Notes under the pieces: model-generated
What the model was told of the DNA's origin: nothing
Database searches by the model: none
The model's input: the letters and a program-made list of their open reading frames with translations, nothing else
In this document: in pieces, positions 1 to 64,000 of the stretch
Position numbering within the stretch: position 1 is the first letter of the stretch
Layout of the letters: every line of letters starts with the position of its first letter
Translations under genes and position numbers: made by a program
Assembly: GCF_040954835.1 (NCBI RefSeq)
Contig: NC_090707.1
Location: forward strand, 22,028,570 to 22,092,569
Source of the DNA: Lepisosteus oculatus
Lineage: Eukaryota; Chordata; Actinopteri; Semionotiformes; Lepisosteidae
Length of the DNA: 64,000 bases
Reading direction: 5' to 3'

Positions 1-1190
1 TCCTGCCTCATGCATTTTCCTTCAGTTATTATTGGCTGATTTGACGTCAGTCTCATAGGTAGGCACACGCAAATGAATGTTGTTTCACAACACACCAGTC
101 CCAAGGGGATAAGGACTAGAAGCTGTTCAATATGAAGCCTACTATTATAAACATGTTAATATGTATTCCAACCCATGGATATACTGTATATTGTAACTCT
201 GTGGTTCCCTTAGTGCACTGCCACTATGTATTTCCATACCATTTTGCCCCCCCACAATTATCATCATCTTACCCTTTGAAGGTGCTTTACCTCACACATA
301 TGCAACCCAAAGAAAAGATAAAAGTGCACCTACAGTCAGACTACTTACTCAGCTCTGCCTATGATATCACTTCAGAGCATGACAAAAGTGCTTATAATTT
401 CACTACAGTGTTATATTTTAAAGCCAGCTTCTTTATTTACACAAAAACATTTGATTGTCTTTCACGTATATAACAGTGGAAAGCTCTGTCTTCATTTAAT
501 TTAAGTGAAGCCTACAAGTCATTTCAAGATGGTAATGACACTAACAAGGACTTTTGCCCCTTTCATACTAGCTCTTAAACTTGGGCTACCAACACAGTGT
601 CAAGCGGGTCAGGCAAGTGGTTTTACTCTAGTCTAAAGAAACAGAGTCAACCCAGTTCCAGTGAAGTCCCCTACATTCTATTTGAATGCCGATTTTGATC
701 TAGCAGATGCATACAAAATTGTAAAATAATAATATAAAATAACAATAATGAAGTAAAAATAAAAAAAAAAGATTTTACTGATTTTACTGACAACTACCAT
801 TATACAATCCCAAGAAAAAGTTTATGAACTTCCAATATATGTAATTATGGGAATTACAATGTCTTAACCATGTTGCCCATGTTTAATCAAGACCAATCCT
901 TTCTTAAATAACTAAAATAGTTTATATTAACCAATTCAATATTTAAAAAAATATATAATGCTGTATAAGGTAGAAGAAAATAATTAAGAATCAGTGTACG
1001 TGAAATAATAAGTTTGAGTAGGTTGCATCAGTATGTGGGGCTATATATGGTCACCTCCAGGGGTAATTAACTAGATTTGAAGAGTTTGGAGCACTTTACC
1101 TAGCTGTTTTGTGTTGTTGTGTCAAACACGATCCTTAGCGATAGCTGGACTGGTTCTCTGAGCGCTACGCTCTTGGTTACCCTGGCCAGA
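1..1190. other. AT-rich intergenic sequence
   Basis: No gene seen. Around 1010-1045 a short piece (GAGTAGGTTGCATCAGTATG) is related to sequence left of the 9687 foldback. The 113-codon open frame at 132-473 has no recognisable family and looks like chance. Confidence 0.5.
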
Positions 1191-1197
1191 GACTGCC

Positions 1198-1497
1198 TGT
1201 CACGACCCTCTTCCTAACCCTAGAGGGAGCTCCACCTTTCTCTCCTGTTCCTAGCTTCCCTGTGCCTTTTCATGTGCTTCCTGTGCGTCTGCTGATGGTG
1301 TGCTATTTATTTCTGGTCTCTTCTGTCTTCCTTGCTTGCCATTGAGATCGAATGTCGTGAGGCTCACCTCACCAGGTCGCCCCACATCCGTGGCCTGAGT
1401 GCATTTGTCTCTCTCGACTCCACCTGATTCATCCGTTCCTGCTGCTTCACATAAGGTCTTCCCATCCTGGCGGTCTCTCCAAGGCCCACCCAAGTTA
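1198..1497 (+). mobile_element. Solo-LTR-like element (family with TGTCAYGA end), 300 bp
   Basis: Begins TGTCACGACCCTCTTCC and is flanked by the 5-bp direct repeat CTGCC (1193-1197 and 1498-1502). Its middle shares the CACCAGGTCGCCCCAC block with the element at 29498-30020. The right end reads GTTA rather than CA, probably by mutation. No coding sequence. LTR identity is inferred from the termini and the 5-bp duplication. Confidence 0.6.
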
Positions 1498-1502
1498 CTG
1501 CC

Positions 1503-4160
1503 TCAATGGTGTGCCATAATTATTCTTAATGCATTAGCACAAATTTTGTGACTCTTTAAGGGGTCGTGTTTGAGGTTGGCACAGAGGAACACTGAGCCCT
1601 TCCCAGGTTCAGTGTCCATCCACCAGTTCCTCTCATAGGCTATCTTGTCACTATCACACCCCTGGCCCTTCACTTGCAGACTTTGGGCGTCAGGGTACAG
1701 ACAGATGTCTTACAGAGTGAACAGAGGTACAGTACATACCTCACAGGTAGTAGCAGTGGGTTATTCCTATCTGACCGGTATTGCATTCCTTACCTTACCG
1801 GCAGCCCATCAAAGCAAGGCCAAGTCTGCTGCAAAAACTATGGAGCTCTAGTCTTCTCAAGGTAATAAAGACAGAGCCCTGGTCTTCTCCGTGGATCCGA
1901 CTGCCTTAGCAGTGTCTTTGTTTGGAGCACTCAGTATCATTATGTGTTGCCTTATGAGTGCCTTTACTCAGAGCCCTTAGCTCCGTGATATATTAATTTG
2001 GAGCATTCACATCCATGGTGGAGTCACTCAGAGCTCTGCCTTAACAGCTTCAGGCTCACCTAGTCGTTCTCCAGGCTGCCCCTGACTTCCACTTTGCACC
2101 ACCAGGCTGCATTACAGATGGACATATAACAAAGACCTCAGGGTTCTTGCTCAATGATGTCTCCAATACCATAGCAGACATCCCAAATTTCTTGGCAGCA
2201 TACCTCACACATACATGTAACAACAACATGGGAGTCTTGGCTATGTAATGTGTCTATATCTGTGCCAGTCACCCTCCTCTCTTGGCAATGCTGTTACGAT
2301 CCCTGCCTCCCGTCAACGGAAGAGGCAGAAGAAGGCGTAGCCTTACTTCATCAGTCTACCTATCAGTTTACTTATTCACCACCACACCCCTGTCTCATGT
2401 GTACTTAAACACCTGTCTTTTCCTACCTCCTTGCTCAGTATTGGTTTTCCTTTCGAGCTTCCTACAGTAGTTGCGCTACTCCTTCTTCTGCTTTGTGTCT
2501 TTCTTGGTTTTCGGATTACGTTTTTTCCCCCTTTGTCGACGGTTTTTCGGATCACGGCTTGGCTGCGGTACTCAATCCCTGTTTTGGATCTCTTGCTTCC
2601 CCTGGACTCTCGGATTGCTCTATCGTCTACGGTTTTGGATCACGGTTTGGCTTTGGTAACTCATTCCCAGTTTGGATCTCTGGCTTCCCCTGGACTCTCG
2701 GCTCGTTTCTTCGACTACTGCTTTCTTTGGATCACGGCTAGGCTTTATCAGCTCCTGCAAGTGGGTTCATTCACTGGTTTCGGTTTCTCTTACCGAATCC
2801 TTAACAAATCCACTATATATGCACATTTAACAAAGACAATCATGCTCTGCAATAGCCACAGCAGCTGTCAGCATCTTCTGTGGTCAGCCAGTGCCGCCTT
2901 AAACATTTAACAAATATGATTCTGCTCTGCAACAGTCATAACAGCTGGCAACATCATCAACACTTGTTTGGCAAGTCTGCCCTTTGACCTTAGCATACAG
3001 CAGTTAGTTTATTTCTTCTGTGCCACCTGGCTGCATTCACCAATGACTTTTGGCACCCCCACACACCACCAATCTGGAATTTCCTAATAATACAATAACA
3101 AACACACTTGGTCTATGTAGCTTGTAACTCTATGGGCTGGCATGCAGCTCAATAGTAGTCTCCCACAGGACCTTTCTCTGATCACACTTACAGTACAGCC
3201 AGAACAGGCTGGGTTTTTAAACTCCTTATTCGGTCTATTGTGCATTTAACTCAGGTCCCTTGCTGGAAACCAAAGATTAAGTAGTCGGTTTTGCCTGCTA
3301 GCTTCCCTAGTCAAATAACTACACAATCATAGGCCAAAGCCTAGCTGAATAACTGTCTGCTTCAAAAACACAATCAGTCTCATAGCACAGTGCTGCAGGA
3401 GAGCACTCTCTCTCTGTCCTGCCAGCTCTCCTCTATCTAACTGTTTGGAAGCAGGCAGGTGAATTCTACTTGAAACACTGCTTGTAAGACCACCCACTCC
3501 TGTTGCTCGACTGCTGACAGCTGCAGGCCCTTAAATGTGCAGTCTCCAAACGAGACACTCTGTCACTTGTCATGCCTAAGGTGGTCTTGCAGTAGTATCT
3601 AGGTCATCATCTGTTGTTATTTTCTGTAGTACATGAGCAGAATGAATCTGCATCGTATGCTCAGGTACAGTAGAACTTAGGCTTAAGTGGGTGGATATTT
3701 GATTTTGTAGAGCCCTACAAAATTGTTGCAACAACAATTGCTGTTGTTGTTGAACTTAAGCTTTCTTTATCTATTCCCACTATGCTTCTTGCACTTATTT
3801 AAAAGAGTATGTTTAGAAGTATTTGTCTCCTGTAGCAGCACAACCATTTTTCTCTGACACTCTGACACAGTTACCATCAACTCCAGTTACCCTGTTTTAA
3901 ATTACAAATTCTTCTGTAATACAACCTACCCATCCATGTTGTTGAAGCTGATACCTTGGTTTCTTTCAACAGTGACTTTCTTGAATTGGTTAACTACTAA
4001 CTTAATTCAGCCCCAATAAACAATTGCAGATATGTTTGTGTTCTAACCAGAATTCATTCATTGAAATATTCTTCCCCTTGACTCACTCAATTACACAACA
4101 TTATATGGGAGTAAAAATATTTGTATTATTGTGTATCAAAGTTTTATGAAAGATAAAAAA
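1503..4160. other. GC-richer repeat mosaic, unidentified
   Basis: Besides the LTR-like element at 2292-2806 there is a partial duplication (2823-2880 and 2907-2960: ACATTTAACAAA then CTCTGCAA). The palindromic CAACAACAATTG / TTGTTGTTG stretch is at 3721-3755. No coding function seen. Confidence 0.4.
2292..2806 (+). mobile_element. Solo-LTR-like element with internal tandem units (candidate)
   Basis: Starts TGTTACGATCCCTGCCTCC and ends CCTTAACA, with near-matching 5-bp flanks AATGC (2287-2291) and AATCC (2807-2811). The interior carries about two and a half copies of a roughly 90-bp unit (2538-2755) containing GGATCACGG and TTCCCCTGGACTCTCGG. Open frames across it come from the repeat and are not genes. 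Confidence 0.45.
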
Positions 4161-4164
4161 GGGA

Positions 4165-4582
4165 AATATCTTGTTTGCTGAAGTATTCAGTTCACCCTCC
4201 CGAATTAAAACTTTGTAGAAGCCCACTTGCTTAGTTTGGGAGGACAGCTGGTATAGACAGAGCCTCAGTGTTTCTGTATTCTTTTCATGTCCTCATGATG
4301 GACCCGACCTGAATGTGCTCCTGGGAATTTTCATTATCTTTGATATGTTTTAATTAGCCTTCCCCAGATCTATGGTGTCATAAAATTGAGGGTGAATACT
4401 TACCCAATCAATTTCAGTGTTTTCTTAAAATGCTACATGCAGAACATTCCAGATCTTTCATTCAATTTTGACATTATAGAAAAGTTTGTGTAATCAGTGA
4501 CATATACTGTATGTATGTCTATTTATTTGCAACAGAAAAACTGTGAAATATCCAAGGAGTTGAATAATTTCTGAAGGCACTG
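4165..4582. mobile_element. Degenerate Tc1-type remnant
   Basis: The right end GAATAATTTCTGAAGGCACTG followed by TA matches the Tc1 terminus (inverted CAGTGCCTTCAGAAA). Inside are GAAGTATTCAGTTCACCCTCC and GGTGAATACTTACCC, typical of decayed fish Tc1 copies. The left limit is uncertain and no coding capacity remains. Confidence 0.55.
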
Positions 4583-5357
4583 TAACTGTAATTCTTTGTA
4601 CAGATTTTTAACAACATGTTTTGTTGATAAACTGAATTGAAATACCACACACTAAATACCTGTCATTTTTATGATTTTTATCAGTTTCATAAAGACCAAC
4701 ACCAATAAATCCATCTGCTTTGTATTTCAGAAGACCCATCAATATAAAACTTAGATTGTTGTGTTTTCATTTATCATCACTATTTCATGAGAGATTTGTC
4801 TAAAGTTGCATTAGTATTTGTGCAGCAAAGGAACATGTAGAGGTTAATATAATTGTGTTTACGGTATAACAAAAGTTCAGTAGGGACATTCTAAGTTCAA
4901 TTAGAGTAAGCTGTTAGACTAGTGATCACTCCTGATGTCATTTCCTCACTTAAAACATTATAAATACTATACGTAAACCCCTTCTCTACCTCACATATTT
5001 CTTCACCCTATTTCTACCTTTGAGGCTACCCCTTGGTCACTCCTTGATCTGCATTGGGGTCTTAGCCTCCTCGTCCTATGGCCGGGGGTTAGCCCTTAGC
5101 CAAGCTGGTTAAGCCAAATTGTATTGACTTAAACACTCCATAATCCTTTTATTAATCTTAGTTCTTGGGTGTTGTTGTTCCTAGTGAATTTTTAAAAAGT
5201 ACTAAAAAGTCTGCAACTGCAACTTGTGAATTAACCTCTACATGTTCCTCAGCTGTGTATCATGCTCTGAATACAAGCTTGTGAATAAGTTAAGTAAATA
5301 AAAATAACACACAAGCAATTCCAAAATTAAGTTAATGAAAAAATAAAATATACAATT

Positions 5358-6318
5358 ATTTATTGCTGAAAGAAGGAATTTGCTTTGTGGTGTAACATAG
5401 TCTTCTTATGCTTTGTGCAAAGTAACATTTTAGGGATGCTTTTGTAACTACAACTGGCAACCCACTAAAGATAAACAGGTGTGAGCCTGGTGAGTACCTG
5501 AATGGTAGACCTCCTGGGAAAAACTAAGGTTGCTGCTGTAAGAGGTATTAGAGTGGCCATTAGAGGGCGCTCTCCCTGCGGTCTGTGTGGGTCCTAATGC
5601 CCCAGTATAGTGAAGGGGACACTTTACTATAAAAAAAGGCGCCATCCTTTGGATCAGACGTAAAACCGAGGTTCTAGCTCTCTATGTGGTCATTAAAAAT
5701 CCCAGGGTGTTTCTCGAAAAGAGTGGGGTGTTTCACTGGCATCCTGGCCAAATTTCCTGTTGACCTTTACCAATCATGATCACCTAATAATCTCCATCTA
5801 TGAATTGGCTTCATCACTCTGTTCTCCTCCCCACTGTTAGCTGATGTGTGGTGAGCGTACTGGCACACTGTGGGTGCTGTCGCATCATCCAGGTGTGGCT
5901 GCATATTGGTGGTATTGGAGGGCAGTCCCCATTATGTGTAAAGCTCTTTGAGTGGAGTGTCCAGAATAGTGCTATATAAGTGTAAGGAATTATTATTAAT
6001 TATTATTATTTAAATGCTTATAAAATATTTAGAAACTTCAGAATTATATTCATTTCAACCCCACACACAAAGTTAATGTTTCAGTCTGTAAGAGATCTTT
6101 AAGAGATCTTCATCACATGGCATTGAAATATTTATGAAGCTTTTAGACATGTGTGTTTGTATTGCATCTTTTCCTGCAGGCACGTTATGTAGCCTTGACT
6201 TATTTTAGCTTCTGCTGAGAAAAGACAGGGGACAATGCATCCCTAAAATGTTACTTCGCACAAAACATAAGAAGACTATGTTACACCACAAAGCAAATTC
6301 TTTCTTTCAGCAATAAAC
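5358..6318. mobile_element. Long inverted-repeat structure enclosing a 5S-derived SINE
   Basis: An arm of about 82 bp at 5358-5440 (TTTATTGCTGAAAGAA ... TTTTAGGGATGC) recurs inverted at 6237-6318 with only about three differences. The arms flank the SINE3 copy and about 225 bp of other sequence. This could be a non-autonomous DNA transposon with long terminal inverted repeats into which the SINE inserted. No clear target duplication was seen and no transposase is present. Confidence 0.65.
5450..6011 (+). mobile_element. SINE3-type element (5S rRNA-derived, L2-like tail)
   Basis: The head matches the 3' half of 5S rRNA: CCCACTAAAGATAAACAGG, GAGCCTGGTGAGTACCTG, GTAGACCTCCTGGGAA. This covers the internal promoter region. 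The body follows, with GTGGGTCCTAATGCCCC, and the tail TGTGTAAAGCTCTTTGAGTG ... GCTATATAAG ends in (ATT)n, the L2-like 3' end. A second, minus-strand copy is at 44521-44890. Confidence 0.8.
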
Positions 6319-6964
6319 AAGCCAGCATGTCTCTTACTCAGTGGTTGCTAGTATATGCTATTGTTTTATGCTTGAGGTTGTTGTTGATGAGCTTGAGAGA
6401 AACTCAGTGCTTCAAGAAGGCAAGATGCAGTTATCTCTTTCTGGCAGTTTGGCAGGAGGTCTATGCTCTGTGCTTCACAGTGAAACGATGCAGCCAAGAT
6501 TCATGGTAACATGAGAATCCCTCCTGAGGACAAATAAGATCACCATCAATCAGACAGTAGTCACTAACAGCAACAAAGATGTTCCAAAAATAAACCAGGG
6601 GAGTCGGGTTTTCTACATACCGTACACTCAGCAGTCTAACAATTTAGCCTTATAGCTGAAAGGGTTTCTCAGTATATACTTTCTTCTAAGCTGAAAAATA
6701 CAGGTTTCAATTAAAGCAAGATTTAAACAAATGACTTTGCATCTGACAATAACAATGTATTTCATCTGTATTTATACTCGGTAAAATATGATCCCATGGT
6801 TAAAAAAATTAGTAATGATTTAACTAAATAAAAAAACCCTTTCTATTTACAAGCTTTTAATAAAAAACGGAGGAACTGTACAGTATGTTGAACGGTTTCC
6901 TTATTTAAGCACATACAGTAGTGCAAACAGCAAAGTCCAGTAAATGGATTCATAACATTACATT

Positions 6965-7748
6965 CAAGGCACCTTCTGTTAGCATTGGTTAGCATTGCTG
7001 CCTTGAAGTGTTGGAGCCCTGGGTTCAGGTCTAGTGCAAGTGTTCACATTACTCCTGTCCTGGAGTTCTTGCACTGGCTTCCGGTCAAATTCCACATAGA
7101 CTTTAAAATCCTCATGCTCACCTACAAGGCTTTACATGGCTTGGCACCTCAATACCTGTCTGAACTTTTATCGCCCTACTCCCCACCTCGCAACCTCCGC
7201 TCTTCAAATTCTGCCCTCCTTTGTATGGGCGACAGGGCCTTCTCCTGCTATGCCCCCAAGCTCTGGAACTCTTTGCCCAAGGATATTAGAGAGTCACCTT
7301 CTCTAAACTCCTTCAAATCCAGACTCAAAACCTTCTTCTTCAGAAAAGCCTTTACTTAACTGGTTCCATTCTTCACCCCTCTGCTCTTCTTAATGCCAAC
7401 TTCCACGGTCTCCTCTATTGTTATTGTTGTATTGTTGTAATTATAATTGTGTCCTATCTTGTGAAATCTTCTTATTTATTGTTGTAGTCTTCTTATTTAT
7501 TGTTATTGTCATCCTGTAAAGCGCTTTGAGAAGCCACCTTTAAAGGGGCTATATAAAATAAAGTTGTTTATTATTATTATTTCCTGGGGAGCTCTCTATG
7601 TGGTGTTTATATGTTCTCCCCATGTTTGGGTGGGTTTCCTTTAGGTTCTTCCTTTGACAATCCAAAGATGTTCTGGAAGGTTAATTAGCTGCTGGTTTCC
7701 CTATGACTCTGTATTGTATAAAGTGGTTAGAAAATGGATGGATGAAAT
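6965..7748 (+). mobile_element. tRNA-derived SINE split by an L2 insertion
   Basis: The head (6985-7035: GTTAGCATTGCTGCCTTGAA ... GAGCCCTGGGTTCAGG) and the rest (7582-7748: TATATGTTCTCCCCATG ... TGGATGGATGA) belong to one SINE copy interrupted by the L2 fragment. The same SINE occurs whole at 22293 and 62211. Confidence 0.65.
7044..7581 (+). mobile_element. L2-type LINE, 5'-truncated 3' end with RT C-terminal codons
   Basis: Codes for the end of a LINE ORF2: HWLPVKFHIDFKILMLTYKA, LHGLAPQYLSELL, APKLWNSLPKDIRES, SFKSRLKTFFF, then a stop. This is the common C-terminus of fish L2-like reverse transcriptases. The 3'UTR ends AAGCGCTTTGAGAAGCCACC, GGGGCTATATAAAATAAAG and (ATT)n. 5' truncation is normal for LINEs. 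The fragment is nested in a SINE. Confidence 0.85.
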
Positions 7749-10700
7749 ACAGGTTGTGTATAAACATTTATTCAATGCATGTATACGTGCAATAATAGTG
7801 AATAAATTGATCTTTTTTATGTATTTTGAATGGCAAATTTCAAGAAAAAATTAAGCTAATTCTGCACCTCAACAAAATCTGTCTAAATATTAAGCACCTC
7901 CAATTTACCTGTTTACTTCTTCATGTATACCTTTAACAAGCATTTACTTATGAATGAATAACAATTTAACATAGGACATGGTTCCAACAGATCACATGTA
8001 ATGGCCTATAACACTTTTTCCAAATGTCTTTTTATACATTATTGAGTTTTTCAATTTAAGCAGTTATATAGTTATAGTTAGGCTACATAACAGAGCTATT
8101 GGTAAGTCAGAAGTGGAAAGATGAATTACAGAATTCTTGAGCCTGCTCGAGCTTGCAATATGCGTTAATAGACCAATAACAGATATAGCACTACATTTTG
8201 TAATTACAGTTTGTACACATGGAACCTTTGAATACAGTTGGTGAAAATATAGGCATGGATGGCTGGGATAGTTTGCAGTCACATCTATCCTAAACTAGAT
8301 AGCTTCTGTGTGGAAGCTGGCCTTCTCTCTTGCAACAGAAGGGAAAGCCCTGGCAACAAGCTCTCTTTCACCATAGTTTAGGGAAGTTCCTGTATGTTCT
8401 CTAGTGAGAATGCGTGGGCTGGGTAAGACTGAACAGCTTGACACATCTTGTCATGCTGGAGGGGTAATTAAATGTTTCCAGGAAAGCACAGTGCAGTAGA
8501 ACTTCAGGACTAATTGGAGCTGAAAATAGTGAATTTGTCAGTCGAAACAAAAATCTGTATATTTATTATATCCATGCTGTATATCTGCTGAAAACTGGCT
8601 TTATGGAATTGTTCACCTGTCCTCTTGTATACTGTATATCATTATCTTTCCATATATGAATTTAAAATGTATCAATAACAATAATGAAAAAAGATTTACA
8701 TAAGGTAAAGTTGAGATTTCAACTGCTTAATAACAGTCAGTCAGCAAGACTGTATTTCACACACACAGCAAGAGATGAGGAGTGAATCTCAAAGTATTAA
8801 TCCAATCAAAAGCAAGATATTCAGTACAGAGAAGCCTTTGTAAAAGGGTATAGATGCCAAGGTTTTGATTGTTTATTCACTGAAAGCTGAGAAACAATTT
8901 TCAAAGCAAGAAAGGTAGGAAAATTAAATGAATTGGAATAGACCAGTGAAACCATTAAAAGAAATGATGTCAAACATGTGTATGATAAACTACAGAATTC
9001 ATTGGATGTGAGGTAAATATCTGAGACACAACTCAAAAATGAAAAAATAAAAATAATTTTGTATTATTAATTTTTTTGATTCACAAACTAGTAACTGGCA
9101 AATGCAATAACTGGAAATTCGTTTCCAAGCAGAAATGATATAAAGGAAGATAAAGATTGCTCTGATTCTAAATATGACCATTCAGCTTGTTTTCAGCAGA
9201 ATTTCACATTTTTCACTTAAATAAGTAAAAGTAATAAGAAATATGTAAAATTACTTTTAGTTTTCATGTAATATTGTTTGAGGTGTAGATATTAACTCTT
9301 CAAATAAATAAATACAGCTTAGTTTTGCAACTGATCTCTGCACTGCTTTTCAATAGCAGGTAGCCACAGACCTCTTAACCAACTAAAAGCTTGTTTATAA
9401 GGTATAACGTCTATGCTAGCTGTTTGGTGTATGGGGTTAGGGCTTTGAACTTTTTAAGGAAAGGTCCTGGATTCAGGTCCTTGCTACAGACATTTTGTAC
9501 CCTTGAACAAAATACCCTAGTTGCTCCAGTTTATACACATCAATATAAATGACAGATAGCCACATCTTATCACATACTTCAATTTCACATTACAGTACAG
9601 CAACTGGCAGAATTTCTGACCTAAATAAGTACAAAATTGTAATATAGTTCGAGTAGGTAGCTGCATCAGCATGCGTAGGCTGCAAAGGAACAAGTAAAGG
9701 TTTATTCCATGCTGAAAAGAGAAGAGAGGAAACGTTTCAACTGTGGAGCCTTTTTGGGGTGTCACTCCCGAAGAAGGCTCCACAGCCAAAATGTTTTGTT
9801 CCTTTTCTTTCTTTTTTTCCAGCATGGAATAAGCCTTTACTTGTTCCTAAATTTTAGTAAGTCTTTTTGCATTATATAAGATATGTGGGTCAAATTAAGC
9901 TTTTTTTAATGAACGTTTTCTGCACGGGCTTTTGAACTCCATTGTGACCGATACAGAAAATAATTTAAAGTAGGAAAAATAATATTACAGCAAAAACAAA
10001 TTTAAAAAGTTCCCAAACAAGAAGTGAAATTACATCTGCATATCAGTTTTGGGTCTGTATTGGAAAGAGCTTATTTCACTTGTATGTACTGTATGTACAT
10101 CTGTATGTGTACCACTGTTCTGTTGGCATTTACTTAATAACCACTTCCTTCATCTTGGATCACATGTTGTGTTTCTTCTTCCCATTATAAAAAAAAACTC
10201 ATCATGAAGGACAAACATACAAAATTATAATGGTAAAAAAGATGTGCATTTTAATATGAACAGGATTTCTTAAGTGAACAGTAAAATAGCTGTGAAAAAA
10301 TTGTCCTGCACCATTTATAGAATCCTTGAACTTTGAACATGGAACATAATGTTTGACAGCAGATCATAGGCACAAGAAAATGTGGTCAAACTTTTATTGT
10401 GCACAGTCATTCACAAGCCCAGTTGGTTGCCTCCAAATATTGCTTTATTGCTAACATAAGAATGCCACATACATGAGCTGAAACCGTAAAAAGAAAATCA
10501 AATTAATATCCTGCAATTAGGAAAGATTCTAAAAACCCAAAAAAGAAAGGCAAGTTTATATATTTATTAATTAGAGCACACAGTTCCTGCAACACAGAAG
10601 GAGGAATGGAAAAGGCCCTCAGGGACATTTATGAAGGGGAGGTGAGAGGATTTTAATTAAAAAGTGTTCAAATCAAGTCTTGGACAGCATGTTTAAAGAA

Positions 10701-11270
10701 AAAAAACAGACCATTGACTATAAACTAACATTCTTGGCAGTAGCAAGGACAGAGAAAATGGGAATCCCTCCTTTAAATTTTGTTCTTGATTAGATTGTTT
10801 TCACTACTGAAACTCCTTCACACCATGTGGTGTACTCAAGAACTGGTGACTTTGAGCCTTGAACAGTTTATTTATGCTATTTTCCACTCATAAAACTGAC
10901 TGAGCTATAATCATACCTTTAGCTGTGGGAATCAGCAGAAACATCTTGAAATCATTTTCACAATTACTTAAAATACTTGGTTAACGTAACAATTTGTGCT
11001 GTAAGATGATAGAATGCGAAGTCTATGTTATTAAAAAAGGAAATCCTGTCTTGAAGAAAATGTTTTTAAACTGGGGCTTGGACTACTAATTTAACAAGAA
11101 TTTCATGATTTTACAAGATGGTGCACAGGGTGCATATTGCCTGTAGTTAAAATGTTAATATGCATTGGAAAATCTAAATTATTAAAATGATCAAACACAG
11201 GACAAACACAAATTGGTCAGATTGAACTGCCACCATTATCATTAAGTTATTTGCATACTAAATTCTATTC
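7749..11270. other. Intergenic sequence without recognised genes
   Basis: AT-rich, with only the foldback repeat at 9687-9847 recognised. Open frames are short and without family features. Confidence 0.45.
9687..9847. repeat. Foldback (palindromic) repeat, 161 bp
   Basis: GGAACAAGTAAAGG ... CCATGCTGAAAA ... GTGGAGCC is followed by its imperfect reverse complement GGCTCCACAG ... CCAGCATGG ... CTTTACTTGTTCC. The arms are about 70 bp. A one-armed relative is at 55176-55240. Sequence left of it (GTAGGTAGCTGCATCAGC) recurs at about 1015. Confidence 0.75.
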
Positions 11271-12990
11271 ACAGTGCCCTGCAAAAGCATGCACCCTCCT
11301 GCAAAGTTCCCACACTTTTTTGCCATCTGCGCACGCAGCCATGACACATTCAAATTGAAATTCATATTTCAGATCTGATTTCTAAAAAAAATATTGAAGT
11401 CTCTTAATTGTTTGCATACTGTAAGAATATAAGAAAGGTCTACAGAAGAGAGGGGGCTAAGTTTAGTAGCTAAGTAAATAAAAAATGTTGACCATCCGTC
11501 CACAGAATTTGGGCCTCAACTGCCTGGCTTGAAAGCGTGTTCCAGGCACTCACTACTCTTTGAGTAAAGAAGAGTTTCTTATTCTCTGTCCAAAATGATG
11601 CCCCCTTAAGTTTCTGATTTTGACCCCGTGTCCATGTTCTACTACTGAATGCTGAACAGTCCTCTAGATAAAACCTATTTACAAATAGATAATTCAAGCC
11701 TTTTGCTATGCTTGAATGCTTTGCCAAATCAATTCAGGTGCAAAAGAAGGGTTTTAAGGCCACATCCAAAAATCAGCGTTAAGATATGGATCTAAAGCAC
11801 AGATAAAAAAAAGGTTACATATCCCTTTGATTACAATGAGGTCCATCGTTTAGAAGAGGAATTTGCATCATACCACCTAAACACAACTTAGATCAGACTG
11901 CCCTACTATACTAACTAGACTAGTAGTAGAAGACTTGTTAGTCATTATTAACAATGCCAATAGAGACTTTAAAAGATATGTAGTGCTTACTAAGAAGATA
12001 TAGGTGTATGGGTGAGTTTCAAGAAAGGAGCTTCACTGAAGAAACTCATCTAAAAATATTTTCGGACATGTAACAAATGAATTTATCTGGTGCACATTTC
12101 CCAGTCAGAAATATCCCAAAAGTGAATCAAAGTGGTAGCCAATACATGGTTGAAACACTGTTGGCAGCAATTAAATTAGTGAGACAGTTTTCACCTTTTC
12201 TTCTTTGCAAATTTGCAGTTCTGTGAAGCTGGTTAGGGATTGTTGCTAGACAACAGTTTTCAAGTATTGGCACTTCATTTTCTATTAGATTCAAGAGAGT
12301 ACAGCACATTGACTTGGCCACTCAAGGATATAATTGTCTTATTCCTAAGCCACCCCAGTGTAGATCTGGCCTGGTACTTTGTATCACTGTCCTGATAAAA
12401 GGTGATTTTTCATCCCAGATTTGGGTCTGATGCAGGATTGTTGAATTTTGCTCTATCTATTTTAGACTTAAAATCGAAAACCTTCCTGGTCCCTGCAGAA
12501 GAGAATTAGCAGCATAATGTAATGTTGTCACCAACAAACTTCATAGTAGTAGGTGTTGACTGGGTGATGCACTGGGTTAGGATTTTTCCAGACGTAAACA
12601 CTAAAAAGTAGATCCATTTTTTTACCAAAAATATCTCTTCTGACCACAAAATCGTGTATGCCACCAGTTTTCTTGTACACTGGTTGCTCTGTTTGGAAGG
12701 ATCTAAAGAGTGTCCAGGTGTTGTGGTACACCTTACCCTTCTTATTAATTGACCTCACTGTATTTAAAGGATATTCAGTGTCATTGAAGTTCTTTCATAC
12801 CCTTCTCCTAACCTTTGCCTTTGGGACCTTGTAGACAAAGGTGTATGTATTCTCATGAGCATTTTGTCGTGACAGCCATCCGGCAGCATCCTTTGGCTAG
12901 TGGTTGCCCTGGGAAACGGTTGCATTTTCACAGGGCTCATGGTTTTCCAGGACCTGTTGCTCTGACCAGATCCCCACTGGTGATCTGTCT
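11271..12990 (-). mobile_element. Degenerate Tc1-like transposon with LINE fragment inside
   Basis: The left end reads ACAGTGCCCTGCAAAAGCAT, a Tc1-type terminus. Read on the minus strand, decayed transposase pieces appear in the right order: a GGSIM-like block near 12500-12540 and EWPSQ near 12290-12330, with stops between. The right boundary (about 12990) is uncertain. A LINE-derived piece at 11413-11735 interrupts it. Confidence 0.5.
11413..11735 (-). mobile_element. LINE-derived 3' fragment (RT C-terminus)
   Basis: The minus strand encodes FSSRTWTRGQNQKLKGASF and then KKLFFTQRVVSAWNTLS, matching the conserved end of CR1/Rex/L2-type reverse transcriptases (FFSQRV-x-W-N-L). It is short and 5'-truncated, and the open frame is not a host gene. 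Confidence 0.6.
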
Positions 12991-13199
12991 TCAATAGCAA
13001 TTATATTATTATTCAGTTCCCTTTCTCGTATTTAATGCTGAGGATTCATTTGATCCCAGTTTCTTCCCAATTGCTGCTTCCATTTTTTACACATTTGTCT
13101 GCTGAATCAGCCTGCATTTCAAACCTGCAATTCGCCCTGTGCAGCAGTTTCAGCCACTCCGCACTCCAGTTTGCACGCCGGTTCTAGGAACCCTGGAAC

Positions 13200-13761
13200 C
13201 AATGTTCCCTTTAATTTTTAATGGGCTGTGTGTGCAAGAATTTCAAGTTGTGCACATTTTTCCCCAGTGACAAAAACTTAGTGCGCACTAAATTTAGTGT
13301 ATGTGAAATTGTAAACCTGAAATTATTTTTTGTTAACATAGAATAAAGTCATTCTCATAGAAGCATAGGGACCTAAAAGACCAGGACAGTGATTCAATGA
13401 GCCCAGTCATAGAGACTGAGTGTCGAGTGAGCATGAGCAGTGAGGTACGAGACTACGAGAGCATAGTTATTGATTATTCCAATTCAATTTAAATTTCAAT
13501 TTCTATATATAGCGCCTTTCACAACAAGGTTGCCCCAAGTAGCAAGATTATCCAGTAGCAATAATAATGCATACAGCCAAGTTGGGACTCTCGCAGCCAG
13601 TCTCATGGTCAATTTAGCATTTTTTATGATAATAATAAAGTTTGCTTTATTATTATCATATTTGGGGGGAATTACATTTTTGGTGCGCAGTTCAATTTCC
13701 TATCTGCGCTGATTTCTTAACCTGTGTGCACACGCACGTGCATAGCTTAGAGGGAACATTG
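13200..13761. mobile_element. Non-autonomous hAT element, 562 bp, with perfect 8-bp target duplication
   Basis: The ends read CAATGTTCCCT inward from both sides (left 13200, right inverted at 13761). The flanks are the identical 8-mer CCTGGAAC (13192-13199 and 13762-13769). No transposase is present. The interior holds an L2/SINE-like fragment (about 13480-13560, with TATAGCGCC) and a perfect short hairpin (13626-13659). Confidence 0.88.
13626..13659. repeat. Perfect 15-bp hairpin
   Basis: ATGATAATAATAAAG, the loop TTTG, then the exact reverse complement. It lies inside the 562-bp hAT element. Confidence 0.9.
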
Positions 13762-14041
13762 CCTGGAACCCTGACCTCCTTATGCTGGCGTCCGGTTCTT
13801 TCCGATGCCAGATGAGCATCTCTCTGTAAGCCTGAGATCCCTGAGGATTCTTTGTTCTCGGGTTCTGATCGGGTTCCTTCTATGCAGCTGTGCTGACCTG
13901 GGGCATCAAGAATGGGTTCTTTTTTCACCCATTCCTTGCTGACCTCTCCCCTGGTTGATCCAAAGAACATCTGGGTTCTTGACTCAGTTAATACCTGGGC
14001 ACTTCCGTCTGAGTAAGATTCCTGGGAGACCGAGCTGACAG

Positions 14042-14579
14042 TGTAACAGGAGCCAGTCCTGACTCCCGTGAAAAACATAGTTTAGGACCCTGAGCAGACA
14101 GTATAATCCGGAAGTAACTGGAGACGGGCTACAGGGAAAACATGGTGAGTAATGGAAGGGATGGAGGACAGGGGGCGGTGCCGACAGTGATCCAGGTGCA
14201 TGGGGGGAGCGTAGGCAAACAAGTCCAAATAAGGGAAGTCCAAACGGGAAACTAGGGCACAGTCCAGGATCCAAGTGCTGGGATAAGGGACAGAAACAGG
14301 AAAAAGGAAATTAAAAACAGAGTGCAAGGCCAGGTGCTCCAAGCCCCGGACTCAGCTTGGTCAGGATGCAGATTGGAAGCCAATGCCTTCAAGCCGCGGA
14401 CATAGGGCTACTTGATGCCAGGTGTGTCCATACTCCAATGCAGAGCCCTGAGCTTCAGATCCATGAGGTTTAAATAATATGGTGGAATAATTATAATATG
14501 GTGGAACAAGAGAATGAAACAAAAACACAAAAAGGGTCAGGTCAGAGCACCCCCTACAGAAGGGATGACGATCGTGACA
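14042..14579 (-). mobile_element. Solo-LTR-like element, 538 bp, 5-bp target duplication
   Basis: On the minus strand it runs from TGTCACGATCGTCATCCC to GGCTCCTGTTACA, with the exact 5-bp flank GACAG on both sides (14037-14041 and 14580-14584). TG...CA ends plus a 5-bp duplication indicate an LTR. It shares long blocks with 27424-27993 (GGGCTTGGAGCA, GTGCACCTGGATCAC, TTCCGGATTATAC). Confidence 0.7.
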
Positions 14580-15171
14580 GACAGTGCATTCCTGGCCTGG
14601 TGTCAGAGGAGACCCCTTACTAGGGTGTGCTCCTTGTATCACCAGCTCCTGGGCCCTTCAACCGGATCACCTAGGCGGGGTTTCTTGCCCCACTATTCAG
14701 TGAGACCCCTTGTCTCAGGGGGGGCTCTTGGAGAATAGCTCAGCAGTGGTCCCTGGTGGCCGTTCCTTTGTTCAGCACTTCAACCTTCAAGCTTGCCTTC
14801 AACCTGCACCCCTGGCTACTCCTGATGGCTACCCTTTAAAACCTGTTTGGTTCCCTGTTTTGGGAGGCTCACTATTCAGTTCCTTCCCGTACCCAAGATT
14901 CCCTTATGCCAACCAAAGGGCTGTGTTTAGCTGTGTTTATAGACCTGCCACTATGTCAAGTCAACCTTTGTCTCTTTTGGCCAGGGATGCAGTTAGCCAG
15001 CTTCTCTTTTCCATTACTGCAGTGGTTCTCAAACGTTTTGGACCAAGTACCACCCCTAATCCAACCAAAGCATCCAAGTACCACCTACAAGTCATCATCT
15101 CATAGGAACCCCAGACATTCTCAATGACCAACATGAGCGCGCGTACACACACACTCACACATACATATAAT

Positions 15172-15250
15172 AAATATTATAATAATAAACTTTATTTGAT
15201 ATAGCGCCTTTAAAGGTGGCTTCTCAAAGTGTTTTACAGAAAAAAAACAT
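15172..15250 (-). repeat. L2-like LINE/SINE 3' tail nested in the hAT element
   Basis: On the minus strand it reads CACTTTGAGAAGCCACCTTT, then AAGGCGCTATAT and an (ATT)n end. The same tail ends the L2 copy at 7582, so a short retroposed 3' end landed inside the hAT element. Confidence 0.75.
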
Positions 15251-15371
15251 TAACAACAACTAATTAAAAAGCACCATTTCAGTGAGAGGAGTAAGCCTGT
15301 TTAGTCGAACAAAGCAGATGTGAATTAATTTTTCGAGCCTTGATACAATTCACAACAGAGTCTAACAGATT

Positions 15372-15890
15372 TTAAATTGTCAAGCATTTTCTTGACAGCA
15401 AAGGTCTCGTGGTGGATGTTGCAATGCGTTCATTAATTTCTGGAGCAACCTCTCTAATTCGTGCAACTACACCGTTATGTTGACTTGTCATTGCTCTAGC
15501 ACCATCTGTGCAAACTCCGACACATTTTATCCAGTCGATGCCATTCTCTTCGATAAAATCATTCAGAAGCTGAAATATGTGCTCTCCTGTAGTTCCTGTT
15601 GGTAGTGGTTTACAGAACAGAAAGTCCTCAGGGGACGTACCCTCAAACTCGTTTCTAACGTAAACGAGCAAATTGGCCAAATCGACTACAGACTCATCTA
15701 ATTGCAGTGAAAAACATCTGCTCATCTTAACGCGATCTATCAGTGTACTTTTGATATAATCCTTCGTTTCAATAATTCTATGAATGACTGTGTCTTTCAG
15801 GGGGAGGGGGGCAGCAGGTCGAGCTGTTTAGCAGCTTTTTCTCCACACATAATACGTGTCAGCTCTTTTGCCAACGGTAAATAAGGTTCT
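15372..15890 (-). pseudogene. hAT (Charlie/ZBED-like) transposase fragment
   Basis: An open stretch of 117 codons (15725-15372) contains CFSLQLDESVVDLANLLVYV, then TTGEHIFQLLNDF and GVCTDGARAMTSQHNGVVAR, the conserved block around the first catalytic residues of Charlie-type transposases (also seen in host ZBED5-like genes). Related codons continue upstream to about 15890 (CGEKAAKQL) behind a frameshift. The zinc-finger N-terminus and the C-terminal dimerisation region are missing. It is a dead transposon gene, not a host gene. Confidence 0.85.
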
Positions 15891-16474
15891 TCAAAAATAG
15901 TGTGGCTTACTTGCTTTAGCAATCCGCAAGCTTGCATTTTTCTGCGTTTCCGTTTTTATTTCCGTATTTATTTAAAGTTTTTATTTCATGCGCATGGGAG
16001 TGAAACACAGAGACGCTCTGTGTATTTTTCTCAAATTAACTTTGAACAGTTCTTAAATATTTTCTGTTATCTATCACGCTTTCCTGTGCTCACACGATTA
16101 CCAGTGTTTGTAGCACGTATTTCTATGCATTCCTGTGTTTACAACGTTGGCATTGTTCCAAAATCACACACATTCTCCTTCCTCCCTATTTGCTGGAGAT
16201 ACAGTAGCTTTTTTAAATACAATTGGTCACTTGCATCCGTAGCATGCATTCCTATAGAGTGGTATAGAATTACAGAGTATCTCTTGTGTCCACTGAAGTA
16301 TTAGCGCCCACTGTATCGTAGTACGTAGGCTGCGTATTCGACACGGATTAAAATACAAAATATGAAAACCTGTCCAGATTTTTCAGCGCACACAACATTT
16401 GGCGTACCACCTGGCGGCACTCCGCGTACCACTGCCGGTACGCGTACCACAGTTTGAGAACCACTGCATTACTG

Positions 16475-19400
16475 AATCAATTCTGTTTTCACCTCCTTTC
16501 CCTTTTCACTCTCCTTCCATCCCAGAGTGCTCATGCCCCAGTCATTGAGGTCTCTTCATATGTTCCACTCTCCAGTCTCTTGCTCTTGGGTTCTGATAAA
16601 TCATCACCCACATGGCTGTATCTGTCAGCATGTTTTTTTCTCATGCACAACACTGTTATGGCAGGTAGACAGAGGCCATTTGAATACTTTTGCAAGGGAC
16701 ATATCAAGGTCTTATAGTTAAAATAACCTTTTTGTGAAAGTTAAGTATTACTGCTCCATACAAAAAAAATTAAGCACGTGCTACAGTAAATCTCACATTT
16801 ACACATCTTGGTGCCTGCTCATTCAATTTCTGTAAAGCTCTGCTGCAAGTAATCTTTCCAAATGAAAGGCTCACAAATCTGTTCATGGCTTCATACATGT
16901 CTACTCAGAACCATGCAACCTACACTTATTGCTTTCAGCTGTTTGGCCTGGAGGAGAATTGCAACCTATTTGTTTTTTCTTCCTTTCCATATTTTCCATT
17001 TCTATCTGATGTAGGGTTACAGGCAGCAGCACCAGAAATGATACGATAAATGCTTTGTCGCAATAACATCTTACTCAGTGTTCTGTAATTATCACTGTGT
17101 ACTGTATAAAAAAACATGTACTTAAGAAGCCTTCAATGACTACTACTCTAGTAGGGCTGAGCTGGGCAATGCTAGTATATATGAGAGAGGTGTTACTGCA
17201 ACTGCACCTCATTAAACAATGGTTTTACATCAACTGGAGATGTATTCAGTACATTAGAAGATAATTAGGCATGTAATAAATTAATATATTTAAACCTGGA
17301 TTTGTCTTGATAGTCTCACTTAGTAAACATATGAAAACATGCATTGCAAAACTTGATTCTTTCTTCTGAAGTATTCAGCTTCATCAGTCTTTTATCATTT
17401 CAATTGGACATTCTTCAACGTGAGTGCTATATGCAGAGGCTTCCCTGGATTGCTGTGAGAATTTTAAACCCCCTGTGTGCAGTCTGGATTGGTAGACTGT
17501 ATTTTGAACAGATGTGACAGGGTACTTAGGCTAGAACAAAAAAATGAGGTTTTTCTCCAAAGGGATGCATGTCCAGTGTATTTTCATTTTCAGAAAGCTT
17601 TATAAAAAAAGAAAAGAAAATTCCTGTGGTGACATACAAGATTCCAAAAACCAAATATTTGGCAAAACATATTTTATACAGTATGTTATTTGATGAAATA
17701 TGGAAAGAGCAATATTACAAATTCAGTTCACAAGTGCTCCAGAAAGGCCTTTGAAAAAAAAAAAACATAAAAGTTTGGATTTACGTACAAATGAACTTAA
17801 AAAATGAAATCTTTCAGATACAACGTATAATAATACGCATTCTGAATTATGCAATTCACTTATATGATGTTCACTCAACAGACATATATATATATAATGT
17901 GAATATTTAACACTGTTGTTATTATTCATCTGAAAATAAAGACTGGCATGTGGAGACCTTTCAGAAACTTTCCATCTTGAAGATGTAGGAATGAGTCAGT
18001 GCCCTGCTTATTCTGCAACTGCCAAAGCATTCAGCTAATAAGGCATCATAAAATTTTACAGAAGTCAATGCTAACTAACCTGGGGCTTGAAACTCAGGGT
18101 TGACATGGATACGAGACACAACAATGTCCTTACCAAATTTCTTAACAATCTTAATTTCTACCAGCTGGTTTGCAAAAAAATATATAAAAAAGCTCATTAA
18201 TGAGAGAGGTTAGTGTTTATAAAAGAGGATCAGAGCAATTTTTGTTTGCATAAAAATGTTCTGATAACTAAACACAATAATGGAAAAGGAAATTTAGAAG
18301 TCAATTCTTTGTTTAAAAAATCTATAAACTTACGGTATATGACAATGTTAATCGTTTATCGATATGCAATTTTTCATCTTTTAAATTATTTTCTCTGTTA
18401 TTTTAACCATACAAAGTTAATACAAATCATGTAAGACAAAGCATGTTAAGTAATTTACCTGCACTTAGTTTTTTACTTTTGTGTTGTTTAATCCATTTGT
18501 ATTTTAACAATAGTGAACTATACTACAGTAAATAGTAATGTATAACTTTTATATTTATCACTAAAATTAAGAAAATCTATTATAATATAATATGATATAA
18601 TGTATACATCTATAATTCTTTTAAAGGGCACTAAAAATAACATTGGCTCCAACCCTTTAAATCACTTTGATGAACTTTAAAACATATCTATCTATATGGG
18701 CCTCAAAAACAGTACCCTCAGTAAACCAGTTTGTAATATTTAAGTAAGTACCACTGGAAAGTCTGTTGGTGGCTTAATCTAGTTTAATGCATTATTCACA
18801 CCTTTCACATGTTAAGTATGAGATGTGGTAGCCTGTCTAACTCTTGAACTCTCGAGTCTCTCTCCCTGTGGTGGTAGGGTTAAAAGAGCTAATAAATGTT
18901 GAATTTTAAAAGGCTCTGTAGGTAGCACATAGAATATGGTGCTTTAGCATGAGGTCATGTTTAAATGCTGCTTTGGGATTTAGACACTTAGTACCCACTT
19001 AGTCACAACAGTAGGATACATTTCAGTCCACTTGCTGTAGCCTCTCTGTTTAGCCATGTATGGAAATGTCTATCACTTTATCCTGTATTGGCATATTCAT
19101 ACCTGTCCTGTATTGTAAGAAAACATCTAGTGTCACCATTGTGCTGGAGAAAAAAACACAAAATATCAATACATTCTGATGAGATCAGTTTTTTTTTTCC
19201 TAGCAATCTGACAAGGATTTAGAGAAAAGGCTTCATAAAGCCACACTTCAATTTTTCATATCTGGGTGTCAGGCAGTTAATGTGTGGTTTTCTTTAAAGA
19301 GAAAATACCAAGCTTTTTACTTAGGGAATGGAATAGTTGGCATAGACATTGTATAAACACATTTCTTTCAAATCCGTCTTTGCTGCAGTTGGATAGATTT

Positions 19401-22290
19401 TCATAGAATCGTATTCCAAATATTTAGCTGAAAATATGTGCACTTCTGTTTCAGTTTTCATTTCCTGCCCCACCCTGTACCATGCATTTGCAATATGTCC
19501 ATGTTCTTGTGTGTGTGTCCAGCTAAACATTTCCTTGTGGCACCGAATTGAAATCAAATTCAGATTTTCTGCAAGAAAATGAATGTTGTCCCACAAAAGG
19601 GAAGCAAAAGAAAAGTAATTCTTAACCACAAAAATAGACTCCCAAATTCATTATACATTAAATTCATAAGCATAATCATAATGTCTTAATTTAGTGCCTT
19701 GAGCAATTAAATTTGAATTAAATAACTACTAATTTCACTTTGAAAATGAAAGAATTGATTAGTTGTTATTGTCTTTAATATTACAAAATGCCTCAAAGAT
19801 AAACACATACAACAAGAATGACTATTTTTTTACTCTATCTGAAATTTTTTGGAATCCTCCCAAATATTCTATGAGACATGCCTGGTGACAACATCTCTTT
19901 TTAAGCTGACCTTTGAAGAAAAAAAGCACTATAATTTTCTTTTGCAACAATTTCAGTTCTCTAGTGAGTCAGCTGATCATATATAAAGACATGACCCTTA
20001 CTAATTCTCATAACGTATGTATTAAAGGCCCTGTAGAGAAGACTAAGATTCTTTCTTTTTTACTTGTAGTGAAAATCAGACATACTGTATCAGTATGCAA
20101 CATGCAATGTAAAAAAATACACATACGTAGATTATACACACTAGACTATATTTCATGTTAGATAATTCCTAGAATCTATCAAAAACCAACAGGATTATTC
20201 CATGGGATACTGAGCTCAACACAATGATTTCAACATAAAAGCAACAGCAATTCAACATAAAATGACATTAATATAAGTAAATTACAAAGAAGTTTCCATG
20301 GAAAGCTGTGTTTATTGTTTAGAACACTAAATATTGTCAAGATAGTGTTATTTTTTCCTTGGGGATTTTAGTAATTGCAGTAATTTATAATTACAGTGCT
20401 GTGACAATAGCATTTACTTACAATTGATGGCTGATTAAAATAAATGAGAAAAACTTTAAGCTTTTCATGATGTTAACATGGGAAGGCATGGCCTTTACAC
20501 CACACACAGTGAAATCATTTATTGTGGGACCATAACTCAGAATACAGTCCCAAAAGAAAATGTTTCATAACTGCAGTGTTGACATGGACTGTTACAGCCC
20601 GCTGACCATATTGATTTTCCCTCCAAAGCTCAGCTCAGATGTGCAGAGAGGGGAACCTCATGGGAGAAGGAGTGGAGTTGATGTTACATTACGTAAAGGC
20701 TGCGAGCAATATGATCTGTTTGTAAGCACTCACTAGGGCTAATAATGCCTTAGACAAATTGACTTACTCAGACCTAGAGTAGAATTTGGGGTCATGACCT
20801 CACCATAAAGGATTACAAAAGTCATCTGCAGAGAATTGGATGTCACAATCGAAGATATCTGATTCAGATTTTCTAATATTAGAGCTGCGCATAAAGAAAA
20901 GTCCATCGTATCAGTTACCCATTTTTAAGAGAAGATTTAGAGTACAAACAGCCTGTAAACGATCCTTTTTTAACAAGAAATCTAATTGGACGAATTTAAT
21001 TGTGTGAATGTGCAAGGACCTTTGAAATGTTTTTCTTTATTTCACAGTTCTTTTAACTTCTTTTCTCTCATGCTTTATTGTCTCTCACTTGTTCCCTGCT
21101 TTATTATAAGGCTCCATGGGATTTTGTAAGGATCTCACTTTACAGATTTTAGTATTCTATACTAATCATTTGTGTAATAATGGATTGTGAACTTGTTTTT
21201 ACCATCAACCACAAAGATGTTAAAAAGAATTCTGAATTGTCATCCCTATAAAGGTTTCTATGTAGTTCTTCTGAATGTCCGAAGATTTATGCTTTCAGAT
21301 GTTTTTCTTATTTGCTTTCATATTTTTTTTCCCTGGAAAAGCAAAATATACCCTTTGCGGGGACAGTTTCTACTGCAAGAGGAACAGGCATCAAAAGGGA
21401 TAAAAGATTTATGTACTTGTTGGATGTTCTCATGGGCTACGCATTGAAAAGCAAGCGAATGAAATGTTTTGTTGTTTGCCCATAGAGATGTTGGCAAAAT
21501 CAAACTTTATTATTTTTAAATGTCATCTTTAATGTGGGATAGGAAGACAATACTGGGCATGGAAAATTTACCCACAGAGGTTTTATTGACATTTTCAATA
21601 CTCTCTCTAAATAAGCTTTTACCATATTAGTGTTCTGAGGTCTTGCAGAGTTATTTAAATTGAAAGGGAATAAAGTATCAGCAGACCCGTTCAGTACTGT
21701 AGCCCCAGTAGGAAGAAGAGGGTTTAAGGCTGCTTTCAAAAATGCTCTCTCTTTCATCAGTATGAGTGGTGAAACTCAGCAGGGATTCTATTTGTGGAGA
21801 AACACATGGCATCGAAATGTTTTCAACAGCAAATCCAGTTTTTACAAGGAAACCTCTGAAAGACTTCTCTGTGATTTTGCTATATAACACATTACTGTAT
21901 CACACTTTGCACCAACCACCACTATCACCAAATGCCCTCTAAATCTTCTATCACTCTGTGGTCGAATGAATGTAAGGAAACCTAAACACAGGTTCCGGGA
22001 TGACTTTTGCATTCCATAATATAGATTGGCCTGGTGCACTTCATTCAGTAAGGCAGCATCATAAAGACTGAACCTTCTATTTTAAACATGGATGGAGAGT
22101 TTCCTCTTTTTTCCATATTACCCCCTTATTAACTCTGTTTTGATAGTAAATTATCCAGCTTTCGAAAAACCATTCTCAAAAGTGTGCTGGGCCAGATCCA
22201 GAAGTAAAATAAAAAGATACTAAAGTACAAGCATTATCTTATATATTTTGAAGGCATAAATGTGTAACCAGCTATTATGCAGGATATATC
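16475..22290. other. Intergenic sequence; one exon-like segment
   Basis: Apart from the 85-bp segment at 18080-18164, no genes or clear mobile elements were recognised in this AT-rich stretch. Confidence 0.4.
18080..18164 (-). CDS. Unidentified exon-like segment, 85 bp
   Basis: On the minus strand a T-rich tract and CAG acceptor precede 18164, and CAG|GTTAGT at 18080 is a good donor. One frame is open for 28 codons and reads LVEIKIVKKFGKDIVVSRIH, then VNPEFQAP. The composition looks protein-like, and the segment stands out from the AT-rich surroundings. It would start in phase 0 and end in phase 1. No neighbouring exons were recognised and I cannot name the family. It could be one exon of a gene with long introns, or a decayed copy. 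Confidence 0.3.
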
Positions 22291-22292
22291 TT

Positions 22293-22560
22293 GACTGGCT
22301 GGCGCCACAGTGGGACAGGGATAACATTGCTGTCTCGCAGAGCTGGGGCCCTGTGTTCAATTCCTGGGGTGCTATCAGTGCAGAATTTTTATGCTCATCC
22401 TGTGTTCATGTTGGTTTCCTCCAGGTTCTCTGGTTTCCTCACATAGTCCAAAGACATGCCAGTAGGTTAATTGGCTTCTGGGAAAATTGGCTATGGTGTG
22501 AGTGTGCGTGTTTGTGTCTATGTGTGCTCTGCGATGGATTTGTGAAACAGCACACAGGTA
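22293..22560 (+). mobile_element. tRNA-derived SINE copy
   Basis: GCGCCACAGTGGGACAGGG (A-box-like) and GTGTTCAATTCCTGG (B-box-like) are followed by GGTTTCCTCCAGGTTCTC, GTCCAAAGACATGCCAGTAG and a GT-rich run. The order matches the other copies in the window. Confidence 0.7.
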
Positions 22561-24879
22561 GATTAGTAAACAAGAAAAATATAAAACTGAACAAAATTTG
22601 CAATAAAGATGACAAAGTGATGTATACCTTACAAAAAGGGATTTTCACAAATACAACTTTTGTCTGTATTTTGTTTACAATTTACTGTTATTTGTAATAT
22701 AGTATATGGGATTTGTATTTGTAATATTTATAATATTGTATAATATTTTTTATTTGCTGTTAGTGGGTCATTTCAGTGACTTAGACAGAAACCATTCGGC
22801 ATGAAAGCAGAAATTATGTCCACGGACTCTCCAACAAAAATTGGGAACTAGTGTGTCAGTGTTTAATTTTGGGATTCAGTGTAAACTGTTTTGACTCTTT
22901 GTCACACTTAGGAAGTTTTACTTTTTGCTTGGACTACTGGTTTGAATTCCAGTTTAAGAAAGGAAACAAAAAATAGGAATGTGTAAAATTATATTCCATT
23001 TCTCTGGTACACCCACAGCCATATTGGCAAAAAAGCATGTGTAACAAGAAATGGTTTATTTCCATTGTAGCTGAGGATTGCAAGAGAAAATGAGTGTAAA
23101 TTATATTGATGGTGACAAATAATACCACTGTTTGCACCTCGTTTCTGAGTTTCTGTGGCATGACTAATTCTTTCAACTAATTCTTTCTCTGCACTTTGCA
23201 ACAAAAGACAAAGCCAAAGCTACTTTCAATAACTGTCAGTCTATCATGATGTCACAGTGCCATCTTGGGGAAGAAAGAGCCTTAACTGTCCTGTTGCCTG
23301 CAAACGCAAAAAGCCTGTAGTTCTATGTTGTGGATAGTTGCCCCAGTGTACTTTAGAACCAGAGAGTGAGAGGCATCTTCACTCTCAATGTCCATTACAT
23401 CTTGGGGCCTCTTTAAAAACTGATGTATAGTTTGAGCAACAATAATAATTGTTTTAGTAAACCTGACAACAAAAGGTTCACAAAAAGGTTCTTCCTTGAC
23501 TTCACAGAAACAAATAAGAAAAGACATGAGCAGTGGATTTTAGCTTATTATATTTCAATTCACGATTGCCAGTTGCCTGTCATTCTCATTATCAAACCCT
23601 TCAGTTTTGTTATTTTGTTACACAAACCAGCAAACTTCTACAACCCTTATTAAATGTGATAGAAATCCTCTCTTTCATCAACCTGTGATGACCCACAGTA
23701 CAAACAGCTGTGGTAAATATTGAATGAAAGGCTGATGCACTATGGACTGATAAACACAGGCATCCAATACATTACAAGAGTTTCTGCTGCCTGACAAGCT
23801 GAAGAATCCTTGACTGCCATAGACACACCCAACTCCTGTGGTACTGAATGAATTCAGAGATGACAGTTGGGAAATACTGGTCACAACTAGAACATGGCAT
23901 AGCCTGATATGAGTCTGGTATTTAATTAACTAAAGAGTCCAATGTGCTCTCAAAACGCAACCGTGGAAGACTCCTTGAAATTTCATCACAAGATTTGACT
24001 TACCAATTTTTCACTTTCTCTCTAGTAGCTCAATTTTAAAGGGCCCTGGTTCATCTATAAGCAAGCTTCCCTTTCTGTTTTATTATACCATTTTTACTCC
24101 TATAAAACTTATTGCTGATGTATTGCTAAAGTACAATTCTAATTAATGTAAAAAATGTCCATATGTGTCTCTCTCAGCTTCTACTCTATAAATTTAATTT
24201 ATACTTTAAATAATGATTACATGGTATTTATATTAAATAATTGTGACACTGTAAAAACAGCTTTGCCTGCCAGGCAACAAGATGTCATATGGTTGAAAAC
24301 AAGTTACCCAAGCAAGTTTGAGTAGATGTTATAACCTAGTCTGCCATATGGTAGTGTCAAGTACCAGGTTAAAGCTGGCAGCACAAATGTGCTTAGGAAC
24401 TGAGGTGCGTGTTGTGTTCTAATTCTGAAATTCATCAGCTCAAGGAGTTATATAGATGCCATGTCATGTGATGGAAATAGGTGTGGGTGTGGCACAAAGC
24501 CTTTGATGACCAAAAGACATACTTTAAAGAATAAACAGAGACTGGGGTGTTTTTATCCCAAATCTCCCAACTCTCTCTAGAAACCTTTAGGTGAGTTTTG
24601 AAAGGGTTATTATGTAGATGAAGTTCGCAGTTCTTGCAAAATGTGAATGTAACATACCACACAAAAATGATCCAGGGTATCCAGTATTAATGTCACGGAA
24701 ATTCCATTGCGGCCTCCAGCAGAGTTCAGCAAGTTCAAAACAATTCTCTCGGCAGCAAAGGTCCTGGCAATTATGTTTGGAGACCATCAGAATTTGCTTT
24801 TTGTCTATTTTCTCTGCTGGGGCAACACTACGAGAATGACTATCACACCCTAGACCAGTTGTGGATTTTTTATTTATAT
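22561..24879. other. Intergenic sequence downstream of LCT
   Basis: No gene recognised. An open frame on the minus strand at 24587-24787 is Cys-rich (NCQDLCCRENCFELAELC), but it has no splice context or family I know. Confidence 0.4.
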
Positions 24880-25530
24880 ATTGATGTGTTTAATTTTATG
24901 CATTTTAAAGTGTCACCTGACGATGAAAAGCTGACTTTCATCTTGCTAATTAGATCATTTCTAAATTTCTATTCAGTGTAAAGCCTTTCATTTTCAGGAT
25001 GTGTTCCCCAGCTTTATTTTGCTTCCCATTTGTTTCACATCTGCCGTGCTGAGATGAGCTCTTTTAATCGGTGCATTAAACCCAGCAAGGAGACTTCCCT
25101 TTAGCATCTCCAAAGACTGCAGACCTGACAGCTACAGAGAGCTCACTCTCATTATTACCTGATCAAAGAAAGGTTTATAAAAAGACCATTATTGTTCCTC
25201 CATTAAAACTATTTTATCCTCCACTGACATTAAGTAGAACAGCATTTATTAATTCATTAAGGGTACCTTTAATTTGGCATGTGTGTCAAACATCAGGCAC
25301 AATAGACTGGTGGTTCACTAGTCACGCGCATTTTATTTTTTGTTCTGTCCCTTTGTCTTAATCATTTTTATTTTTCATTTGCCATGCCCCAGCTGTTTCA
25401 TATAAACTGGACTATAATTTTATTATTGCATGGCCTTGTACAGTAATTCTCTGACAGTAAGAATAAGTAACTGAGAAATGGAATGGTATTTATTTGTGCA
25501 TCTATTTTTCCCTGCACTGCTCTGTGGTCA
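24880..25530. promoter_or_regulatory. Possible conserved non-coding element
   Basis: A repeat-free stretch with mixed composition and homeodomain-type words (GCTAATTAGATCATTT, TTTAATCGGTGC, ATTAATTCATTAAGG), no open frame, starting about 0.45 kb past the LCT stop. It resembles vertebrate conserved enhancers by appearance only. Confidence 0.25.
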
Positions 25531-25673
25531 CAAAATCATAGCATTAATGATGTACAGTAGTCACGATTCATTCTACAGAAACATAAACCATAAATTAAAC
25601 TGTAAATGAGCTGAAAATTAAAAAAGAATGGAATTCACATTTACTGTTGCTCTTGTGGTACATTTAAATTTAC

Positions 25674-25679
25674 TTTATT
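25674..25679 (-). terminator. LCT: Candidate LCT polyadenylation signal
   Basis: An AATAAA hexamer on the minus strand, about 295 bp downstream of the LCT stop codon. It is one of several AT-rich candidates, and no cDNA evidence is available. Confidence 0.4.
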
Positions 25680-25973
25680 TTGTTTTATAGTGTAACCAGT
25701 AATTCATACAATGCAATATTGTGTATTATTTTGCCTAAATTTCTTTTTGTGTCACTGATAACAGTGCCTGGCTATTTAAAAACTCATAAATGGATGGATG
25801 CACAAATGATGTTATCATTTGTTGGGATAATGGATAATATTAAAATATAAAAAGGAAATTCAGTGATTTGTAAAACACTAAAAATACTAATTGTCTTCAT
25901 ACAATAAAATTAGGGGACTCAGTATCAACTGTTGAAGGAGGAACAAAAGCACCAATTGATTCTTTTCTTTCAT

Positions 25974-26206
25974 TCATTGTAGACTAATGTTTTCACCATG
26001 ATGTTTAAAATTTGATTTTGTTTTCAAATACCGGTATGATACAAAAAAGGTTGTAATTGCACCAACTACTGAAAAAGCTAAGAGAATGTAAAGAGCAACT
26101 TCTGCATCAGACGATGATACTTCCATCCCCAGGAAATTAATCCTTTGTATTGGGGAAGGTCTGGGAGTGTCTGTGGGCTTCATGACAGTGGAAGCTGTGG
26201 TAGAAC
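25974..26206 (-). other. LCT: LCT exon 17: stalk, membrane anchor and cytosolic tail
   Basis: This exon encodes residues 1875-1951. A Thr/Ser/Pro-rich stalk is followed by [10 protein letters not shown], a hydrophobic helix ([20 protein letters not shown], about 1911-1930) and a short basic tail ending ISLQ, then TGA at 25974-25976. This is the type I anchor that holds LPH on the apical membrane. Confidence 0.9.
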
Positions 26207-29200
26207 CTGTGTAATAAATACAAAGGTACAATAAATTGCACATGCAATAAAAAGTATAATATCTAAAAATATAAATGCTTCTTTTCAATGGTGTACCTGA
26301 GCATTTTCAAAGAGTGTTTATTGACATTTCAAATGTAAAATCTGAAGGTTGAAATACACAAATATACAGTATGTGAAAGAAGCTAAGTAAACCAGACAAC
26401 AACTGCCCCACAACCAACACTCCATCATAAACCTTAATGTGAACATTTCCATTTGTCATTCAGCTTCCAGCACCACTGCTGTCCTAAATGATTCAGACAA
26501 ACAACACGTGTTAATTATGAAGTCAGCTGAGCTCAATAGGTGCACATACCTATTTCCTATTCCTTCAAGATGCAGGTACAGTACCTACAGTAACAGAGTT
26601 ACCAGAAGATGTGAATCACTCTGGCTACTATACACATACATAAGTACGACTGATATTGTAGTACCTGTGATATTGATATTGTGAGACTGATATTGACAGT
26701 TCAGAGCCACTAACTCACTGGCACTGCTTATGGCCAATGCTTTGGAAGAGTTTGTATGTACTGTATTTAAACCACACTAAAATATAAACTTAGTAGGTAG
26801 AGTAGCTTCAGAGTGACTTAGCTGTTTTGACTTAGGTTAACCTAAAAGAGTGAAATGCCCAATGGAGAGCTCCACAGAGCAGAGAAAATGTGAATAATAA
26901 ATGAAGTATCTTACTTTCTGGTTCTATTTGAAGACAACCATGAGGACCTTGTGTTGGGTCTTGGAATCCGTTGCACCGTATGATTGTGGAATATCGTCTG
27001 GAAGATTTCTTGGGAATGCGAGGCAAGCTAGGATCAGACTGGTTAACATAGAATAAACCAAACCTCTCTGCAAAGCCTGTAGCCCACTCCAGATTATCCA
27101 TTAGTGTCCAGACTGTGTATCCTCGAATATCCACACCATCCAAAATATAAGCTGTGTAAAGAACATGCAATAAGTACAAATGCAAAACTTAAGGAGTTGT
27201 TTGTAATACTTTACAATTTCCAATATAGTAGATTTAAAAGTTCCAATTACAGGAAGATGCCACATTGAACATCACAGTTTAAGACCACTTACTATGGGAA
27301 AGCTATCAGGATTAATATCAATTGTTGTTTAAAGAATGTGTGCATGTACTGTATGGTGATAGCAAAGATTTGAGAGCAAAGGAAACAGCTGAGATTAGGC
27401 ATGCTCAAAGATGACTCAGTATCTGTCATGGGTGTCATCCCTCCTCTAGAGGGCGCTCCCACCTTTTTTGTATTGTTTTTAGTTTTAGTACTTTCACCTG
27501 TGTCTCGTCCCCTTTTTGTTATCTTAGCCCCGTGTCTCCGCAGTTCCGGGCTCAGCATGGAAGACGGACATCTGAAGGTCCGCCTTTCACCAGGCTCTAG
27601 AGAAGCTTGAGGGAATAGGCCTTATCCCCAGATGTCCTGACCTCTGAGCCCAGGGCTTGGAGCATCTAGTCCTGTCATGTCCGTGTTCCTGGTCCTAGTT
27701 CCCCTTTCCCTGGTTTTAATCGTCTGAGTCTTGGATGGATCTCCCGGCTCTTGGATTACTGTCTGTGCCCTGACTACCACTTTTGGAATTCCCTGGATTT
27801 GGTTGCCTGCGCTCTCCCCCCCGTGCACCGGATCACCACCGTCACCGCCCCCGGTCTTTCAACCCAACCTAACCCTGCAGTGTCTTCCCCTGATGTCCTT
27901 CTCCCGACTCTTCCGGATTATACCGTCACACATAGGGTCTTACCAACACACTTCACAGGAGTCTGACCCAGATCAAGAATCTATATCATGACAAATAAAA
28001 TAATCATCCATGTTGAGAGCATAATAATGCTGGATCTTTGGATTAAGATAGGTGGTGAAATAACAACATGTTAGAATTTATCTCAGATATGCTTGGAAGT
28101 ATGCACTGAAATACCAGTGCTTAAGATCAGCAACAATAAAAGAAATCAAAGTGTCTGCTACTAGAAATCTTCTGTGAACATACCAATAGTTTTGTGTACC
28201 TGTCTGGCTACAGGTAGTGATATTTTACAAATCCATTACTTGAATATAGGCATCACAGCCACCCCTAACAGAACAATTCTTGATTAAATGAAGAATTTAG
28301 CAGATGTCTTTAAAGGCTGTGAGGAAATCAGAGTACTCTGAGAAAACCCATGTGAATACAGGGATCAGCCCCAGGAGGTAGGAAAGGATAGAACCCAGGG
28401 TCTTGGAACTATGCAATGGTGCTATCTACCAGATGGTGGAAAATCTTCATGCTGCCTTTTGATAGGCTATGTGTTTTCTGTTTTGCAGTTGTCAATCAAA
28501 TAATCTAAATTGGCTGAATTGATCTCTCTCATTAGTAATCTTTTATCAACATTTATCAGCAGATGATAGCCTAGATGTGCCCACAAGGGCTGAGGCAACT
28601 CTCCTTTCTGATGCAAATCTTTCTAGTCTAGTTGTATTCTACTTTTATTTAATTGTTTTTCAGATTAGTGAATCTAGTGGAGAAAGAAAACTAAATAGTT
28701 ATATGTGTAAAAACAATAATGACAAATTTCTAGGTGAACTCTTTTCTGATACAATTCTGAAAAAAAAACTATTTTCACTTTGTAGTTACAGTAAATGGGA
28801 AAACAGAAACAGGATAGACTTGTACTTCACCTTTCAGAGCCTGATTGATATAGTTATCATGGTAATGAATTCTGTGGTCATCATTCAGATTAATAGGGCC
28901 ACGCTCAGAGATACCATTTTCGGTGATATAAATAGGGGGGTTCCCATATTCCTCCTTAATGAAATTTAAGATTCTTCTAAACCCAAATGGTGTGACCTTT
29001 AGCCATGCTGACCCAGAGTCCAGCCAGGCACGATCGGCAATTGTTCCTGCCCCCCTAGGGTAAAACAAAGCATTTCTTATTTAACAAAATTTGTGGTTTT
29101 GTATACTCAGTAATTTAAGCGTTGACATTATTCTGTATTTAAATTGTATCTATAATGGTTTATTTTAAGAGTAGTTGAAAGCTCAGTGAAACAATATACT

Positions 29201-32200
29201 TCCAGACATTTATAACCCCTTCTCAAAGTCCAGAAACAGAATACATTGGTCTGACTACTGGAACCAATCCCAAACATTTGCTTTTACTACCCATTATTAT
29301 TTTATATTATTCCACATTAAAAGACATACCTGTCCGCATCATAATGCTGAAGATTCTTATAATCCACATTAAATGTCAGGACTGTAGTATAGTGATTAAA
29401 TCCAAAGTAATCATGGGTACCTTTAATTCTCCTTATCTCCTCTTCTGTGAACTCTGGAAGGCTAAACAGAAACAAAATCTTCACCTCTTGAGGTTTATGT
29501 CACGGATGTCGGAAAGGACGAACTGTGGAATGGCAGGAGAGCATAAAAGACCCTATGCGTAGTGGCAAGACAGGGGTTAGCCTGGGCTCAGCTGTTCAGG
29601 AAATGCCGTATAGAAACCTATGCCGTAGCGGACGTGGGGCGACCTGGTGCTAGGCGGGTCTCAGGACATCTGAACGTCAATGCTGAGTCAAGGCAAATGA
29701 AAGACCCAGAAATATATAGCCCCAGAGAGAGAGAAACACCGGAAGGACAGCAAAGCATCGGAAACAAGAGACAGGACAGAGAAGGAGCGCCCTCTGGCTG
29801 CAGAGGGTGTGACAGCACCCCCCTTATTGGGTCCAGAGAAAAAGAAAAAAGCTGCGGGAAAAACAAAAGACACCGCTCACAGGGTCGAAAAAGGCTTAGC
29901 AATATATAGACCCAGAAATATATAGCCCCAGAAAGAGAGAAACACCGGAAGGACAGCAAAGCACTGGAAACAAGAGACAGGACAGAGAAGGAACGCCCTC
30001 TGGCTGCAGAGGGCATGACAGTTTATTTATCAATTTAGAGAAGGTACCCAGATAATTGCAATTCCTGTCACTGTACAAGAGTTTGACATGTTCTGTAGAC
30101 TTAAAAACAACACTTATTATTAAAGCAATAGCTCTGTTTGGGCTAACTTACTCTTACCTTTGATGTATTTTTGTCCTTTTATCACCTCAATTCCCTACTA
30201 TATTGCTCTGTCAAGCCATTATGCTTATATACCCAGTTTTATTGTACCCCTTTTTCCCTACAGCTTTACAAAATGCAAATGGCAACTTATTGCAACAAAT
30301 GCACTGTAAATTGGATTTGACTATAAACCAACAGAAGCCAATTTAATCTTTGTGTTCAATAGCTGGTCCCAAATGAAACAATGGTTATCCAATTAATGAA
30401 TTTAAACATCTTACCGAGACTTTGAAAGACCAGCAGCCAAGCTCCTTTCTCGAATTCTTGTCTTCATCAATTCATTATAATCTCCTTTAAACACAGGGTG
30501 AGCAAACCATCCTATATAAAACTATAGTGAAATAAAACATTACACTTCAGCATTGATAACTGGTGAAGAGTAAATAAAATGTTTTTCCTTTAAAACAAAT
30601 TAAACTGTTTTTGAATACACAACAAGGGCTGCAGAGAATTCTCTACAATGACAATGAAATGTGTTTGTTCAGCTGTAATGAATTGCTTTTTGCATGATAA
30701 TTTCATAGCAATTTATGCTCAGTTATAATTGGTGAAAATAATAGTTTTCAAATTTAAGAGCAACTGTCTAACTTCTTTAGTATGTAATAATTAAAAATAT
30801 TGCAGTCTAATAAAGCTGCATCTGAGAAGAGCATTTTTATTTATTTCAATAGTACACCAGATGGCAGTATACCATCAGTTTATCCATCCATTTTCTAACC
30901 ACTATTTCCAGTACAGGGTGGCAGGGGACTCAGAGGCTATCCCGGCAAGCAATGGGTGCAAGGCACAATATACCCTGGATGAGACGGAAGTACAACACTC
31001 CTCCAAAATAGAATCAAAATAACTTAATTGGTCATTATAGCATCAACACGTGAAAGTATTAACCACAAACTATTTAACATTACAACTGAATATGCTGTCA
31101 TATTGATCATTTAAGGTTGTTCTATGATTTCAGTCATTAGCAGCAAGAATTTTGTAACAAGCATACCCTAAGTACAGTATTTGCTTTTGGAGGGTTCTGA
31201 CTACATCGTAAACTGTAAGATGGCATGAAGAACTGTAGTATATTGTGCAGACTAAAAGGTATACCCGAATTTAAAGTTTAGAAATAAACATAAACTAACA
31301 TCGTATTCATCTATTGTAGCAAGCAGCATTATGATGCTAGTCTTATTATAATGATATCTGATTTGAAAAAAAAAACAACTTAAATAACCCTCATCTAATT
31401 GTAGGTGTAGTTGAGAGTTTGCCAAGTGCACTACCTGTAGAACGCGCCTAGCAGCATCAATGTCCTCTTGTTTGTAAGGGTTCCTTGGCTCTGTCCAGTC
31501 TGAGTTGATGGTAATGGAGATTAGTCCACCCTGCTTTTGTCTGTATTTGTCATTATAAAGGTGCCAGGCTTCAGCATGAGCTTTAAGAAGGTTATGGCCA
31601 ACCACATAAGGTGCTGTGCCTGGCCTAAAGCTGATTCCTTGAAACAGAAAGGTAAAAATCAAGCAATATTTACTGTTACACCAGTTATGAAATTTAAGTC
31701 TCATAGGGATATTTGTTGAAGGATGGCTTGCAGAGTTGAAAACACACATACAAATGGTTACAATTTGAGTTTCCACCTGAACAAATGATTAAATTAATGG
31801 GATGAGAACACGTCTCTCCACCTTTCTTCAAATTATATTTTGAGCATTCAGTTTTCTCCATATACTACCAATAGATTAAAAAAGATTCTTGCTTATAGTA
31901 TATCAAGCACCAGACTGTTGCCCTGCCAAGGGAGAATCCCATACCTGGTGCAGCTGTTCCATAGCCATGTCCTATGTTTGCCACATTATAGGGCTCATTG
32001 ATTGTGATCCAGAATTTCACTTTTTCCCCTAGCCTGCTGAAAATGACATCAGCATAACTCTTAAATCTCTGTACAATGGTTTCATTTTCCCAACCCCCCT
32101 CATCCTGCAGGGCCTGAGGGAGATCCCAGTGGTACAAGGTCACCTATTCAGACAATAGAGCACAACAAATTCAAGCCATATCAAGTCACTGTTTAATATT

Positions 32201-35200
32201 CCATCGCAGAAAACAATCAATCCACTATAATGAAGGATAGTGTTTAAGCAGAAAAGCTCAGTTCTTTATAGTATTTTAATTGTATTATTTCTTTATGTCT
32301 TCCCAATAGTTTTAGTAAAGGCTTACCATTAGCACTAAAACAAAATAATATAGTATAGCGTAAAGTATAGTGAAACTTCTGTCACCTAATCAAAACCCAC
32401 CATCATTTTGTAAAACATACACTGGATGTAACAAGATAAAGGTCAGTTTATCCAAATGCGTATTTTATTTATACAATGTGTTCACAGCTTACCTGTGGCT
32501 GTATGTTAGCAGCAAGAAGTTTATCAATAAGACGATGATAATAGTTGAGTCCCTTTTCATTTATGTACCTTGGGGTTCCATCAGGTAGAACCCTTGGCCA
32601 GGATATGGAGAAGCGATAGTGAGTCACCCCAAGCTTTTTCAGCATAGCCACATCCTCATCAATTTTGTTGTAGCTGTCACAAGCAATATCTCCATTCTCA
32701 TCATTACCCACTTTCAATGGAGTGTGTGCAAAGGTGTCCCAGATGCTCACTCCCTTTCCATCGGCCCTCCAGCCTCCTTCAATCTTTAATTATGGAAAAA
32801 ACGTTTGTGCAATCAGCCTTGTTTAACTGTGCCAATGGTTTAATATAATCAAATAATCATTATCCTAAACACTGGAGTGGAGTATTTCATACCTGTTATG
32901 TGACTTTATAAGTACATACTTCCCATCAATTAGGTCAATATTAAAACACATTTTTAAGTATTATTTCCTTCTTTTTAGTTGGAAGAAACGGCTTAAAATG
33001 AGATAATTTACCTGATAAGATGCTGTTGCAACACTCCAAGCAAAATCCTTTCTAAACTGTGCATACAAGAGCTTTTCATCATCTGGCATAGGGAATCCAT
33101 TATTTTTTATGATTTGGAAAAAGTAATGAGCAGAGCGTTTAGGGGTTCGTGGTCGAATCGGGTTCTTGAAGTCCACATGGTGAAGACCAAAGCCAACATT
33201 GTAGCCCTCCAGCCATTCAAAAGAGTCCATCAGAGACCAGGCTGTGTATCCTTTTAATCTTACACCATCCAAATTGTAAGCTGTAATATAAACAGCACAA
33301 ACATTGTATTTGTGTTTTCACATCCATTCTGATATCCAATGAATTAAATCTATATTTAATTTACTACTTGAATTGAAAGCATGCCACTCTATACTCACTC
33401 TATTGTTCTGAACACATAATTACATAATTTAAAGTAACTTTTAACAAGAAATTTACTTTATAATACATGCCAGTTTATTCAATTCATAGAGGCTATATGA
33501 ATTAATTTGTTTGTACTGTGTAGGATCAAACCAGACCAACGTTCTAACAAACCAAACTACTAATTGTCTAATATTTAATAAATTGTCCAGTTGTCCTAGA
33601 ACCAAACCAAAGATATCAATACAGTGCCTTGCGAAAGTATTCGGCCCCCTTGAACTTTTCAACCTTTTGCCACATTTCAGGCTTCAAACATAAAGATATA
33701 AATTTTTTATTTTATGTGAAGAATCACTAACAAGTGGGACACAATTGTGAAGTGGAACGAAATCTATTGGATTTTTGAAATTTTTTTAACTAATAAAAAA
33801 ATGAAAAGTGGGGCGTGCAAAATTATTCGGCCCCTTTACTTTCAGTGCAGCAAACTCACTCCAGAAGTTCAGCGAGGATCTCTGAATGATCCAATGTTGT
33901 CCTAAATGACTGATGGTGATAAATAGAATCCACCTGTGTGTAATCAAGTCTCTGTATAAATGCACCTGCTCTGTGATAGTCTCAAGGTTCTGTTGAAAGC
34001 GCAGAGAGCATCATGAAGACCAAGGAACACACCAGGCAGGTCCATAATACTGTTGTGGAGAAGTTTAAAGCTGGATTTGGATACAAAAAGATTTCCCAAG
34101 CTTCAAACATCCCAAGGAGCACTGTGCAAGCGATCATCTTGAAATGGAAGGAGTATCAGACCACTGCAAATCTACCAAGACCTGGCCGTCCCTCTAAACT
34201 TTCAGCTCAGACAAGGAGAAGACTGATCAGAGATGCAGCCAAGAGGCCCATGATCACTCTGGATGAACTGCAGAGAACTACAGCTGAGGTGGGAGAGTCT
34301 GTCCATAGGACAACAATCAGTCTTACACTGCACAAATCTGGCCTTTATGGAAGAGTGGCGAGAAGAAAGCCATTTCTCAAAGATATCCATAAAAAGTCTC
34401 GTCTAAAGTTTGCCACAAGCCACCTGGGAGACACCCCAAACATGTGGAAGAAGGTGCTCTGGTCAGATGAAACCAAAATCGAACTTTTTGGCCACAATGC
34501 AAAACGATATATTTGGCGTAAAAGCAACACAGCTCATCACCCTCAACACACCATCCCCACTGTCAAACATGGTGGTGGCAGCATCATGGTTTGGGCCAGC
34601 TTTTCTTCAGCAGGGACAGGGAAGATGGTTAAAATTGAGGGGAAGATGGATGCAGCCAAATACAGGACCATTCTGGATGAAAACCTGTTGGAGTCTGCAA
34701 AAGACCTGAAACTGGGACGGAGATTTATCTTCCAACAAGACAATGATCCCAAACATACAGCAAAATCTACAAAGGAGTGGTTCACAAATAAACGTATCCA
34801 GGTGTTTGAATGGCCAAGTCAAAGTCCAGACCTGAATCCAATCGAGAATCTGTGGAAAGAGCTGAAAACTACTGTTCACAAACGCTCTCCATCCAACCTC
34901 ACTGAGCTCGAGCTGTTTTGCAAGGAAGAATGGGCAAGAATTTCAGTCTCTCGATGTGCAAAACTGATAGAGACATACCCCAAGCGACTTGCAGCTGTAA
35001 TCGCAGCAAAAGGTGGCTCTACAAAGTATTAACGCAAGGGGGCCGAATAATTTTGCACGCCCCACTTTTCATTTTTTTATTAGTTAAAAAAGTTTCAAAA
35101 ATCCAATAGATTTCGTTCCACTTCACAATTGTGTCCCACTTGTTGGTGATTCTTCACATAAAATAAAAAAATTATATCTTTATGTTTGAAGCCTGAAATG

Positions 35201-38200
35201 TGGCAAAAGGTTGAAAAGTTCAAGGGGGCCGAATACTTTCACAAGGCACTGTAGGTATTCAACTTAATCCTTGAATTAGGAATATTCATTTGGAAGCTTC
35301 GTATGCACTGCAACTTAAAAATCTTACCTTTCAGTGCTTCATCAATGTAAGTTTTATAAAAGAACATTCTATCTGTGTCATCCACAGTAGATTTTGAATC
35401 AGTTGACACCCCATTCTCAGTGATATAGATTTCTGGGTTGCCATATTCATCCTTTATCCAGTTCAGAAGTCTTCTCAGGCCCCAGGCAACAGCTTTAAAC
35501 TCATTCATAGCAGTACCAGGCCAGTCATTTTCTACTGCTTCACCAAGATCCCGATCATAATCATAAGAATAGGGCTTTAGCCTGGCGGTTACATGATGCA
35601 CAATTTTAGTGGTATAAGAATTAATACAGAAGACATCAGCAGTTCCCTGGATATAGTCCTTTTCTTGCTCTGTGAAAGCGGGAAGCCTAGATTCTGGCAG
35701 GCCTTGCAACTCACTTTTGTTACCTACCTGCCATTTCAGTGCATCTGGGTAGTCCCCATTTTTAAAAATGGGGTGTGCAAACCAACCAAGCTGGAACTGG
35801 AGGTAACGGTCAGCAGCCACTATTTCTCTGGGTACATTTACGTCCTTGGGTTCTACCCAGTCAGCATTAAGGCTTAGGGAGACCAGACCACCTTGGACAC
35901 TTCTGTATTTCTTGTCATAAGTGTGATAAGCCATAGCATGAGCTTTTAAGAGATTGTGGGCAACTCTATAAGGGGCATCTCCTGGACTCTTCACATTGGG
36001 AGGCATCAATCCTTTGGCATAGCCTGCCCATGCAATAGTATGGGGCTGGTTAAAAGTCATCCAGAACTTGACTCTGTCTCCAAAGGTTGCAAAACAGAAG
36101 TCAGCAAATTCATTGAATATTTCAATCATCTGCTCATTCTCCCAACCTTTAATATCCTGCAAGGCTTGAGGAAGGTCCCAGTGATAGATGGTTACCATTG
36201 GAGTAATATTGTAAGCCAGGAGACCATTGATGAGTCTGTTGTAATACTCCACTCCTTTCTCATTCAGTGATCTGATTCTACCATCAGGAAAAATCCTTGG
36301 CCAGGACAAAGAGAATCTATAAGACTTAGCCTTCAAAGCCCTTAACATGTACAGGTCTTCCTCTATTTTATTGTAGCTATCACAGGCCACATCCCCAGTG
36401 TCATTGTTCTTGATGCTGTTGGGCTTGTGTGTAAAAGTGTCCCAAACACTTGGTCCCTTCCCATCAGTATTCCATGCACCTTCGATCTGATAGGCTGAGG
36501 TTGACACACCCCACTGAAATTCTTCTGAGAAGGTTCCATAGTGGAAAAGCTTCCTCTCGAATTTAGATTGGCGAGAAAACTTCTCCCAGACAATCTTAGC
36601 TTTTGAGGGAACATCAGATGGAGGTAGACCAGGCAGCTTGGTAACCTTAGGTTGAGAAATAAGATTTTGGGGCAATATCTTGTCTTTTCTGCTTATAAAT
36701 CCATTATTTTCAATGATTTGTGAATAGAAATATGCTGATTTTTTTGGTGTTCTTGGCCTGTTAATGTCTTCAAAGTTTACATAATGCAAACCAAACCTCT
36801 GACTATAACCTTCTGGGCCTTCAAAACCATCCATCAGTGACTGCACAGTGAAGCCTCTCACATCCACTCCATCTATCTGTATCGCTGATTAAATAAAATT
36901 AAATTAATGTTAGCTTTTCATACATAATGCAGAATAAAGTACATTTTAAATCAGTCAATCAAAATGTTCTGTTCAATACATTTAAATTAATCTGAGAGAA
37001 TGTGGAAAATATCTTTTAAACCCACCAGAAAAGTCAGTCCTAACCTTCCTGAGAAGTCTTTACACAATTATTGAATGTGAGGCACTTTTATTGTACTTTT
37101 AAGATTTCCAGACATTTGGCATATACTCTTTAAATCTACAGGGAATTTATAGTGATACGAGCTATAAACAAAGTGATTTGTACATTAAATGCATTTAATA
37201 AATACAGTGAATTTAGCTAAACTGCGTAGCCACAGTTATCTACTGTAAATGAAGATGGACAACCTGAATTGGAAGGAAGTATTGTGAAATGAACAGAGAA
37301 AATATCAAAACTCAGTAAACACTCACCCTTCAAAGCTTCATTAATGTAACTGTTAAGAAAATGAATACGCTGTGTATCATTGAGAACCTCTCCGTTGTAT
37401 TCTGTTGGCATTCCATTTCCTGTTATGTAAATGGGAACTCTAGAGGCAGATGTGTATTCTGCGGCTATAAAATTTAGGAGCCGTCGAATCCCCCATGGGA
37501 CTGAGAAAATCCAGGGAGAGGCAGTCTTTGGCCAAGAGGGATCAACATCCTCTTTGAAATCCCCCACATTATGTGGTCCTGGGTTGCAGACTTTAGGGCT
37601 GGAACTGATCAGCCGAGATGTGTAATGGTTGAGTCCAAAGAAATCAGCTGCTCCTTTAATTTTCAACTTCTCTGCTTCAGTAAAAAGTGGAAGCCTAGCC
37701 AGCTCTTTCTGGGGACATTCCTGGTTTTTCTGCTCAATCTGTTTTTTCAGTATTTCTGGATAATCACCATTGACGAAAAGAGGGTGAGCGAACCAGCCCA
37801 GCATGAACTGCAGGTAGCGCTCTGCAGCCTCCACATCCTGAGGGCTGGAAGAATTCTTGGGCTCTGCCCAGTTAGAATTTAAGGCAATGCCCACTTTTCC
37901 TCCTTGGAGAGGTCGGTATTTGTTATTATAAACATGCCAGGCCTCAGCGTGGGCTTTGATTATCATGTGAGTTACCTTCATAAAAAAGAAGAATACAGCA
38001 ATGAACAGAAATGCATTAATTATCATATTTACATTTACAAGATGATTTTCAAACACCTTTTCTTCAGTACCAAAGCTTCTCTCAAACAGTTTGAATGTGC
38101 TGAAAACACTTACAGATGCATATCTGGAAAGGGCCAAAGCAAGTGTGGAACAGAAATAAGAAAAAACCTTGAACAATAATAACATTTTCCTACTTCTACT

Positions 38201-41200
38201 TTTGGATTTTCTTTTTGCTGTATTTTATTTTGACATCAAAATAAATTAAACATATTTACTGGAGTAAAAACTTTAGAAGTTGCCATATTCTGCTTTACCT
38301 TTGGTAATCCCTGCTTGTGCTGACTACAATATGTCAAACATATTGCAGGTGTGATACTTTGTATCCTTTATTAAGACTGAAATATCAATACTCTTTAGTT
38401 TTATTGGAATGCTTTTACTTAGTTTCTGTTTCTTATGTTTCAAACAAAAGTGTTGCCGTATGTACCTGGTAGGAAGCAATTATTGGGTCTGAGATTCCAG
38501 GAGGGTGTTGTCCAGTACCATATCCTGCATAACTAACAACCCAAGGGCTGCTGAAAGTGTTCCAAACTTTCACACGGTCTCCAAACCTAGAAAAGCAAAA
38601 GTCTGCATATTCCTTGAATGCTTGTATGATGGATTCGTTCTGCCAGCCACCCTGGTCCTGCAGGACCTGAGGCAGGTCCCAGTGATAGAGAGTCACTACT
38701 AGCTCAATGTTGGACTGCAGAAGACCGTCAATTAGTTTGTCATAATAAAGAGCACCTTTCTCATTTAAGCTGCTATTGTGGCCAGTGGGGAAGATTCTAG
38801 CCCAAGAAATGGAGAACTGGTACGTCTTGCTGTGGAGGCCTCTCAAGAGGTAAACATCATAATCGATTTTATTGTAGCTGTCACAAGCCAGGTCAGCTGT
38901 CTGGTTCTGGAAGACATTCCCCTCGTGGGAAAACCGATCCCAGATTGTCTCTCCCTTTCCATGTTCTGCCCAGCCACCTTCCACCTTGAATGATTCGCTG
39001 GACGTGCCCCACTGAAAACCATCTGGAAAGGTACTATTGAGGAAAAGGTCTTTTTCAGACACTGGTTGGTCTGCAAACTTTGCCCAAACAGTCTGATAAG
39101 ATGAGAACAGCGAATGGTCGTTCACTGTAGTCTTAGAGCTCTCAGCAGCAGCCTTCTCTGAAGCTTTGAGCTCACTCAGTTGACTGGATTAAAGGTAAAA
39201 GAAAGAAAAGAAAATATTTATGAACAGAATCAACTATAATGTGAAATGTGAATTTTTACTCAGGAAATATGTCAACTAGGCTAGTATTATATTATTTATG
39301 ATAATATTGTTTATGTTAGCATTAACATTCTTTAGCATAATCAGTTTTGTTGTTTAAAGTAGCAATACAAAAACTCTTCTATTATTTTTGAGTTTTTCAT
39401 ATAATATGTACTACATAACAGTATTGGAAACTGCAATATGGAGCAAATTGTAAAAGGGCTTCTCATATTAACGATGGACTTTCAATATTCCATCCATTCA
39501 TTTTCTAACTGCATCATCTAATTCAAGAGTGTGAGACTTTCTCAGCAAGCAACATTCAACATGAATTTCTTTTTTTTTCAGTATTAATATGATTCCAACA
39601 TCTTGACTACATAATCAAAATAACTGCAAGTTTCTCAAAAACTGTTAAAGAAACAAAAAAATACCCTTGTGAGTTGTTCTCCACAGTCAGTTGGTCAAAG
39701 ATGTCAACGATGTCACATCCCATGATCCTCAGTTCATTCTGTTGCAGAGCTGTGAAATTGTAATATACTGTAAAGTATCATTCTTCAGGGAACAATATCA
39801 AGAACATATGTATAGTTTAGATTATTTTAGGAAGGGTGAAAGTGAGGTTTTCTTAAGAAAGGCAAAATATGATTTTGACACTATTGATATTTTAAAATCT
39901 TGTTCACCATTACAGTACTATTTCAAGACTATAAAATGTCTTATAAAGCATTCAGATTTGCAACTTCACAATGCAAGTCAATACCATAAATAAGTCACAT
40001 CACTTCAGATACTGTATCCCTTTGACTTGATGTTAGACTTATCTGACAATACGTAAATCTTAACTATTTAATTATTATAATTATAATGATTTAAATGAGC
40101 CCCCAAATTCAACTTATACATTTCTAATAAAACTATAGTGAATTGTTTTCAGTTCTAGTACCGTCGGAGCTTTATTTCACATACAAAGAATCATGCATGA
40201 AACCAGTAACTTGAAAACTTTGTCCTCTTTTGAAGCAGAAAATGATAAAAAATGTATGATTAACTAAATAATTGGTTCAGATAAGGCCCCAACTTTTAAA
40301 TTAATTGAATTTGAACAGACAATAGATTAAGAAGAACCGGTACTCAAAAACAATGGGCTAAAGGTAATATAAAATTCAGTTTCACAGATTGGAGGTATTT
40401 GTCACCTTACCTTTCAGTAAACTGGCTAGGGGCTGGAACTGATGGTCATATGCTGAGCTACAGCCTTCACCATGCAACTCGTAGATCAAAACTGGCACAT
40501 CATTAAACATGGCTCCCTGAATGATGAATAGCCTCAAATAAAACGATTGCTCGTGGTGGTATATCTTTATTTTCACATATCGCGGTGCATCTGAAGACTG
40601 GGTTAGTAGCTTTGAACTCTGTTTCATGACAGTGGTGAATGACTAAAGGAAATCTTAAGTTTTTTTTTACCTGAATTGGTTTTATCATAATTCTAAGTCT
40701 ATAATTTATTGTACTGTTAAGCTTCACAAGGCATAAAGCATTCGTCTTGATTTCAGCCTTGATCCATTTTTCCATTTTCCAACTTCTTCAACTAGTACAA
40801 GAAGGCAGAGGATTCGCAGCCAACACAAGCAATGGGTGCAATGGGTACACCCTGGACAAGACGCCAGTCCATCACAGGACACACACAGACACACAGACAC
40901 ACACACACTTTTTCCAGAAGCCAATTAACCTACTGTACCAGTATGCTTTTTGGGCTTTGGAAGGAAACTAAAGCACCTGCAGGAAATCCATGCAAACATG
41001 AGGAGACCATACAAATTCCACCCAGATACCACCCAAGGCCCCAGTGCTGTAAGACAGCAATGTTAGCCTCTATGCCAACCATTCCAGTCTTCATATGTAG
41101 TATTTTTGTCATTCTGTTTACATTCATTCAGTTTTTGTACTTTATGAAGGTAAATAAGTCATTTGAGACAGTTATGCAGTATTTGTTACCTGTATCTTTA

Positions 41201-43323
41201 AAAATTCCACCTGCAAGTTTGTTTCCAATTTACAGTCATAGTTGACGTGCACAGCAAGGAAATCTATAAATCCCTAAATGAAAAAAATAATATTAATAAT
41301 ATTTCCTTAATACTTTCTGTTACATTCACTTCATGAATGTGTCTGGACATCAGACTTAATACAGATTTTCATGTTTTTGCATTAAATACCTGCTTCATCA
41401 TTACCTTGTACATATTGTCAGTTTGATAAAAAATGTTTTTTCTCTTAATGTCACTAGCTTTCATTCCAAGGGAGATCTGTCCACCTGTAAGAATATTAAA
41501 AGAGCATATGTTGTTAGAGAAACATAAAAAAGTATTATCTTAAGAATACTAGGAAATAGGTTTACTGGGTTAAACTCCTAAAATATTATTTTACAATATT
41601 ATTGTATCTTAGCAAAAATTGATAGTGTTCTGAATGTATGAATGTACCAGAACACTATCAATTTTTGCAGTAGTAAAAAAATCAGAGATACCTTTTAGCA
41701 AGTTGCACTCAAAGCTTATGAATTAATATTTCATGTTATCAACATACTGTTATGCTAATTGAGCATTGTAGAAAAAGGCAAAAAAATTGAAAATAAAAAA
41801 TGTAACTGATGTATATATCCTGCAGGACTGATGCCATAATTGACCTTTTAGATTTAGATTTTAGATTGTTATAGTAAATTAACCACTTTATAAGAAGCCT
41901 CTTCACAGTTTTATACAATGTATGTCTGAACACTTGTAGTGTACTCAAGCAGGTAAAACATGAAAATTATATGTGCCTCCCCATAACTCCCCTGCTAAAC
42001 ATTATTATACTAGATCCATTATATAATTTCGACCTTTGTAAGCTATGAAATAAAGATAAAAACTGCAGAGTTGCATTTACTCAAAGATAAATAATCTCAG
42101 ATATGACTTGTAATTGTAGTCCAAAAGGTTTCTCCTAGAACCCTTTGGAGTGACTTGTGACTAAAAAATAATGGTATATTCTGTTTTTCATGTAAAACAA
42201 AACATACTGTTAGAACATGAAAATCTGAATCAGTTCATTGGAAAATTAACAATTTAACACAGATACATCATTGTCCTTGCCCTTTTAAGTCAAACTTTTG
42301 TAGTAGTTATGACTGTTTAAAGACCAATTAAATGGAAATACATTTTTAGTAGTTATTTTTGGTTTAAGTTAAATTATAGAAAAATGTAGAATACTTAACA
42401 GCAAGGAGATCTTTGTTCTACAGACTTTCAGATAAAAACACAATAGGCCTTTATACAATGCTGTCCTTTAAATGGTATTAACTATTTTTGCTTTGACTGT
42501 AAGACAAGAGCTTAACTACAGAAAAATACATTCGTTTACACATCTGAAATAATTCGAAAGTAGTCTGATATCCTCAATGAGGATATTTCTGATATAATAT
42601 TCATGACATTGTATTAACACTAGAGCCAGATGAATTCTTACCTTTAGCAGAAAGTAATTGGTGGTAAAGACTGTACACTTTTTTGTGGGCAAGTAAAGAA
42701 TTTTCGAATACAGGCGTTTTAAGGCTGGAAGAGACCGAATCTTTCTGGTGTCCCTCTTCAATCATCTCATAAAACTTGCTGAATGTTATCCAGGACTCTG
42801 CAAGACCTCCCAAACTTGAAAATACAAATTTGGCATATTCTTCAAAAAGACTCACAAATGTCTCATTTTCCCAGCCTCCATGTTTTGCCTTCAAGACCTC
42901 AGGCACACCTGAATGGTGCAGCACTATGAGAGGCTTGAGAGTGGCTTCTGACAGCTGTGCAAGGAAGTTCCTGTAGCAGGAGAGAGTCTCCAGGTGAGCA
43001 TTCTTCGGATCACCTTCAGGCAGGAGGCTTGTCCAGGAAAGGATCACTTTAAAATGAGTTATCCCTCTTGAACGAAGGTAATTGAAATAGTATTGAGCAG
43101 AAGGGGGCAGGGGGGATTGACAATTAAAGACCTCTGCCTCACCTTCCCCCTGAATCTTTGAAGCCAATGCTTGAAAATTGAGGGTTCCTCGGTTCAAGGC
43201 ATTCACAAAGTTTTTAGTTAGGGGACCCCCAAGGAGCATAAATTCTTCTTGGTCTTGGACCCCACTGCCAAAGCAAGTGCATGGTAACAGGAGAAGAAGA
43301 AGGATCTGAACATCTTGCCTCAT
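25974..43323 (-). CDS. LCT: Lactase-phlorizin hydrolase, 17 exons, 1951 aa
   Basis: Intestinal brush-border beta-glycosidase (GH1) that splits lactose and aryl- or ceramide-glucosides. Coding exons, 5' to 3' on the minus strand: 43323-42642, 41484-41405, 41273-41190, 40516-40411, 39749-39665, 39183-38466, 37975-37327, 36884-35328, 33280-33012, 32783-32493, 32143-31945, 31637-31435, 30521-30415, 29461-29330, 29054-28831, 27151-26915, 26206-25974. All introns are GT-AG, phases agree, and the joined length is 5856 bp (1951 codons plus stop), close to the 1927 aa of the human protein, which also has 17 exons. The start ATG is followed by a leucine-rich signal peptide. Four GH1 regions follow, then a Thr/Ser/Pro stalk, a membrane segment (about 1911-1932) and a short basic tail. 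Both active-site Glu are present in region IV; region III has Gln at the acid/base site. The gene is divergent from AAMP. Confidence 0.96.
27424..27993 (+). mobile_element. Solo-LTR-like element in LCT intron 15, 570 bp
   Basis: Starts TGTCATGGGTGTCATCCC and ends ATATCATGACA. It is homologous along its length to the 14042-14579 copy. Flanks do not give a clear target duplication, so it may be old or rearranged. It is noticeably GC-rich against the intron. Confidence 0.6.
29498..30020 (-). mobile_element. Solo-LTR-like element in LCT intron 13, 523 bp, internal duplication
   Basis: The termini are TGTCACGG...GGCATGACA and the flanks are an exact 5-bp duplication GTTTA (29493-29497 and 30021-30025). 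A block of about 110 bp (AGACCCAGAAATATATAGCC to GAGGGTGTGACAG) occurs twice, at about 29701-29814 and 29908-30020. Open frames across it are non-coding artefacts. Confidence 0.72.
30880..31005 (-). repeat. tRNA-SINE 3' fragment in LCT intron 12
   Basis: ATCCATCCATTTTCTAACCA, CAGTACAGGGTGGCAGGGG and CCTGGATGAGAC are the inverted 3' end of the SINE. Similar short pieces lie at 39487-39560 and 28325-28440. Confidence 0.6.
33622..33834 (+). repeat. Left terminal inverted repeat of the Tc1 element
   Basis: Begins CAGTGCCTTGCGAAAG directly after the target TA. Outer and inner direct repeats lie near its two ends (AAAGTATTCGG at the outside, AAAATTATTCGG at the inside). Confidence 0.92.
34013..35032 (+). 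CDS. Tc1-like transposase, 339 aa, intact
   Basis: The cut-and-paste transposase of the Tc1 element. The N-terminal two-part paired-like DNA-binding region (residues 1-115) includes the helix-turn-helix around [14 protein letters not shown] and a GRPSKLS linker (the GRPR-like motif). The catalytic domain has WSDETK (Asp152), the glycine-rich [10 protein letters not shown] box, QQDNDPKH (Asp243) and [11 protein letters not shown] (Glu278). There are 34 residues between the last two acids, a DD34E triad. The length matches the 340 aa usual for the family. There are no stops or frameshifts; the stop codon ends just before the right terminal repeat. The start is the first ATG after the left repeat. 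Possibly still active (inference). Confidence 0.96.
   Translation: MKTKEHTRQVHNTVVEKFKAGFGYKKISQASNIPRSTVQAIILKWKEYQTTANLPRPGRPSKLSAQTRRRLIRDAAKRPMITLDELQRTTAEVGESVHRTTISLTLHKSGLYGRVARRKPFLKDIHKKSRLKFATSHLGDTPNMWKKVLWSDETKIELFGHNAKRYIWRKSNTAHHPQHTIPTVKHGGGSIMVWASFSSAGTGKMVKIEGKMDAAKYRTILDENLLESAKDLKLGRRFIFQQDNDPKHTAKSTKEWFTNKRIQVFEWPSQSPDLNPIENLWKELKTTVHKRSPSNLTELELFCKEEWARISVSRCAKLIETYPKRLAAVIAAKGGSTKY
35037..35251 (-). repeat. Right terminal inverted repeat of the Tc1 element
   Basis: Reverse complement of the left repeat with only a few substitutions; ends at CACTG before the target TA. Confidence 0.92.
36560..39183 (-). other. LCT: LCT GH1 region II (catalytically degenerate pro-region)
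   Basis: Exon 6, exon 7 and the first part of exon 8, residues about 399-870. The GH1 fold is easily followed ([25 protein letters not shown]), but the acid/base motif reads T-F-S-S-P (Ser558 in place of Glu) and the nucleophile motif reads I-T-G-N-G (Gly771 in place of Glu). The usual W-S-L-x-D-N-F-E-W segment reads QSLMDGFEG and has lost both tryptophans. Region II therefore cannot hydrolyse glycosides by the retaining GH1 mechanism, as expected for the removed pro-part. Basic residues around 906-913 lie between regions II and III and are a possible processing site (inference). Confidence 0.88.
40762..41085 (-). mobile_element. tRNA-derived SINE copy in LCT intron 3
   Basis: Inverted copy: ACACCCTGGACAAGACGCC, a CA-rich run (40873-40909), CAGAAGCCAATTAACCTAC and AAGGCCCCAGTGCTGTAAGA. 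It lies between LCT exons 4 and 3. Confidence 0.68.
41612..41668. repeat. LCT: Perfect 21-bp inverted repeat in LCT intron 1
   Basis: GCAAAAATTGATAGTGTTCTG (41612-41632), a 15-nt spacer, then the exact reverse complement (41648-41668). Confidence 0.95.
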
Positions 43324-43400
43324 CTTTGCTGTGTGAAGACAATCTTAGCTATTATTGCCACATAAACTTACGTTTTGTGTGAAACCTTTAAACCATCTCA
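43324..43400 (-). promoter_or_regulatory. LCT: LCT proximal promoter (putative)
   Basis: Just upstream of the LCT ATG the minus strand shows TTTATG (43361-43366), an AATAAT run (43351-43356) and TTTAAA (43388-43393). Mammalian LCT has a very short 5'UTR and CDX2-type TTTAT/TTTAC sites in this position, so these are plausible TATA- or CDX-like elements. Assignment rests on position and short motifs only. Confidence 0.3.
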
Positions 43401-44364
43401 CACTGCAATTTTTTTTTTACAATTGCATTGTCATAGCATTAAAAAAAACAACTGGGCTATAACTAGTTATCTGTGTTTTATAGCCCTAAAACAGATTACC
43501 TAAAAGAGATATGCCACTTTTATCTGCACTTAAAGTATGTTAAGGCCTGATCATAAATGTCAATGCTTGATTCGCTTTTCTATCATTTCAGATTGAGTTA
43601 CTTATCTATGCAGAAATCTTTTCACAGTAAACAATTTCTCAAATTGCCTTACCATGAAATATACATTACCACGTGCAAGGGCAAAGGCACGTTAATAAAG
43701 AAATATTAGTAATTAAACTATTGTTAAAGAACATTTTAAACAAAGGTGGAGCCACGTTCCAAAGGAATGGAACAAAGTCAGTTAGTTTGTCTGTACATTT
43801 TACAGTTTTATTGTTTCTCACTGATTGGCTCCAAAAATTAACAATTGTTTTGTACTGTATAAACTTGTGATTTCTTCTTGTGGAAAAACTAGCTTGTAAC
43901 AAAATTATTGGCCAGTGTAGTGCTAATGGTTGCATGATACAAAGCTCCAATGACATAAATTGGTGCATGTTCAGCATCTGGCTTTTTTTATGAAAACAAA
44001 GTAGATGATATGTAGTGATCACTTTGAAAGCAAGAATCCCTGTAGAAGTTCAGTAAACACAAACAGGGTCTAGCACTGTGGATATCAGACTGAATTGTTG
44101 TAGTTTCAAATTGAGCGAATATATTTTTGTACTCTTGAGCAAGATAATTTACTAAAAGTGCTCCAGTACATGATTTGTTGTATAGACTATTCTTCAGGTC
44201 AACATTATTATGAATGAGAATGAGAACTTATTGTCTTATAGATTTAGGGATTTTAAGAAATGCCTGATTTCATGCTGTAACTGAAAAACTAAGTATGTGA
44301 TATAGTGAAATGGTGACATAATTATTATTTTTTTTAATCAATAATGTTTTCTGATCTAAAAGTA

Positions 44365-44520
44365 GGTGGGCTTCCGGGCTTCCATCTTCCAAAGCTGAGC
44401 CCAGAATGGCAGGAACATTTGGCTTTTATAGCACTGGTGCAAGAAGGCAGGTGCAGGAGATCAGGAATAAAACAGAAAGGGCTGGAGCGTCCTTAAGAGG
44501 AGGGGTTTACGATCGTGACA
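44365..44520 (-). mobile_element. Truncated solo-LTR-like fragment
   Basis: The plus-strand end reads TTTACGATCGTGACA, the same terminus as the 14579 copy. GCTGAGCCCAGAATGG matches a block of the 27424 copy (GGGCTCAGCATGGAAG, reversed). It abuts a 5S-derived SINE on the right and has no left end. Confidence 0.5.
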
Positions 44521-44890
44521 CAGAGTGATGAAGCCAATTCATAGATGGGGATTATTAGGAGGCCATGATTCATAAAGGCCAATGGGAAATTTGGTGAGGA
44601 TGCCAGGGTAACACCCCTATTCTTTTTGGAAAACGCCCTGGGATTTGTAATGATGACAGGGAGTCAGGACCTCAGTTTTACGTCTCATCCGAAGGACGAC
44701 ATTTTTTTACAGTATAGTGTCCCCGTCACTATACTGGGGCATTAGGACCCACACAGATCGCAGGTTACGTGGCCCCTCTAATATCTCTTCCAGCAGCAAC
44801 CTTAGCTTTTCCCAGGAGGTCTCCCATCCGGGTACGGGCCCTGACCTGCTTAGCTTTAGTGGGTTGTCGGTTGTGAGTTGCAAAATTTGC
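44521..44890 (-). mobile_element. SINE3-type element (5S rRNA-derived), 3'-truncated copy
   Basis: On the minus strand the 5S-like head reads CACTAAAGCTAAGCAGGTCA then CCCGGATGGGAGACCTCCTG, closer to 5S rRNA than the 5450 copy. It shares the GGGTCCTAATGCCCCAGTAT body but stops before the L2-like tail, where the LTR-like fragment begins. It lies between the LCT and AAMP start regions. Confidence 0.8.
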
Positions 44891-45419
44891 AAGAGTGGTA
44901 CTCTTAAGGGAGGTGGTAGCCCCAGTAACCCCTTTTGGATACAAAATGCAACAGAAGTGTAGTTAAATATTAATTATTCTTTTCAAAGACATCACATGAT
45001 GATCAAAATGAATGTTGTATGTGTGAATGAAAAACAGAAAGAAATAAAATGCAAGCCTAAATAATATCTTAGAATAATATTTGGACAGTATTGCATTTTT
45101 ATACCCCACAATGGGAATTGAAATCATTTCTACAACTCCCATAATTTACCAATAATATACTGTATGTACCTTTATAATACCTTTACTTTTTAATTAATAT
45201 AGTAGACTCTTAATTTTTATATTTAAAATAGCATACGCTATTCAAATGAAAAAATGTAGAAATGGACATATAATGAATAATCAAATAATTCATGAATTAT
45301 TCAATAATTTAAACACTAAAAATAGACCAAGTAACTAGATATTTCAACCATTCTTAATTTCGGAGAAACATTTAGCTTGTTCACCATATAGCTACTTAGA
45401 ATACACTTCATTTCCCATA

Positions 45420-45840
45420 AAGCTCTCACTTCCGGTTATTCACCTCAACCAAACCCGTTAGCTGCATCTACAGGAAGCCCCGCCTATTCCAGAATGCTAT
45501 TGACATTTACTTTTTTTCACTGCACTGTGATTGGATCAGAAACCTATCAATCAGATTTCCACGCTAAAGTTTCAATAGTAGCAGTAACACGTGAGGATAG
45601 AGATACTGGAGTGTGAATGTAGTTATTAGTGTTTTTAGATTGTTATGGATTTTTATTTTGGAAACAGACTTTTACTATTTCTAATATAACGAAGTGCTAT
45701 ATCAGCCCTTAATGTTGTTATGAGTGATTTCCAGTAATATTCGTCGTGTTATAGTCCATATCTCTAGCTAGTTGTAATTTAAGTTTTTGTTTTCATAAAA
45801 TAGAGCTCTCTTAACAGGCAGTTATTTTTTATTCCGAAAA
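45420..45840 (+). promoter_or_regulatory. AAMP: AAMP promoter / 5' UTR region
   Basis: Upstream of the AAMP start there is an ETS-type site CACTTCCGG (45427-45435), an inverted CCAAT box GATTGG (45529-45534) and an E-box CACGTG (45588-45593). ETS plus CCAAT without a clear TATA is typical of housekeeping promoters, which suits AAMP. The transcription start is not determined. Confidence 0.5.
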
Positions 45841-48800
45841 ATGGATAATGCCGAAGGAGCTGTAGATTTACACGGGGACGAAGAAATCATTGAAGTGATT
45901 GACCTTAATGAATCGGAACAGACGCCAGGTAATGTTACTGAATACTACTCAGTGTGCCATGTTGAAATGACTGCATTATGTCAGTGATTTTCAAATTGTT
46001 TCTTAATTTCAGTAGATGAATATATACATTGTCAGTTTTCCTTTTACGCTTCTTTGGTTTTAACGTAGTTCATATATATTTTATTTTTCATGAGCGTATT
46101 GTATGTGCACAATTACATATATCTGATCTGGAGCATGCATAATGCAAATATGCCCATGTTTTCTCAAATGCTTTGCGTCACAGTTTAAACTAATAGATTC
46201 ATATGTGTATGCTGGGAAGGGTTATGAGGTACCCAACGGGCTTCATTTTGTATTTTGCCCAGATGACTTGGCTAACGAGATTGAAGATGTCGATTTCGGT
46301 GAGGAAGGAGGAGATTTCGCAGATGATGAGGGCTGGCAAACTGAAGAAGAGGACATGGAAGCTCGACAGGATGACAGTGAACTCACCTTCTCCATGCACA
46401 CAGGTAGGAACGATATATATGTGAGGAAACAGTCGATAGTTTTACGACGTACTGTGGTGTTCCTGTGCTATTAGTAGTAGATATGAGGAAATGTAGGTAA
46501 ACGACTGTTGACACCTAGTAGTATATAGAAACATTGTTGAACTGACATTTATAAAAGCAAAGTATAGCCTTACACGACTTACTCACTATTTTATGGCTTT
46601 AAGACCTCCTGCTTTTCATTTTATAAGTCCAGGTAAACTATGAATAAATAGAAGTCTTATTGTTACTGTAATTGTTATGCGTTGCTAATACTGATGTTAA
46701 TATTCGTTTCCAGGATCTGTGTTCTGTGTGAGTTTAGACCCGGCCACTAACAGCTTGGCAGTCACTGGTGGAGAAGATGACAAAGCCTTTGTTTGGAGGC
46801 TGAATGATGGAGAAGTTGTCTTAGAGTGTGCAGGTGATTTTCCATATACTTATTTGTATAAATGTATTGTATTTATTAATTGACTACATTTATTATCAAT
46901 CAGATTGATAATTAGAACTTAACTGGCTTAAAGTGGGGCATCCGGCATTGCCTTATACGGATACTGATTGCATTTCTTAAATGTTAGATGCCATTATTAT
47001 GAATTTGAATTATTTTTGCGGTCACACTCAGAATTTATATGAGGACTATATAACAAAAAATCATTTAAGGAACCCATTAATAGTTCAGTGTACAACGACA
47101 GTTATTAACACCAAACTACATTTTCTGACAGGCCACAAGGACTCTGTAACCTGTGCTTCCTTCAGTCATGATTCCAAGCTCGTGGCTAGTGGAGACATGA
47201 GTGGCCTCATCAAGGTCTGGAAGGTGGAAACTAAGGAAGAGGTCTGGTCGTTTGAGGTGGGAGATCTGGAGGTGAGTACTTTAGCTCACTTAAACGACTC
47301 CTGGCTGTCCAAATGCCCCGGAATGTAATTTATAAAGGCCTTCATTAACCACTTCAGGTATTAATATACCGTTAAACCTCTAAATAAAGACTCCTTGTTC
47401 AGCTGCAGTTTTGCATGGAAAGTCCTGGTAATAGTGTGAATCTGCTTATACAGAAAAACTAAAATATGCTTTCAGATATTTCCTCCAAAATATTTTGTGA
47501 GGATAGAAAAATACTTCTTTTTAGTGTGGAGGTGTAAAACTTTAATATTGCCTGATTTTTTGTTTTCCCTGACAAACCCTAGTTTTCAATAATTTGGCTA
47601 AGTGTAGTCACATTGCCGCTATCAGAACTCCCTCTTGTTCGAGTGGCTGATTTGGCGGTGTGGTTGTTTGTCTCTTCAGTGGCTAGAATGGCATCCTTGT
47701 GCCCCTGTTTTGCTGGCTGGCACAGCAGATGGTAACGTGTGGATGTGGAAGATCCCAGGCGGGGAGTGTAAGACTTTCCAAGGGCCAGGCTGCCAGGCCA
47801 CAAGTGGAAAATTCCTGCCCGATGGTAAGATATTCAGGGCAAAAGTCTCGCTATTAGTCTCAAGTGGGCCAAGTGTCGAACTGCACATCTTTATGTCTTT
47901 GTACCCTGAGGAAAAAGCAGTTTTAAAACAGGAAAGGAAGACAGTGGTGACGTTTTGTATCTTAAAGGGGGTTTACTATCCTTCAATGCAAAGGAAAACA
48001 TATATTGGTTTTTGTTTAATTCAGAAATAACCAATAATAATATGTAATACACCTAAAATATTTAAAAACAGTTATGTTCTTATTTTTGAATTCTGAGTAG
48101 TTTCAGCATAACTGACACTGAGACTTGGATGATTAAAAACTGCTAAACTACACTGGGATTAACTGGGATATTTACGCACTAGGTTAAACACAAGGTTTTA
48201 GACCAAACACACATTAGACCAAAAACAAACACAAAGTTTGTTTTTGGTCTAATGTGATCAAATATATGCATGGAATTAAAAATAGAACATTTATGGTAAC
48301 AGTATGTTTTATTTATATTAATGTTACAAATAGAAACTATAAAACAAACATAATAGTTTTCACAATTCCAATTTGTTTTTATATTTTCCCAATTGTTTTT
48401 TATGGACATGAGGGCAGTTACCATAGATCTTAAGGATTTTATGTTAAGGATGGGAGCTGTAACTACTGATTAGAGAATTGCAAATCTCATTCCAATTAAT
48501 AAAATCTGTGAAAATACTTAATGAGGAAACCAAATAAATTTCTGTTATTGGCAATGCTTTGTGAACGATGGAGGTAGACTAGAATAATATTTACCAAATA
48601 CAGCTATCCAATGCCAACAACGGGGGTTCTGTTCATGAAAACCTCTGTGGTAGGAAAAGCTGTGGTTTGTAAATATAAGGCCTGAGGAAAGAGTTCTCCT
48701 GCTACATCACTGCTGTAAATGCATAGTTGTATATGAACCCTACATTTAACAAATGTACTTTATACACCAGTGGTTCTCAACTGGGTCACAACTGTGGCTA

Positions 48801-51800
48801 AAAGCAAGTCTCACGGGCCACATATATTAATCACTACTAGGCCTACCTTATCTGCATGCATAAAAGCTACTGTATTAACCATGTGTATGTATATATAGAA
48901 AGAGGTTGGAAACATTATGGTGTAGTACACAAGGTTTCTTGAGAAACAGGATGGAAGTCCTTCATCAGCTATGCAACTTCAGAAGCACTTTGCTTGCACA
49001 GCTGATGAAGGACTTCTGTCCAAAACCTCCTGTTTCTCAAGAAATCATGTGTACTACACCATAGCTTTTCCAACCTCTACGTTTACTACTGAAGTACACT
49101 CGCAGTTACTTTCAGTTTCAGGTGGCTTAAGACTGCATAACTGCATGCTCTGTCCTCAGATTAGCAGAGTGATTTTTGATCTCTGAAAATGCTCTTCACA
49201 AGTATCTATGGATACATCTATGTGTTCAGTTTCTTTTCTGGAGAATATTTGCTTAATCATATATTTCATTAATAATCGTTATATTGTAAGTCAAAAGTGT
49301 TAGTGATGATTTCTTCTGTAACAACATAATGCATAATGCTAATGATTGATTTTTCTTTATTCTTATTTTCAATTTTATTTTTTTAAGTGCTAATATATTG
49401 CCATTTTCTTTCAACTTCATATTGACCAAAGGTGTTCAAGGGCAAGAGACTTTTAAAATTAAATAAACAAAAAATGTACATACCCTTGCATGTTTTGGGT
49501 AGACTGTTTAAAAGGAATGGAAGATTGTCACTACTGCTGGATGTGATGATCAAAAACCTGTTCAACTGTTGAAGATACTAGTTCAATAAAAGTCAAATGT
49601 GCAATGATACATTTGACTTGCAGATTTTATAGTGAACAGCCTTTGTGTGTGGTAGGTTCAAAGCTGATTGACCATGTCCATACTTGGCAGGTAAAAGGGC
49701 TGTAGTTGGCTACGAAGATGGAGTAGTGAGACTTTGGGACCTCAAACAGGGAAATTCCATTCATGTTATCAAAGGTGAGTCATTGTACCATTGCAGGCAA
49801 GTTTTAATTAAATGCAAATTATTTTAGAGCTGTTTCGAAACAATGATGGCTGATTAAGAGCAGGGAGATACAAGTGGCACTGTGAGGTTATAAAGTATAC
49901 TGGTTGCTACTTCTGCACAACCTATAAACAAGTTCTTTCACATTTTAGGACAGGATGGACACCAGGGCCCACTAACCTGTATGGCCTGCAGTAAAGATGG
50001 AACCCTTGTGCTGACAGGCTCTGTGGATTGCCAGGCCAAACTTATTAATACTGCTACAGGCAAGGTAAGCTCTGGCATTTACAATGAAGTCAGAAATAAG
50101 AGGATGAAGTTATGAGATCAAAGAATAATAAATAATAATAAAAGAACCTTTAGATGGCCAGCAATAAATTACTTTCATTGTTGAATACCCCGCTTCGCTC
50201 TGAAGAATACATACACAAATCACAATTACCAAAAGCAACTTATTTTGATTCGCTTTAAACTGTTACCACAGGGTGGCAGTATGTAATAGGTTAGGGCATT
50301 GCTAGGGATAAGTTCTTCACTATTAATGTCTGAACCAGTAATTATTTGCATGATAGGACAAGGAAGGGCGAAGTGTTTTGCACATATGAAAATAAAATGC
50401 CCTGCAGCAGCACACAAACTGTTTTACTCTACAAAGAGTTCAATCTGATGTGAAGTGAACATTTTAGATTATTGTATTTTAGCTGGATGGTTTCTACTTC
50501 GGAATAAGCTTTGTGGTTTTGAGCTTCTGAAAATGTGAAATTTCTCAATTTCTTATATTGGCTATCACATGTGATTGTGTCTGCATTTGATTATACATAT
50601 CTAAATTTAGCCTGCTCAGTCTGTTGTGAAGCTTAGATAAAACGTATGTATATGCTAAAGTGTAGATTATTCTCACTTCCTTTATAAAATCCAGTACTGT
50701 GTATTCTTTGCCATGGCCACATGAAATAATTATTTTCCTCTTAGAGAAATGTGTTATAACTGAATTGTTCAGCTGTACTAATTCTTAGGAAAAGGTAATC
50801 TAGTTTTACAACTGTAGCACTATTTTGCAGGTAGTGGGTGTGTTTTCAATAGATGAAAAAAAACCCAAAAGCTCAATGGATGGGGAGGTTGAATCTAACT
50901 CAGTGGAGTCTGTAGGATTCTGTAATGTGTAAGTATAAAACATCTTATACATTTGCCGTATGTTGTCTTGTACTTGTTGTTCTTTGCATAAAAACAAAGA
51001 ACTTGTTGTTCTTTGGTTTTATGCACTACAAAACAGTTGTTTTGTCTTTCAGTCTCATTGTTCTTTTGTTTTCTTGTAACTTGTTTCACAACCAGTTTTT
51101 ATGTAAAGTTTACTTAAGGGAGTGTATTGCACGTTTTTGTTTATACTTTGCTCGTATGAGTTACAGGACATTAAAATTGCTTGCATTAGTGAATCCTCAA
51201 TAAACAGGTTACATTTTCAGAATTTACAGAAAGCAAGCTGATCTACACTGGAGACTTAACTTAGCATGTTGAGTCTCAGAATCAAAGGAAAGGAGGGCAT
51301 GAGAGAGGAAGGCTGCATTGGGCAGACAACCTTTTTACTAGACTCCAGTGCTATCTTGCATGGGGTTGGTCACCATTAAAAGTTGATTTTAGATTTCCAA
51401 GTGTAGTTATGGGTTCAGTTCCTGGAGTGCTATCTGTGTGGTGGTGAGTGTGGATTTCTTTCGGAAGCTAAGATTTCCTCCCACACTCGCTTCTGTAAAA
51501 ACTGGACCTGGTGCGTGTGCGTGTGCGTGTGCGTGTGCGTGTGCGTGTGCGTGTGCGTGTGCGTGTGCGTGTGCGTGTGCGTGTGCGTGTGCGTGTGCGT
51601 GTGCTACAATGGTGTATAGACTGTCAGGGTGTATCCTGCCTTGTACTCAGTGTTTCCTGGGAAAGGCCCCTGGATACCGAGATCCTGAATTGAATAAGAA
51701 CAAGGTTATTGAAAGTGATGTGATGTGAATGTTTTAAGGGGGCTCCACGGTGAAAGATGCTGACACCAGCTTTTCAGAGGTAAATGTGGTAGTAGCACTG

Positions 51801-53755
51801 TAATCATACAGGAAGTCAGATGGAGCACATTTTTGTAAAGAGCACAGAAGTTTCCGCTTCATGATGACATACATCAGAGAGTGACCCGTCATGCTTCCAA
51901 GTATTTCAATTCAATTTCAAGTATCAGCCACGGTCAAGTCCCTAGATCTCTTATTTGTTGGGCATCTTCTTTCTAGAGAGAAATAATAGATAATATTAAA
52001 AAAAAAACATCTTTTGAAATTTCTTAATAGTGCCTGAAACTCCATAAATTAAGAAGAAAGGTTTTTAAAAATTGTGAGATTCTCCCACAAATTCCTAAAT
52101 GTCTTGGTATCTTGGTGTAGAAAATGCAAAACAATTATTAAAGCCAAAGGCTGTCTCTATCTGATGAAAGCAATGCTTCACTGCTAGTCTGGAAAAGTTT
52201 TTATGTTTTGTTAGTCATGTGTACTAATTGTTGAACCAATAAATTCCTTGTACTGGTCCAGAAAGTAAATATTTCCACTTTATTTCATGGTTTGCGTCTC
52301 ATGTTTTTAAACTCTTGGTCTGCTTTCAGACTTTGGGCCTTTACTATTTGTTTTAAGAAACCAGATGCTATCTGTTGCAGGTTTGGTCATTTAAGTCCCC
52401 AAACACCGTTGAGACTAATTTTCAACAAACCTGTGAAAATGTTTCTTAACATGTTAGCATTTTTTGTTAAAGAAAGCTAAATTGAAAATGAATAAAAAAT
52501 TATGTGAAGCAGAAACTAAATAATAGGCAAGTGAAACTGAAATGAAATAAGATTAAAAAGCCAATGATCTTTTATTTCTATTATTCCTTTATGGAAATGT
52601 AAACAAAGTAACAGAACTTGGCTTGATTTCCAGAATGCTTACTATTGTAATCAGTTTTTTGCACATCCTACTTCTACATTCCATCCCTTTAGAGGTGTTG
52701 GCTGCTGAAAAATCGTCTCATGACTGTTTTTCTCGGTTTTATTTTATTTCATTTTATTTTTCTTTTAAAACATTTTTGAGAAACTTTGTGGGCCGCTCTG
52801 AAACACAGGTTGAAAGTCTTGTGGAATTCTCTTCCATTCCTCTTGTAGAGCCTGGACAAGCATGTTTTTGTCCAAGCAATATGCCAATCTGTACTGTGTT
52901 TTGAGCTGTCACAAATGAGTTGAAACATTCTTTGTAACATTCTTTGTTACAGGTTCCCTTTGGTTGCGGTTGCTTACCTGGATGGGACTTTGGCCATCTA
53001 TGATCTTCCCACTCAAAGTCTGAGGCACAGATGTCAACATGAGGTAACAAGCACTGGAAAATTTAAAGAAAACATCGGTATGTCTCATAAACCTGGATGC
53101 CTGCAGGTTTTGAAATTTTGTAAAATTTTATATCATTGGTCTTTGAGATGCAGTAAGCTGAACCAAATGAATGCTCATTTGTTTCATTTTGAATTGTTTT
53201 TCTTTGATACTGTGTTAAAGGGTATTTTGTTCAGTGGCTGTAAAGCTTTACCTGTAGTGCTATTTTCAGTCATAATGGAGCTGTCCTCTCCTGTATCAAT
53301 AGGCTGGTATTGTCCATCTGCATTGGGAGGAGAGCTCTTCCTTAGTGTCTACCTGCAGTTTGGATGGAGCAGTGAGAATCTGGGATGCTCGATCAGGGAA
53401 CATGGTCTCTGAGTACCATGGGCACACAGCTGAAATTCTTGATTTTACACTCAGCAGGTGAGTTTTTCTCCCACTCCCTAAAGATGCATTTTTTCAAAGG
53501 AACCGATTTTGTTGGTAGTTTGTTTACACATTGTTTTTTAGGTCTTTTCATTTTCAAATAGAATTATTTGTATTTTAATGGACAGTAACAAAGGTGTTGG
53601 ATCTTCTGAAATCACCTCAACAGAGTCCTGTTTCTGTGGTTTATTTTGGATTAATGTACACTGTTGTTGTTCTTTGTAGAGATGCCTCTTTGGCTGTGAC
53701 TGCCTCAGGAGATCACAAAGCCAAAGTCTTCTGTCTTCAGAGACCAGACCGGTAA
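45841..53755 (+). CDS. AAMP: Angio-associated migratory cell protein, 11 exons, 417 aa
   Basis: WD40-repeat protein. AAMP is linked to cell migration and is considered related to yeast Sqt1, a ribosomal-protein chaperone. Exons: 45841-45928, 46263-46403, 46714-46833, 47132-47271, 47680-47824, 49691-49774, 49949-50064, 50831-50928, 52953-53043, 53303-53457, 53680-53755. All introns are GT-AG and in phase; 1254 bp gives 417 aa plus stop, against 434 in human with the same exon number. The N-terminus (1-72) is acidic and includes [11 protein letters not shown] and an EDVDF segment. From residue 77 WD repeats follow with characteristic ends such as KVWKV, RLWDL, AIYDL and RIWDA; the protein ends [10 protein letters not shown]. 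The start ATG has a good Kozak context (A at -3, G at +4). Confidence 0.97.
48210..48256. repeat. AAMP: Perfect 21-bp inverted repeat in AAMP intron 5
   Basis: CACATTAGACCAAAAACAAA followed by C (48210-48230), the loop ACAAA, then the exact reverse complement (48236-48256). Confidence 0.95.
48768..48850 (+). repeat. hAT-Charlie end fragment in AAMP intron 5
   Basis: CAGTGGTTCTCAACTGGGTC is the Charlie-type terminus. The rest of the element and the opposite end are not found. Confidence 0.5.
48901..49078. repeat. Foldback repeat in AAMP intron 5, 178 bp
   Basis: AGAGGTTGGAAA ... GGTGTAGTACACAAGG ... CTTCATCAGCT reads back inverted as AGCTGATGAAGG ... TGTGTACTACACCA ... CCAACCTCT. The arms are about 70-80 bp, imperfect, with a short centre. 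Confidence 0.75.
51405..51725 (+). mobile_element. tRNA-SINE copy in AAMP intron 8 with expanded hexanucleotide
   Basis: GGGTTCAGTTCCTGGAGTGC, GATTTCCTCCCACACTCGC and GTATCCTGCCTTGTACTCAG are SINE body blocks in order. The GT-rich segment of the SINE has grown into a (GTGCGT)n tract. Confidence 0.65.
51509..51604. repeat. (GTGCGT)n microsatellite, about 95 bp
   Basis: About 15-16 nearly perfect units of GTGCGT. The tract alternates purine and pyrimidine throughout. It gives long spurious open frames (Arg-Val and Cys-Ala repeats). Confidence 0.95.
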
Positions 53756-53858
53756 AAACGCAAGGCTGTCCAGATACTGAGGTCCAGCTATTCATACTGC
53801 CATACTGACAGCTTTACTATACAACTTTCTTGAGGAGAAGCATCAAGCTACAAAAGAA

Positions 53859-53864
53859 AATAAA
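53859..53864 (+). terminator. AAMP: AAMP polyadenylation signal candidate
   Basis: AATAAA 104 bp after the AAMP stop codon, inside an A-rich stretch. Later signals in the AT-rich flank are also possible. Confidence 0.45.
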
Positions 53865-53869
53865 AAAAA

Positions 53870-56800
53870 ATATGAAATTGTGCTGAAGCAAGCCACTAGT
53901 ATCTGAAGTCTTTATTTTCTTGATGACAGTAGAAAAGGTTGTTTTATTTATTCTCTGCTGATATTTGATTAAAACCATCAATTAGTACACATAAACGTTT
54001 GAACTCTACTGTGTGTGTAAATTAGGATTTGCCCTTGTATATTGATTTGTTTTGTTTGGGCATAACATTTTCAAGATGGAAGTGGGGTAAAAAGAACAGA
54101 CTCATAACTTGATGATTTTTAGTTGATACTCCTGGTAGATTTCAGGTTGGGAAGAAGGTCCTTTTTGACATTAAAACTTCTGATGACATTTATAACTGTT
54201 TTTGTTTTCATCTGTTGTATTTCTTCCACTAGCCTGTCTGTATGTTCAGCGGCTACTTTATATTATTTAAATCAGTATGTCGTGTGCATTGAAATATTAA
54301 CTTATGCAATTCATCTAGTGAAAATGTTGAAATTTCTAATATAAGGAAAATTAAGGTTGATTAAAAATCATTGGAAGAGTGATGTTTACTTTCACATTTC
54401 CAGTCCTGCATGACATATGTACAACCATTTTTTGTTATGTATCACATAAAGATGTGATTTACAACTTAATATAGTCCTTATCTAGATGGCCAGATTTTAT
54501 TAAAATGTTATTTTTAAAAGAACAGGTCTGAGCTGATTTAATTTATCTATCCTTTATTGTGGATTTCAAGCTTCCATATGGGCACTTAATGTACTGAAAC
54601 AGCCACACTTAAGTGTTTTTGCCAAATAGTTTTATTTTCAAATTAGGAGAGTTAAAAGCTTTGAAGAAGAGTGGCAAACTGCATTAAAAAAATATTTTAA
54701 TTTTAGGCCTGGCTATATTCGATTCTTTGTGCAATTCAACAGAATTTATGTTGTGTCATTATAATTAAATAGGTTAAAGGCAAAATAGACAATCACTGTC
54801 AGAGAAACTAAGTGATGTATGATTTATTTCTTAGAACATATATCAAACAACATTTTATTTGCTCTAAACAGTGTATTTCTGTTTAGCATACAATTACAAT
54901 TAGTGGCTACCAAATTAGAAATGTGTAGTTAATCCCTATTTTGTATGTGTTTTTATTTGAGTGCTAAAATTATGTTAATGTTAATTAATGTTTGCCTCTG
55001 TATGAAACTCTGAGAGTTCAGTTAAAGTGAGTTCAAATGAAGTAATTGTTGTCTTTAAAGACATGCATAGGGTTTGAAAAAGACAAGCCAATTCTGTCAG
55101 CAGCAGATACACGGCTTATAAACAAAACAGTAGAAGCTACTGTAGCAACCACAAGTAATGTGTTAACTACAAATAGTACAGGAACAAGTAAAGGCTGAAA
55201 AAAAAAGAGAACATTTCGGCTGTGGAGCCTTCTTCAGGTGTGAGAAAGAGAGGGGAAATCAGTAGGTAAAAAAACATGGGAGAACAAAAGACAGGAGTGG
55301 AGAGCAGGCAGGAACATGAGAGACGCAGACACAGGAGAGGTGGATTCTCGGGGTGAGTCGAAAGTTGAGAGAGAGGTGAAGAGAGTAAAACATCAGTGAT
55401 TTAAAATAAAAGGTAATGAAAAAGAAAGCATGTGAGAATGGCTACAGCAGGTGTGATTGGGAATTCAAACAAAAAGTTAAAATTAATCTCTGCTAGTTTC
55501 TTTGCAGCCTACAAATTGCTGTATATTGTCCCACTTGAAAAGAAACGTTGCTAATGTTAGTTAATCTCCTCCACCAAATATGAAAGCATTTGGAAAAGTG
55601 CTATTAAATCTTGTGAAGATTTTTTTATTTATTTTATGGTTGTTGTCTTCTGTAACCAGGAAATAAGCCACAGCTAACTGGAAGCATGGGCAGTCAGTGA
55701 TTTCTTTTCTACTGGTTGTCATAGCTGCATATGTGAAGAGGTCACTCTTTTTACTATTTCCTGTGCTTAGTGCTGCTCTAAGGAGCTGACTGTTTATAAA
55801 CCTTGACTAGCAAACATGCGTTGTTACAGTTTGTAGTCCCCTTGGTGTTTTGCAGTACAGGAGTCACACAGGACTAATATGCTAGGCAAAATTTGATTTA
55901 AAAAAATAATAATTTTGGAGGATTTGAGATAACCAAATTAAAATATGGTACAGTATATATCTTCTGTTTATTTCAGATCAACAAGAAATCAATGTAGACC
56001 ACATCAAACCATCAAACCAACTTTTTGCCACATACTGTAGGCTTGTCATGAATCACTAGAAAGTCTTTTAAGGAGACCATTTATGATTTCATCCCAGAGG
56101 AAGTGGATATACGCCCAGTAAAAATATGAATGTGAGTGCTGTACTGTTTTGGAGGAAGATTTGTGCCCAAATATATTGGTAGCTAACAGCATACTTTGCT
56201 GTTACTACGTTGTAAGAGTAACTCTTAAGTTGGAGCCACTGAGTATATAATAGTATATAATGTGTAGTTTTCCCCAGAATAACTTTTTTTCAAAATATAT
56301 ATCTCTCAAGCCTGTGGGTAGCTAGGAAGTCATTGCTTTACCGAAGGAGAACACTGGCCAACTCACCCCAAACCTATTCCCAGCAGCATACTGCCAACTT
56401 AGACACCAGTGACTAGCGACACAATCCAAGTTCAAGCATCAGACATCTGGTCAACCTGGGTGTGCTTTTACTGGTTGAAACATTCAGAATTCACAAGCGC
56501 CTTATATACAATACATTGTAAATACAATAAAAAGTCTTAGACCAGGGCTGTGAACAGATGTCTCTTTTCTGTGGTTTTACTCATCAATGCTTTTTGTTGA
56601 TATCTATGTCAAAGATAACCCCACATCTCTCCGTATCAGTGAGACCAAGGGCATGCTTGTGTTTCTAGAGAACAGAAAATTAGGAGTTTAGGCTGGTCTG
56701 TCTCTTCTACCAAGAGACATGCATGTCTTCCTATCTTATTATGATACTGAACATATTTTAGTATAAATGTTGTGTCTTTGTGGTGTGCTAATGTTCTAGC

Positions 56801-58090
56801 TCAGATAGACTGCAGATAAACTTTACATTAAGACATACTTGCAAATGATGCATTAATCTGAGCTTCTGGATGGTTTCATGATCTTTGTTAGTCTCATCTT
56901 TTAGACCACCAGGCATGACTAGAAAACCAGAGAAAAACGTAATTCACTTAAGTCTGCAAATATTATCCTGCACAGAACAGATATACAGTATGTCCTCCAC
57001 CTGGTGAGTATAGCGTGTTTGCTTATCATTATGAAACTGTTTTGTGGTTTTAACTTTTCCACAGCTACCAATTAATCAAGTTAATCATGCCATTTACCTT
57101 ATTTATGTTTATATCCTATTGTATTTATTAAACAGGATAAATGTAATGTAGATACAAAATACTTTCTAAACAGCAAAAGTTTCAGTATAGATAACGGACA
57201 TCAGGTCCAGTAACTGGTACTTTTCAAAGTGCTTTGTATGCATTGCTTACAAAACAATCTTTGGGCAGTATTTTTTCATGTTTTTGAACAGAATTAAATG
57301 ATGTATTAATTTTGATCTATAGACGTTACAGTGAGTTCTGAAAGTGTACATATTTATTTTTCCAGACAAGGTTTTGAGTAACAAAAAAACAATAGGAATG
57401 TAATTCACCGGATACCTCCTGCTAAACAATAAGATATTACTTCCATCTGTTTTCCTTTCTCCCTGAGGAAATGACAAGCAACTATGCACTTTGTAAGTGT
57501 TACCTTCCCGAAGACCCTTCAAATACTCCACTGCAAAACTAGAAGAAAGAAAACGTAGTGGACAAATCGATTCTTCTTTAATGCCTACAGTATATTTTAT
57601 ATGAACAACAAACCACCACACAGAAGGATGTGTTTGCCTGAATTAATAACACACATTACTCACATTTCTAGTGTAAAATGGTTGGGTTTAGTAGGTACAG
57701 TATGTGTACAAATAGATTAGACTGCAGTACATCTGTCTCCTGGTGTCAAATTAAAAAATCATCTGAAACTGAAATTATTTGTTTGTGACGGCAGCTATTG
57801 AATAAGAGCATAATCACTCAAGATAATTGTGTTTGTTCTCTTTCTTTGGAGACTTCTGAGCCTGTACTGTGAATGATTATGAAACTTCTGTCATTGGTGA
57901 AGATGTTTTATACATTTATCATTTTAACCTGGGGTAGACATTTAGGACACGTTAATGTTAAAAGGATAAAGGAAAGAAGCTTTCTGAGACTTAATAGAAA
58001 ATTAGAAGAATTAAATTCAGTGCTCATTAAAAATGTTTATTGCTCATACTCCTCTGAACGTGTATTTAAAGCACAACATTATTTGTTATA
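53870..58090. other. AAMP 3' flank without recognised genes
   Basis: AT-rich. It contains the one-armed foldback relative at 55176-55420. The 124-codon open frame at 57247-57621 (minus) has no recognisable domain. Confidence 0.4.
55176..55420 (+). repeat. One-armed relative of the 9687 foldback family
   Basis: AGGAACAAGTAAAGGCTG and ACATTTCGGCTGTGGAGCC match the foldback arm. Purine-rich sequence follows to about 55420, without the opposite arm. Confidence 0.5.
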
Positions 58091-58094
58091 CATA

Positions 58095-58677
58095 GTGATG
58101 GAAAAAAGAAACGCAACATCTCCCTGACAGGTCGCCTTGCTCTTAAGGCCAGCAGCCTGAAGCCTCTCTGTCCTGTCACTGATGTGGGCATTGTGTCTGG
58201 CGGCAGTTTCAGCAGCAGTATGGGTGGCAGATCTGGAACAATCTCTCAGATGGACCAGTCTGATGTGTCGGTCCTGCTCTGGTGTGGTCAGTCGAAGGCG
58301 GAAGGATCTTGGATGGTCATCCGTCCTGCTGGTCTGCTGAAACCTTCTCTGCGGTCATTATGGCTTACTCCAAAACGTCTGGCAATGCTGGAACATGACA
58401 TGCACCAAAAACTGACTAAGTGGCCTTTTTTTTTGCATTGACCTAAGCTTTGAATTAAGGCTTTTTTAAAGGTGACCTGATCATGCATTGTTCCATCTGG
58501 ACCTTGTTGGGTAAAAGTCCACCTAACAAGCTTTCATGTGATTGCCAGGTTGCAATGCCTCACTGCACAAGCTGTATTGCTGGTCAGAGGGCTTAAAACA
58601 AATTGACAAGTTTTTGTCAAAAGCAATAACTATAGCATTCTTATTCCAGAAAATGCTGTGTTTCTTTTTTCCATCAG
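58095..58677 (-). mobile_element. Tc1/mariner-type deletion derivative, 583 bp
   Basis: TA flanks (58093-58094 and 58678-58679) and inverted ends: GTGATGGAAAAAAGAAACGC on the left, inverted CTGATGGAAAAAAGAAACAC on the right. The minus strand keeps a decayed helix-turn-helix piece (IARRFGVSH, then RPAGR) of a Tc1-like transposase; the catalytic part is gone. Confidence 0.7.
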
Positions 58678-59049
58678 TATATATATATATGTGTGTGTGA
58701 CTACATTATTTTAACTGTTTAATTTTAATTTATTTTTATTTTTAAATTTAGTCCAGTTAAAATCCTGACTTTTGGATAAACTGATATTGAACCTACTGGA
58801 GTAATAGCAGAGGAGAAAATCAAATTGATGGAGCTGGTTTATTTTGCTCTCAAAAGTGAGAAGTCTGTCAATGACATAGAAATTAGGGTGCTTTGATTTA
58901 TACATTTGTTATAAATAACTTCTGGGACCAGAACCTTTTTTTTTTTGTATCTGCTACAAGCATCTGAAAATTGGAACAAGTCTATATGCTTATGAAAAGC
59001 AAAAGCGGCTGGCTGTTAGACATTTACTGTAGATGTAAATATTACTTGA

Positions 59050-59412
59050 GATAAAGTAATTTATCTAAAGTAAAAGTAATAAGACTGCTAAACAGCCAAC
59101 CTGCAGCTCCTTTAGCAAATCACCCGTAATAGCTACATGGACACACAGTTTTCACTGTATTCAGCATAACTGCACTACTTGTATATATTGCATACACCAT
59201 GGACACATAGCAGCTCTATTCATATCGGTTTTATTCAATTTCTATTACATTATCTACTATTATGTAACCTTATTTTCGTAACCTTAATTTTGTGATTTTT
59301 GTGAGCTCGCAGAAAAGACATTTCATTGCAGGCAACTACTGCTGCATGCTGTATTGTTGTGCATTTGATAAATAAACTTTGATTTGATTTGATTTGATTT
59401 GATTTGATTTGA
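59050..59412 (+). repeat. LINE-like 3' region with (GATTT)n tail
   Basis: AAGACATTTCATTGCAGGC, then TGATAAATAAACTTTGATTT and a GATTT pentamer array (59381-59411) form the 3' end common to fish LINE copies. No coding codons are visible upstream. Confidence 0.5.
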
Positions 59413-60374
59413 TCTGTGCACAACTGTCATTGATAGTGCAAATCTTACATAAATATCCCTGGTTTGAAAATCTCTTTTGGGTTGTCTGTAGACAGTATTA
59501 TTCAGAATTACACAGTATTAGACAGTATTATTATTAAAGTAATAGTAGTATGAGAATAAGTACAGTCCTATATCATTCTAAGCAGATGCTTTCTAAAGCT
59601 TTGGTTATATAGCTTCATTTTTAAGAGAATGGATTTATAGGAATGGCATACTGAGTAGTCCTATATCATGTGCTATATTTAGGTAATACAAATTTACCAT
59701 GGAACAATTCCTCAGGCTACATTCACTACAATTACCTCATAGTGTCTGATGTGTCTGATGTGTGTTGTAAAAGCAAGACAAATGATGAAAGCCTTTGTTC
59801 TGTACTAAAATGAATGATGACCAGAGACATATAAAGGTCCATCATAAAATGCATCAAAGAAGAATGAACATTAAAACACAAAGGCCGCACATGCAAAGAG
59901 GCCATAAAGCCCATCAACATCATCTAGTTAATTTTCTCAAAAATCCTATTGCCAGTCCTGATTATACTGGGTACCCCTCCCCCAATTATTAAAGAACCTC
60001 ACTCCAAAAAGAGACAATTTAGATTAATCATTCACAGCCACTGAAACTGTGAGGTAGTAGTACTAACCACTTTGCCACTGTGCCATCTTATATAAACTAA
60101 ATGGGAAACACAGCATTTTTTACAGCAACTGCAATCCGCCAAAAAGAAACCTAATGGCACAGTAGGTTAAGCATGGAGAATGTTCAGTAGTTGATTTTAT
60201 TTTCTGTAGTGAACCTGTGCATTGGAGAGCGATTTTAATGCTGATATTTTTCAATGCCTTTTAAGGAAACCAGTGTCATATAACTGGCTGGAACCTTTCT
60301 TATCATATTATGCTTAGAATATTATATTTATAATGGTTCTTTAGCAGTTCTTTGTTGAAGTTACAGCAGCACCT

Positions 60375-60700
60375 ATGTTCCATCTATTTTCTAACTGGTT
60401 TATTCAATTCAGGTTTGCAGTGGAGCCAAAGCCTAATCCAGCAAGCAACATGAGCAAGGTGGGGTACATCCTGGACAGATACTAATCTAATGACACACAC
60501 AGCCACAGACATGCACAAACTTTTCTTAGAAGCCAATTCACCCACTGGTATATCTTTGAATTGGGGAAGAAAATCCCTGCAAGCACTGATCAAATATGAA
60601 AACTCCACACAGACAGCACCCCAGGTCCAGAACTGAACTTAGGTCCCCTGTGCTGCAAGGCAGAATTGTTTACCACTCCGCCACTGTGCTGCTCAGTATG
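60375..60700 (-). mobile_element. tRNA-derived SINE copy
   Basis: Inverted copy: CATCTATTTTCTAACTGG, TACATCCTGGACAGATAC, AGAAGCCAATTCACCCACTG, and the head GTGCTGCAAGGCAGAATTG then CCGCCACTGTGC. A short related piece sits at 59995-60092. Confidence 0.65.
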
Positions 60701-63700
60701 TATGTTCTTTCTTTTTAATGAGATACCTTTTAGTATTCACAGGACGTTATTCCTTTTTCAGATGTCAATACGTTACTGAAGCAGAATTTTTAAATTGCAT
60801 TTGCAATCAAATCTTCAAAATACCAGGTTAATGGCAGCAATAAGCTCATACATTTGTTTTTTTTATTTAATTATTTTTAACTGGATTAATTTTACTTTTT
60901 TCTTTGAAGTTTAATATGCCACAGACAAATCTCACAATTTCTGATGGTCAGGGTGGAAACAAATGTGTCTAAGTATATATGGATTTTAAAATTCAGTGTG
61001 AAACTAACCCTCAAAATACTTAAGAGTTCAAAAATAAAACATCATGCTTGTGAATTTTTGTCATGTCTGATTGGTCATACATCAATCTTTCTCATGGATC
61101 ACACCAATGGCTAATCTAGTGTATGCATCTGTTTCATACTTGGTTAAGGAAGGAAAGACTGTCTCTTTAAAATTTACGAGCATCTCTGCCTTGTTGAAAC
61201 CCATGGTATCTGACTCCTCTCCGCTTTGCACACAATCTCACGCTCTGAGGGGAGAGGAGCACAGACTTCCTCAGTGTCATTGACAGGCCAAGTTCTTCAA
61301 TCTTCTTTCTCTTTCTATGACGAGAAACCAGAAACAGAGAGGCTATTCTGAGACATACATGGAGGACATAAATCAGCAAACACAATTTTGCAACTGTTTG
61401 GATGTGGTCAAATAACAGAAAATTCTAAAATCTTTACCACTTTGGGAGAAAGGTAGGTACTGTAGTTAAAAAGAGCTTGCAAATATGGAGACTGAACCAT
61501 TAACGTAGACATTTTTAGAATAATAATGAAATCAACTGAAAAAATATCTTTGATGCTATAAACTGTGTGATAAAAGAGCTGAGACCCTTTACCAAAATTA
61601 GTACTATGAGCATCACTTCAATTATATCTGTTCATTATAATGTTTTTTGGACAAACTTAAACTTTAAGACTGAAAATGAACATCATTTTTAAAGGGAAGT
61701 AGTGGTATCTAAAAAGTGAATTTGAAACTATGATATATGTCTAATGAATGTGGAGTAATGAATGTGGAGAAATGTGTGATCATTGTAAGGATAGAAAATA
61801 AGTAAATATAACACCAAGGGCCTTGTTTCAATATGTACTAATCAGATACTTTTCTGAATACATGAAGAAAGGTTTAAACAGGTTTTAAACAGCAACTTGA
61901 CTTTGCTTTGAAAGCATATAACCTGTTGATTTGGCAACTTTTCATTTTTCAGAACAAAGTTTTAAATATGTTTTTTTAAGTAACATACAGGCTTTCATTT
62001 GAAGTATTTTTCTGAATGCGTAGTGTACACAAAAAATGTTTAGATGTTTGTTTTTAAAAAAGATTCTGTCGTAAACTGTTGTAATGTGCAGTTTATGTTT
62101 TTGGTGTCTAAAACCCTGTTGGTTAACATACATACAGACTTTACCTTGTAATCTGATATTCTTCTAATCAAAATAAGACATCTTTAATTTAATGGAAAAT
62201 GTGATTACGTGGGTGGCACAGTGGTTAACATTGCTTCCTTGCAGTGCTGGTGCCCTGTGTTCAGTTCTTGGGGTGTGATCTGCATGGAATGTGCACAATA
62301 TGTTCTCCCTGGGTTCACATGGGTTTCCTCCAGGTGCTCCAGTTTCCAGGCCAAAGGCATACTGGTACCTTAATTAACTTCTGTAAGAATTTGCCCTGCT
62401 TGTATTTGCTTGTGCCCTGTGGTGGACTGTTGTCTGATCCAGGATCTGTCCTGCCTTGTGTCCCATGCTGCCAGCTGAGGGTGTGGCTGACTCGTGACCC
62501 TTATTAGATAAAGTGATTAGAAAAAAGGTGATGAAGATGTACTATTGATGTACTACATTACAAAACAATGTATCCATTGATAGTTGATGTCATTCTCATC
62601 ATAACTTGAGAATATATTTAGTGTATTTATATGTAATTTATAGTTACAGCATTTTCCAAAATATGTGATGAGTTTTTGCACCTTGTTTACACTCTGTACT
62701 GATTTCAGGGAAGTTGCATAGAGAGAATTTTTTAGGGGCACTTTTCCAATGCATTCTGCCAGTCCTGTGCTGTCACATAACAAGCAGACCATTTCTTCGA
62801 TTTCATTATCAGTATGTCACTTTACTGACAAGCTTGTAAGCCATGAATTCACAGTTGTTACCTGATTTGATACAGGCTCATCACTCAGTTATTTCACAGA
62901 CCACCAACTGCACTCCTTTATCATGTGCCTGTCGCATAATATAAACAGAGCAGACCTGACATTCGACAGCACAGTAAAGAAGCTACAATTTCAATCAATT
63001 CAGTATGATATCATACTCTTGAAGTAGATATGATGAGATCTGGAGAAACAGTAAAATGAAATGGTTCTTTTAATGTGAAACCATCGGATGTAAATATTTA
63101 TAAATAAGATGAAAGCTAAAGTAAAGCACTGGAAAGGCACTGTCTCATACAGAATCAGAAATGAGACTATATAAGGATCTGGATGATTATTACTATTGTG
63201 TTGATTAAATGTAGTCACTTATTTCAAAATAAAAATTAATAAAAAGCCTCCTAGTGACAATGGTATGTGTCAAATCTGGAACTACAGTTGGAGGAGATCT
63301 ACATTACCCATTGGTTAATATACTGGACCCACATTTCAGGTTCACAAGTGTACTGTGGGTGGATTCTTATATACGTCTGTAGTGACTAGCTTTAGCCTAC
63401 TCATTCTGAATCACGTCTGCAGCAGTAAATTGAACAGCAGAATTAATGGAACCCACTCTGGGAAAACAATGCCATCATCTCTAGAAATCCTTGGAGAAGG
63501 AAGATTAGAGACACCCTCTTTCTGCTGGATTAGGTCCAGCCACTTCCAAGGAAGTACTGATCATTCCTGGAAACTGCAGGATAATCCAGGAGATTTGGTA
63601 ATCCCATCAATACAGGTCTCATTCACCTCTGTAATTTTCTGTCATTAATCAGAAATACGGAGAGTGAAATATTTGATCTATGTAGCACTTTACAGCTTTT

Positions 63701-64000
63701 ACATGCATTCATAACGTATCCCTGCCTTACATTACTGAACACCATCATACTTCTTTTCATGAAATAGCTAGTGATATTCTCGTAATATTCAAATAATTCT
63801 CATATCATTCTATTCACTGTAAATATAGCTTCTGTTCAATGTAGCTATGCAGCGTAATCTGAACATTTCTTGCTACATTTCCTAATATAATTGATGCTCT
63901 TGAGTGCTAGGCATCCTCATTAAATGCCCCAGAGCCAAACAAACAGAAACAGAAAAAAATGATGAAATATTCATTCAAATGAAAATCAAATTACAGCATC
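60701..64000. other. Right flank without recognised genes
   Basis: It holds the SINE at 62211-62526. From about 63650 to the end the sequence is repeat-free with TTCATTCAAATGAAAATC-type words and might be conserved non-coding DNA (weak). No gene seen. Confidence 0.35.
62211..62526 (+). mobile_element. tRNA-derived SINE copy with clear A and B boxes
   Basis: TGGCACAGTGG (62214-62224) fits the tRNA A box and GTGTTCAGTTCTTGG (from 62257) the B box, i.e. the internal RNA polymerase III promoter of a tRNA-derived SINE. The body GGGTTTCCTCCAGGTGCTCC follows; the end is AAGTGATTAGAAAAAAGG. Confidence 0.72.

Follow-up and report, generated by a model that had tools for sequence, protein, structure and literature searches.

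Region III of the lactase gene (LCT) in the window, the 64,000 nucleotides of Lepisosteus oculatus DNA analysed here, carries a glutamine in the acid/base column of its GH1 barrel, and the question raised by this locus is what such a region can do next to an intact region IV. Our preferred reading, to which we give a probability of about 0.58, is that region III is probably a hydrolytically crippled but structurally retained partner of region IV, as judged from sequence and from related proteins. If the Gln is fixed in the lineage, the gene offers a natural test of why LCT has kept region III, either for catalysis (the hydrolysis of phlorizin and glycosylceramide) or only for the transport of region IV, and it adds a further case to the losses of the acid/base carboxylate in Klotho, LCTL and the tandem glucosidases of molluscs. 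Were it restricted to one individual, it would be of little consequence.

The LCT gene and the catalytic codon of region III

Searches with tblastn, combined with reading of the frames, placed four GH1 regions followed by a transmembrane segment on the minus strand (Table 1), which is the architecture of LCT and bears out the four-region gene of the original prediction. Between 38466 and the beginning of region IV, the borders are GT-AG with matching phases, and the matches of region IV extend down to about 26964 on the same strand; of region I, the gene model contains the first part. No signs of a pseudogene were seen in the frames, in the borders or in the frame of the transmembrane segment. 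The catalytic pairs (acid/base and nucleophile) are Ser/Gly in region II, Gln/Glu in region III and Glu/Glu in region IV. With both catalytic glutamates in TINEP and YITENG, region IV has the full residue pair of an active GH1 site, and its expected role as an ordinary lactase site appears sound.

Table 1. Features of the LCT gene and of its introns in the window
Feature	Position	Strand	Observation
Region I (degenerate GH1), open frame	42604..43344	-	N-terminal hydrophobic, signal-like stretch by reading; GT donor follows 42642
Region II exon, N-terminal half	38466..39183	-	Acid/base position Ser (TFSSP); upstream border a candidate, partner exon not placed
Region II exon, C-terminal half	37327..37975	-	Nucleophile position Gly (YITGNG)
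Exon joining the C-terminal end of region II to the bulk of region III	35328..36884	-	Open, about 1.56 kb; phase 1 on either side, with AG and GT borders by reading
Region II C-terminal motif	36805-36840		Preceded by TVQ
Exon with C-terminal end of region III and start of region IV	33012..33280	-	SLMDSFEW of region III intact
Tc1/mariner element, complete	33622-35251		Intronic in LCT, 76 bases away from the exon of region III
Region IV exon, matched stretch	31940..32143	-	Acid/base Glu intact (TINEP)
Overlapping ORFs	29547-30022	+ and -	In an intron within region IV; 120 aa on +, 134 aa on -
Region IV exon, matched stretch	28823..29062	-	Nucleophile Glu intact (YITENG)
Presumed exon with transmembrane segment and cytoplasmic tail	25977..26306	-	Open frame

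Three other features of the gene were noted along the way. The C-terminal motif of region II has lost two conserved glycone-site Trp, on top of the loss of both catalytic glutamates, and the overlapping ORFs in the intron within region IV are perhaps repeat-derived. The Tc1/mariner element has inverted repeats of about 220 bases that are 97% complementary, TA on both sides, and a stop-free transposase ORF of 339 aa (Pfam HTH_Tnp_Tc3_2, DDE_3 and HTH_SB). The best 40 of its 882 candidate copies in the same genome were scored, and all of them, the window's copy included, are full-length at an identity of at least 99%, which points to a very recent burst that is perhaps still active.

The codon in question, at 36046-36048, reads ctg on the plus strand and CAG (Gln) on the minus strand, and it falls in the acid/base column of region III, within W-M-T-F-N-Q-P-H (motif TFNQP). 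Human LPH has Glu at this position of region III. Both this codon and the nucleophile motif YITENG, 210 residues further downstream, lie in one stop-free ORF (36888..35239), and a PF00232 score of 542 bits assigns that ORF to the GH1 family. By reading, the glycone-site motifs YQIEG, YHWDLP, NxY, TENG and FEW are intact, and region III departs from an active GH1 site in having Gln at the strand 4 position, with Glu on strand 7. The original prediction had named this codon and its motif, the residues 1081 and 1291 with the same spacing, and the intact nucleophile and substrate-site motifs; the minus-strand reading agrees with it in the codon, the spacing and the motifs, and confirms both base and residue in this sequence. 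It had also proposed that one base (C for G) separates the two states, and this holds in the comparison within the genome: the acid/base codon is GAG in 5/5 of the compared GH1 domains that bear Glu, so the CAG of region III differs by one G-to-C transversion.

This single step, together with the otherwise intact catalytic-site motifs, is what would be expected if the Gln were recent and private, that is, a segregating allele, a newly fixed loss or a base error, with relatives that keep Glu. The assembly (1.2 Gb in 813 contigs) offers no cross-check on this point: when it was searched at the DNA level for the region III exon, the two hits were the exon's own locus (100%) and region II (65%), and no second haplotype copy was found. 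Against an error, the exon has neither stop nor frameshift, and there is no positive sign of a wrong base. In its fixed-loss form, this alternative would imply that the animal has little need to hydrolyse phlorizin, and we hold the whole of it to be unlikely, although worth taking seriously. Were the Gln private to the individual or to the species, a scaffold role for region III would not be needed to explain it.

Conservation, related GH1 genes and predicted structure

Scans of the collections of genome contigs and of viral contigs with region III returned no LCT relatives, and scans of the same collections with alignment A1 returned 28 bacterial loci and one viral locus, with no fish LCT among them. 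Across the 29 GH1 loci fetched (28 bacterial and one from a viral contig), the acid/base column is Glu in 29/29, and the nucleophile column is Glu in all 28 loci with coverage there, L006 being the one not covered. The possibility that another locus, L021, was animal contamination was considered and rejected, as it is an ordinary uninterrupted bacterial ORF among bacterial-looking genes. Among the literature matches listed for fish and vertebrate lactase, no title or abstract opening was about this residue.

To what extent region III has decayed can be read from its other positions. At the 51 positions that are at least 90% conserved among the 29 loci, region II deviates 12 times, region III 7 times and region IV 4 times; at the 70 positions obtained with the 25 better-scoring loci, the corresponding numbers are 16, 10 and 7. 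Two of the seven deviations of region III (Gly to Ser and Asp to Glu) are identical to those of region IV, and none of the seven other than the Gln was recognised as a catalytic residue. Two further changes, Gly to Cys in DVFCIN and Gly to Asn in PPN, were considered as decay and rejected, since neither deviates at a 90%-conserved position; the Cys of DVFCIN is also present in human region III.

In a domain tree that included 7 of the 29 bacterial and viral loci, and in which the rows for akuD1, akuD2 and the PDB Klotho are partial (304 to 320 aa), the terminal branches measure 0.45 for region III, 0.51 for region II and 0.55 for region IV, with rough lengths and weak deep nodes (bootstrap of 16 to 58 around the LCT regions and LCTL). 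Identities to nine outside sequences give another picture, with region IV above region III in eight of the nine, and region III above region II in five, below it in three and equal to it in one; region III is consequently about as distant as the doubly dead region II. The evidence from rates on the decay of region III thus appears mixed, its shortest branch being set against an identity lower than that of region IV. Branch lengths and identities are, moreover, long-term averages that cannot date a loss.

The comparison within this genome took in ten GH1 domains, region I being left out, with genes named from their architecture and from grouping with the PDB beta-Klotho (bootstrap 98, one KL1). 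The acid/base residue is Glu in five, Asn in three, Ser in one and Gln in one, and an amide at this position with the nucleophile Glu kept occurs in 4/10. The three Asn belong to an LCTL-like gene and to the KL1 domains of two Klotho genes. The LCTL-like gene (L038, G000 C5:47.76 Mb) reads TFNNP and YVTENG, with Asn at the acid/base position and the nucleophile kept. Among the five domains with Glu there is a near-identical GBA3-like pair on different contigs (L042, G000 C1:62.98 Mb, and L043/L044, G000 C14:36.13 Mb), with branch lengths of about 0 and 0.005, which is either a recent duplication or an assembly artefact.

The AlphaFold model of region III, built from alignment A2 (15 of the 29 loci) and comprising 430 residues without the last strand, has a mean pLDDT of 73 and a pTM of 0.83. 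It supports a predicted GH1 fold with both catalytic positions at strand ends, Gln191 immediately behind strand 185-190 and Glu401 as the last residue of strand 397-401, at low confidence near the nucleophile (pLDDT 44 for block 401-410). The Foldseek matches listed for this model, the best 50 of 1677, are GH1 proteins.

Possible roles of region III

In the retaining mechanism, an enzyme without its acid reacts only with substrates that have good leaving groups, and without its base it releases the sugar slowly. In our preferred reading of region III as a crippled but retained partner of region IV, the replacement of the acid/base Glu by Gln would have left the nucleophile and the glucose-binding motifs of the barrel in place. 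The region would then cleave ordinary glycosides very slowly for want of the acid and, for want of the base, would release a trapped glucosyl-enzyme slowly, which would make it at most semi-active, on good-leaving-group substrates. Structures of mutants agree with this established mechanism: rice BGlu1 E176Q is called 'semi-active' in a PDB title and is reported both bound covalently to a 2-fluoro-glucoside inhibitor and complexed with oligosaccharides (PMC7356692), and according to another PDB title Os3BGlu6 E178Q carries a covalently attached glucosyl derived from p-nitrophenyl glucoside.

Region III would, at the same time, see the catalytically intact region IV through its folding and transport, and we propose that it may have been kept because the whole proprotein needs it. 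That turnover is lost and that region III acts as a scaffold we infer from GH1 chemistry and from mammalian LPH, for which PMC6412902 reports that domain III is transport-competent alone and that domain IV needs domain III. The precedents of Klotho, akuBGL, LpMDGH1 and mammalian LPH would make a crippled but kept region III the simplest reading. Among the points against it is the otherwise intact pocket, which would be surprising after an old loss of catalysis; the mixed rates and a contrary review on the Klotho domains are others. The 'binding-only' state named in the original prediction seems compatible with the evidence, as does very weak activity.

A ligand-binding role, with region III as a lectin-like or receptor-like pseudo-glycosidase of the kind proposed for Klotho domains, would combine the intact glycone-site motifs with a crippled catalysis, and the Asn with a kept nucleophile in both Klotho KL1 domains and in the LCTL-like gene of this genome is in line with it. 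Precedents by analogy are the descriptions of alpha-Klotho in its soluble form as a possible lectin and of KL2 of KLB as an FGF21-binding pocket (PMC10628560). The intact region IV of LCT points instead to digestion and no ligand is known, and such a role seems improbable to us.

The original prediction also raised a myrosinase-like, transglycosylating site, of which the shared Gln stands. Selection would in this case have favoured a site that passes glucose from good-leaving-group glycosides to an outside nucleophile, or that needs an outside base such as ascorbate. Region III shares with the classical (QE-type) plant myrosinases the Gln in the acid/base column and the nucleophile Glu and, in the comparison with the chains from S. 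alba and Arabidopsis, Asn186 and Gln187 are common. In myrosinase, Arg194 and Arg259 (S. alba numbering) have a part in sulfate/ascorbate binding and in the aglycone/ascorbate pocket. Their counterparts in region III are Ala and Asp, and a myrosinase-like character beyond the Gln is therefore not supported. Region III also differs in belonging to an animal protein.

Neither is the Gln diagnostic in itself: atypical EE-type myrosinases are reported to work with Glu and without Gln (PMC6691170), so that Gln alone says little about thioglucosides, and KL1 of beta-Klotho, a 'not real' hydrolase in the words of PMC10628560, has Asn with a kept nucleophile. In favour of this reading, the covalent glucosyl intermediate that the title of the Os3BGlu6 E178Q entry describes was formed from an activated glucoside, and the aphid myrosinase (1wcg) is among the PDB matches listed, at rank 16 by sequence and rank 11 by Foldseek. 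Against it, no plant myrosinase was found among the best 60 of 185 sequence matches or the best 50 of 1677 Foldseek matches. On the sequence comparison, we regard a selected site of this kind as quite improbable. Least likely of all would be a one-base conversion followed by selection for a Gln/Glu site with a long-lived glucosyl-enzyme that transfers glucose or binds glycosides, a reading that includes convergence with plant myrosinase at the key residue.

Comparison with known systems

An acid/base amide with the nucleophile kept is a known and recurrent state in animal GH1 domains, which was absent from the original prediction. KL1 of beta-Klotho has Asn241 at the acid/base site according to PMC10628560, and our PDB alignment shows its nucleophile Glu retained. 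The same source describes KL2, like KL1, as not a real glycoside hydrolase; it calls the first Glu the nucleophile at one point and later calls the KL2 counterpart, Glu693, the acid-base catalyst. A review takes the contrary position that the KL1 and KL2 domains of alpha-Klotho have 'glycosidase activity' (PMC10650206). Region III and beta-Klotho KL1 are alike in the amide that replaces the carboxylate while the nucleophile Glu is kept, and unlike in that KL1 has Asn and not Gln, has its preceding residue also changed (to His) and is part of a co-receptor. Furthermore, a Klotho-type pseudo-glycosidase has two GH1 domains, whereas LCT has four GH1 regions, and the likeness is a resemblance in a protein that is LCT by architecture. 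LCTL (Klotho-lactase-phlorizin hydrolase, gamma-Klotho), represented in this genome by the gene with TFNNP and YVTENG, is likewise different from region III in having Asn and not Gln, and one GH1 domain was found in that gene; for the mouse protein, the title of one cited study refers to an atypical active site.

Closer in layout are the tandem GH1 proteins of molluscs. Among the matches listed, akuBGL of Aplysia kurodai (PDB 8in1) is the best PDB sequence match of region III, via its D2, and the third by fold. Its GH1D1 has Asp192 and Glu404 and is reported to have no activity on O-PNG; a chaperone role towards D2 has been proposed for it, and its authors state that an effect of N-glycosylation could not be ruled out (PMC10619976). 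It resembles region III as one domain of a tandem GH1 protein that has lost its acid/base residue and kept the nucleophile, and differs in the Asp at that position and in that its glycone-binding residues are also lost (PMC10619976). Since these residues are gone, and given the N-glycosylation caveat, its inactivity is not directly transferable to region III. In the shipworm, LpMDGH1 is described with six domains, two of them without catalytic motifs, and the same source reports LPH-like sequences from fish (PMC5840672).

Mammalian LCT has the same four GH1 regions and transmembrane tail, with regions III and IV as the catalytic candidates and a nucleophile Glu in each of them (Glu1273 and Glu1749 in human LPH; PMC6412902); the gene described here is unlike it at the acid/base position of region III, where it has Gln.
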